A DNA stretch of 44,370 nt from a virus. The stretch covers positions 1-44,370 of IMG/VR virus record IMGVR_UViG_3300047550_004047. One strand, 5' to 3'. Position 1 is the first letter of the stretch, and each line of letters begins with the position of its first letter. The notes beneath the pieces are model-generated. The model had not been told where the DNA came from, searched no databases, and saw only the letters and a list, made by a program, of their open reading frames with translations. This document shows positions 1 through 44,370 of this stretch, one piece after another. A program made the position numbers and the translations under genes.

Positions 1-30
1 ATTGTTTCGATTAAGTCTCGGAAGGTTACT

Positions 31-100
31 TATACTTTCCAGACCGTGTGACACCCTAAAAACCGGCACAGTGGGGCCTTCCCTGGCCCCTTCCGGTCTG
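31..100 (+). promoter_or_regulatory. Promoter-like TATACT box and structured leader upstream of the Gp88-like gene
   Basis: A TATACT -10-like hexamer lies at 31-36. The following leader can fold: CAGACCG (40-46) pairs with CGGTCTG (94-100), and inside this lies a perfect hairpin, GGGGCC (73-78), loop TTCCCT, GGCCCC (85-90). The leader then becomes C/A-rich up to the ATG at 138. The same 18-nt hairpin sequence recurs at 888-905 after the gene. No clear -35 is visible, so phage-encoded or host sigma use is inferred only. Confidence 0.4.
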
Positions 101-137
101 TCATACTGATTCCGTTGGCAACCACACTACACCAGCC

Positions 138-875
138 ATGCTCAGCTTCTCCAAAGGTAACGCCAAACTCGGCAAGCAAACCCTGATCTTCAATCTTCCG
201 GCAGGTAAGACTTGCCCAGGTGCTCTGTTTTGCAAGTCGTTTGCCGTTGTTGATGATAACGGCAAGCGTAAGATTGTTGATGGCAAGCACACGCAGTTTA
301 GGTGTTTTGCGGCTACTTCAGAAGTTATGTATGATGGTACTTTTTATTCTCGGGCACGCAATCTCCAGCTGATCGCAGATGCCATCAAGGACGGGAATTG
401 TGCCGATCTTATTCATCAGAGCATCCAAGAACACAAGACAAAAAACACCAAACTCGTCAGGATTCATGAATCTGGAGACTTCTTCTCTGGTGCCTATCTG
501 GATGCTTGGATTGAAGTTGCTCTCCGCAATCTTGATCTCAAGTTTTATTGCTACTCTAAAAGTCTGCAACTGTTTCTTAACTTCAAACTTCCGTCTAACT
601 TCTACATGACGGCATCCTATGGTGGCAAGTTTGATTATCTGATCGACAAAGGATACTTCCCCCGTTATAGTAAGGTCGTTCTGAATGATGAACAGGCCGC
701 AGAACTGGGTCTAGAAGTCGATCACGATGATTCACACTGTTTTGGTGATAAGCCGTTTGCCTTGTTGGTTCATTCTGTGCAACCTAAAGGTTCTGTATGG
801 GGCAAGGCAATTCGTGATCGTAAGAATAACAAACAGTTTGTCGGTTACAACAAGAAAAAGGTTGTGACAGTCTGA
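138..875 (+). CDS. Gp88-family phage protein (gene product 88 domain)
   Basis: A 245-aa protein. The N-terminus (SFSKGNAKLGKQTLIFNLPA, then GKTCPGALFCKSFAV) has the layout of the phage Gp88 family: an 'S-x-G-N-x-K-L-G' opening, a 'F-x-L-P-A-x-x-T-C-P-G-A' segment and Cys residues that could bind metal. A central 'RIHESGDFFSGAYLDAWIEVA' segment, with 'FYCYSKSL' shortly after, also fits that family. The biochemical role of Gp88 proteins is not established, so none is assigned. The ATG at 138 follows a C/A-rich leader (ccacactacaccagcc) without a Shine-Dalgarno sequence, as for its neighbours. It is flanked by two copies of the GGGGCC-TTCCCT-GGCCCC hairpin. The family call rests on recalled motif pattern only. 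Confidence 0.7.
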   Translation: MLSFSKGNAKLGKQTLIFNLPAGKTCPGALFCKSFAVVDDNGKRKIVDGKHTQFRCFAATSEVMYDGTFYSRARNLQLIADAIKDGNCADLIHQSIQEHKTKNTKLVRIHESGDFFSGAYLDAWIEVALRNLDLKFYCYSKSLQLFLNFKLPSNFYMTASYGGKFDYLIDKGYFPRYSKVVLNDEQAAELGLEVDHDDSHCFGDKPFALLVHSVQPKGSVWGKAIRDRKNNKQFVGYNKKKVVTV

Positions 876-887
876 AAACCGTCTACC

Positions 888-921
888 GGGGCCTTCCCTG
901 GCCCCACCAAACCCTTATACT
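888..921 (+). promoter_or_regulatory. Hairpin after the Gp88-like gene followed by TATACT box
   Basis: Perfect hairpin GGGGCC (888-893), loop TTCCCT, GGCCCC (900-905), 12 nt after the stop codon, with no T-tract after it. It may act as an attenuator or 3'-end stabiliser for the upstream gene. A TATACT hexamer follows at 916-921, 27 nt before the next ATG, and would give a short leader of about 20 nt. Confidence 0.4.
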
Positions 922-947
922 TAAAAAGTCCACCAATCCACACCACC

Positions 948-1160
948 ATGATCACCACCGCTAATTGTTTCGATAACGAAGAGTTCTGTTCTTGGTGGGA
1001 GAAAGTAGAAGATGAGAATGGCAATCAGGGCTGGGATGATGATGAACGACTCAAAAGACTTATCGAGTTGTTCATCACAAATTATAGTCCCGACTTTGCG
1101 GTTACTTGTATTAAAGAAGAGTTCTTCGATGACGAGTTTCCGCCAATGTATGATCTCTGA
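948..1160 (+). CDS. Small acidic hypothetical protein
   Basis: A 70-aa acidic protein, rich in Asp, Glu and Trp (CSWWEKVEDENGNQGWDDDE...). I do not recognise a family. The ATG at 948 is preceded by the C/A-rich leader ccaatccacaccacc and a TATACT box at 916-921. Acidic small proteins of this kind in phage early regions are often host-takeover or DNA-mimic candidates, but nothing in the sequence proves that. Coding status is supported by the leader type shared with neighbouring genes and by spacing between two hairpins. Confidence 0.6.
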   Translation: MITTANCFDNEEFCSWWEKVEDENGNQGWDDDERLKRLIELFITNYSPDFAVTCIKEEFFDDEFPPMYDL

Positions 1161-1232
1161 GAATCTAGTTTAGATTCCACACAATTCCTAGACTAGAATT
1201 AACACCATTCATCACACTTTTCTAGTCTAGGA
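1161..1232 (+). promoter_or_regulatory. Two intercistronic inverted repeats rich in CTAG
   Basis: Directly after the preceding stop codon, GAATCTA (1161-1167) pairs with TAGATTC (1171-1177) around a 3-nt loop. A second, larger element pairs TCCTAGACTAGAA (1186-1198) with TTCTAGTCTAGGA (1220-1232), a perfect 13-bp stem with a 21-nt loop. No T-tract follows, so these are more likely regulatory or mRNA-stabilising structures, or a protein-binding operator, than simple terminators. Confidence 0.5.
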
Positions 1233-1263
1233 TTCCTGAACACTTTCATCACTGTTCTTCATC

Positions 1264-1455
1264 ATGGTTCTTCTAGTTAATCTCGATGCCATTGTTGAGC
1301 TGAATCTCGATGGCATTGGAGCCGACAGTTCCAATAGCAATCAGTGGTTAATCTCGAAACACAAGAATTATGATCTTGCCGAACAGGCACTGAATAAACT
1401 AGAAAGAAAGAATCCAAACAAGTCTTATGATCTCTGGGATGAAGATGAAGAATAA
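1264..1455 (+). CDS. Small hypothetical protein
   Basis: A 63-aa protein with an acidic tail (YDLWDEDEE). The sequence QWLISKHKNYDLAEQALNKLERKNP looks like a short helical segment; no family recognised. The start ATG at 1264 follows 'cactgttcttcatc', with no Shine-Dalgarno. It lies between the CTAG-rich inverted repeats and a strong 11-bp hairpin at 1468-1495, so it is probably its own short transcription unit. Confidence 0.55.
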   Translation: MVLLVNLDAIVELNLDGIGADSSNSNQWLISKHKNYDLAEQALNKLERKNPNKSYDLWDEDEE

Positions 1456-1467
1456 AGTATAAGAAAA

Positions 1468-1536
1468 GAGGAATGGGATTCTGGTCTCATTCCTCCGACA
1501 AAAGTATAATCATAAGGCTTTTTTTATTTGTATAAT
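1468..1536 (+). promoter_or_regulatory. 11-bp hairpin, T-run, and two TATAAT boxes
   Basis: An 11-bp stem pairs 1468-1478 with 1485-1495 (GAGGAATGGGA with TCTCATTCCTC, one G-U) around a 6-nt loop, just after the preceding gene. A T-run occurs at about 1519-1526, too far from the stem for a standard intrinsic terminator. TATAAT hexamers at 1505-1510 and 1531-1536 could start transcription into the structured, gene-free stretch that follows. Confidence 0.4.
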
Positions 1537-1720
1537 TGAAGATTATTTTTTTGTAAGTTCGGTGACGATAGTTGTTCAGTAGAGCGACCCTGCTCCCGTT
1601 CTGTGGTTCTATTGTGATCTCAGTCTAACCTGCCGAATCCGGGCCTTTATGGGTGCCGGTAGACGATTCAAGAATCGTCCCTAGGTGGTTGACCGGCTGC
1701 CGGATTCGGTGCCATGCTTG
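1537..1720 (+). ncRNA. Candidate structured RNA / leader (nested stems)
   Basis: This stretch has no credible ORF. Three nested perfect stems are visible: CCGAATCCGG (1633-1642) with CCGGATTCGG (1700-1709), extended by a G-U pair; GCCGGT (1655-1660) with ACCGGC (1692-1697); and GACGATT (1662-1668) with AATCGTC (1673-1679) around a CAAG loop. The upstream TATAAT (1531-1536) could drive it. The structure ends about 30 nt before the ATG at 1741, so it may be either a free RNA or a 5' leader. I do not recognise an Rfam class. Confidence 0.4.
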
Positions 1721-1722
1721 CC

Positions 1723-1998
1723 TCAGTTCACAACCACACCATGAACACCGCCCAACTCGAAACATTTGCAAAGGTGATAGCAGAGACCTACAACAGCCAA
1801 GACATTCAACGTTTGCACCGTCTCCCCACTGGTGCCGAGACTTTGCGGTTGATCGTTCGCGACAATCTGGCCGGTGCTGCTGATAAGATCACCGATGCAC
1901 TCTGGCCGAACCTTTAAGATTCACAACAGGGGGGCCCTCGGCGGTTCTCCTTCCCGTGCTACAGTTCCATCAGTTCACAACCACACCATGAACACCGC
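1723..1998 (+). repeat. 29-nt direct repeat covering two translation starts
   Basis: Positions 1723-1751 and 1970-1998 are identical over 29 nt. Each copy contains about 18 nt of C/A-rich leader, the ATG and the first codons (Met-Asn-Thr-Ala). The proteins downstream are otherwise unrelated. This fixes both start codons and indicates duplication or recombination of a translation-initiation cassette. Confidence 0.9.
1741..1917 (+). CDS. Small hypothetical protein
   Basis: A 58-aa protein (MNTAQLETFAKVIAETYN...). I chose the ATG at 1741 rather than the in-frame ATG at 1714 because 1741 is preceded by the leader ttcacaaccacacc, and an identical 29-nt block (1723-1751) spanning leader and start codon occurs again at 1970-1998 in front of the next gene. 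The product looks alpha-helical; no family recognised. Confidence 0.6.
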   Translation: MNTAQLETFAKVIAETYNSQDIQRLHRLPTGAETLRLIVRDNLAGAADKITDALWPNL

Positions 1999-2317
1999 AA
2001 CCACAAAAGCCCCATGGGGCGGCTGGTTTGATCTCGGCCACTGTCAAGGGATGGAATCGCTCCGCCAACTTCCGGCAGAGTGCATCGCAGACTGCAGCGG
2101 TTCCGGCAGAGCCGATGATGCCGTAGCTTATTGGTGCCACCGCCTAAACTTCGATGGCCCATCTTGGCTGTTTCGCTCTTATCTTAGAGAGTTTGGCTGT
2201 TGGGATTCTGCCGAATTGGCGGATCACAATGAGAACCGCCAGAGAGTCCTCTGGGTCTGGGCTAACAATTGCTCAGAGAATCCCGGTCTTTATGATTATC
2301 TTTATCTGGGATCTTAA
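1988..2317 (+). CDS. Hypothetical protein, Trp/Cys-rich
   Basis: A 109-aa protein starting at the ATG inside the second 29-nt repeat. It opens with MNTATTKAPWGGWFDLGHCQ and contains several Trp and Cys residues (DCSGSGRADDAVAYWCHRLN, ANNCSENPGLYDYLYLGS). No family recognised. The open frame extends upstream to 1874, but that part overlaps the previous gene and lacks a leader. A good intrinsic terminator (2330-2361) follows 12 nt after the stop, so the 1741 and 1988 genes likely form a two-gene unit. Confidence 0.6.
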   Translation: MNTATTKAPWGGWFDLGHCQGMESLRQLPAECIADCSGSGRADDAVAYWCHRLNFDGPSWLFRSYLREFGCWDSAELADHNENRQRVLWVWANNCSENPGLYDYLYLGS

Positions 2318-2329
2318 TTTGTGATTATT

Positions 2330-2361
2330 GGGGATTCTAACGGAATCCCCACCATTTTTTT
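2330..2361 (+). terminator. Rho-independent terminator
   Basis: GGGGATTC (2330-2337) pairs perfectly with GAATCCCC (2343-2350) around a 5-nt loop, followed within a few bases by a T-run at about 2354-2361. This is the clearest intrinsic terminator in the left region and closes the 1741-2317 unit. Confidence 0.75.
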
Positions 2362-2367
2362 CTAACA

Positions 2368-2508
2368 ATGAAGACACTTCCCTTTCTTTTCTGTCTCTTT
2401 TCGGTCTGGTTTGGCTTTCATGCTCTGGCCACGGTTAATCCTGCCGCAGACATAAAAGCCGACAGAATCTGCATAACCAAGCCAACAGTCTGCGGTCTGA
2501 AAAGATGA
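2368..2508 (+). CDS. Very small putative secreted peptide (46 aa)
   Basis: ATG at 2368 to TGA at 2506-2508 encodes 46 aa. The N-terminus MKTLPFLFCLFSVWFGFHAL-A has the layout of a Sec signal peptide: a Lys at position 2, a hydrophobic core of about 16 residues and an Ala-x-Ala-like HALA site. Cleavage would leave about 25 residues containing two Cys (RICITKPTVCGLKR), able to form one disulfide. It could instead be a single-span inner-membrane peptide. The leader 'ttctaaca' directly follows the terminator T-run, so expression may rely on readthrough or its own promoter. Function unknown; coding status is inferred from the protein pattern. Confidence 0.45.
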   Translation: MKTLPFLFCLFSVWFGFHALATVNPAADIKADRICITKPTVCGLKR

Positions 2509-2538
2509 CCCTCTGGCCAAACCATTAAGAATTGTAAC

Positions 2539-2558
2539 GGGAGCCACTTCCGGCTCCC
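2539..2558 (+). terminator. Hairpin, possible terminator/attenuator
   Basis: GGGAGCC (2539-2545) and GGCTCCC (2552-2558) form a perfect 7-bp stem with a 6-nt loop, 30 nt after the small secreted-peptide ORF and 41 nt before the next ATG. No T-tract follows. Confidence 0.35.
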
Positions 2559-2599
2559 ATCAATCGCCTAGGATTCTCTCAGGTTCAAACCAAACAACC

Positions 2600-2830
2600 A
2601 TGCTCACAAGCACCGCCCATCGACATGCCCTGATCAACTGTAGAGATCGCAATGATCAGATCACCTACAATCTGGCAAAAGCGACGGCAGACTTTTATGG
2701 GTTGCTGATGCCGTTTTTGTCTGATTATGGTTCGTCATCAGACTGGGGTTCTTCCGGTGTTGATCTGGGAGAGTTTCTAAACTGGCTTGTCGATAATGGT
2801 GTTTCAGGAATGAAACAGCCGGAAGTCTGA
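2600..2830 (+). CDS. Small hypothetical protein
   Basis: A 76-aa protein (MLTSTAHRHALINCRDRNDQ...), acidic in the second half (SDYGSSSDWGSSGVDLGEFL). The ATG follows the C/A-rich leader 'caaaccaaacaacc'. No family recognised. After the stop, an imperfect hairpin GGGATTC (about 2838) with GAGTCCC (about 2851) could end the transcript. Confidence 0.55.
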   Translation: MLTSTAHRHALINCRDRNDQITYNLAKATADFYGLLMPFLSDYGSSSDWGSSGVDLGEFLNWLVDNGVSGMKQPEV

Positions 2831-2899
2831 ATCTTATGGGGATTCATTATAGAGTCCCTCTCCAAACCCTTCGCATTTTTAACAGTGGCACTTCTCACA

Positions 2900-3085
2900 A
2901 TGGCAACCGATCTTAAAACCCGTCAAAGGGTTTGGGTCACCACAAACGTTCTTAAAGGTCGCCCACAACTTAACAGCCACCGGCCAGATAAGCTAGGGCA
3001 GTCTCTAGCAGCCGCCGGTGTCGATGGATACTCTACGGTCGAGATTTCCGGCCTTCACCATAACTACGTTGGAAAGGGATTCTAA
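2900..3085 (+). CDS. Small basic hypothetical protein
   Basis: A 61-aa protein (MATDLKTRQRVWVTTNVLKG...). The ATG at 2900 is preferred over the in-frame GTG at 2885, because it follows 'cttctcaca', while 2885 falls inside the leader. Beta-like alternation (RVWVTTNV, STVEISGL) suggests a small folded domain; no family recognised. Its stop overlaps the next ATG (TAATG at 3083-3087), indicating translational coupling. Confidence 0.55.
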   Translation: MATDLKTRQRVWVTTNVLKGRPQLNSHRPDKLGQSLAAAGVDGYSTVEISGLHHNYVGKGF

Positions 3086-3243
3086 TGGTGGATCTTCCCT
3101 TTCTAACCAATTCCCAAATTGAAGAATTGGATTCCTTTGGTTACATCGAAGTTACCGAGGATCTAATCGAGGATCTTATGAACTGGTGCCGGAATCCTGA
3201 AAAAATTAACCGTTTCGATCACACAATTCTGTACAAGAATTGA
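3085..3243 (+). CDS. Small acidic hypothetical protein (52 aa)
   Basis: ATG at 3085 overlaps the stop of the preceding gene (TAATG), so translation is probably coupled. The product begins MVDLPFLTNSQIEELDSFGY and ends in ...HTILYKN; it is acidic and probably helical (EDLIEDLMNWC). No family recognised. The last 38 nt overlap, on the opposite strand, the 3' end of the HNH endonuclease gene, so insertion of that gene may have altered the C-terminus. Confidence 0.5.
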   Translation: MVDLPFLTNSQIEELDSFGYIEVTEDLIEDLMNWCRNPEKINRFDHTILYKN

Positions 3244-3586
3244 GCTTTTTAATTCTCCAAAACTCTTTTATGTTGTGTGCTTGCGTACACCATTCCAAAT
3301 TGGAAGCACAATTATTTTGTTTGTTTCCATCTTTATGATTAACAACCAACTCTTTCAAGCTATCTAATTCTAAATTGCAATGCTGAAATGCAACTAATCT
3401 GTGAACATAAAAAGATACAGCCCAACCTCTTTTTTTACACCAGACTTTTATTGAAAAATAAGAACAACCTTTCTGTTTATTTCTGTAATTTTGTTTAAGG
3501 GTTCGGCCTTTTCTTGAAATTATCTCACCATTTACTGTTGCAAAGTATCCATCTAAAATAGGATTTAATTCTTTTAGATTTCTCAT
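3206..3586 (-). CDS. HNH homing endonuclease
   Basis: A 126-aa leftward gene. The N-terminal half has the NUMOD4-like pattern 'GYFATVNGEIISRKGRTLKQ'. Residues around 80-105 carry the HNH nuclease signature 'VVNHKDGNKQNN...NLEWCTQAHN' (His, Asp, Asn-Asn, Asn-Leu-Glu-Trp-Cys-Thr), matching the HNH_3 type of phage free-standing homing endonucleases, which nick DNA near their insertion site. It is A+T-rich compared with the surrounding genes and transcribed against them, both signs of recent insertion. Its 3' end overlaps the convergent 52-aa gene. The C-terminus after the HNH motif is short, so it may be slightly truncated. Confidence 0.85.
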   Translation of the reverse strand: MRNLKELNPILDGYFATVNGEIISRKGRTLKQNYRNKQKGCSYFSIKVWCKKRGWAVSFYVHRLVAFQHCNLELDSLKELVVNHKDGNKQNNCASNLEWCTQAHNIKEFWRIKKLNSCTELCDRNG

Positions 3587-3632
3587 TGTGGAATAGATTT
3601 TTTATTATTTTTTTGTTATGTATTCTCGATTA

Positions 3633-3732
3633 TCTCGACTAAATCACACGCAACACGTCTCGACTAAATCACACGCAACACGTCTCGACTAAATCACACG
3701 CAACACATCTCGACTAAATCACACGCAACACA
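3633..3732 (+). repeat. Tandem array 1: 25-bp unit x4
   Basis: Four head-to-tail copies of a 25-bp unit (TCTCGACTAAATCACACGCA + ACACG/ACACA), with partial copies at each edge (TTCTCGAT before, TCTCGATC after). An A+T-rich segment lies directly upstream (about 3590-3625). No unique spacers, so it is not CRISPR. Confidence 0.95.
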
Positions 3733-3765
3733 TCTCGATCAGATTCTCTATCTGAATCCCTATAC

Positions 3766-3940
3766 TTTGGAGTTCTTTAGTTCTTTGTACTTTGGAGTTC
3801 TTTAGTTCTTTGTGTTTTGGAGTTCTTTAGTTCTTTGTGTTTTGGAGTTCTTTAGTTCTTTGTGTTTTGGAGTTCTTTAGTTCTTTGTGTTTTGGAGTTC
3901 TTTAGTTCTTTGTGTTTTGGAGTTCTTTAGTTCTTTGTGT
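3766..3940 (+). repeat. Tandem array 2: 25-bp unit x7
   Basis: Seven copies of a different 25-bp unit (TTTGGAGTTCTTTAGTTCTT + TGTGT), starting at 3766, 3791, 3816, 3841, 3866, 3891 and 3916. Two early copies end in TGTAC or are preceded by TATAC; later ones are identical. A TATACT hexamer (3761-3766) abuts the array. The period equals that of array 1 although the sequence is unrelated. Confidence 0.95.
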
Positions 3941-3946
3941 TCACTG

Positions 3947-4122
3947 GCCGGTCCCCGGCCCACTGGTGACGCCACTGCCATACGGCCGGCCGATCCGTCA
4001 AGCCCTGCCGGTCCCCGGCCCACTGGTGACGCCACTGCCATACGGCCGGCCGATCCGTCAAGCCCTGCCGGTCCCCGGCCCACTGGTGACGCCACTGCCA
4101 TACGGCCGGCCGATCCGTCAAG
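3947..4122 (+). repeat. Tandem array 3: 60-bp G+C-rich unit x3
   Basis: Three near-identical 60-bp units (3947-4006, 4007-4066, 4067-4122) with strong G+C bias. Each contains GCCGG-TCC-CCGGC, able to form a small hairpin, and the palindrome GGCCGGCC. Because 60 is divisible by three, several frames stay open across it, but no start or leader supports coding. It directly abuts array 2. Confidence 0.95.
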
Positions 4123-4209
4123 ACCTTTCAATGTTACGGATTTGTGACATTGGCCGGACTGATCCTACTGGCATGGTTTACGCTTCCCACTGTCAACCAC
4201 ACAAGACAA

Positions 4210-4515
4210 ATGGCCTTCCCCGGATCAACCCCTTACCCCAGCTCCACAGTTAGCAGTGACGGGGTTGCATTAACCGTCACACGCTACGGCAACTTTGGGG
4301 ATTCTCTACAGATGGCTGCCGCCGTTGATGGCGTCGCACCTACTGGTGATACCTATCTTCTGTCTATAAAGTATCGTGGCTATACTGTCGCCTGGGTGAC
4401 ATGTCCGCGGCACGCTGACAGGGATAGGATTGTGTCGGCGATCCTGTGTAATTCTTCATGGTTTTTAGGGTCTCGCTGCCCTGATCTTAGGAAGCACCCT
4501 TTGATCGTCAGCTAA
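4210..4515 (+). CDS. Hypothetical protein
   Basis: A 101-aa protein (MAFPGSTPYPSSTVSSDGVA...). The open frame extends to a GTG at 4144, but ATG 4210 is preferred because it follows 'gtcaaccacacaagacaa', the same C/A-rich leader type used by the neighbours. If the upstream GTG were used, the extra residues TLAGLILLAWFTLPTV would add a hydrophobic segment, possibly a membrane anchor. Beta-rich in the middle (TYLLSIKYRGYTVAWVTCP). No family recognised. A strong hairpin (4526-4546) follows. Confidence 0.5.
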   Translation: MAFPGSTPYPSSTVSSDGVALTVTRYGNFGDSLQMAAAVDGVAPTGDTYLLSIKYRGYTVAWVTCPRHADRDRIVSAILCNSSWFLGSRCPDLRKHPLIVS

Positions 4516-4525
4516 GCAACCCACA

Positions 4526-4546
4526 GGGAGCCCGCCACGGGCTCTC
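4526..4546 (+). terminator. Hairpin after the 4210 gene
   Basis: GGGAGCCC (4526-4533) pairs with GGGCTCTC (4539-4546), 8 bp including one G-U, around a 5-nt loop, 10 nt after the stop codon. It is followed by a C-run rather than a T-run, so terminator function is uncertain. Confidence 0.4.
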
Positions 4547-4576
4547 TCCCCCCCGCACCACACCACACCTAGGACC

Positions 4577-4894
4577 ATGACTCGCAAGACTCGCCCGATC
4601 GCTCCCGCGTCCGTCGCCGCTGCAGCCGCCGCCTACGCGGATGCTCGGGCCGCCTTTGATGCTGCTGAGGCAGCCAAGAAGGCGGCAGCCTCTGAGCTGC
4701 TACAAGCTCTGCAGGCTGCCGATCTCACGGCAGCCGTGACGCCTAGCGGGGTCGCGTCCATCGTTGCCGGACGCCGGACCGTTAAGGTCACCTGCCCGGC
4801 ATTGAAGGCTGAGATAAAGGCCACAGAAGAGCGGGCTGTCCGTACCGGCCGGGCCGTTGAGTCCGTCGGCTCTCCGTCCGTCCGGCTTTCCTGA
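4577..4894 (+). CDS. Alanine-rich helical hypothetical protein
   Basis: A 105-aa protein with a long Ala-rich helix (residues about 10-50: SVAAAAAAYADARAAFDAAE, then AAKKAAASELLQALQAADL), followed by a beta-like part (VTPSGVASIVAGRRTVKVTC). It may be a coiled-coil or DNA-associated protein; no family recognised. The ATG follows 'caccacaccacacctaggacc'. G+C at third positions is much higher than in the structural genes, suggesting a separate origin. An 8-bp hairpin (GCCAGCCG 4904-4911 with CGGCTGGC 4926-4933) follows. Confidence 0.55.
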   Translation: MTRKTRPIAPASVAAAAAAYADARAAFDAAEAAKKAAASELLQALQAADLTAAVTPSGVASIVAGRRTVKVTCPALKAEIKATEERAVRTGRAVESVGSPSVRLS

Positions 4895-4903
4895 CCCATA
4901 AAA

Positions 4904-4933
4904 GCCAGCCGGATCCGTTGCGGTTCGGCTGGC
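4904..4933 (+). terminator. Hairpin after the Ala-rich gene
   Basis: GCCAGCCG (4904-4911) and CGGCTGGC (4926-4933) form a perfect 8-bp stem around a 14-nt loop, 9 nt after the stop codon. No T-tract follows. Confidence 0.35.
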
Positions 4934-4992
4934 GATCCTGTAGTATCTCAGATGTATTGACCCCGACGGTAGGACGCACACCTAAACTACCC

Positions 4993-5029
4993 TTAGTGGC
5001 CGGCAGTTGTCTATACTCTGCCGCCCCAT
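4993..5029 (+). promoter_or_regulatory. TATACT-in-loop inverted repeat, copy 1
   Basis: TTAGTGGCCGGCAGTT followed by TATACT (5012-5017) and CTGCCG. GGCCGGCAG (4998-5006) pairs with CTGCCG (5018-5023) at its inner end, so the -10-like hexamer lies in the loop. The same block recurs at 5300-5336. It is 27 nt upstream of the ATG at 5056, as expected for a promoter with a short leader. Confidence 0.45.
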
Positions 5030-5055
5030 TTCCCAAACCAAACCGCACAACAACC

Positions 5056-5292
5056 ATGTTTTTCTTCAACAAAGGTAAGTGTTTTTCTACCGTTATCTGC
5101 AACCCTAATGGAAACGGTTACGTTGTAACTGTTACAAACGTCGCCAAAGGTGTCACAATGGAGGTATCCAATCCTATCGGTTCCTACTCTGAAGCTTTGG
5201 ATCGTGCCAAGAGATACGCTGGGCACAGTGTAAGCAAACCTATCGATCCTGACGCTTATGAACAGTATCTATCGGAACGATTGGGATTCTGA
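5056..5292 (+). CDS. Small hypothetical protein
   Basis: A 78-aa protein (MFFFNKGKCFSTVICNPNGN...). ATG 5056 is chosen because it follows 'accaaaccgcacaacaacc' and a TATACT box at 5012-5017; the longer frame from 4918 would run through that promoter-like element. The fold looks like beta-beta-beta-alpha (YVVTVTNVAKGVTMEVSN, then a helix SEALDRAKRYA). No family recognised. It is bracketed by the two copies of the TATACT-containing inverted repeat. Confidence 0.55.
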   Translation: MFFFNKGKCFSTVICNPNGNGYVVTVTNVAKGVTMEVSNPIGSYSEALDRAKRYAGHSVSKPIDPDAYEQYLSERLGF

Positions 5293-5299
5293 AGTATAG

Positions 5300-5336
5300 T
5301 TAGTGGCCGGCAGTTCTTTATACTCTGCCGGCCCAT
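5300..5336 (+). promoter_or_regulatory. TATACT-in-loop inverted repeat, copy 2
   Basis: This copy is a perfect 9-bp inverted repeat: GGCCGGCAG (5305-5313), loop TTCTTTATACT, CTGCCGGCC (5325-5333). No gene starts within the next 330 nt, so it may act as a terminator/attenuator of the 5056 gene, or as the promoter of the untranslated region that follows. Confidence 0.45.
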
Positions 5337-5458
5337 TCGTTCGTTCGTGTTTGACAGTTAATGCGGGCGGGCGGGGTATCCCTTCGAGGCCCATGGTCGA
5401 TTTAATCTCAATGGGTCCCCAGAGGCTATAAACCTTTAGAATCGACCTTTAAATATAA
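5337..5458 (+). other. Gene-free stretch with promoter-like elements
   Basis: No credible ORF. A TTGACA (5351-5356) is followed by G-rich sequence without a good -10. Further on are 'ggctataaacc' and 'tttaaatataag', the latter resembling a T4-type late promoter. Together with the 48-bp repeat array (5459-5600), this fills the 376-nt gap between the 5056 gene and the gene at 5669. Confidence 0.3.
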
Positions 5459-5600
5459 GCCCCTCAAAAAAAATCTCCCGGCCCCAAAAAGACCCATAAG
5501 GTCTCAGCCCCTCAAAAAAAAATCTCCCGGCCCCAAAAAGACCCATAAGGTCTCAGCCCCTCAAAAAAAATCTCCCGGCCCCAAAAAGCCCCATAAGGTC
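5459..5600 (+). repeat. Tandem array 4: 48/49-bp unit x3
   Basis: Three copies of a 48- or 49-bp unit starting at 5459, 5507 and 5556. Each contains GCCCCTC, a run of 8 or 9 A, CTCCCGGCCCC, AAAAA and AGACC-CATAA-GGTCT. Read on the minus strand each unit is a small hairpin (AGACC/GGTCT) followed by TTTTT, like a weak leftward terminator in triplicate. The third copy departs after GGTC. Confidence 0.9.
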
Positions 5601-5668
5601 GTTACGGAACCAAAAAATTTTCCGCCAAAAAAATTATACATAACTATCGAAAAAAATAATAATTTCAA

Positions 5669-5827
5669 ATGAAGAAGAACAACATTTCTCCAATACAAAT
5701 CGATCCACTCACCGGAGAATATCAGATCACCATACCCGAATGGATCATGACAGAACTGGGATGGTACGAGGACACCGAGATCTCGATGATCATTGAGGGT
5801 AGCGAACTGGTTCTTGCCGAAAAGTGA
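5669..5827 (+). CDS. AbrB/SpoVT-like small protein
   Basis: A 52-aa protein with the pattern 'IDPLTGEYQITIPEWIMTEL-GWYEDTEISMIIEGSELVLAEK'. This matches the swapped-hairpin AbrB/MazE-type layout: a beta strand with 'G-x-x-x-I-P', a short helix ending in 'ELGW', an acidic turn and two beta strands. Such domains bind DNA as dimers, as transition-state regulators or antitoxins. No toxin partner lies beside it, so a phage transcription regulator or DNA-binding accessory protein is more likely. ATG 5669 follows an A+T-rich leader without a Shine-Dalgarno sequence. Confidence 0.65.
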   Translation: MKKNNISPIQIDPLTGEYQITIPEWIMTELGWYEDTEISMIIEGSELVLAEK

Positions 5828-5870
5828 CTAGATAGAGATGTACAAACATAATTTTCACTGATTTCATACC

Positions 5871-6623
5871 ATGACGAAGGGTTTTACAGTAAAGGCCAAG
5901 GCCCCAGTTCAATCGGAACCAGAATGGGACTACGACAAGGCCAGAGAAATGGTCAGAGGTAAGAGTATTGTCTTCTGTCTTCCGGGTCGGGGTGTTTCCT
6001 ATACCTACCTAAAGAGTTTCGTTCAACTCTGTTTTGATCTGGTACAGGCCGGGGCCAGTATTCAGATTTCTCAGGACTACAGTTCGATGGTGAACTTTGC
6101 CCGATGCAAGTGTCTCGGTGCCAATGTACTTCGTGGACCCGATCAGATTCCCTGGGACGGTAAGCTCCAGTACGACTATCAGCTCTGGATTGATTCGGAT
6201 ATTGTCTTCAATACCGAGAAGTTCTGGCAACTGATTTTGATGGACAAGGATATTGCGGCCGGATGGTATGCCACCGAGGACGGTCATACCACATCCGTTG
6301 CACACTGGCTAGACGAGGACGACTTTAGAGGTAATGGTGGTGTCATGAACCACGAGACGGTCGAGAGTATCAGTAAGCGACGTAAGCCTTTCACCGTTGA
6401 CTATACGGGTTTTGGTTGGGTTCTCATTAAGAACGGAGTCTTTGAGCACTCCGAGATGAAGTACCCCTGGTTTGCACCAAAGATGCAGATCTTTGAGAGT
6501 GGTCAGGTTCAGGACATGTGTGGGGAGGATGTTTCGTTCTGTCTTGATGCAAAAGAGGCCGGATTCGAGATTTGGTGTGATCCTCGTATTAGAGTGGGAC
6601 ACGAAAAGATTCGTTACATCTGA
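5871..6623 (+). CDS. Glycosyltransferase-like protein (GT-A fold)
   Basis: A 250-aa protein. After a leader of about 30 residues it has 'SIVFCLPGRGVSYTYLKSFVQL' (nucleotide-sugar binding beta1-alpha1 region), then 'YDYQLWIDSDIVFNTEKFW', with the Asp-Ser-Asp of a DXD metal/nucleotide motif typical of GT-A glycosyltransferases. Toward the C-terminus are 'GFGWVLIKNGVFE', 'MCGEDVSFCLDAKEAGFEIW' (Gly-Glu-Asp acceptor/catalytic type motif) and 'RVGHEK'. It likely transfers a sugar to a phage protein or DNA base, or to host surface glycan; substrate unknown. It starts a run of closely packed genes (next start 2 nt after its stop). Confidence 0.75.
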   Translation: MTKGFTVKAKAPVQSEPEWDYDKAREMVRGKSIVFCLPGRGVSYTYLKSFVQLCFDLVQAGASIQISQDYSSMVNFARCKCLGANVLRGPDQIPWDGKLQYDYQLWIDSDIVFNTEKFWQLILMDKDIAAGWYATEDGHTTSVAHWLDEDDFRGNGGVMNHETVESISKRRKPFTVDYTGFGWVLIKNGVFEHSEMKYPWFAPKMQIFESGQVQDMCGEDVSFCLDAKEAGFEIWCDPRIRVGHEKIRYI

Positions 6624-6624
6624 G

Positions 6625-6786
6625 ATGACATCCTATAATATTCTTGTGGACGGGGAAATTCTGTTCACGGGCTTGACGGACGACGAGATGTTTGATAGAC
6701 TCGATGACCTGGCCCTGGAGTACTACCAGTGTGGTGCTCCGGAGCCGGGTAAAATCAAAACTCAGATTATAAGAGAGGACAATTAG
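6625..6786 (+). CDS. Conserved small cyanophage-type protein
   Basis: A 53-aa protein (MTSYNILVDGEILFTGLTDD...). It resembles small proteins common in T4-like cyanophages with the pattern 'Y-N-I-x-x-x-G-x-x-L-F-x-x-L-x-x-D-E', then an acidic helix and 'G-x-P-x-P'. The ATG at 6625 is just after the stop of the glycosyltransferase gene, while upstream in-frame ATGs lie inside that gene. Function unknown; the family impression is from memory. Confidence 0.6.
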   Translation: MTSYNILVDGEILFTGLTDDEMFDRLDDLALEYYQCGAPEPGKIKTQIIREDN

Positions 6787-6787
6787 T

Positions 6788-6937
6788 ATGGCAAAGGCAA
6801 AGGGTGTGAATGTGAAGACCGGTTATGTTCCGGGTTCTCCCAAGAAGACTCGTCAGGGTCGAGGTGATGGAACCAAATATGCGGCAACATCACGAAATAA
6901 GGCCCGAAAGAAGTATCGCGGACAGGGAGTTGGTTGA
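6788..6937 (+). CDS. Small very basic cyanophage-type protein (49 aa)
   Basis: A 49-aa Lys/Arg/Gly-rich protein: MAKAKGVNVKTGYVPGSPKK, then TRQGRGDGTKYAATSRNKAR, then KKYRGQGVG. Nearly the same sequence type recurs in many T4-like cyanophages. Its strong positive charge suggests nucleic-acid binding or a packaged protein, but no function is known. The ATG is one base after the preceding stop. Its 3' half overlaps the start region of the next gene in another frame. Confidence 0.7.
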   Translation: MAKAKGVNVKTGYVPGSPKKTRQGRGDGTKYAATSRNKARKKYRGQGVG

Positions 6938-7403
6938 AAATTCCATAAAAATCGCCCTTGAGAACTGGATTGATGAGATTTCGATCTCCAATCCTGATCT
7001 CGGGGGTTTTTCTGTGTGCCCATTTGCCAAAAATAATACTCACAAAATCATAATTTGTGACATCGATGACATTGTTCCACTGAATGAGGACTATGGAGTC
7101 GTGATTTATGTCGTTCAGGACGATTTGGATCTCGATTATGGTTATCAGAAGATAGAAGAACTCAATAAAAACTACCCAAAATACAAGTTTTTTGAGGATT
7201 TCAGAGACGAACCCTCGTTCATCGGACCAAAAAGAACCAATAATGGTCAATATAATCTCATTTTATACCAAAATAGTGAATTTTTAAGAAAAATGAGATG
7301 TCTTCTGGCCAGGACCACCTATTATGATCACTGGAACGATGACTATTTGAGAAAAATATTGGAGGAAGATTATGAAATCGTCCAAAAAATAAGATCTAAA
7401 TAG
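6867..7403 (+). CDS. Conserved hypothetical protein (DUF1415-like pattern)
   Basis: About 170-178 aa depending on start. The core 'ENWIDEISISNPDLGGFSVC-PFAK', with 'PDLGG...CPFAK' and later 'FIGPKRTNNGQYNLILYQNS', resembles conserved hypothetical proteins in cyanophages and faintly the bacterial DUF1415 family. Possible starts are ATG 6867 or 6879, both overlapping the 49-aa gene in another frame, or a non-ATG codon nearer 6927. I give 6867 as the longest reasonable form. The stop coincides with a CTAAATAG late-promoter-like motif before speD. Confidence 0.55.
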   Translation: MEPNMRQHHEIRPERSIADRELVENSIKIALENWIDEISISNPDLGGFSVCPFAKNNTHKIIICDIDDIVPLNEDYGVVIYVVQDDLDLDYGYQKIEELNKNYPKYKFFEDFRDEPSFIGPKRTNNGQYNLILYQNSEFLRKMRCLLARTTYYDHWNDDYLRKILEEDYEIVQKIRSK

Positions 7404-7429
7404 CCTGTTAAGGAGTTTTTATGTAAATG
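7396..7429 (+). promoter_or_regulatory. Late-promoter-like motif, Shine-Dalgarno and start-stop codon pair before speD
   Basis: TCTAAATAG (7395-7403) resembles T4-type late promoters. AAGGAG (7410-7415) is a strong Shine-Dalgarno. It stands 5 nt from ATG-TAA (7421-7426), a minimal one-codon ORF, and 11 nt from the real speD ATG (7427). A ribosome could therefore initiate on either. Confidence 0.45.
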
Positions 7430-7768
7430 AGTAGATTTTCGATGGGTAGACACCTTCTTTTGGAGGTTCATGATGTTGATCACACCTTATTGGATGATAT
7501 CGTGTCTCTTGGAATTACCATGAGAACCGGAATTGAACGTGCCGGAATGACCATACTTAATGAATATGCTCACAAATTTGAACCTCAGGGTTGTACCATC
7601 GTCATTGCCCTGTCAGAAAGTCATGTTTCGTGTCACACCTGGCCAGAAGAGGGCTGTATTGCCATCGATGCCTATACATGCGGAGAAGGAAATCCGAAAT
7701 TGATTATAATAGAACTTCTAAAGTATCTGAATTCTGATAACTATAATCTCAGAGAGCTTTACCGTTAA
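7427..7768 (+). CDS. speD: S-adenosylmethionine decarboxylase proenzyme
   Basis: A 113-aa prokaryotic class-1B AdoMet decarboxylase, which makes decarboxylated AdoMet, the aminopropyl donor for spermidine synthesis. The proenzyme cleaves itself before the Ser of 'ESHVSCHTWPEEG' to form a pyruvoyl cofactor; this segment, with catalytic His and Cys nearby ('AIDAYTCG'), is intact. N-terminal 'GRHLLLEVHDVD' is also typical. Usual family length is 110-130 aa. speD is a known auxiliary metabolic gene in cyanophages, thought to maintain polyamines for DNA packaging or host photosystem upkeep. It has its own strong Shine-Dalgarno, unlike the left-region genes. Confidence 0.95.
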   Translation: MSRFSMGRHLLLEVHDVDHTLLDDIVSLGITMRTGIERAGMTILNEYAHKFEPQGCTIVIALSESHVSCHTWPEEGCIAIDAYTCGEGNPKLIIIELLKYLNSDNYNLRELYR

Positions 7769-7801
7769 ATAATACCGGAGATGGTAACCTCCCTAAAAGT
7801 T

Positions 7802-7821
7802 CCTTGTTTATACACAAGGAG
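7802..7821 (+). promoter_or_regulatory. Hairpin hiding a Shine-Dalgarno
   Basis: CCTTGT (7802-7807), loop TTATAC, ACAAGG (7814-7819) is a perfect 6-bp hairpin. The Shine-Dalgarno AAGGAG (7816-7821) for the ATG at 7830 lies in its 3' arm, so the hairpin could limit translation of the next gene. Confidence 0.45.
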
Positions 7822-7829
7822 AACCAAAC

Positions 7830-8081
7830 ATGTCAAATCTACCCGTTGACCGAGATTCTGATTACATGTATCAAATGTGGGGTACAAAAAATCTTGTGAC
7901 CGACTATTCGACATCCAAGAAAAGAATTATTCAGGAAGTTGTACACGACATCGCCCCGATTCATGGTGATTCTCGTTCGGTTGAACTCTATGAGAAAAGA
8001 GATGCCACAGAAGGTCTCTTTAATGACTGGGAATATGGTGCCGAACCCGTCTATCACATTAAAGAATCTAATAATAAATAA
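7830..8081 (+). CDS. Conserved small protein upstream of gp25
   Basis: An 83-aa protein (MSNLPVDRDSDYMYQMWGTK...). It is acidic and contains 'TSKKRIIQEVVHDIAPIHGD'. Proteins of this size and opening are typical of the position just before gp25 in T4-like cyanophages; function unknown. A strong Shine-Dalgarno (AAGGAG, 8-nt spacing) supports the start. Confidence 0.65.
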   Translation: MSNLPVDRDSDYMYQMWGTKNLVTDYSTSKKRIIQEVVHDIAPIHGDSRSVELYEKRDATEGLFNDWEYGAEPVYHIKESNNK

Positions 8082-8108
8082 TTAATAATCTTTTGACCAA
8101 AGTGGGAT

Positions 8109-8513
8109 GTGGCCGAAGTAACACGAGTATCCAGAGCCTTCAAGGATATCAGTCTCTCATTTGAGCCACATCCCGTTACTCGTGATCTTCCGGTACTCAA
8201 GAACGAGAACGCCATTAATCGATCTATTCGTAATCTTGTAGAAACGATTCTAACCGAGAGATTCTTTAATTCCACACTCGGTTCGAACATAAGATCCGGA
8301 ATGTTCGACATCATTGATTATGCATCATCATCTCTTATAGAGGATCAAATCGAGATTCTGATATCGAACTATGAACCCAGAGTGAACAATGTACGAGTTC
8401 AGGTTGATCCCAGACCCGATCTCAATGAATACGAAATAACAATTACCTATACAATTATTGGTCAGAGTATTCCGGCTCAACAGTATTCGTTCATTCTAGA
8501 GGCGACACGATAA
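8109..8513 (+). CDS. gp25: Baseplate wedge subunit gp25
   Basis: A 134-aa protein of the T4 gp25 / GPW_gp25 family. In T4, gp25 forms part of the inner baseplate wedge with gp6 and gp53 and contacts the sheath initiation site. The sequence has the family pattern 'AFKDISLSFEPHPVTRDLP', 'ENAINRSIRNLVET', 'TERFFNSTLGSNIRSGMFD' and a C-terminal beta hairpin (YEITITYTII). The start is GTG at 8109; no good ATG is in frame nearby. It is followed after one base by gp6, indicating coupled translation. Confidence 0.92.
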   Translation: MAEVTRVSRAFKDISLSFEPHPVTRDLPVLKNENAINRSIRNLVETILTERFFNSTLGSNIRSGMFDIIDYASSSLIEDQIEILISNYEPRVNNVRVQVDPRPDLNEYEITITYTIIGQSIPAQQYSFILEATR

Positions 8514-8514
8514 A

Positions 8515-10428
8515 ATGCCCTTCACCAAATTTTCAAATCTCGATTTTGATCAAATTCGAGTGTCCATCAAGGACTATCTGAGAGCCAACTCAAACTTTAC
8601 GGACTTTGATTTCGAGGGATCGAACTTTTCGGTCCTCATTGATATGTTGGCCTATAATACCTATATCACGGCATTCAATGGAAACATGAGTGCCAATGAG
8701 GTATTTCTTGATTCGGCCGTTCTCAGAGAAAATGTTGTTGCCAGAGCCCGAGAAATCGGTTATGTTCCGGGATCCAGAACCTCGGCAGGTGCCATTGTAT
8801 CCTTTGGAGTACAACCAAAGAGTACCACCAAGACTCTGACGCTCAAGGCCGGACTTGTTTGTACAGGAGATGCATCCGGAACCAATCATGTGTTCTCGAT
8901 TCCGGACGATGTAACCGCAAGTGTGAAGAACGGTATTGCCCAGTTTTCGAATCTTGCCATCACAGAAGGAACTCTTCTCAAAAAACAGTTTGTTGTTAAT
9001 GGTTCTCTTGATCAAAGATTCATTCTCGATAATTCCTATATTGATACATCGACCATAAGAGTTCATGTGCGAGCATCTGATGAGACCGGAATCGGATCAC
9101 TCTATAATCGCGTTGATAATATCTTCAAAATCGATGGAACATCCGAAATCTATCTGGTTCAAGAAATAAGAGACGAAAAATATGAACTTCTCTTTGGTGA
9201 TGGAAGATTTGGTAAAAAACTGGAAAACGGATCTGTTATTACCGTAACCTATCTAATCAGTGATGGTGTACTCGGTAATGGTGCCACATCATTTTCATTT
9301 AATGGGACATTTGTTAATGAGAACGGTGTCACCGAAATTCCGAACAATACCATAACCATCACAACTCTACAGTCTGCCAGAAATGGATCAAATATCGAAT
9401 CCATTGATTCCGTTAGAGGTTATGCACCACGACTGTATGCCTCACAATATCGGGCGGTTACACCACGAGACTATGAGGCTCTGATAAAAACCGAGATTTA
9501 TAAGAATGCCGAATCAATCTCTATTGTTGGTGGTGAAGAAATGAATCCACCTCAATACGGAAATGTGTTCATTAGCATCAAACCAAAGAACGGAACCTTT
9601 ATTTCTGATTTTGATAAGCAGTACATCAAAAATAAACTCAAGAACTATTCCGTATCCGGAATTAATCCCGAAATTATTGATCTCAAGATTCTTTATATTG
9701 AAATTGATTCATCGATTTATTACAACTATTCAACCGTTTCTAGTTCTGATGATTTGAGAACCAGAATAATCTCTAATCTCAACGAATATGCCAGTTCAAC
9801 AGAACTCAATTCATTCGGCGGTAGATTTAAATATAGTAAGGTTCTTGGTGTCATTGATAATACCGATGCTTCGGTGACATCCAATATTACAAAGGTCAGA
9901 ATAAGAAGAGATCTCAAGGCCCTCATCAATAAACCGACACAATATGAAATTTGTTTTGGCAATAAGTTCCATGTGAATCCGGCAGGTAAGAACATAAAGT
10001 CCACCGGATTCAAGATTCAGGGTGTTTCGGATATCGTTTATTTCACGGATACTCCAAATTCCGATCTCAAGACCGGAACAATATCAATCATCAAAGAGAT
10101 TCCGATTAGTGTCTCGAACGAACTCAAGACTCCTGTTGTTGTCCAATCTGCCGGTACCGTAAACTATGAGACCGGTGAAATCATGTTGGGTGCTCTGACC
10201 ATAACCTCAACAGATCTTGATCAGGACATTATAGAGATTCAGGCATATCCGGAATCCAATGATATTATTGGCCTGAGAGATCTTTATCTATCATTCAGCA
10301 TCGAAAAAAGCTCAATAAATATGATTAAAGATGTGATTACATCCGGAGATGATGTTTCCGGTACTTCATTTTCGAGATCGGACTATTATAGATCTAGCTA
10401 TTCAAACGGGGAACTAAAGAGGTTGTGA
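8515..10428 (+). CDS. gp6: Baseplate wedge subunit gp6 (baseplate J-like)
   Basis: A 637-aa protein matching T4 gp6 (660 aa), the baseplate J-like protein that dimerises to form the inner ring of the baseplate. Family features seen: the N-terminal 'FSNLDFDQIRVSIKDYLRAN' with 'DFEGSNFSVLIDMLAYNTY', 'NEVFLDSAVLRENVVARARE-IGYVPGS', and the C-terminal J-domain pattern 'VRGYAPRLYASQYRAVTPRD-YEALI'. It lies between gp25 and the gp7-like giant protein, as in other cyanomyoviruses, with one-base gaps on both sides. Confidence 0.93.
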   Translation: MPFTKFSNLDFDQIRVSIKDYLRANSNFTDFDFEGSNFSVLIDMLAYNTYITAFNGNMSANEVFLDSAVLRENVVARAREIGYVPGSRTSAGAIVSFGVQPKSTTKTLTLKAGLVCTGDASGTNHVFSIPDDVTASVKNGIAQFSNLAITEGTLLKKQFVVNGSLDQRFILDNSYIDTSTIRVHVRASDETGIGSLYNRVDNIFKIDGTSEIYLVQEIRDEKYELLFGDGRFGKKLENGSVITVTYLISDGVLGNGATSFSFNGTFVNENGVTEIPNNTITITTLQSARNGSNIESIDSVRGYAPRLYASQYRAVTPRDYEALIKTEIYKNAESISIVGGEEMNPPQYGNVFISIKPKNGTFISDFDKQYIKNKLKNYSVSGINPEIIDLKILYIEIDSSIYYNYSTVSSSDDLRTRIISNLNEYASSTELNSFGGRFKYSKVLGVIDNTDASVTSNITKVRIRRDLKALINKPTQYEICFGNKFHVNPAGKNIKSTGFKIQGVSDIVYFTDTPNSDLKTGTISIIKEIPISVSNELKTPVVVQSAGTVNYETGEIMLGALTITSTDLDQDIIEIQAYPESNDIIGLRDLYLSFSIEKSSINMIKDVITSGDDVSGTSFSRSDYYRSSYSNGELKRL

Positions 10429-10429
10429 T

Positions 10430-13400
10430 ATGATACAGGCCGGTACTGAGGCAAGAGTCAAGATTCAACAGATTATTGAGAATCAACTTCCGAGTTTTAT
10501 ATTGGAAGAGAGTCCAAAGACAGTTGATTTTCTGAGGCAGTACTATATCTCTCAGGAGTATCAGGGTGGTCCTGTTGATATTCTTGAGAATCTGGATCAG
10601 TATATCAAACTCGATAATCTCATTCCCGAAGTTGTTGTCGGATCAACGGTTCTCACTAATGATATTGATGTAAAGTCTGATGTCATTAGTGTGACATCAA
10701 CGAAGGGATTCCCTCAGAACTATGGTCTAATCAAGATTGATGATGAGATCATTACATATACCGGTATTACCACAAATACCTTTACCGGTTGTATTCGAGG
10801 TTTTTCTGGTGTAACCTCATATCATCAAAATCTAAATTCAGAAGAACTCGTATTCTCAACTTCTCAGGCGTCTTCTCATACTGCTCAAACGAGCATAAAG
10901 AATCTGAGTTCACTCTTTTTGCAAGAATTTTATAAAAAAATCAAGTATTCTCTTACTCCGGGCCTTGAGAATCTTGATTTTGTTCCGGATCTCAATGTTG
11001 GCAATTTCATCAAGAGTGCCAGAACACTTTATGAATCTAAGGGCACCGAAGAATCGTTCCGAATTCTGTTCAATGTATTATTCGGGGAGACTCCAAAAGT
11101 CATCGATCTCGAACAATTTCTAATTAAGCCATCTTCGGCATCATATTTAAGACGTGATGTAGTCGTTGTCGATGCCATCTCTGGGGATCCACTAAATCTT
11201 GTTGGACAGACAATCATCAAAAAGAACGACTCCACAACAACGGCAGCCGTTTCTGAGGTTGAAACGATTGGCCGTGGCGGTAAAACATATTATAAACTTC
11301 TCCTCTTTGTTGGCTATGATGATGCATTCCCGACAATTACGGGATCATTCACCATTACTGGTAGCACCAAAAATTCAAATATCATCAATATTAGCTCCTC
11401 CACAATTACGGTAGATTCCACAATAGGATTCCCCGAATCCGGATCACTATATTCGGGGAATAATATAATTACATATACATCCAAGAGTGTCAATCAGTTC
11501 TTTGGTTGTGATGGAATAACCGAGATAATTCCATCAAATTCTATCATTCGATCTGATGAAACCTATTATGGTTATGAAAACGGAGATCTGACCAAAAAAG
11601 TTGAATTTAGAATTACCGGAGTTCTTTCTGACTATATGGGACTCACCGATAATTCTGTTGTCGAAGAGGGTGAATATATTGGAATCAGGAATCTTGGTGA
11701 GGACATCAAGATTCCGATCGATAATCCCACATACAAAGAGATATTCGCAAACAGTTGGAACTATAATACAACCTCAAAGATCGCAACGGCATCTAATATT
11801 AATTTTGAATATCCCGATATTGCATCGGATGTTCAGAACACTTATAATGAAAATGATGAGTACATGTATGTCGCCTCGAATTCATTACCATCATATCAAA
11901 TAACAAATAAACTTTTCTCCTATAATGCATCCGGTGTATCAGACTTTGATAGCATCACCGGTTTATATGGAATTATAACCTTCAATGAAAAGGTCTCGTT
12001 CATTACCGGAAGCGAGGTTTATTATGAATCATCTAATTCCACAATAAGTGGCCTGGAAGCCGGGTACTATTTTGTTGAGGTTCTTTCTGATAAGAAACAA
12101 ATAAGGCTTTATTATTCGAGATCCGTAATAGGAACCGAAAATTATATCAAATTTGGTGAACTATCTTTAGGATCTCATAATTTTACATTAAGAACTCAAA
12201 AAGAAAAGATTCTTTCACCTCAGAAGATTCTAAGAAAGTTTCCACTCTCTGTTGATATCGGTGATGGCGAATCTGATGAGACGCCCATTGGCTCTATTGG
12301 AATGCTCATTAATGGTGTCGAGATTTTTGGGTATAAATCTGACAATAAAATTTATTATGGCCCATTAGAAAAAATCAATATCCTCAATGGTGGCCAAAGT
12401 TATGATGTCATAAATCCACCATCACTTCAGATTACAACCGGATCCGCCAAGGTACTACCTGTTGTGAGTGGATCACTCGAAAAAATTTATATCGACCCTC
12501 AAGAATTTGATATCGATATTATTGTTTCGGTTGCTCTTACGGGTGGTAATGGTCGTGGTGCATCATTCGAGCCAATCATTCAAAAAAGACGCCGTGAAAT
12601 AGAATTTGATGCAAGACTACTCGAAAACGGCGGCGGAATAGATGCAACCAACGAAACCATTACATTTACCTCAAATCATGGTTTAATCAATGGAGAATCT
12701 GTTGTATATCGCCCTGGAAATAATCCTCTACTTGGTATAGGAACATACAATGGATCGAATACAAATACCGGAAAAACTCTGAAAAAAGAATCGACTTATT
12801 ATATCAAATACATTAATGACAAGACGATTCAACTCTATAATTCTCTTTCTGATTATAATTCTGGGATTAATACTGTTGGATTCACCACAATTGGTACTTC
12901 CGGAATTCAGAAGTTTGCAACACAGCCAAAGAATACTTTAACAGAAATAAAAGTTCTTAATGGTGGAGAGAATTATACCAACAGAGAAATTAGAGTCTCA
13001 CCATCCGGAATCTCTACGGCCACTAATATTATAACATTTAATAATCACGGTTTTGAATCTGGTGAGATTATTGTCTATAATTATGAAACGTCTCCGGTTT
13101 CGGGTCTTTCCTCATCACATCGATATCAAGTAATCAAAATTGATTCCAATACTTTCTCTCTTGCGGATGCCGGGATTGGTGGAACGTCTGTTTCCGATTA
13201 CCAAAGGGGAAGAGTCATACCATTCAACTCGACTGGAAGTGGTTATCAGATTTTCAACTATCCAAAAATCAATCTTGGTGTCGAATACTGTGCCGTGGGT
13301 CTTGGTAGCACCCAATTCAGAGGTACGATAAATGCAACTCCTATTGTAAGAGGTGAAATTATAGGAGTTAATGTTTATGAACACGGCCAAGACTATGGTT

Positions 13401-16400
13401 CAAACATTTTAAATTTACACAAAAAACCAGAAATTGCTATAAAAACAGGCAAGAGTGCTCAGTTATCTCCAATAATCATAAATGGCAGAATTGAAAGTGT
13501 CAATGTTCAATATGGTGGAGTTGAGTATCATTCGATCCCCGATATAGTAATTTCTGGCTCAGGAAAGGGTGCCGTTCTAAGACCAGTTGTAGAAAATCAA
13601 AAAATTGTTGGTGTTATTGTCGTTGGTGGTGGATCGGGTTATTCCGAGTCTGATACTAAACTTATCGTAAAATCAACTGGTAAAAATGCGATATTTGATC
13701 CTCAAGTAAGAAGTTTATCCGTCAATACTAATATTCTCTATAATGATGTTACGACAAGTACAAAATTTGCAAATGAAATAGTACGTTCTTCTTATAATAA
13801 TCTCCAATATGGCATTTGTGGTTATTCTGGTGTCTTGCAAACTCACTTTGGAGACAATGGCTCTTCTCATTCTCCAATCATTGGTTGGGCCTATGATGGA
13901 AATCCGATTTATGGTGCCTATGGTTATTCTGATCCAGGTGATAAAAACTCTCCAATCAAAAAGCTCGTATCTGGTTATACTTTAAGTATCTCAAACGTCG
14001 AAAATAGGCCGTCACCCTTCACCGACGGTTTCTTCATTTCAGATTATAAGTTCACAAATTCTGGAGATCTTGATCAGTATAACGGAAGATATTGCATAAC
14101 ACCCGAATTTCCAAATGGAGTATATGCATATTTTGCGACTTCTACAATTGATGATAATGCAAATGTTGTGGGATCATTCCCATACTTTATTGGTGATCAA
14201 TATAGATCAAAATTTATAACTGAAAATAGATTACTGAATCAGTCCTTTAATTTTAATAGTTCCAATTTAATTCGCAATATTCATCCGTTCATCCAGAACT
14301 TCATTTATAACTCCGAAAACCGTGTTGCCTCGATTGATTCTGTCTTATCAGGATCTATCAATTCTTTAGAGATTATCAATTCGGGCGACAATTATAAAGT
14401 CGGCGATTCCTTGGCGTTTGATGAATCCGAGACAGGTGGTGGTGGACTAAGTTGTATTGTATCTGAAATTAATGGTAAGAATATTGTTGACATTCAGACA
14501 ACAACTCAAACTTATAATGATGCAATATTTACTTGGAATGGTCAGAATGAAATCGGAGTTAAAATTACTCCAACTCATAGTTTGGATAATTTGGATTATG
14601 TTTCAATTTCTGGAATCACCACCACACTATCCAACCTTAATGGGTATTACCAGATTGGCATTTCGACATATCAGTCGATTATAACTCAAAATATTCCTGC
14701 AACAGGAAATGTAACGGACATTTATGTTGCTAATGTTCCAGCAAATATTTCTATTGGCAGTTCCATTGGTATTGGTACAGAAACTCTTAGAGTTCTTAAT
14801 GTATATGGAGATGTTATAAGAGTTCTCAGAGGTAACTCTGGTCTTGCTCATACCGCAACATCGACTGTAACCTTTGCACCCGATTCATTTGTAATCAATA
14901 AAAAAACAGATTATTTTGAATCCAAAAATAATGATTTGGTTCATTTCAATCCGAGAAGCTCTGTTGGAGTTGGCACAACTTCTGGAATTGGAATTGGTGT
15001 AACTTATAATATTGGAATTAGTACAAATACTATTATTTCAATACCAACACAATCGATTTATCTTCCAAATCACTCCTTTAAAAATAATCAACAAGTTATT
15101 TTAAGAAAACCATCTGGGGCTTCAGCAATCTCTGTTGCAAATACTTCCGGATCAACATCATTTAATCTCCCATTATCCGGAGATTTTCAGACTGTTTATG
15201 TGATCAGAAAATCTGTGGATCACATTGGAATTGCGACCCAAATTGGGCTCACCACAACTTCTAATGGCCTTTTCTTTACCTCAAATGGATCTGATGATTA
15301 TCAGTATTCATTTGAATCTACATTCACTCAAGTTAAAGGTAATATAGAGAAAAATACTGCTAATGTATCACTGACGACTTCACATCAACTTATTTCGGGT
15401 GATGTGATTAATCTGAATGTTCAACCCTCACTATCAGTTGGTGTAGGAACATCATCTAGTATAAAAGTCGCCCGTGATACATCAACCGGGTGGATTCTCG
15501 TCAATCCTGTTGGGTTCAGTTCAATAGGAATTAATACTATAACAAACGAAATCACACTTCCAAATCATAATTTAAAAACTGGTGATAAGGTGAAATATAC
15601 GGCAGATCTGGTTGCAAGTGGAATCAATACCGGATATTATTATGTTTATAAGATTGATTCCAATAAAATCAAACTGTGTGAGACAAAAATTGATTCAGAA
15701 ATGTATCCGCCAACAGTTGTTAGTATTGTCGGTACCGGTGGATCTAATCAGAAATTGTATTCTGTTAATCCCGAACTTATTTCATATAAGAACAATAATC
15801 TTGTATTCGATTTATCGGATTCTTCTCTTATTGGTTACAAATTTAAGATTTTCTATGACGAATCTTTTAGAGATGAATTTATCTCTACGGGCACAGAAAA
15901 TACATTTGCCGTGACCGGAATCGGAACGATTGGCATCTCCCCCAATGCATCTCTTACTGTTAAGTATAATCAAAATACTCCATATCCTCTTTTCTATACA
16001 CTAGAAAAGGCCGGTTATATTTCGACCGCAGATATAACAGTCAACAATCATTCGAGAATCAGTCTTATTGATAGCCTCTATAATGGCTCTTATAAAATTT
16101 CCGGAATTGGCTCAACCACTTTCTCATTCCCATTAACCCAAAAACCCGAAAGAAACTTATATTCTCAGTCTGAGTGTGATACTCTTACATATTCTACGAT
16201 TTCTTTAACCGAAACTGGTGGGGTTTCTAAGGTTAAAATCCTCTCTCCTGGTGATAATTATAAAAAACTTCCGACTTTCACATCAATTCTTTCTGAAAAT
16301 GGGCAAGGTGCATATATTGCACCAAAGTCAAATACAATCGGAAAAATCAATAAAATAAAGATTCTTGATGAGGGTTATGAATATTCATCAGACAAGACAC

Positions 16401-19400
16401 TGAAGCCTCAGGCCGAAATTTCAAATTACTTATTACTCAAGAACTCAAATTACATCAAATCTGTTTCTGTTGTTGATGGTGGCAACAATTATAATAGTTC
16501 ACCCGATTTAATTGTGATTGATTCGACTTCGGGTCAAAAAATAAATTCTGGTAATTTGAAGGCGATATTGAGTGGCAATTCAATAATCTCAGTTGATATC
16601 ATTGATTCACCAAAAGGACTTCCAGAAATTCCTGTAACAATAAAATCAATAAACAATACAAATGGAGTTTCGATCCAATCCTTACAATACTCTAATTCGG
16701 GTATTGTTACTTGTGCTCTGATTACACCACTCAATGGATTCTCGATTGAGCCCTTTGCGATTGGCGATAAGATCTATGTTGAGGGTATTCAAAAAGAAAC
16801 CTCCGATGGTGATGGGTTCAATTCTGAAGATCACGAATACGATTTCTTTGTTGTCTCAAACTACCAAGGTAGCGGTGCTACTCAAAGAGTTCTTGAATAT
16901 AATCTTTCTGGTATAACGACAAATCCTGGAACTTTAAAGGTAATTGATAATCTTTATGGCAAGATCATCAATTATAATAATTACCCTCAATTTGAGGTGG
17001 TACAAGATTTCTCGCAATTTGTTGTGGGTGAACGATTTCAGGTTAATACACAATTTGGATATGTTGAGACCGATCTCAGAATCACAAAATCAGATAAAAA
17101 TTACATTAAAGTGATCGGAGATTATGATCTCCAATCGAATGATATCATAAAAGGTATTAAATCTGGTTTTATTGCAACAATCAACTCGATTAAAAAATCT
17201 TCTGGTTATTTTATTGTTGATTTTGCATCCAGAAAGGATCTTGGTTGGTCAAATGATACGGGTAAATTAAATCTTGATACTCAGGTCATTCCCGATAACT
17301 ATTATTACCAGAATCTCTCTTATACCGTAAAGAGTTCTCAGACCTGGGAAAATATTGTTAGCCCTGTAAATGGCCTTCTTCATACGAGTGGTCTAAAGAA
17401 CTTTGCCGATACAGAAATTCTTAATACAACTTCGGTTGGAATAGGATCCACCGACTATAGTATTTCTCTATATGATATAATTGACGAATCAAGAGTCGAT
17501 ACAATTTATAATTTCGATTTAACACGAGATATCAATGTTTCTGGAGATACTTCCAAATTCTTAGAATTTAAGTCCAAAAAGTTCTCGGATTATATTGAAT
17601 GTAGAACAAATAGAGTTCTTGAAATTGATGACATCAGTTCTCAGTTTTCTACGTCCGATGCATCCGTAAATACGGATCCTTTTGTGAGAATTGATGACAT
17701 CACTCCAAGTAAAAAATACGATAAGTATTTGGTTCAGGTCACGAACAATGATTTCACGGATGTTCAATTTACGGAACTAATTGTCTTAACTAATGGATCT
17801 AATGTTTACACACTAGAAAAAGGTTCCATTGATTCTGAAACCACTGATAATACAGGATATGCGTCTAATAAACTAGCAAATATCTATGGTTATTCTGATG
17901 AACTTGGTGGAACTTATTTAAGATTTGAGCCCGTCAAGGATCCGTATCATACCACCTATAATATCAAATATCTCAATACGTCCTTTGAAAATTATACAAC
18001 CGGAATTGGTACGAGTTCAATAGGTTTTATCAATCTTATTGGATTGACCAAAAATGTTGCATCCGGTATAACGACAACACTCGTTTCAGAGTTAACATCA
18101 AAGATTAAGTCTTTCTATTCTGAGATTAATATTATTGATAATTCCACAAATGAGATTAACTATGTTGAGATTTTTGTGGATCACGACGGAACTAATACAA
18201 ACATTTCGGAATTTTATTTTGATACCGAGGATGGATTCAGTTCAAATTTCATTGGTTCGTTTGGTGCAACAATAAATTCTGACATTCTTTCACTCAATTA
18301 CACGAATATCTCTAATAATCATGTAACCGTAAGAACAAGGAATGTTGGATTCGGCACCACTGCTGTTGGCGTTGGAACATACAGATTTAAGGCAATTGGT
18401 CAACTTGATGGGACAGAAAAGACCGTTAAGTATGAGTCCTTATATTCTAATGTTTCTGTTGCATCCTCAATTGTTTCATTCGATAAAACCAAATTCTCTT
18501 CTCTGAAATCGGTTATAAGAGTTGGTTTGGGTCAGACTAGTGCATTACATCAAGTAATGATGATTTGTGATGGTTCTAGTACCCAAACAATCCAATATCC
18601 TTTCTTATCGATTGGTAGCACCTCTGGTATTGGTACATTTGGCGGTGAGATCAGTGGAACTACGGCTTCACTCAAATTCTATCCTGATGTAGACATCTCT
18701 GGTAATTTTGAGATTCTGAGTTTCAATCAGGAGTTTTATTCTCAAAATGATTATATTGATTTAAATCAACCTCCTGATTTGACTTATTCTAATGCGAATG
18801 AATCTTTTGGTATTAAAAAATATTTTGCCGTGAATGATGGTGACATCAATAAGTTAAATTTTGATCTGAAATATCAAAATAGAAATATTTTCAAACAGGT
18901 ATTCGATCCATCAAATTCAACAATTTTGAATCCTGTAACCGGTGAATTTAATATACAGCACTTCTTTAGTACTGGAGAAGAATTGACTTATACCGCAAAA
19001 TCTACCTTTGATGGTATTAATCCTACTTCTGTTGGAATAGGGACGACATTGAATAATGTTGGTGTAACAACAAATATTTTACCTCAAACTGTATATGCAA
19101 TAAAAATAAATCCGACGAAATTTAAAATCTCAACAAGAAAAGATTATGCACTGTTGGGAATAGCCGTGACCTTTGCGAATTATGGGTCGGGGAATGCTCA
19201 CGAACTTGAAGCAGTAAAGAAAAATGAAAAATCCATCATTACAATTAATAATGTAATACAATCTCCTATCGCATATTCTTTGGTGGATTATACAGTTAAT
19301 AATGGGGGTTCTATCGGAGTAACCACAACAATATTTGGACTGAGCGGAATATCTTCTATATCTCTCGGAGATATCATCAAGATTGATTCCGAATATATGA

Positions 19401-22024
19401 AGGTCTCAAATGTTGGATTGGGTACAACCTATTCTGGACCAATTTCATTTGGTGGAACTTTCCCTCTGGTTGAGGTCAAGAGGGGTTTTGTTGGATCTTC
19501 TGCGACAAGTCATACAAATTCATCTGCGGCGTCAATTTATAGAGGCTCTTATAATATCGTTGGTAATGAAATCTATTTCACAGAAGCTCCGGATGGAAGC
19601 CTTGCTGATCAGTTGGGTATTGATTTCGATAATCTTCCAGAATCTAGAGCAACATTTAGTGGGCGAGTATTCCTTAAAAATGATTATACCGAAAACCGAA
19701 TTTACGATAATATCACAGAAAAATTTACCGGAATTGGTCAAACTTATACACTAACTGTTGGTGGTGCAAACACCACTGGTATTGGAACAACCGGAGGAAA
19801 CGGTATCGTTTTAATCAATGGAATCTTCCAGACGCCAACAACTGACAATAATCCAAATAATAACTTCAAAATTATAGAAAATTCTGGAATTAGCAGTATT
19901 GTATTCTCCGGGATTAGAACTGATGGTGAAATATTCATATCACAGTCCGATGTGAATATGAATCAGTTACCAAGAGGTGGAATGATTGTATCTCTTGGAT
20001 CAACTCCTGGATTGGGTTATGCTCCTTTAGTAGGGGCCGCCGTTACCGCAATAGTTTCTGGAGGTTCAATCACGTCAATAGGTATTGGAACAACAGGTAA
20101 TTGGGGCTCTGGCTATAGATCCCCGGTATCCATTGCGGTCACAGAATCCGGCCACACTGGTGTAGGTGCGACAATTAGTGCGATCGTTGGTGCCGGTGGC
20201 ACACTTTCGTTTAATATTATTGGTGGTGGTACTGGCTATAACAATCCTTCAATAATTATATCTCCTCCAAATTATGAGAATCTCTCCGTAACCGGAGTAT
20301 CGAGACTTGGAATTGGATCGACCAGTGCATCCGGAACCGGTTTATTGATCAATGTTGATGTTGGTGCAAGCTCCACAACCGGAATTGGGTCAACATTATT
20401 TGAGGTTAAAAATTTCAAGATCTCCAGACCAGGATATGGATTCAAGAAGGGTGATGTGATTAAGCCAGTTGGTCTTGTTACGGCATATGGTCTCTCAAGT
20501 CCTCTATCAGAGTTTCAATTAACAGTTCTTGATGTATTCAATGATTCCTTTGCGGCCTGGCAGTTTGGTAGAGTTGATTACATCGACTCAATTAAAAATC
20601 TTCAAGACGGAATAAGAATAAGATTCCCATTATATTATAATTCACAATTATTGAGTTTTGAGACTAATGATTCTGATCTGGACTCTCAATTAATTGATTT
20701 TAACTCTCTGCTGATCATATTCATCAATGGAGTTTTACAAAAACCCGGAGACTCTTATAATTTCAATGGCGGCACGACATTCAGTTTCACTGAGGCACCA
20801 AAACCAGAAGATGATGTTGCAATTTTCTTCTACAGAGGTAGTGATGGCGATAGTACAATTGTCAATGTGAATGAAACCATAAAGATCGGTGATGGTGTCC
20901 AGGTATTCAGTTCAAATGCAAATCTTCAAAATACAATAACTCAAGATCTAAGAACGATTTCTAATATAAGCTCATCTGATACCATTCAAACAGAATTATA
21001 TCAGACACAAGGCATCGATTCATTGAATTATAAACCGCTTAGTTGGTCAAAACAAAAGGTCGATAAAATCATTGATGGCCAATTCGTATCAAAATCAAGA
21101 GACTCTATTGAATCACAGATTTATCCAACAGCAAAGGTTATCAAAAACCTTACACCAACAGATACGACGATTTGTGTTGATGACGTTCAATTTTTCAATT
21201 ATGAAAATGAGGTATCGCCAAACTTCGGTGGTCTGATCATTTCTGGCTCACCAGACCCCGTTTCTGCCGCCGTGACGGCCGTTGTATCTGCCGGAGGTAC
21301 AATCCAATCACTCGTGATTGAAACGCCTGGTAGCGGTTATTTGGGCTCTTCTGTGAGCGTCAGAATCTCGGCACCGCCAAGAGTCGGAGTTGGGATTGGC
21401 ACGACGGCAACTGCCACAATTGCGGTCGTCAATGGATCTCTGTCAACTCCGATCACAATCACGAATCCGGGCTTTGGTTATACCACATCAATTCAACCCG
21501 GTGTAATTGTACCACTTCCGAGTCCATCTTATGAAAATATTTCAAATATTACATCAATAACAGGAGTTGCCGGAAGTATAACCGGAATTGGCTCGACTGT
21601 AGGCATTGGTACTGCTCTGGCGATTAAGTTTACATTATCGGATACAACGGGTCTTTCGGTTGGTCAACCCATTTATATCTTCAACACCAAAGTGGGTAAT
21701 GGTGTAACTTCAATTTATACCACAAATTCCAATGCTATAGGTATTGGTACAACATTCTTAGATAACATCTATAATATCAGTGCCATTAATAGTTCCGTTG
21801 GAATTATAACTTGTAATGTTCACTCGGATTCAAATCTTGTCGGCATCACGACCACTGGAGTTGTTGGTAATTTCTCATGGGGTAAATTGACCGGATTTAC
21901 TAGATCATCTTCTCCAATTTCAATTGCCGTATCTGGCTATAATGTTGATTCTGGACTCTCGACGTTCCCGACAATACAAAGAAGAGGTTATGGGCTAAGA
22001 GATACCGGTGCAATTAAAAAGTGA
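10430..22024 (+). CDS. gp7: Giant gp7-like baseplate wedge / structural protein (3864 aa)
   Basis: The product is more than three times the length of T4 gp7 (about 1030 aa). Residues about 190-265, 'GNFIKSARTLYESKGTEESF', 'RILFNVLFGE', then 'DPLNLVGQTI', align by eye with the C-terminal part of T4 gp7 ('...YSTKGIEASYKFLFKVL', 'LTEDLVGQTI'), so the N-terminus is the baseplate-anchoring part. The remainder is beta-rich and repetitive: modules of the types 'G-G-x-x-Y-x-x-x-P-x-I-x-I', 'N-H-G-x-x-x-G-d-x-v-x-Y' and 'G-I-G-T-T'. Around residues 1140-1260 is a YHYH-like segment ('GWAYDGNPIYGAYGY', 'YAYFATSTID'). The long tail probably forms peripheral baseplate or fibre-like extensions for host contact (inference). 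Identity as gp7 also fits its place between gp6 and gp8. Confidence 0.75.
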   Translation: MIQAGTEARVKIQQIIENQLPSFILEESPKTVDFLRQYYISQEYQGGPVDILENLDQYIKLDNLIPEVVVGSTVLTNDIDVKSDVISVTSTKGFPQNYGLIKIDDEIITYTGITTNTFTGCIRGFSGVTSYHQNLNSEELVFSTSQASSHTAQTSIKNLSSLFLQEFYKKIKYSLTPGLENLDFVPDLNVGNFIKSARTLYESKGTEESFRILFNVLFGETPKVIDLEQFLIKPSSASYLRRDVVVVDAISGDPLNLVGQTIIKKNDSTTTAAVSEVETIGRGGKTYYKLLLFVGYDDAFPTITGSFTITGSTKNSNIINISSSTITVDSTIGFPESGSLYSGNNIITYTSKSVNQFFGCDGITEIIPSNSIIRSDETYYGYENGDLTKKVEFRITGVLSDYMGLTDNSVVEEGEYIGIRNLGEDIKIPIDNPTYKEIFANSWNYNTTSKIATASNINFEYPDIASDVQNTYNENDEYMYVASNSLPSYQITNKLFSYNASGVSDFDSITGLYGIITFNEKVSFITGSEVYYESSNSTISGLEAGYYFVEVLSDKKQIRLYYSRSVIGTENYIKFGELSLGSHNFTLRTQKEKILSPQKILRKFPLSVDIGDGESDETPIGSIGMLINGVEIFGYKSDNKIYYGPLEKINILNGGQSYDVINPPSLQITTGSAKVLPVVSGSLEKIYIDPQEFDIDIIVSVALTGGNGRGASFEPIIQKRRREIEFDARLLENGGGIDATNETITFTSNHGLINGESVVYRPGNNPLLGIGTYNGSNTNTGKTLKKESTYYIKYINDKTIQLYNSLSDYNSGINTVGFTTIGTSGIQKFATQPKNTLTEIKVLNGGENYTNREIRVSPSGISTATNIITFNNHGFESGEIIVYNYETSPVSGLSSSHRYQVIKIDSNTFSLADAGIGGTSVSDYQRGRVIPFNSTGSGYQIFNYPKINLGVEYCAVGLGSTQFRGTINATPIVRGEIIGVNVYEHGQDYGSNILNLHKKPEIAIKTGKSAQLSPIIINGRIESVNVQYGGVEYHSIPDIVISGSGKGAVLRPVVENQKIVGVIVVGGGSGYSESDTKLIVKSTGKNAIFDPQVRSLSVNTNILYNDVTTSTKFANEIVRSSYNNLQYGICGYSGVLQTHFGDNGSSHSPIIGWAYDGNPIYGAYGYSDPGDKNSPIKKLVSGYTLSISNVENRPSPFTDGFFISDYKFTNSGDLDQYNGRYCITPEFPNGVYAYFATSTIDDNANVVGSFPYFIGDQYRSKFITENRLLNQSFNFNSSNLIRNIHPFIQNFIYNSENRVASIDSVLSGSINSLEIINSGDNYKVGDSLAFDESETGGGGLSCIVSEINGKNIVDIQTTTQTYNDAIFTWNGQNEIGVKITPTHSLDNLDYVSISGITTTLSNLNGYYQIGISTYQSIITQNIPATGNVTDIYVANVPANISIGSSIGIGTETLRVLNVYGDVIRVLRGNSGLAHTATSTVTFAPDSFVINKKTDYFESKNNDLVHFNPRSSVGVGTTSGIGIGVTYNIGISTNTIISIPTQSIYLPNHSFKNNQQVILRKPSGASAISVANTSGSTSFNLPLSGDFQTVYVIRKSVDHIGIATQIGLTTTSNGLFFTSNGSDDYQYSFESTFTQVKGNIEKNTANVSLTTSHQLISGDVINLNVQPSLSVGVGTSSSIKVARDTSTGWILVNPVGFSSIGINTITNEITLPNHNLKTGDKVKYTADLVASGINTGYYYVYKIDSNKIKLCETKIDSEMYPPTVVSIVGTGGSNQKLYSVNPELISYKNNNLVFDLSDSSLIGYKFKIFYDESFRDEFISTGTENTFAVTGIGTIGISPNASLTVKYNQNTPYPLFYTLEKAGYISTADITVNNHSRISLIDSLYNGSYKISGIGSTTFSFPLTQKPERNLYSQSECDTLTYSTISLTETGGVSKVKILSPGDNYKKLPTFTSILSENGQGAYIAPKSNTIGKINKIKILDEGYEYSSDKTLKPQAEISNYLLLKNSNYIKSVSVVDGGNNYNSSPDLIVIDSTSGQKINSGNLKAILSGNSIISVDIIDSPKGLPEIPVTIKSINNTNGVSIQSLQYSNSGIVTCALITPLNGFSIEPFAIGDKIYVEGIQKETSDGDGFNSEDHEYDFFVVSNYQGSGATQRVLEYNLSGITTNPGTLKVIDNLYGKIINYNNYPQFEVVQDFSQFVVGERFQVNTQFGYVETDLRITKSDKNYIKVIGDYDLQSNDIIKGIKSGFIATINSIKKSSGYFIVDFASRKDLGWSNDTGKLNLDTQVIPDNYYYQNLSYTVKSSQTWENIVSPVNGLLHTSGLKNFADTEILNTTSVGIGSTDYSISLYDIIDESRVDTIYNFDLTRDINVSGDTSKFLEFKSKKFSDYIECRTNRVLEIDDISSQFSTSDASVNTDPFVRIDDITPSKKYDKYLVQVTNNDFTDVQFTELIVLTNGSNVYTLEKGSIDSETTDNTGYASNKLANIYGYSDELGGTYLRFEPVKDPYHTTYNIKYLNTSFENYTTGIGTSSIGFINLIGLTKNVASGITTTLVSELTSKIKSFYSEINIIDNSTNEINYVEIFVDHDGTNTNISEFYFDTEDGFSSNFIGSFGATINSDILSLNYTNISNNHVTVRTRNVGFGTTAVGVGTYRFKAIGQLDGTEKTVKYESLYSNVSVASSIVSFDKTKFSSLKSVIRVGLGQTSALHQVMMICDGSSTQTIQYPFLSIGSTSGIGTFGGEISGTTASLKFYPDVDISGNFEILSFNQEFYSQNDYIDLNQPPDLTYSNANESFGIKKYFAVNDGDINKLNFDLKYQNRNIFKQVFDPSNSTILNPVTGEFNIQHFFSTGEELTYTAKSTFDGINPTSVGIGTTLNNVGVTTNILPQTVYAIKINPTKFKISTRKDYALLGIAVTFANYGSGNAHELEAVKKNEKSIITINNVIQSPIAYSLVDYTVNNGGSIGVTTTIFGLSGISSISLGDIIKIDSEYMKVSNVGLGTTYSGPISFGGTFPLVEVKRGFVGSSATSHTNSSAASIYRGSYNIVGNEIYFTEAPDGSLADQLGIDFDNLPESRATFSGRVFLKNDYTENRIYDNITEKFTGIGQTYTLTVGGANTTGIGTTGGNGIVLINGIFQTPTTDNNPNNNFKIIENSGISSIVFSGIRTDGEIFISQSDVNMNQLPRGGMIVSLGSTPGLGYAPLVGAAVTAIVSGGSITSIGIGTTGNWGSGYRSPVSIAVTESGHTGVGATISAIVGAGGTLSFNIIGGGTGYNNPSIIISPPNYENLSVTGVSRLGIGSTSASGTGLLINVDVGASSTTGIGSTLFEVKNFKISRPGYGFKKGDVIKPVGLVTAYGLSSPLSEFQLTVLDVFNDSFAAWQFGRVDYIDSIKNLQDGIRIRFPLYYNSQLLSFETNDSDLDSQLIDFNSLLIIFINGVLQKPGDSYNFNGGTTFSFTEAPKPEDDVAIFFYRGSDGDSTIVNVNETIKIGDGVQVFSSNANLQNTITQDLRTISNISSSDTIQTELYQTQGIDSLNYKPLSWSKQKVDKIIDGQFVSKSRDSIESQIYPTAKVIKNLTPTDTTICVDDVQFFNYENEVSPNFGGLIISGSPDPVSAAVTAVVSAGGTIQSLVIETPGSGYLGSSVSVRISAPPRVGVGIGTTATATIAVVNGSLSTPITITNPGFGYTTSIQPGVIVPLPSPSYENISNITSITGVAGSITGIGSTVGIGTALAIKFTLSDTTGLSVGQPIYIFNTKVGNGVTSIYTTNSNAIGIGTTFLDNIYNISAINSSVGIITCNVHSDSNLVGITTTGVVGNFSWGKLTGFTRSSSPISIAVSGYNVDSGLSTFPTIQRRGYGLRDTGAIKK

Positions 22025-22039
22025 CTTTAATGGTCAATA

Positions 22040-22050
22040 CTAAATATATA
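22040..22050 (+). promoter_or_regulatory. Late-promoter-like motif before gp8
   Basis: CTAAATATATA at 22040-22050 resembles the T4-type late promoter TATAAATA and lies 17 nt upstream of the gp8 start. No -35 is expected for such promoters. Confidence 0.4.
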
Positions 22051-22066
22051 AAAAACCTATATTCAA

Positions 22067-23626
22067 ATGTCCGCACTTGTAACAGACCAGTTCAGAATAC
22101 TAAATGCGACCAATTTTATAGATTCGATAGACAATTCTTCAAATTCATATTATGTCTTCGTTGGTCTGGCAAACCCCACTGCTGCCGGTTTTGGTCGGAC
22201 GGATACTTGGGACACTAATACTCCAAATCCCACAGATAATTTTGATTATTTGAATCATTATGAATCGACTATTCTGTTTGGTAAAAGAATTACAAGTGCG
22301 AACATAAGAAGAGTTATTCGAAAGATTAATTGGACATCGGGTCAAAAATATGAAATGTATAGACCCGATTATAGTGCGATTAATCCATCTCCGGTTACGG
22401 GATCACTGAGGCTTTATGATGCCAATTATTATGTGGTAAATTCTGATTACAGAGTTTATATTTGTATTGATAATGGATCTTCTGGAACTAATCCTAAAGG
22501 GAATGCTTCTCAGTTTGAACCAACATTCACGGATCTAGAACCATCGAGTTTTTCTGATGGTTATACTTGGAAGTATCTTTATACAATATCTCCGAGCGAT
22601 ATTATAAAATTTGATTCTACAGAATACATCACCGTACCTAATGACTGGGATACATCAAGTGATACTCAAATTTCTGCAATTAGAGATAATGGCAATTCGG
22701 AATTAAACCAGAATCAGATTAAAAAAGTATACATTCAAAATGCGGGTTTGGGTTATCCTGCGGGAACTCAAACATATAATCTTGTTGGTGATGGATCCGG
22801 TGGTACAGTATCCGTGACCGTAGATTCTTCCACAAAGATCTCCAATGTCGTCGTTACATCTGGTGGTAAAAATTACACCTTTGCACTTGTCGATTTAAAC
22901 ACAACGGCAAATCCTGGAACCTTTGCCCAACTAATTCCCATCATTCCACCTTCAAAGGGCCATGGATTTGATGTTTACAAGGAATTGGGTGCAGATAAGG
23001 TCTTGATTTATGCCAGATTTGACGATTCAACTAAAGACTTCCCAACTGATTCAAAATTTGCACAAGTTGGAATTATGAAAAATCCAACGGTTTATGACTC
23101 AACAGGAATCAATACATCGATTTATAATGAAAATCAGTTCTCGGCTATACATGCAATGAGATTTGATGGAACGGTATCAGGAACTCCGGCAATAGGAGAT
23201 AAAATCCGTCAGTCGGTTACTGATGGTACGGCATATGGTTATGTCGTCTCTTATGATTCGGAAACAAAAGTTCTGAAGTATTCGCAAGATCGTTCACTAT
23301 ATTATGGCGGTGGCGGACATTCAACCCACCAAGATTTTGTCGGAATGTCGTCATTCTTCTCCGCAAATAACACCAATCTTGCATTTGAATCCGGTAAACA
23401 AGTTATAAATCAATCTGGAAGTTTTTCGGCTACTGTGGGTAGTTTCTCTGGTATTACAACGACGATTTCTAATAAGATCATAAATCTTGGCGTTCAATTT
23501 ACAAATGGTCTTGCCTTGCCAGAAATAAATAATAAGTCTGGAGATATAATTTATATCGACAATAGACCTCTTGTTACGAGAAATTCTAGACAAAAAGAAG
23601 ACATTAAAATTATCCTGGAATTCTAA
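22067..23626 (+). CDS. gp8: Baseplate wedge subunit gp8
   Basis: A 519-aa protein longer than T4 gp8 (334 aa). The N-terminal part has 'YYVFVGLANPTAAGF...W' and 'YRVYICIDNG'...'DGYTWKYLYTISPSDIIKFD', then 'EYITVPNDW', matching the T4 gp8 pattern (GYVWEYLFEIPPD, EYIVVPWP). The last 27 residues (DIIYIDNRPLV...EDIKIILEF) match the T4 gp8 C-terminus (MIYMENRPPI...EEINILFTF). Extra central sequence includes the repeated module 'NAGLGYPAGTQTYNLVGDGS' and 'VTSGGKNYTF'. gp8 dimers connect gp7 and gp10 in T4 wedges. Confidence 0.88.
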   Translation: MSALVTDQFRILNATNFIDSIDNSSNSYYVFVGLANPTAAGFGRTDTWDTNTPNPTDNFDYLNHYESTILFGKRITSANIRRVIRKINWTSGQKYEMYRPDYSAINPSPVTGSLRLYDANYYVVNSDYRVYICIDNGSSGTNPKGNASQFEPTFTDLEPSSFSDGYTWKYLYTISPSDIIKFDSTEYITVPNDWDTSSDTQISAIRDNGNSELNQNQIKKVYIQNAGLGYPAGTQTYNLVGDGSGGTVSVTVDSSTKISNVVVTSGGKNYTFALVDLNTTANPGTFAQLIPIIPPSKGHGFDVYKELGADKVLIYARFDDSTKDFPTDSKFAQVGIMKNPTVYDSTGINTSIYNENQFSAIHAMRFDGTVSGTPAIGDKIRQSVTDGTAYGYVVSYDSETKVLKYSQDRSLYYGGGGHSTHQDFVGMSSFFSANNTNLAFESGKQVINQSGSFSATVGSFSGITTTISNKIINLGVQFTNGLALPEINNKSGDIIYIDNRPLVTRNSRQKEDIKIILEF

Positions 23627-23629
23627 GAA

Positions 23630-26600
23630 ATGGCACAGAAAACCGATCTCAATGTAGGCCCATACTTTGATGATTTCTCCCAAAAAGACCAGGGTGCGAG
23701 AGATAAAAATTATTATAAAGTATTGTTTAAACCCGAGAGGCCAATACAAGCACGGGAGATTAATACACTTCAATCAATACTACAAGATCAAATTGAGTCT
23801 TTTGGTAGTCATATTTTCAAAGAAGGGTCTGTTGTAATTCCGGGTAATATTACATTCGATTCTCAATTCTTCGCCGTAAAGCTGAAGCCAACTCAATATA
23901 ATGTATATGTGACCTCATACTTGTCCGAGTTTGTTGGTAAAAAAATCACCGGTCAAGTATCTGGTGTAACCGCAGTAGTTCAACACTATGAACTACCCAG
24001 TTCTGAGATTGAATATCCAACTCTTTATGTGAAGTACATTGACTCCGATGTCAATTATGAAATTAATCCATTCCAGAATAATGAAGAATTATATGCAACC
24101 GAAGATGTTGTTTATAGCTCAACCACGATAACTTCTGGTACGCCTTTTTCGACCACAATAGATTCTAATGCGACATCAATTGGATCCGCCGCATCTATTG
24201 GAGAAGGTGTTTATTTCATTAGAGGCACTTTTGTCAGGGTTCCAAAACAAACAATCGTCCTGGACTACTATACAAACACTCCCTCATACAGAATTGGTTT
24301 AAGAGTAGATGAGCAAATAATCACGGCAAAAGATGATAAGACTCTGTACGATAATGCCAGAGGTTTTTCTAATTATGCTGCCCCCGGTGCAGATCGATTT
24401 AAAATCGCACTTGTACTGACAAAGAAACTTTTGACTGATACGAACGATACAGATTTTGTAGAGCTTCTGAAGGTTAAAGATGGTGCAATCAAAAAGATTG
24501 AAACAAAATCTAGTTATTCGATTCTCAAGGATTATATCGCTCAACGAACCTACGATGAATCCGGTGATTATGTTGTAGAGCCTTTTCAGTTCTCTCTTAA
24601 TAATTCATTGAATGATCGTCTTGGTAATGATGGACTATTCTTCTCTGATGAAAAAACTGAGCAAAGTAATACACCATCTGATGATTTAATGTGCATCAAA
24701 TTCTCTCCCGGTAAGGCATATGTGAGGGGTTATGACATTGAAAAGACTGGCGTTGAAATCATTGATGTAGAAAAACCCAGAACAACTCAATCCATCACAA
24801 ATTCAAATACCCCATTTGAGATGGGCAACCTTTTACGAGTTAATAATGTAAGTGGTATACCAAAGCAAAGAGAAGTCATTTATCTTCAAAGTAGAAGAAA
24901 AAATAGTACATCTGTTTCGGCAGGCTCCACGATAGGATCTGCCAGGGTTTATAATTTTAATGTAACCGATTCTGCATACACTGGAGCCTCGACTAATTGG
25001 GATCTTTATTTGTTTGATGTTCAGACCTATACGATTCTAACTCTAAATCAATCTGTCACATCCGCACAAGTTCCGACATCATCATTTATCAAAGGTAAAA
25101 ATACTGGTGCTAGTGGCTATGTTGTGTCTGCCGGATCTGACAATCAGCTTACATTGAGGCAGACTTCAGGGTCTTTTGCCGTTGGGGAGCCAGTTCTTAT
25201 TAATGGCTCTGACCTCTATAGCAGAACTGTCACTGCTGTCAATGCATATACAATTGATGATATAAAATCTGTATATCAACCGCAACCATCTGGTTTTACC
25301 ACATCTTTTGTTTCAGACACATTACTCGATAGAAATCTAAAAACGGGCACCCTGACAATAACTGCCGGAAGTGGTGGTATTAGTACTGCCACAGTATCAC
25401 TTCCAGAGACTCTAATTGGAATTAAAACGGATAATATCATTCGTTATCAAAGGGCTGGCTTATCGACGGAATCTTATAATAGAGTTGTGTCCATAAATTC
25501 AAACCTAACCTCAATGACTCTAGAGGCGGTTTCTAATGTTAGTAATATTTGCGACGGAACTCTTCCAACATCTCAATATACTGGGCCATATTCTGTTGGT
25601 ATTGCAAAACTGAAGAATGAGGAAAAAGGTTTCTTGTATGCACAGCTTCCAAATACCAACATCTCAGCCGTAAATTTAGACTCTTCCACGATTACATTTT
25701 CGGCACAATCTAATGTAAATCTGACGCCAACGTCAAATACTCTGACTGTCGATGCTGGAAGTTTTAATTTGGGCATTAATTCTACAACAGCCCGATTTAA
25801 TGCATTTGACGAAGAACGTTATTCGATTGCATATACAAACGGAACAATTGAGAACCTAACTTCTGATAAGGTTTCTATTAATCCGGGTGCAACTCAGATA
25901 ACCTTTTCTAATATCCCAAATACTCAAATTTCTGCAATTAATGCGACATTCATAAAATCCGGAATTCAGAGTAAAGTAAAGCAATACAATAGATCAAAAA
26001 TTATTAATGTAACTTTCTCCAAAAATTCCCAATCTGGCATTGGAATCAATACATCAATCAATGATGGCTTAACATATAATCAATTCTATGGATTGAGAGT
26101 TCAAGATGAAGAGATTTCTCTTAATTATCCTGATGTTGCCAAGGTGCTCGCCATCTATGAATCACTGAATACAAGTTCCCCGGAATTTGATAAAATAACG
26201 TTCAGTTCAATTGCAAATGTTGACACTAATGCAATCGTTGGTGAAAATATTGTAGGGAAGACGAGTAATGCAATCGCAAGAATTATCGGCAAACCATCCA
26301 CCAATACCTTGAGTATTGTTTATTTGAATACTGAAAGATTTAATAACGGCGAAAACGTATTATTTGATGAATCAAATATTCTAACAACAATATCAACAAT
26401 TGTTCCTGGGACTTATAAGAATATCACAAATAAGTTTACTCTAGATAAAGGCCAAAAAGAACAATATTATGATTATTCTAAAATTATAAGAAATTCTGGA
26501 GAGAGTGCTCCTTCTAGACAATTGCTTATCGTCTTCGATTATTATTCAGTACCATCTTCTGATACCGGAGATGTATTCACAGTTGGTAGTTATGATGAAT

Positions 26601-29600
26601 CGAGATTCTCATCAGACATTCCCGACATCGGTAAGAATAATGTGCGATCTAGTGATGTTTTGGATTTTAGACCACGAGTGCCCGTATTCACCGGAAGCTC
26701 TTCATCTCCATTTGACTTCATATCAAGAAGTTTTACGTCGGAACCCAAACTTATTATATCGCCCAATGAGAGTTCGATAATAGGATATGATTACTATCTC
26801 GGGCGTATTGATAAATTATATCTCGATCGGTATGGCAAGTTTACCGTATTGCAAGGATCTCCTTCAATAAATCCGAAGCCACCAACAAAACCCGATGATG
26901 TAATGGAACTCGCCACCATTACACTTCCTCCATATCTTCATAACCCAAAAGATGCCCAGGTATCCGTTGTTGATAATAGAAGATATACGATGCGAGATAT
27001 TGGCAAGATCGAGGATCGTGTTGAAAATCTTGAGAGAGTTACGTCTCTTTCTCTTCTTGAGCTTAACACTCAGACTCTGCAGATAAGAGATGCACAAGGA
27101 ATAAATCGTTTTAAAACGGGTTTCTTTGTTGATGATTTTAAAAATACGGATTTAATTAATACGCCATTATCGAGTGTTCAAATTGATAATGTGAAAAATG
27201 AGTTGCATAATCAAATAAGCACCAATAGTATAACACTCAAGCCAGTATCGGCGGCGGATATTACGGATGAGAATCTAGATCTATCTGCTAATTTTGAGCT
27301 TCTTGATAAAAACACTCAAAAGACCGGGGATGTTATCACCCTCAAGTATGATTCTGTTAATTGGATTGAACAGTCATTTGCAACAAAAGTTGAAAATGTT
27401 AATCCTTTCCATGTAATCTCATATAGTGGCATCATTAAATTAAACCCATCGAGTGATAGTTGGGTTAGAACTTTAAGATTGGATAATGTGAGCATTAATC
27501 AAACAAATTGGGTTTGGTTGAGAACCACTGGAACTTATAGTATTGTTGGGTCTGAAACTTCCACCACTACCGAAGATCGATTGATTTCCAGTGGATCCGA
27601 GCTTTATATGAGATCCAGGAATACCGGATTCATGGGTGCAAATCTTAAGCCTCTAACAAGAGTATATCAATTCTTAGATGGAAATAGTGGTGTTGATTTT
27701 ATCCCAAAATTAATTGAAATTGCGATTGATTCAACGCTCCAAACTTATGGTGCATCAACATCATTCCAAATCGGAGAGACAGTAAAGGGGACTTATAATG
27801 GAGCGTCTATCTCATTCAGAGTCGCTGCACCGAATCATAAATCTGGACCTTATAGTTCACCAACGGAAACTTATTCGATCAACCCCTATGTGCCATCAGA
27901 ATCAATACCAACTTCATATAGTGCATCATCGAAAGTCCTTAATGTTGATATAGATGCACTATGCACTGAGGCTCAAGGCTTATATTCTGGATATGTCCTA
28001 CCCGGAATGAAGTTGGTTGGCCAAACCAGTGGTGCAACGGCATATGTCAAAGATCTTAGACTTATTACAGATAATAATGGCTTTGTTTCCGGGACATTCT
28101 TCTTGAGGGAACCAAATACAACTCCACCTCCTTCAGTGAGAATTGCGACAGGATCTAAGGTATATAAATTAACATCCAGTTCTTCAAATGAATCTCCATT
28201 GAGTGGTAGCACTCTCATCTCATCTGCAGAGACGATTTATAAGGCTGAAGGTACTTGGGAGCAACGCCAGAGAATCAATACAACATCCACATCAATATAT
28301 TACGAAGATCCTCTGGCACAATCGTTTACTGTTGGCGGAACAACCGAAACTTCAAATGGCAATAAACCCAATGAAGATGTCAATGGTGCATATCTAACGG
28401 CGGTCGATTTATTCTTTGCGAATAAGGATCCTAATAATGCTCCCCTTACCGTAGAAATTAGAACGGTTGAACTAGGAACGCCAACAAGAACCATTGTTGG
28501 TAGACCGGTTACTCTAAAACCGTCCGATATCAATACATCATCTAATGCATCAGTTGCAACCAAAGTGACATTCGATTATCCAATCTATTTGTCTCCGGGT
28601 CTTGAGTATGCACTCGTACTTCTTGCACCACAGACAGACAAGTATGAGGTGTGGATAGCCGAAATGGGTCAAAAGACCATAGAAACCGCAAATCTTCCGG
28701 ACTCTCAATCGGTTAGATATAGCAGGCAGTTTGCAATAGGCAGCCTCTTCAAGTCTCAAAATGGTTCTATTTGGACCGCAAATCAATATCAAGATCTTAA
28801 GTTTAAGCTGTATAAGGCTAATTTTACATCAAAGATCGGTAGTGTATTCTTTAACAATCCAACACTAAATGAGAGTAATGGATATGTACCAAAACTCCCA
28901 AGTAATCCTGTCACAATATTACCTAGAAAATACAATCTTGGTATAACCACAATTTATGATTCCGGTTTAATTGGTATTCTCACGACAGGAAGAAAGGTTG
29001 CCTCACAAGCCGGATCATATTCCGGTAGTTATGGTTATATTGTGGGTACTGGCAGTTCTGTGTCCACTGTTGGTCTAACAACTGGTGGATCCAATTATTC
29101 CACGGGTGCCGTTCAGACTTATAATATTACAGGAAATGGTTCTGGTCTAAGATTGAACATCAATTCTGTATCTAATGGAGTAATCACCGGAATTGGAGTT
29201 TCGAGTCTTTATACGGGTAATGGTTATGCTGTTGGTGATATTGTTGGCATTGTTACATCTAGTGTTTCACCACCCTCTGGAAAAGATGCCAGAGTAACAA
29301 TCACGGCAATTACTGGCTGCGATACTCTTTATCTTTCCAATGTTCAAGGTGATTCTTTCAACAGCGTCGGAGTCTCGACTCTTGTTTATTATAATGATTC
29401 CGGGACTCCAATTTCTCTTGCAAGCACATCCGTAACGTCAAGATCGACCGAAGTTGGCGGTTTCTATTCCGGGAATTACATGAAGGTAAATCATTATAAT
29501 CATGGAATGTATTCCGGATCAAATAAAATTAATCTTTCGGGATTAGAGTCCGATGTGCCACCAACAACTCTTACGGCACCACTTTCTTCTACCGATACGA

Positions 29601-30817
29601 CCATAAGCATTGCATCCACGAGTAACTTTGGAACTTTTGAAAATCTGTCGGTTGTCAATTCAAATACTGCAGGATATATAAAAATCGATGATGAGATCAT
29701 TAAATATGAATCTGTTGTTAGTGGACAACTGCAAACAATTACACGAGGAATAGATTCAACGATTCCAACAAGTCACGACCTCAATTCAATTGTTTACAAA
29801 TATGAACTGGGTGGGGTTTCACTAAGAAGAATTAACTCCAATTATACGATCAGTGGAGTTGGTATTGATATCGATGGATACTATCTCCAATTTGATAGGA
29901 CATCAAATGGTTATGATAGAAGTGTCGATAATAATCCATCTGGCACTCCACAACTCTCTTTCAATTCGGAACAAATCTCTGGTGGTAGTAACATAAGAGC
30001 AACCGAAAATATTCAGTATAATTCTATTGAACCGCATCTAGCGATGTTGACTCCAGGTGCATCAACTTCGGCCGTGGGTCAAATCAGAACTATCAGTGGT
30101 ACAAGCGTTAGTGGATCCGAAATTTCTTTTGCGGATCTTGGTTATGAAACCATTGAACTAACTAATGAAAATCAATTGAATTCAACGAGAATCATTTGCT
30201 CAAACATCAATGAGCAGACATATCTAACTGCACTCCCTAGAAAGAAATCATTCACCTTAAAGGTTGATCTGAATACAGAGGATACAAATCTTTCTCCGAT
30301 GATTTTCTGGAAGGATTCATCGATTACACTCAAGAGTAATAGATTAAATGCCCCTATATCAGACTATGCGACTGATGGTAGAGTAAACAGCATTCTAAAT
30401 GACCCACATGCGGCGATCTATGTTTCCAATACTGTTCGCCTCGCACAGCCGGCAACGGCTCTAAAGGTTATAATATCGGCATACAGACATACCTCGGCAG
30501 ATTTCAGAGTTCTTTACAGTCTAATAAGACCAGACTCTAGTGAAATTGATCAGGTATTTGAACTGTTCCCAGGTTATAATAATCTTACCATTGATTCCAA
30601 TCAAGATGGTTATTATGATATCATAGATACATCTAAAAATGATGGATTACCCGATACATTTGTTCCACCAAGTCTAAATAATCAATTCTTAGAATATGAA
30701 TTTAGTGCGAATAATTTGGGCTCATTCACCGGTTATACGATTAAAATCGTGATGTCCGGAACCAACCAGGCTCATGCACCAAGATTCAAGGATCTGAGAA
30801 GCATCGCTCTAGCATGA
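23630..30817 (+). CDS. Giant virion structural protein, DUF4815-like N-terminus (2395 aa)
   Basis: The N-terminus (NVGPYFDDFSQKDQGARDKN, 'YKVLFKPERPIQAREINTLQ', 'HIFKEGSVVIPG') matches the DUF4815 type of phage structural proteins. Near residues 1120-1160 a heptad-like segment (RDIGKIEDRVENLERVTSLS) may trimerise. Toward residue 1570-1690 is a conserved 'VDLFFANKDP' to 'YALVLLAPQTDKYEVWIAEM' domain seen in other cyanophage tail proteins. Later parts carry the modules 'TTGGSNYS...GNGSG' and 'IKIDDEIIKYESV...ITRGI'. It occupies the place of T4 gp9-gp11, so it probably forms the outer baseplate or fibre base. Its stop overlaps the next ATG (ATGA). Confidence 0.75.
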   Translation: MAQKTDLNVGPYFDDFSQKDQGARDKNYYKVLFKPERPIQAREINTLQSILQDQIESFGSHIFKEGSVVIPGNITFDSQFFAVKLKPTQYNVYVTSYLSEFVGKKITGQVSGVTAVVQHYELPSSEIEYPTLYVKYIDSDVNYEINPFQNNEELYATEDVVYSSTTITSGTPFSTTIDSNATSIGSAASIGEGVYFIRGTFVRVPKQTIVLDYYTNTPSYRIGLRVDEQIITAKDDKTLYDNARGFSNYAAPGADRFKIALVLTKKLLTDTNDTDFVELLKVKDGAIKKIETKSSYSILKDYIAQRTYDESGDYVVEPFQFSLNNSLNDRLGNDGLFFSDEKTEQSNTPSDDLMCIKFSPGKAYVRGYDIEKTGVEIIDVEKPRTTQSITNSNTPFEMGNLLRVNNVSGIPKQREVIYLQSRRKNSTSVSAGSTIGSARVYNFNVTDSAYTGASTNWDLYLFDVQTYTILTLNQSVTSAQVPTSSFIKGKNTGASGYVVSAGSDNQLTLRQTSGSFAVGEPVLINGSDLYSRTVTAVNAYTIDDIKSVYQPQPSGFTTSFVSDTLLDRNLKTGTLTITAGSGGISTATVSLPETLIGIKTDNIIRYQRAGLSTESYNRVVSINSNLTSMTLEAVSNVSNICDGTLPTSQYTGPYSVGIAKLKNEEKGFLYAQLPNTNISAVNLDSSTITFSAQSNVNLTPTSNTLTVDAGSFNLGINSTTARFNAFDEERYSIAYTNGTIENLTSDKVSINPGATQITFSNIPNTQISAINATFIKSGIQSKVKQYNRSKIINVTFSKNSQSGIGINTSINDGLTYNQFYGLRVQDEEISLNYPDVAKVLAIYESLNTSSPEFDKITFSSIANVDTNAIVGENIVGKTSNAIARIIGKPSTNTLSIVYLNTERFNNGENVLFDESNILTTISTIVPGTYKNITNKFTLDKGQKEQYYDYSKIIRNSGESAPSRQLLIVFDYYSVPSSDTGDVFTVGSYDESRFSSDIPDIGKNNVRSSDVLDFRPRVPVFTGSSSSPFDFISRSFTSEPKLIISPNESSIIGYDYYLGRIDKLYLDRYGKFTVLQGSPSINPKPPTKPDDVMELATITLPPYLHNPKDAQVSVVDNRRYTMRDIGKIEDRVENLERVTSLSLLELNTQTLQIRDAQGINRFKTGFFVDDFKNTDLINTPLSSVQIDNVKNELHNQISTNSITLKPVSAADITDENLDLSANFELLDKNTQKTGDVITLKYDSVNWIEQSFATKVENVNPFHVISYSGIIKLNPSSDSWVRTLRLDNVSINQTNWVWLRTTGTYSIVGSETSTTTEDRLISSGSELYMRSRNTGFMGANLKPLTRVYQFLDGNSGVDFIPKLIEIAIDSTLQTYGASTSFQIGETVKGTYNGASISFRVAAPNHKSGPYSSPTETYSINPYVPSESIPTSYSASSKVLNVDIDALCTEAQGLYSGYVLPGMKLVGQTSGATAYVKDLRLITDNNGFVSGTFFLREPNTTPPPSVRIATGSKVYKLTSSSSNESPLSGSTLISSAETIYKAEGTWEQRQRINTTSTSIYYEDPLAQSFTVGGTTETSNGNKPNEDVNGAYLTAVDLFFANKDPNNAPLTVEIRTVELGTPTRTIVGRPVTLKPSDINTSSNASVATKVTFDYPIYLSPGLEYALVLLAPQTDKYEVWIAEMGQKTIETANLPDSQSVRYSRQFAIGSLFKSQNGSIWTANQYQDLKFKLYKANFTSKIGSVFFNNPTLNESNGYVPKLPSNPVTILPRKYNLGITTIYDSGLIGILTTGRKVASQAGSYSGSYGYIVGTGSSVSTVGLTTGGSNYSTGAVQTYNITGNGSGLRLNINSVSNGVITGIGVSSLYTGNGYAVGDIVGIVTSSVSPPSGKDARVTITAITGCDTLYLSNVQGDSFNSVGVSTLVYYNDSGTPISLASTSVTSRSTEVGGFYSGNYMKVNHYNHGMYSGSNKINLSGLESDVPPTTLTAPLSSTDTTISIASTSNFGTFENLSVVNSNTAGYIKIDDEIIKYESVVSGQLQTITRGIDSTIPTSHDLNSIVYKYELGGVSLRRINSNYTISGVGIDIDGYYLQFDRTSNGYDRSVDNNPSGTPQLSFNSEQISGGSNIRATENIQYNSIEPHLAMLTPGASTSAVGQIRTISGTSVSGSEISFADLGYETIELTNENQLNSTRIICSNINEQTYLTALPRKKSFTLKVDLNTEDTNLSPMIFWKDSSITLKSNRLNAPISDYATDGRVNSILNDPHAAIYVSNTVRLAQPATALKVIISAYRHTSADFRVLYSLIRPDSSEIDQVFELFPGYNNLTIDSNQDGYYDIIDTSKNDGLPDTFVPPSLNNQFLEYEFSANNLGSFTGYTIKIVMSGTNQAHAPRFKDLRSIALA

Positions 30818-31020
30818 CAATGATACCGGTAAAAGGGCATCCAAATCTTTATAGAGATGAAAATACGGGTGCCATTATAAATTGCGATCACACTGAATAC
30901 AATCAATATATGATCAGCGTAAATAATCGAAAAAATCAACAACAGCAGATAGAAAATCTGAAAAAAGATGTTGATGAAATCAAACAATTACTAAAGGAAT
31001 TATTAAATGGATCCAAATAA
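30814..31020 (+). CDS. Small coiled-coil protein
   Basis: A 68-aa protein: MTMIPVKGHPNLYRDENTGA, then a helical, Gln/Lys-rich end 'QQQQIENLKKDVDEIKQLLK'. The start overlaps the preceding stop (ATGA at 30814-30817); an in-frame ATG at 30820 is an alternative. The pattern 'V-x-G-H-x-x-L-x-R-D-x-x-T-G-A-I-I-N' occurs in similar small proteins of T4-like cyanophages between baseplate and neck genes. Function unknown; likely a minor virion or assembly protein. Confidence 0.65.
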   Translation: MTMIPVKGHPNLYRDENTGAIINCDHTEYNQYMISVNNRKNQQQQIENLKKDVDEIKQLLKELLNGSK

Positions 31021-31183
31021 AATTGAATTGAAGAGTATTGATAAACTATTTGAATATGAAAAACATTCGAGATTAATTGATGAAATGGATGTAGATCAGC
31101 TTAGAAATTTTGCAAAATTATATTGTAAGATGTATCTGATACAACAAGAAGTGATTTCCTCACTCGGGATGATCAAAGCATAA
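31007..31183 (+). CDS. Small helical hypothetical protein (58 aa)
   Basis: ATG at 31007 overlaps the end of the preceding gene by 14 nt. The protein (MDPNKIELKSIDKLFEYEKH...) is predicted all-helical ('IDEMDVDQLRNFAKLYCKMY'). No family recognised beyond its common occurrence at this place in cyanophage genomes (from memory). Its stop codon lies within the late-promoter motif CATAAATAC. Confidence 0.6.
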   Translation: MDPNKIELKSIDKLFEYEKHSRLIDEMDVDQLRNFAKLYCKMYLIQQEVISSLGMIKA

Positions 31184-31187
31184 ATAC
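31179..31187 (+). promoter_or_regulatory. T4-type late promoter
   Basis: CATAAATAC at 31179-31187 closely matches TATAAATA and stands 22 nt upstream of the ATG at 31209, with a Shine-Dalgarno-like AGGTGGTG between. It likely starts the neck/packaging operon. Confidence 0.6.
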
Positions 31188-31208
31188 ACTTTAGGTGGTG
31201 TAACAAAA

Positions 31209-31553
31209 ATGTCTGCAGTATATGTAAATAATTTAACCGTCAATTCTGGGGCGGATTTTTTACAATCATTTCAACTCGCCTCTGGCGATTCTGATGCACC
31301 ACTAAATCTCACTGGATATACTGCCTATGCCCAAATGCGTAAACATGCCGGAAGTTTAAATCCGGTCACCTTTACAACAGAAATATCATCACCAAGAACT
31401 TTGGGTAAAATTGTATTATCTCTTACATCTGAGCAAACATCTCAAATAAAGCCAGGTCGTTACATTTATGATATTGTAATAGACAATCTTGGACTTAGAA
31501 CCAGAGTTGTAGAGGGAATGGTACTCGTAAGAGAAGGGGTAACTCAAATATGA
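31209..31553 (+). CDS. Small virion structural protein, beta-sandwich-like
   Basis: A 114-aa protein, MSAVYVNNLTVNSGADFLQS, then 'LNLTGYTAYAQMRKHAGS', 'KIVLSLTSEQTSQIKPGRYI' and 'YDIVI...VVEGMVLVREGVTQ'. The pattern of alternating strands with 'LTGYTAYAQMRK' and 'PGRYIYDIVI' is common in phage baseplate or fibre proteins with a BppU-like N-terminal domain. Probably a minor tail or fibre-attachment protein. Its stop overlaps the start of the next gene (ATGA). Confidence 0.6.
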   Translation: MSAVYVNNLTVNSGADFLQSFQLASGDSDAPLNLTGYTAYAQMRKHAGSLNPVTFTTEISSPRTLGKIVLSLTSEQTSQIKPGRYIYDIVIDNLGLRTRVVEGMVLVREGVTQI

Positions 31554-31987
31554 GTGATATAATTGCAAGGGTTGGACAACAGAATACAATTAAACTTATA
31601 TCAAGTATTTCCGGAGGTAATGCATATAATGTTATCGGAGGAATTGCCTCTGTATCACAACTGAATGTAAGTGGAGTTTCAACCTTTGTTGGAGTCGCAA
31701 CATTTAGAAATGATGTTTATATTGATGGCAATCTGAGACTTCTTGGAGATTTATATTTCGATGAGTTCTCTTCAAGGAACGGTAATGTAACCGGAATTTT
31801 AACCATCGGCCAATCACTTTATTATCCTCAAGGTAATCCTTATGGTATTGCATATTTTGATAATAATGACCAGCTGGTTTCCACGGCATCTACATTATCT
31901 GCAATAAATACCACAAATTATGTTTTAACTACTAATAGTTCGGGAATACCTTCCTGGTCGAATACAATAGATGGAGGAGAATACTAA
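31550..31987 (+). CDS. Small virion structural protein, beta-helix-like
   Basis: A 145-aa protein with short repeating strands 'VSQLNVSGVSTFVGVATFRN', 'DVYIDGNLRLLGDLYF', 'RNGNVTGILTIGQSLY'. This resembles trimeric beta-helix fibre segments of cyanophage structural proteins. It ends with 'VLTTNSSGIPSWSNTID', a motif frequently seen before a C-terminal fibre domain. Translationally coupled to the gene before (ATGA) and followed by gp13 after 2 nt. Fibre role is inferred. Confidence 0.6.
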   Translation: MSDIIARVGQQNTIKLISSISGGNAYNVIGGIASVSQLNVSGVSTFVGVATFRNDVYIDGNLRLLGDLYFDEFSSRNGNVTGILTIGQSLYYPQGNPYGIAYFDNNDQLVSTASTLSAINTTNYVLTTNSSGIPSWSNTIDGGEY

Positions 31988-31989
31988 TC

Positions 31990-32832
31990 ATGGCAAAACC
32001 GTCTAGTCGCCAGGAACTCATTGATTATTGTCTGCGTAAACTTGGAGCACCAATTTTAGAAGTCAATTTGGCTGATGAGCAGATTGATGATCTTGTTGAT
32101 GATGCACTACAGTTCTTTTATGAAAGACACTTTGATGGCGTCGAAAGAATGTATCTCAAATATAAGATCACAGAAGATGATATAAATCGCGGTAAGGCTA
32201 AAGGTTCCGATGGCGTTGGTATAGTCACGACAACAGGAACTTCTAATATTTCTGGAGTCGGAACAGTTAATTTTAATTTTTATGAGACCTCGAACTTTAT
32301 TCAGGTCCCAGATTCTATCGTTGGTATAGAAAAAGTATTCAAATTTGATACTAGCTCCATATCCGCAGGTATGTGGAGCATCAAATATCAGTTGTTCTTG
32401 AATGATTTATATTACTTTAATTCGGTTGAACTGTTGCAATATGCAATGGTTAAAACATATCTAGAAGATATCGATTTTCTTCTTTCGACCGATAAACAAA
32501 TTAGATTTAATAAAAGACAGAATAGATTATATCTTGATATTGATTGGAATGCAAAATCAAAGGATACCTATATTGTAATTGATTGTTATAGAATTCTTAA
32601 TCCAAATGATTTCACAAAGGTATATAATGATAGCTTCTTGAAGAAATATCTAACGGCTATCATGAAAAAACAGTGGGGTTGGAATCTCATCAAGATGCGT
32701 GGCATTAAACTCCCAGGTGGAGTAGAACTTAATGGGGAAACAATTTATAATGATGGTGTCAGAGAAATTGAAGAGTTGCTCCAGAAGATGAGTACGGAAT
32801 ACGAACTACCTCCATACGATTTTATTGGATAA
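31990..32832 (+). CDS. gp13: Neck protein gp13
   Basis: A 280-aa protein matching T4 gp13 (309 aa), which with gp14 forms the neck that seals the packaged head and receives the tail. Family features are 'SRQELIDYCLRKLGAPILEV-NLADEQIDDLVDDALQFFYE' near the N-terminus, 'FQVPDSIVGIEKVF'-like sequence and the C-terminal 'LTAIMKKQWGWNLIKMRGIK-LPGGVELNGETIYNDG'. All are well preserved. Confidence 0.92.
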   Translation: MAKPSSRQELIDYCLRKLGAPILEVNLADEQIDDLVDDALQFFYERHFDGVERMYLKYKITEDDINRGKAKGSDGVGIVTTTGTSNISGVGTVNFNFYETSNFIQVPDSIVGIEKVFKFDTSSISAGMWSIKYQLFLNDLYYFNSVELLQYAMVKTYLEDIDFLLSTDKQIRFNKRQNRLYLDIDWNAKSKDTYIVIDCYRILNPNDFTKVYNDSFLKKYLTAIMKKQWGWNLIKMRGIKLPGGVELNGETIYNDGVREIEELLQKMSTEYELPPYDFIG

Positions 32833-32835
32833 AAA

Positions 32836-34227
32836 ATGGCACTCAATCCATTCTTTTTACATGGTGCTCCAAGTGAACAGAGACTTGTTCAAGATACCAT
32901 AAACGAACTTATTCAAATGTCGGGAATTGAGGTCATTTATATCCCGAGGAAGTTTGTAAAAAAAGAAACGATTGTTAAAGAGATCACATCTTCCAAATTC
33001 GATGATAATTTTGCAATTGAGGCATATCTCAATAATGCCGAAGGTTATACCGGACAAGGAGATTTACTAACCAAATTTGGTGTGAGCCTTAAAGACGAGG
33101 TAAGTCTTCTCATATCAAGAGAAAGATTCGAAGATTTTATTGGTCCATTTTTAAATCGAAATGACCCAGAAATTGAACTAGCATCAAGACCAAGAGAAGG
33201 AGATCTAATATATTTCCCACTAGGTCAAAGAATTTTTGAAGTTAAGTATGTAGAGCACGAGAATCCTTTTTATCAACTCGGTAAACTCTTTGTATATGAA
33301 ATAAATTGTGAACTCTTCGAATATGAAGATGAAGTTATCGACACGACAGTAAGAGAAGTTGATGACTCAATAAAAGAAGAGGGTTATATTGTAACACTTG
33401 ATCTCATTGGAACCGGAAGTACGGCTAGTGCCTCTGCAGTAATAGGTGCAGGATACATTAGAGAAATATACTTAACTAATGATGGTTATGGCTATACAAG
33501 TCCTCCAATCATCACAATAACACCGGCTCCACCAGGAGGAGTATCTGCCAAGGCTTATGCGAAAATAATTTCGTCTGGTGGCGTTAGCTCCGTGAAACAA
33601 ATTATTCTAGAACATGCAGGTATTGGTTATACAATTGCACCTACCATTACAATCAGTGGAGGTGGTGGTACAGGAGCAGAGGCAACTTGTTCAATAGAAA
33701 CCATTAAAAATGGTATTGTTAAATTCGATATTTCAAATGGAGGTTCTGGATATACAAATAATCCGGGAGTTATAATTACCGGATCGGTCGGAACGGGTCA
33801 TACTGCTGTTGGAATTGCATCTGTTGGAACAAATAATCAGGTGATATCTATAGGTCTTTCCAATCCCGGTATTGGTTATACTCAAAGTCCAACGATAGCC
33901 ATCAATCCGCCATCAATAATCAGTGGAGTTGGCACATACGTCTATAATGAGATTGTCGTTGGCTCACAATCCAATACAAATGCCCGAGTAAGGGCTTGGG
34001 ATTATAACTCTAAGATATTAAAGGTTACAAATATCAATGGTGGAACAGAAGGTCAAGGCTTCTATCCGGGAGAAATTCTTGTCGGAACGGCATCATCTGC
34101 AATGTATGCCATATCAAACAGCGATGAATGGGATTTATATGATAAATATGGTGATAATCTGATAATTCAAGAAGAGGCGGATCAGATTATAGAACAGTCA
34201 AAATCAAATCCCTTTGGCATCTTCTAA
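32836..34227 (+). CDS. gp14: Neck protein gp14 with repeat insert
   Basis: A 463-aa protein, much longer than T4 gp14 (256 aa). N-terminal 'GAPSEQRLVQDTINELIQMS', 'VIYIPRK', and 'RPREGDLIYFPLGQRIFEVK' with 'ENPFYQLGKLFVYEINCELF' match gp14. After residue about 180 comes a roughly 180-residue insert of four or more copies of the 'G-x-G-Y-T-x-x-P-x-I-x-I' module, the same type found in the baseplate giants. The C-terminal end 'DKYGDNLIIQEEADQIIEQS', 'NPFGIF' is gp14-like again. Its stop overlaps the gp15 start (TAATG). Confidence 0.88.
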   Translation: MALNPFFLHGAPSEQRLVQDTINELIQMSGIEVIYIPRKFVKKETIVKEITSSKFDDNFAIEAYLNNAEGYTGQGDLLTKFGVSLKDEVSLLISRERFEDFIGPFLNRNDPEIELASRPREGDLIYFPLGQRIFEVKYVEHENPFYQLGKLFVYEINCELFEYEDEVIDTTVREVDDSIKEEGYIVTLDLIGTGSTASASAVIGAGYIREIYLTNDGYGYTSPPIITITPAPPGGVSAKAYAKIISSGGVSSVKQIILEHAGIGYTIAPTITISGGGGTGAEATCSIETIKNGIVKFDISNGGSGYTNNPGVIITGSVGTGHTAVGIASVGTNNQVISIGLSNPGIGYTQSPTIAINPPSIISGVGTYVYNEIVVGSQSNTNARVRAWDYNSKILKVTNINGGTEGQGFYPGEILVGTASSAMYAISNSDEWDLYDKYGDNLIIQEEADQIIEQSKSNPFGIF

Positions 34228-35024
34228 TGATAAACAGCTACTTCTATCATAAAATCCTCAAAAAAACACTGACATCTTTTGCAACTCTTTTTAATGACAT
34301 TGACATTAGACATGAGGACGAGTCTGGTAATGTACTCAGTCAGATAAAAGTGCCAATTCGTTATGGTCCAATTCAAAAGTTTTTGGCCAGGATTGAGGAG
34401 CAACCGGAACTGAATAAACCTGTTGCCATGACTCTTCCGAGATTATCATTTGAAATAACATCTCTTCAGTATGATCCATCAAGAAAAACGGCCCTGGCCC
34501 AAACATTCTGTGCAAGTGATGGAGTTAATACAAAGAAGGTTTTTCTTCCGGTTCCCTATAATATTGGAATTCAACTTAATTTGATGTGTAAGTTGCAAGA
34601 CGATGCATTTCAGGTTACGGAGCAAATTATTCCATTTTTTCAACCAGGATTTAATTTAACTGTCGATCTTATTGATTCCATTGGAGAGAAACGGGACATT
34701 CCGATCATACTTGATAATATAACATTCACGGATGATTATGAGGGGGATTTCACAACGAGAAGAATTATAATTTATACATACAATTTTACGGTCAAATCGT
34801 TCTTCTTCGGTCCAATAGCCGATAGTACGGAAGGTCTTATTCGTAAGGTCCAAGTCGATCTTTACACAGAAACAGATCCGGCAACGGCAAAACGAGAGGT
34901 TCGTTATACTGCCGTGCCAAATCCAATTGATGCCAATCCTGGAGATAATTATGGCATCGATGAGACCTGGGAGTTCTTTAATGATTCCAGATCTTATAGT
35001 CCAACTCAACAATCCGACATTTGA
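34227..35024 (+). CDS. gp15: Tail sheath stabiliser and completion protein gp15
   Basis: A 265-aa protein matching T4 gp15 (272 aa), whose hexameric ring caps the tail and joins it to the neck. It has the family opening 'YFYHKILKKTLTSFATLFND', 'IKVPIRYGPIQKFLARIEEQ', 'TLPRLSFEITSLQYDPSRK' and 'VPYNIGIQLNLMCKLQDDAFQ'-type sequence. Overlaps gp14 by one base. Confidence 0.93.
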   Translation: MINSYFYHKILKKTLTSFATLFNDIDIRHEDESGNVLSQIKVPIRYGPIQKFLARIEEQPELNKPVAMTLPRLSFEITSLQYDPSRKTALAQTFCASDGVNTKKVFLPVPYNIGIQLNLMCKLQDDAFQVTEQIIPFFQPGFNLTVDLIDSIGEKRDIPIILDNITFTDDYEGDFTTRRIIIYTYNFTVKSFFFGPIADSTEGLIRKVQVDLYTETDPATAKREVRYTAVPNPIDANPGDNYGIDETWEFFNDSRSYSPTQQSDI

Positions 35025-35026
35025 AC

Positions 35027-35446
35027 ATGAGAAAAGTAAAAGAGATTGAATCTATTGACGTTCAGAGTGATGTCGTCGAAATCGAAAAGATTGCCGAACA
35101 AAAGCCTGTAATTAAACCAATAAACTCTGAAGATGTTCAAAAGGATTATGAGTACACCAGGGCTAATTTATATTCTTTAATGGAAAAAGGTCAAGAGGCC
35201 ATTGATGGGATTATGGAAATTGCCGGAGAAGGAGGTAGTACAAGAGCCTATGAGGTTGCCGGACAATTGATCAAAAGTGTCGGTGATGTTGCCGATAAAC
35301 TCATGGATCTTCAGAAAAAACTCAAAGAAGTTGAGGATGATTCCGTCAGATCTTCCGTCAACACCACTAATAATGCGATTTTTGTCGGTTCAACATCAGA
35401 ACTCTCCAAGATGTTGAAGCAGGGTTTTCTAAATAATAAAGAATAA
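35027..35446 (+). CDS. gp16: Small terminase subunit gp16
   Basis: About 139 aa. In T4, gp16 (164 aa) forms an oligomeric ring that recognises concatemeric DNA and stimulates gp17. The core 'DYEYTRANLYSLMEKGQEAI', 'GSTRAYEVAGQLIKSVGDVA', 'DKLMDLQKKLKEVE' is the central coiled-coil oligomerisation region. The ATG at 35027 follows the gp15 stop by 2 nt; a TTG at 35021 would add two residues and overlap gp15. The order gp15-gp16-gp17 of T4 is kept but four extra genes and two inteins now separate or interrupt it. Confidence 0.87.
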   Translation: MRKVKEIESIDVQSDVVEIEKIAEQKPVIKPINSEDVQKDYEYTRANLYSLMEKGQEAIDGIMEIAGEGGSTRAYEVAGQLIKSVGDVADKLMDLQKKLKEVEDDSVRSSVNTTNNAIFVGSTSELSKMLKQGFLNNKE

Positions 35447-35460
35447 AATAAATTATTGGT

Positions 35461-37266
35461 GTGCATAAGGTAAGATCTCATAAGACCGTTGAAGATATCG
35501 CCAATAAACATCGTCTTGATGTGTCTTTTGTGAAAAATCAACTCAAGATGGGCATTCCTATCGAGCACGAACACACCAAAGACAAAGATCTTGCGACTGA
35601 TATAGCACTACAACATCTTGATGAAATTCCGGACTATTATACTCGATTAAAGAAAATGGAGTCTGATGCCAAAAAAGAGCATAAAAAGATCAGTGATGTG
35701 AAGGAGGAGACTGCTTCTGGAGATCAAGGGCTTCATGATTGGTTTAATAAGTCTAAATCAAAAAATGGCACAAAAGGTTGGGTTCAACTGGGTGGAAAAT
35801 GGTCTGGTAAACCATGTGCCAGACAACCCGGACAAGAATCGACTCCAAAGTGTGGGAGTTCCAAGATGAAAAGAGATCTATCCAAAAAAGAAGAAGAGAC
35901 TGCTAGAAGACGGAAAAATAGACTAGATCCAAATCAACCAGAAAAAAGTGGTGCCGCAAAACCAACAAATGTGAGAACCGAGGAAATGAATCTCCAAGAA
36001 GTAAAGGACAGATCCATAAAGGGTAGTGGCACAAAAGATGCCTGCTATCGCAAAGTTAAATCCAGATACTCGGTCTGGCCCTCGGCTTATGCCAGCGGTG
36101 CCCTCAGTCGCTGCAGAAAGGTGGGTTCAAAAAATTGGGGTACAAAAACAGAGGAGGTTCAAATGCTCAGATACTGCCCGAAATGCCAAAAAGATGAAAC
36201 CAGAGATGAATGTAAATATGGTCAAAAATTCTGGGATATGTATTCAATGCCCGTAAATCTCAAAGGTTATCATCCAAATTCACCACATCCTGGTAATTTT
36301 CCCGAATCTTATGATCACGAATATTCGATGGCAAGATCAGAACTTTCTACGATTGCATCTGCCGTAAAGAGATTAAAGAAGAAGATGAAGGGCGAAGGTA
36401 ATATCGAGGCATGGGTTCAATCAAAAATCACAAAGGCCGCAGATTATATTGATACTGCTGCCGATTATGTTGATAGTGGGGAGATGAAGGAACAGGTCAA
36501 ACCTGTCGGCGATGAAACAGAGAAGTATGGAAAGTTTTCAAGACGAGTGAATGCGGCAATGACAATTAGTAATCCTCAAACAAGAATAAAAATTCTTAAG
36601 TCCGCATCAAAATTATACCCAAAACCCGTTGATGAAGGAATGAGTTTTGAAATTAATCCAGAAGAACACAAAAAGAAAAAGAGAGAGAGAAAAATAAGAG
36701 AACTTGAAAGGAGAACAACATCTGAAGGAGAAAGAGAAGCCGCCAAATCAAAACTAAAAGGTCCTGAACTGCCACCAATCAGAGAGTCTTATGGATATTC
36801 CAACTGGAGATCCGAGTTTGGATTGAGTGAGCAAACAAAATATGTAATGCCTAATGCAAGTAGACCCGGATATGCCGGAGGTGGATCAAAGGCATATAGA
36901 GTCGGCGAAATGATTCCGGCGAGTGCAACAAAACCATCAAGAGAGGCATTATTCCAACAAAGTCTTGAAAAAGTTGGGAAAAATCTTAGACAAAAGCCCT
37001 TTAATGAGGACTGGCAAAAGATCAATCGCCACGACAGAACAGATGGTCTGAGTCAAAAGGCCGTTGATGCATATCGTCGTGAACATCCAGGATCAAAACT
37101 CCAGACTGCCGTAACCGAAAAAAATCCAAAAGGTAAGAGAGCAAAGCGTCGTGTCAATTTTTGCCGACGTATGAAAGGTGCCCGTTCAAAGCTCACTTCG
37201 GCAAAAACCGCAAGAGATCCAAATTCTAATATCAATAAGGCACTGCGTCGCTGGAGATGTCACTGA
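35461..37266 (+). CDS. Composite basic protein with DUF5661- and DUF5872-like segments
   Basis: A 601-aa Lys/Arg-rich protein. Residues about 5-70 (HKTVEDIANKHRLDVSFVKN, 'GIPIEHEHTKD...ALQHLDEIPDYYTRLKKM') fit DUF5661. Residues about 85-160 ('GLHDWFNKSKSKNGTKGWVQ', 'KPCARQPGQESTPKCGSSKM') and 185-225 ('DACYRKVKSRYSVWPSAYAS') fit DUF5872-like segments. The C-terminus 'CRRMKGARSKLTSAKTARDP-NSNINKALRRWRC' is another common phage/viral end. High charge and a place among head-packaging genes suggest a packaged, DNA-associated protein; that is inference. The start is GTG at 35461 with no clear Shine-Dalgarno. Confidence 0.65.
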   Translation: MHKVRSHKTVEDIANKHRLDVSFVKNQLKMGIPIEHEHTKDKDLATDIALQHLDEIPDYYTRLKKMESDAKKEHKKISDVKEETASGDQGLHDWFNKSKSKNGTKGWVQLGGKWSGKPCARQPGQESTPKCGSSKMKRDLSKKEEETARRRKNRLDPNQPEKSGAAKPTNVRTEEMNLQEVKDRSIKGSGTKDACYRKVKSRYSVWPSAYASGALSRCRKVGSKNWGTKTEEVQMLRYCPKCQKDETRDECKYGQKFWDMYSMPVNLKGYHPNSPHPGNFPESYDHEYSMARSELSTIASAVKRLKKKMKGEGNIEAWVQSKITKAADYIDTAADYVDSGEMKEQVKPVGDETEKYGKFSRRVNAAMTISNPQTRIKILKSASKLYPKPVDEGMSFEINPEEHKKKKRERKIRELERRTTSEGEREAAKSKLKGPELPPIRESYGYSNWRSEFGLSEQTKYVMPNASRPGYAGGGSKAYRVGEMIPASATKPSREALFQQSLEKVGKNLRQKPFNEDWQKINRHDRTDGLSQKAVDAYRREHPGSKLQTAVTEKNPKGKRAKRRVNFCRRMKGARSKLTSAKTARDPNSNINKALRRWRCH

Positions 37267-37571
37267 TGAAATCCTTTCAACAATTCCTATCAGAAAGTGT
37301 TAATATTGCCGGAGATTTTAATGGAAATCTCTATATGAGTCCACAACCAGAACAGCAAAAAGAATCTTATGTTGCCGATGTTGTCTGGGAAGGTAAAATT
37401 TATCGTATGGAAATTGAGGGGTTACTACCTTCAAGAACAGAACTAACAGAGCATCTTCAGAATGAATATCCGGGTGCCATCGTTCACAATATCTACCCAA
37501 TATCAAATTCACCACTGACAATTAAATCGTCAAAAAGATATCGACCAGAAAGCCTTACATGGAGTGATTAA
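37266..37571 (+). CDS. Small protein with capsid-targeting-like N-terminus
   Basis: About 101 aa from the ATG at 37266 (an ATG three codons upstream, 37257, is in frame). The start MKSFQQFLSES closely resembles the T4 capsid-targeting sequence of internal proteins (MKTYQEFIAEA), including the L-S-E / I-A-E site cut by the gp21 prohead protease. The rest ('YVADVVWEGKIYRMEIEG', 'LQNEYPGAIVHNIYPI') is a small alpha/beta protein of unknown function. Start overlaps the preceding stop (TGATG). Targeting to the head interior is inferred. Confidence 0.6.
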   Translation: MKSFQQFLSESVNIAGDFNGNLYMSPQPEQQKESYVADVVWEGKIYRMEIEGLLPSRTELTEHLQNEYPGAIVHNIYPISNSPLTIKSSKRYRPESLTWSD

Positions 37572-37574
37572 AGT

Positions 37575-38885
37575 ATGGCACAGTGGAACAAGAGTTCTCA
37601 AGACTATCTGAATCAGGAGAGAACTCTTTTTGAAGTTTATATGCAAGCGGACAGATATGGTGAAATCTTTGATCCACTTGGTCAGGGATTTAGTGGCGAT
37701 CTTTTCGGTAGACTAAAGGTATCAGAGCCTTATACTCTTTTTGATTCAACGCATCGCTATTCTCAAGATGGTGATTTTGATGATGTCATAATTGGAACGG
37801 GTTCAACCGTTGGAATTATAACGGCTCAGAGTACGGCAACTCTTGGTATAGGAACCGCATCGAATTGTTCGATTACCCGAGAATCAAAAAGAGTATTCTC
37901 ATATCAATCGGGGAAATCTTTACAGGTACTCCAGACTTTTGTACTAGGGTCGCCAAAAGAGAACTTAATTCAACGAGTTGGTTATGCATCATCGGAAAAT
38001 GGTGTAATGCTAGAACTCAATGGCACTCAACTCAATATTATTAAAAGAACCGCCATAACCGGAATAGGAACAACGATAACCGTTCCACAATCTCAATGGA
38101 ACAGAGATACTCTTGATGGTTCTGGGCCAAATACATCAAACCCCAGTGGCATTAAACTCGATCCAACAAAAGCCCAACTTATGTTTAGTGAGTACGAATG
38201 GCTCGGTGTTGGATGTGCAAGAATTGGATTCGTCAATACAAACGGCAAGTTTCATACGGCTCATATTTTCAATCATGCAAATACTCTTGATACGGTTTAT
38301 ATGACAACCGCGACACTTCCGGTTCGTTATGAGATATTGAATACTGGAATTACGACGACACCATCAACACTAAAGCAAATTTGTGTTTCGGTTCAGTCAA
38401 ATGGTGGTTATGAGAAACGCCAGGCACAAGATGTAATCAGGACAACAACTCCAACAACAGTTTCGACGACAACTTTTGTGCCAATACTAAGCATTAGACT
38501 TACGCCTGATAGAGAAGATGCCGTAATCATTCCACACGAGTTTGCCATACTACCAGATAGCACAAGTCCGTCAACATTTGAGGTTGCCCTAATTAAAAAT
38601 GCGACTTTAACCAATGCATCCTTTGCGACAACATCAACATCATCTCCCAATGTTCAAAGGGATTTTTCGGCAACGGCATTAAGTGGAGGAATAATCGTAA
38701 AGAATGATTATCTCACTTCTGCAAATAAGGCAACATCACCACTTAATGTAACTCAAGAGTACAATTGGGACTTACAGTTAGGTAGAACTCAAGCAAAAGT
38801 GAGCGATATATATACCCTTGCCATCCGGGCCGTTAGTGGTTCTGGTACGGCACTAGGATCTTTGAGTTTCTACGATTTAACCTAA
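37575..38885 (+). CDS. Virion structural protein
   Basis: A 436-aa protein MAQWNKSSQDYLNQERTLFE, with 'DPLGQGFSGDLFGRLKVSEP-YTLFDSTHRY' and a beta-rich remainder ('RVFSYQSGKSLQVLQTFVLG', 'GCARIGFVNTNGKFHTAHIF', 'LPVRYEILNTG'). Proteins of this pattern occur next to gp17 in marine T4-like phages and are annotated as structural. 'GIGTT' runs resemble those in the baseplate giants. Precise place in the virion unknown. Confidence 0.65.
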   Translation: MAQWNKSSQDYLNQERTLFEVYMQADRYGEIFDPLGQGFSGDLFGRLKVSEPYTLFDSTHRYSQDGDFDDVIIGTGSTVGIITAQSTATLGIGTASNCSITRESKRVFSYQSGKSLQVLQTFVLGSPKENLIQRVGYASSENGVMLELNGTQLNIIKRTAITGIGTTITVPQSQWNRDTLDGSGPNTSNPSGIKLDPTKAQLMFSEYEWLGVGCARIGFVNTNGKFHTAHIFNHANTLDTVYMTTATLPVRYEILNTGITTTPSTLKQICVSVQSNGGYEKRQAQDVIRTTTPTTVSTTTFVPILSIRLTPDREDAVIIPHEFAILPDSTSPSTFEVALIKNATLTNASFATTSTSSPNVQRDFSATALSGGIIVKNDYLTSANKATSPLNVTQEYNWDLQLGRTQAKVSDIYTLAIRAVSGSGTALGSLSFYDLT

Positions 38886-38889
38886 ACTT

Positions 38890-41800
38890 ATGGCAATTGA
38901 AGATATTAGACTGAAAGCCGGTGATGCCTATCTATCTAATCCCAATCTAAAGAGGGCAAATACCACAATTCAGTGGACCGAAGAACAGATCATTGAGTTT
39001 CTTAAGTGTAAACAAGATCCAGTTTATTTTGCCAGGAATTATATCAAGATCGTCAACGTTGATGACGGTCTTGTGGGTTTTGATATGTGGCCGTTCCAAG
39101 AGAAGCTCATTAGGAACTTTCATGATCATAGGTTTAATATCGCCAAGATGCCTCGTCAATGTGGTAAAAAATTTTCCTTAGATACAAAAATACCCACTCC
39201 AAGCGGTTGGACCACAGTTGGTGATGTAAAAATTGGAGATAAAATCTTTGGTCGTGATGGAAAAGTTACAAATGTTATTGCCAAATCGATTATTCATGAG
39301 ATTGATACTTATGTAATAGAATTTGATAATGGTCAAAAAGTAAAAGCATGTAGTGAACATGAATGGGTCGTATCTCATTCAGACTGGAGACATAAGGAGA
39401 GGGTATTAAAAACAAAAGATATTCTCAAAAAAATGGAGAGTCTCAAAAATGTATCTAAGCCATCTTCTGTTTACATTAATGTTACAGAGGCAATCGAAAT
39501 GCCTCATGCTGAATTACCAATTGATCCTTATACCTTAGGTGTATGGTTAGGTGATGGAGCTAGATGTAATGGTGAAATTGTCGGCAATCTTGAAGATATA
39601 GAACATATTTCAAATAATATACCATTAGTAACCAAGAATAAACGCTATATTAAATCTAGTAATAATGCATGGTCTTATGGATTTGAAACTTTAAAAGAAT
39701 CCATATATGATTTGAAATTAAATGTACAAAAACATATTCCTGACATATACTTAAGGGCATCAATAGAACAAAGACTCGAACTTCTTCGGGGCCTTATGGA
39801 TACAGATGGAGGCGTAAGACCAAATGGGGGCTGCGAATTTTATCAAAAAGAAGGGGTATTACTCGATCAAGTTAGAGAATTGATTTCATCACTTGGAATA
39901 AAGTCTAGAATACGATATAAAAAAGTGAAGGGTTATGATGTAAATTATGGAACCATTAGATTTTGTACAAACAAATATACAGTATTCAAATTACCTAGAA
40001 AGATTGAGAGACAACTCAATAATAAAAATCATCCAAAAAATGAAAGACTTTATATTGTAAGTATTACAAAAGTTCCGACAGAACCGATGCAATGTATTTC
40101 TGTCGATAATGATGAACATTTATTTCTTTGTACAGAAACATTTATTCCAACACACAACTCCACAACAACAGTATCATTCCTTCTCCATTACATAATCTTC
40201 AATGATAACGTAAACATCGGCATTCTTGCAAACAAGGCAACAACTTCAAGAGAACTATTAAGCCGTCTTCAATTATCTTATGAGAATCTGCCAAAGTGGA
40301 TGCAACACGGCGTCATAGCCTGGAACAAGGGTTCCGTTGAACTAGAAAATGGTTCAAAAATTCTGGCGGCCTCCACCTCGGCATCGGCGGTTCGAGGAAT
40401 GTCATTCAATATCATTTTCTTGGACGAATTTGCCTTCGTTCCAAATCATATTGCCGACGATTTCTTTGCGTCCGTTTATCCGACCATTTCTTCGGGTAAG
40501 ACTACCAAGGTTATTGTGGTATCTTGTGTTACGGATGATACCTATGTTCTAACTCCAAAGGGCATTCGCGAAATGTCCGATTTTATTGATTATTCACAAG
40601 AAGAGAATCCCAACAAAGGCTATGAGGTCCCTGACTATCAGGTGTATGGTCACAAAGGACCCAAAGATGGCAATATTTTAGTTAATAGTGGTTATAATGA
40701 CACAAAAATCATCTACTCACCATCATCTTTTGTAGAATGTTCATTGAGACATCCATGGTTTGTTTGCGATAATGGTAATTATGATTGGAAGAAAACTTCC
40801 GATTTGACAGGAGATGAGTATATCGCAATTGAATATGGACATGATGTATGGGATAGTGATAATACACTACCAGAAATAGACTATCAAGATTTTAGAAAAA
40901 CTATCAAACAATATGATATAAAAGAAATAGATCCGGATTTTGCGTATTTTCTTGGACTGTATATTTCAGAAGGTTCTTCAAACTATAATCGTAATTCTAA
41001 AGGAGACATCAAATATAGAGGAATCACTTTAACTTGTGGTGATCCAATAGGTGATTTTTTAGACCGTTTAAATTTAACATATCGTTGTCGTGATGGATTA
41101 CATTATCATATTTCATCAACAGCACTATGCGAGGTGATGCAGAATCTTGGATTCGATTTGTCTAAAAGGGCAAGAGAAAAAGAGATTCCAAAAAAATTAT
41201 TCAGAATGTCCAGAGAAAATATAATAGCCCTAATTCAGGGTATTATGGATGGTGATGGCACATCACAAAAAAATAGAGGTACTGTTGCAATTACTCTCAC
41301 ATCCAAGAAACTTATAAAACAAATAAGAATCTTATTGAATAATTTTGGCATTCTAAGTCTTTATAATGAATCTATTGCCAAGCCCTCAAAGAAAGTTAAA
41401 GTATATTCTCAACAATATAGACTCGAACTTACTGGTGAAATGTCAAAAAAATATTATGATATAGTCGGTTTTAGATTTAATAGAAAACAAGTAAATGAAA
41501 AATACCTTCCGGAAAGATTCACAAGAAATAGGTATGATATAATACCGTATAGTAAAGATGTAATTTTTTCTATTAAAGAAACAAATCCTGACGACTATAA
41601 AAAAATTGTTGCCTCTGGAATACTAAAAAATAATCTCAGAAAGAATCAACATCTCAGTAGGCAATTTTTCTTAAGACACAAGGATTTTCTTTTGAGCCTT
41701 AATAATGAAACTATTAATAAATTATATGATTATGTTAGTGAGAATATTAAATGGGAAAAAATCACTAAGATACAAAGTTCAAAAAATAAGGTCTATGATT

Positions 41801-42963
41801 TCTCCTTGAAAGAAACTGGGGATAAATGGTGTCATAGCGTTCTATTCAATAATATCATCGGATCCAATACGCCTAAGGGTATGAACAAGTTCTACAGAAT
41901 GTGGCACGATGCCGAAAAAGGTCGAAATGATTTCGTACCAACAGAGGTTCACTGGTCGGATGTTCCGGGAAGAGATGAGGAATGGAAACGCCAGACAATT
42001 GCAAATACCAGTGAAGAACAGTTCAGGGTTGAGCACCTTTGCGAATTCCTTGGATCCGTTGGCACTCTAATCAATCCATCAAAACTCAAGAGTCTCGTAT
42101 ATGATGAACCCATAAAGAAATCCGATAATGGTCTTGATGTCTATGAGGAACCCATAGAAGACCACAATTATGTCATGACAGTCGATGTGGCCAGAGGTAC
42201 AGATAATGACTATTCGGCCTTTGTTGTTTTTGATATCACAAAGTTTCCTTATAAGGTTGTAGCCAAATATAGGAACAATCAGATCAAACCCATGTTATTT
42301 CCGAATATAATTGAAAAAGTCGGTAAGGCATATAATTATGCCTGGATTCTGGCGGAGATTAATGATATTGGAGATCAGGTTGCCGGTATTCTACACTATG
42401 ATCTCGAATATGATAACATTCTGATGTGCTCCATGAGAGGTCGCAATGGCCAATATGTGGGGACAGGATTTAGTGGAAAGAGATCTCAACTTGGCATGAG
42501 AATGACAGTTGGAACCAAGAAACTTGGATGCTCCAACCTGAGGCTATTAATCGAGGACGATAAACTACTCATCTCTGATTATGATATCATCTCAGAACTC
42601 ACAACCTTTATTCAAAAACACAACTCGTTCTCTGCAGAAGAAGGTTGTAATGATGACCTAACCATCTGTCTTGTAATCTTTGCCTGGCTTGTTGCCCAGG
42701 AATACTTCAAGGAGATGACGAACAATGATGTTCGTAAAAGAATCTATGAGGAAAATAAGAACCAAATTGAGCAAGATATGTCACCATTCGGGTTTATTTC
42801 CGATGGTGTGAGCGTCATGGAGGAGATCGTAGAAGAAAAAGAAACCGGAGATCGTTGGATTTTTGCCGGATCAAAAAAAGATAATCATGCTCTTGAGGTA
42901 TGGAATCTGGATGAATATGGTGATGTCTCAAATGAATGGAGTTATATGTGGGAGTATAAGTAA
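38890..42963 (+). CDS. gp17: Large terminase gp17 containing two inteins
   Basis: A 1357-aa precursor of the DNA-packaging motor. Removing two inteins (residues 94-423 and 546-993) leaves 579 aa, close to T4 gp17 (610 aa). Exteins: residues 1-93 with the N-terminal domain and the first part of Walker A 'PRQCGK'; 424-545 with the rest of the P-loop (STTTVSF), Walker B 'FNIIFLDEFAF' (506-516) and the end of motif III 'KVIVVS'; and 994-1357 with 'TPKGMNKFYRMWHDA', then the RNase H-like nuclease 'MTVDVARGTDNDYSAFVVFD' (catalytic Asp 1099). The frame is open throughout; there are no stops or frameshifts, so the protein should be functional after splicing. Confidence 0.93.
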   Translation: MAIEDIRLKAGDAYLSNPNLKRANTTIQWTEEQIIEFLKCKQDPVYFARNYIKIVNVDDGLVGFDMWPFQEKLIRNFHDHRFNIAKMPRQCGKKFSLDTKIPTPSGWTTVGDVKIGDKIFGRDGKVTNVIAKSIIHEIDTYVIEFDNGQKVKACSEHEWVVSHSDWRHKERVLKTKDILKKMESLKNVSKPSSVYINVTEAIEMPHAELPIDPYTLGVWLGDGARCNGEIVGNLEDIEHISNNIPLVTKNKRYIKSSNNAWSYGFETLKESIYDLKLNVQKHIPDIYLRASIEQRLELLRGLMDTDGGVRPNGGCEFYQKEGVLLDQVRELISSLGIKSRIRYKKVKGYDVNYGTIRFCTNKYTVFKLPRKIERQLNNKNHPKNERLYIVSITKVPTEPMQCISVDNDEHLFLCTETFIPTHNSTTTVSFLLHYIIFNDNVNIGILANKATTSRELLSRLQLSYENLPKWMQHGVIAWNKGSVELENGSKILAASTSASAVRGMSFNIIFLDEFAFVPNHIADDFFASVYPTISSGKTTKVIVVSCVTDDTYVLTPKGIREMSDFIDYSQEENPNKGYEVPDYQVYGHKGPKDGNILVNSGYNDTKIIYSPSSFVECSLRHPWFVCDNGNYDWKKTSDLTGDEYIAIEYGHDVWDSDNTLPEIDYQDFRKTIKQYDIKEIDPDFAYFLGLYISEGSSNYNRNSKGDIKYRGITLTCGDPIGDFLDRLNLTYRCRDGLHYHISSTALCEVMQNLGFDLSKRAREKEIPKKLFRMSRENIIALIQGIMDGDGTSQKNRGTVAITLTSKKLIKQIRILLNNFGILSLYNESIAKPSKKVKVYSQQYRLELTGEMSKKYYDIVGFRFNRKQVNEKYLPERFTRNRYDIIPYSKDVIFSIKETNPDDYKKIVASGILKNNLRKNQHLSRQFFLRHKDFLLSLNNETINKLYDYVSENIKWEKITKIQSSKNKVYDFSLKETGDKWCHSVLFNNIIGSNTPKGMNKFYRMWHDAEKGRNDFVPTEVHWSDVPGRDEEWKRQTIANTSEEQFRVEHLCEFLGSVGTLINPSKLKSLVYDEPIKKSDNGLDVYEEPIEDHNYVMTVDVARGTDNDYSAFVVFDITKFPYKVVAKYRNNQIKPMLFPNIIEKVGKAYNYAWILAEINDIGDQVAGILHYDLEYDNILMCSMRGRNGQYVGTGFSGKRSQLGMRMTVGTKKLGCSNLRLLIEDDKLLISDYDIISELTTFIQKHNSFSAEEGCNDDLTICLVIFAWLVAQEYFKEMTNNDVRKRIYEENKNQIEQDMSPFGFISDGVSVMEEIVEEKETGDRWIFAGSKKDNHALEVWNLDEYGDVSNEWSYMWEYK
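39169..40158 (+). other. Intein 1 of gp17: class 3-like, with LAGLIDADG endonuclease (330 aa)
   Basis: Inserted between Lys93 and Ser424 of the Walker A motif (CGK^STTT). It starts K-F-S-L-D-T-K-I-P-T-P-S-G-W: position 1 is Lys, not Cys or Ser. Block B is 'VKACSEHEWVV' with Trp159; block F is 'QCISVDNDEHLFL' with Cys402; block G is 'IPTHN' with Thr421, followed by +1 Ser. These Trp, Cys and Thr form the W-C-T signature of class 3 inteins, which use the internal Cys as first nucleophile. Two endonuclease motifs are present: 'YTLGVWLGDGAR' (214-225) and 'LLRGLMDTDGGVR' (298-310). Confidence 0.85.
40525..41868 (+). other. Intein 2 of gp17: LAGLIDADG-containing (448 aa)
   Basis: Inserted in ATPase motif III (VIVVS^TPKG). 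It begins CVTDDTYVLTPKGIREMSDF with Cys546 as nucleophile, block B 'FVECSLRHPWFV' (His621), endonuclease motifs 'YFLGLYISEGSS' (686-697) and 'ALIQGIMDGDGTS' (780-792), block F 'VYDFSLKETGDKWCHSVLF' and ends 'IIGSN' before +1 Thr994. The penultimate residue is Ser instead of the usual His, which tends to slow Asn cyclisation but is tolerated in some inteins. Its A+T-rich composition differs from the exteins. Confidence 0.85.
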
Positions 42964-42979
42964 TGAAGGGGTCTAAAAT

Positions 42980-42999
42980 TATAAATACTTTTAGTATAA
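42980..42999 (+). promoter_or_regulatory. T4-type late promoter of the tail sheath gene
   Basis: TATAAATAC at 42980-42988 is a perfect TATAAATA late promoter core, 45 nt before the gp18 ATG; a TATAAT follows at 42995-43000. A Shine-Dalgarno (TAGGAGA, about 43010-43016) lies before the start. Confidence 0.75.
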
Positions 43000-43024
43000 T
43001 TCTGGACCTGTAGGAGAAATAAAG

Positions 43025-44370
43025 ATGCCGCTAAATTTAGCATCTCCTGGAATTGTTGTAAGAGAATTTGATTTAACGCTAGGTAGAACCACTCCGTCTT
43101 CGGATAAAATTGGTGTAATTGTGGCCCCGTTTGCAAAGGGACCGGTGGATCTCCCAACTGTGGTGGAGAACGAGAACGATCTGTTATCATACTTTGGTGA
43201 GCCATATTCGACTGATAATCACTATGAGCACTGGATGGTTGCATCCTCTTATCTTGCATATGGTGGTTCACTGAGAGTCGTGAGAGCAAATGATACTCTT
43301 CTGAGAAATGGCTTTGTTGGTACGGCATCGAGTGTAAAAATTGATAGTCTGGATCACTATAATAATCTTGGCTATGATGAAAATACTCTGGCCAATGTAT
43401 TCGTTGCCGCCAGAAATCCGGGTTCATGGTCAAATGGTATAAGAATCGCCACCATTGATGCAAAGGCCGATCAAATTCTTGGTATTACAACCACTGGTGC
43501 AGTGATTGGTTATGGTGTGACTCAGGCGATTTCTTCTGTTCTTCCTGGTGCAGGTACCACTTCTGTTCTTGATGGTTACCTCAAGGGCATCATCACCGGA
43601 ATTGATTCTGGTAAGATTGAGGTCAAGGTTCTGAGTCAGGTATCTGCTGCCGGAACAGAAACAACCGTTGATTATCAACCCGGTGGCGTCTATCAATTTA
43701 GTACAACCGGAAATCTGACTATCAGAAACAACTCTGGTGTTGGTGTTGCGACCACTACCGTATCATCGGGTCTGGACTGGTTCGATCAACAATCCATTAG
43801 TCTCACGAATGAATCCACTATCAAGTGGAACAACATTGCTCAACGCCCCGGAACCTCGGCCTATGCAGCCGCCAGAGGCTCAAGATTCGATGAAGTTCAT
43901 GTTGTCGTAATTGATACTCAAGGCACAATAACCGGAAATGCCGGTGGCATTCTTGAAAAACATCTTTCTATTTCTAAGGCAACCGATGCAACATTTTCGG
44001 TGGGTAGCCCTTCTTATTGGAGAAAGTATCTATCTGAAAACTCTGCCTATATTTTTGGTCTTAATTCCCCTGCAGGTATCACGACAACCGGATTCTCTTC
44101 TGGATTTACTCTGGCAACAGATGTCGATTGGAATCAGCCGGCAGAAGGTATAATCTTCGCCGCAGGTGGTGCATCCACGAATGAATTAAGTGGTGGTAAG
44201 AACTATGGAGGTCAAACTTCTATCACCTCGACCGGGGCTTTGGCTGCATCTCTTGCGACTCTTTCTAGTGGTCTGGATCTGTTTGAGTCTGCCGAAAATT
44301 ATACAGCAGATTTCCTTTTGATGGGTTCGGCCTCATATACAAAAGAGTCTGCACAAGCACTGGCAAATAA
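43025..44370 (+). CDS. gp18: Tail sheath protein gp18 (partial, runs off the window)
   Basis: An open frame of 448 codons without stop, cut by the window end. The N-terminus MPLNLASPGIVVREFDLTLG, then 'GVIVAPFAKGPVDLPTVVEN', 'LLSYFGEPYSTDNHYEHWMV' and 'SSYLAYGGSLRVVRA' is the typical gp18 start. gp18 (659 aa in T4) builds the contractile sheath around the gp19 tube. The segment 'SGVGVATTTVSSGLDWFDQQ' also fits. ATG 43025 is chosen for its Shine-Dalgarno and late promoter. Confidence 0.94.
   Translation, partial: MPLNLASPGIVVREFDLTLGRTTPSSDKIGVIVAPFAKGPVDLPTVVENENDLLSYFGEPYSTDNHYEHWMVASSYLAYGGSLRVVRANDTLLRNGFVGTASSVKIDSLDHYNNLGYDENTLANVFVAARNPGSWSNGIRIATIDAKADQILGITTTGAVIGYGVTQAISSVLPGAGTTSVLDGYLKGIITGIDSGKIEVKVLSQVSAAGTETTVDYQPGGVYQFSTTGNLTIRNNSGVGVATTTVSSGLDWFDQQSISLTNESTIKWNNIAQRPGTSAYAAARGSRFDEVHVVVIDTQGTITGNAGGILEKHLSISKATDATFSVGSPSYWRKYLSENSAYIFGLNSPAGITTTGFSSGFTLATDVDWNQPAEGIIFAAGGASTNELSGGKNYGGQTSITSTGALAASLATLSSGLDLFESAENYTADFLLMGSASYTKESAQALAN

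Follow-up and report, generated by a model that had tools for sequence, protein, structure and literature searches.

The window, by which we mean the whole stretch of DNA analysed, is an IMG/VR virus record of 44,370 bases that comes from a metagenome assembly. T4-type structural genes surround the TerL locus, in the order baseplate wedge, head closure (Hc2), tail sheath stabiliser, TerL and tail sheath. The TerL frame matches Pfam Terminase_6N and Terminase_6C, and its C part is 75% identical to the TerL of Synechococcus phage S-SRM01. The nearest TerLs and the gene neighbours agree in indicating a cyanophage gp17, an identification made in a preliminary description of the sequence and now well supported. 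As a separate observation, the neck protein (head closure Hc2, 32836-34224) carries an additional C-terminal part, from residue ~190 on, which matches tail-fibre, baseplate and virion-protein families.

Two inteins interrupt the TerL frame. The relevant features are as follows (a slash marks an insertion or splice junction):

38890 to 42963, + strand: TerL (gp17-like terminase large subunit) ORF, 1357 aa with two inteins and 579 aa without both; Pfam matches
39169 to 40158, + strand: intein 1, assigned to class 3, 330 aa, ORF residues 94-423, within the Walker A loop PRQCGK/STTT
39169 to 39171, + strand: residue 1 of intein 1, Lys, no N-terminal nucleophile; Lys1 also in loci L013, L016 and L100
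39349 to 39366, + strand: block B, C61-S-E-H64-E-W66, with His B:10 and Trp B:12 (W of WCT)
39514 to 39993, + strand: predicted LAGLIDADG homing endonuclease domain, from Pfam and fold match; outer limits approximate
40093 to 40095, + strand: Cys309, block F:4, predicted initiating nucleophile (C of WCT), present in 317/317 relatives
40150 to 40158, + strand: block G, Thr328-His329-Asn330 (T of WCT, penultimate His and predicted cyclising Asn)
40159 to 40161, + strand: +1 Ser, predicted C-extein nucleophile and Walker A Ser/Thr of GK[ST]
40525 to 41868, + strand: intein 2, class 1-like, 448 aa, ORF residues 546-993, with C1 and LAGLIDADG, in the C-motif VIVVS/TPKG

Intein 1 lies between the Lys and the Ser of the Walker A loop and ends in THN/S. 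The preliminary description had placed an insert that begins with Lys between CGK and STTT, and its coordinates and residues are exact. The signature residues that it named in the ORF (Trp159, Cys402 and Thr421, with HN and the +1 Ser) were confirmed in the translation; the first three are W66, C309 and T328 of the intein, with codons at nt 39364, 40093 and 40150. Its figure of 579 aa for the spliced gp17 holds only when intein 2 (448 aa) is removed too, and not for removal of intein 1 alone. That the +1 Ser doubles as a Walker A residue agrees with the empty sites of relatives, which read PRQ.GK/[ST]T.

The insert also contains two endonuclease motifs, LGVWLGDG and LLRGLMDTDGG, with acids D129, D211 and D213. 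Pfam LAGLIDADG_3 (PF14528) matches it above its cutoff (E 1.6e-9), and among 82 same-site inteins D129 is kept in 79 and D211 in all. Both motifs and the catalytic acids being present, intein 1 is predicted to be of the LAGLIDADG homing endonuclease type. Together with the phmmer match to 6bs8 described below and a tblastn match to the TerL of phage B23 (E 2e-68), the Pfam match argues that the insert is not a product of chance.

Standard inteins begin with Cys or Ser. In a metagenome assembly, a Lys at residue 1 might thus conceal a class 1 intein in which a sequencing or assembly error had removed the Cys1 codon, an alternative raised in the preliminary description for the first codon. We consider it extremely improbable: the same Lys1 is found in L013, L016 and L100, sisters at the same site have Met, Gln or Ala and never Cys, and the Lys codon AAA needs more than one base change to become TGT or TGC. 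Furthermore, none of the residues that class 1 uses at position 1 (Cys, Ser or Thr) is present, and F:4 is Cys and not the Asp of class 1.

Class 3 inteins are defined by the absence of a Cys at residue 1 and by a Cys at F:4, mostly accompanied by Trp B:12 and Thr G:5 (PMC7891396, PMC5050341). Intein 1 has neither Cys nor Ser at residue 1, and possesses Cys F:4, Trp B:12 and Thr G:5. In phmmer searches, its best PDB match was the class 3 DnaBi1 intein of M. smegmatis (6bs8, E 1.1e-22), followed by class 3 MchDnaB1 (6rix and 6riy, E 5e-19 and 2e-18). The class 1 intein gp41-1 gave an E of only 0.05, and its engineered, WCT-grafted version gave 0.003. An AlphaFold2 model built from 96 aligned relatives had a mean pLDDT of 97.1 and a pTM of 0.94; an earlier model from 14 near relatives was poor (pLDDT 65) and was set aside. 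The modelled splicing domain matched 6bs8 with Z 21.2 (1.5 A over 126 of 127 residues, 38% identity), 6rix with Z 20.4 and class 1 gp41-1 with Z 18.1, while the whole modelled chain matched the intein-endonuclease PI-SceI with Z 26.

A tree of splicing domains, one of the checks suggested in the preliminary description, places intein 1 among class 3 and apart from class 1, including intein 2 of the same gene, although resolution inside class 3 is low and some long branches meet. A set of split class 1 inteins described below joins the class 3 side on a long branch, and its place is uncertain.

A class 2 route, in which the +1 residue attacks directly and not via a block F Cys, would likewise dispense with a nucleophile at residue 1 (PMC4031507). 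Every class 2 intein, however, is a KlbA orthologue that combines Cys+1 with Asp F:4 and Ser G:6 (PMC4031507), whereas intein 1 has Ser+1, Cys F:4 and His G:6, and the closest sequence and fold match of its splicing domain is class 3. A class 2 mechanism is therefore very improbable. Class 3 membership, as first proposed in the preliminary description, is supported by the sequence matches, by the tree, by a fold model of high confidence and by key residues that are invariant among relatives.

Such invariance was examined in 317 distinct class 3 relatives obtained by scanning viral contigs and bacterial genomes, and from phage records; since they were recruited with class 3 queries, the set informs on constancy inside the group and not on separation from class 1. 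Used alone as the query, intein 1 gave no match in IMG/VR, and an alignment was required. Cys F:4, Thr G:5, His B:10 and Asn G:7 are invariant (317/317), and Trp B:12 is retained in 315. Residue 1 is free: Ala is the most common (191), followed by Gly (29), Pro (22), Met (15), Leu (11), Ser (10), Gln (9) and Glu (7), with four cases each of Lys, Arg, Cys and Asp, and rarer ones. The four inteins with Lys1 are those of the window, L013, L016 and L100, all in one clade. The rarity of Lys1 counts against the class 3 reading, and we know of no experimental test of a class 3 intein that begins with Lys.

Four class 3-like inteins (L089, L374, L398 and L331) show Cys at residue 1 in addition to the F:4 Cys, and L331 has Phe at B:12. 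They may be intermediates between classes.

Block B deserves separate consideration. In DnaBi1, every tested substitution of the redox residue Cys48 abolished splicing, and block B has the form D-x-x-H (PMC6195587). The equivalent of Cys48 in intein 1 is Thr47, and B:7, usually Asp in class 3, is Cys61 (C-S-E-H), a Cys that characterises the clade of the window. The preliminary description had considered that C-x-x-H fits class 3: the motif is indeed present, but it is a minority variant (56/317), and D-x-x-H is the usual form (203/317). Cys at the Cys48 position is missing in 137 of the 317 inteins. If this site is called Cys47 and the B:7 site Cys61, 177 inteins have Cys47 alone, 53 have Cys61 alone, 3 have both and 84 have neither. 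The last figure indicates that a Cys at one or other position is no general requirement. By a plain 2x2 count, about 32 inteins would be expected to have both. When the tree was taken into account, 13 supported independent pairs were available, with values of 4.7 for opposite and 0.5 for same direction (median p 0.125). The opposite direction thus prevails, with too few supported independent pairs for covariation to be more than suggestive. The Lys1/Cys61 clade provides a natural test of whether the role of DnaBi1 Cys48 can move.

The lack of a Cys48 equivalent is also an argument for a different alternative, namely that intein 1 is a decayed, non-splicing element within a dead terminase gene. 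Two large inserts in a single essential gene might be viewed in the same light, and splicing is something that we only infer. Against decay, the frame of 1357 codons is open, the catalytic residues are all there, and both the splicing and the endonuclease domains appear to be under purifying selection: dN/dS against five relatives is 0.18-0.22, ratios that are rough given that dS exceeds 1 in these comparisons. In addition, the C-terminal part of TerL is 78% identical to intact TerLs, and since TerL is essential to a T4-type phage, an intein that no longer splices should be fatal to it. Decay seems very unlikely. The Walker A loop of this T4-type terminase is, very probably, occupied by a mobile intein of class 3 that carries a LAGLIDADG endonuclease.

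Mobility was approached by a census of the same site in the 80 TerL loci closest to the TerL of the window, in which two rows reading SSIT were counted as empty sites. The P-loop was empty in 42 loci, contained a class 3 insert in 24 and a split class 1 intein in 4, and the remaining 10 loci end before the site; hence, 42 of the 70 readable sites are empty. Presence of an intein at the P-loop requires at least 12 changes on the TerL tree. Later scans raised the number of distinct same-site T4-type inserts to 82, including those of cyanophage B23 and Klebsiella phage RaK2; a search for this insertion site in other phage TerLs had been among the checks initially suggested. In 82/82 alleles, H-B:10, W-B:12, C-F:4, T-G:5, H-G:6 and N-G:7 are conserved, and residue 1 is never Cys. 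The family is big enough for testing the rules suggested by these data, with residue 1 free and W, C, T, H and N fixed. The G+C content is 32% in intein 1 and 41% in the extein. As read from the sequences, the empty sites, sporadic presence, G+C gap and dN/dS values form the pattern of a mobile, maintained intein.

Two groups of loci at the same site differ from this common type. In L013, L015 and L016, the class 3 intein is cut down to 282 aa and lacks the region of the first LAGLIDADG motif; the endonuclease is probably in decay, with the splicing residues kept. In L020, L037, L038 and L064, a split class 1 intein occupies the identical P-loop site. Its N half begins at PRQVGK/CFSINT, its C half ends in IVSHN/TTTVV, and a separate ORF between the halves is nuclease-like (DUF559 match, weak Vsr).

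By the established class 3 route, splicing starts with an attack of the F:4 Cys on the N-terminal junction; the N-extein then passes to the +1 residue, and Asn cyclisation and an acyl shift form the peptide bond (PMC4031507, PMC5222942, PMC7891396). Applied to intein 1, after translation and folding, Cys309, placed by Trp66 and helped by His64 and Thr328, would attack the Lys93-Lys94 peptide bond, and the N-extein would be held at block F in a thioester. Transfer of the N-extein to the +1 Ser would follow (block G branch), Asn330 would cyclise with the aid of His329, and an O-to-N shift would restore PRQCGKSTTT. Before splicing, the packaging ATPase would be silent, as expected from the interruption of the P-loop and from the use of its Ser as splicing nucleophile. 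The endonuclease, in turn, is predicted to cleave terL alleles that lack the intein, at the conserved codons of the P-loop, with the intein being copied in. TerL of the window would thus be a natural case of a phage packaging motor expected to be on only after splicing through an internal Cys.

Phage class 3 inteins, TerL inteins, P-loop insertions and proteins with two inteins have all been published already (PMC5050341, PMC6195587, PMC7156551, PMC5259590). M. smegmatis DnaBi1 (6bs8) resembles intein 1 in its class 3 WCT residues, Hint fold and P-loop insertion, in which the Ser of the loop likewise serves as +1; the same ATPase, DnaB, also has a class 1 intein (DnaBi2) elsewhere (PMC6195587). 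Unlike intein 1, DnaBi1 lacks an endonuclease, being a mini-intein, has Ala as its first residue, carries D-x-x-H and the redox Cys48, and resides in a bacterial helicase and not in TerL. The TerL inserts of Synechococcus phage B23 (MN695335) and Klebsiella phage RaK2 (NC_019526) share with intein 1 the P-loop K/[ST] site, the WCT residues, LAGLIDADG and the absence of a nucleophile at residue 1. However, they begin with Ala, are 43% and 39% identical to intein 1, respectively, and belong to TerLs without a second intein; the B23 insert has D-x-x-H. Hint and LAGLIDADG had previously been noted in the RaK2/K64-1 TerL (PMC5259590).

Mycobacteriophage TerL is likewise an intein hot-spot. According to the accessible part of PMC5050341, TerL1-a lies between the P-loop Lys and Thr, TerL6-f is in the C-motif, as intein 2, and class 3 inteins are present; however, they are linked there to TerL1-c and -e and not to the P-loop a site, and the terminase families differ from that of the window. 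Microcystis phage Mic1 offers another cyanophage TerL with two inteins, the first of which is class 1 and occupies the same C-motif site as intein 2. Mic1 differs in lacking a class 3 P-loop intein, in its P22-like terminase cluster and in the position of its second intein, in the nuclease domain (PMC7156551).

Intein 2 has a non-canonical end, Gly-Ser-Asn/Thr. Its relatives at the C-motif site (L019, L021, L140 and L175) end in His-Gln/Thr and are about 34-37% identical. One of them, L140:2710-7125, is a single TerL with three inteins. The first is a mini class 3 intein at PRQ/CGK, which starts with Pro, ends in T-M-N and has +1 Cys, a residue that is rare among class 3 inteins (PMC5222942); the second, class 3 as well, lies three residues further, at CGK/S; the third is class 1, in the C-motif, and ends in His-Gln. 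No report of TerLs with three inteins was found in the open-licence literature, which is weak evidence of absence.

A broader proposal is that the P-loop K/S junction of T4-type terL is a shared niche, in which, among close phages, class 3 LAGLIDADG inteins alternate with split inteins of class 1, which differ in mechanism and come with a DUF559/Vsr-like nuclease gene of their own, and in which further inteins stack in the same protein, and that the clade of the window is class 3 with Lys1 and with a B:7 Cys replacing the DnaBi1-type Cys48. We put this forward tentatively, as a possibility that we would hesitate to call probable. No description of contiguous class 3 inteins alternating with split class 1 ones at one codon junction was found in the open-licence literature, which misses most subscription papers and is weak evidence on this point, and a literature search for AceL-TerL retrieved no paper. 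If the proposal is true, the clade of the window would represent an alternative active-site arrangement within class 3. The occurrence of class 3 and split class 1 inteins at one insertion site makes competition between intein types directly testable.

A last observation concerns L175:2731-5913, a TerL with class 3 and class 1 inteins. Further on, this locus shows an apparent N half of a split intein (QEFE/SFLPETLINIMVNGIVVETTIGELYNELS), followed by a stop.
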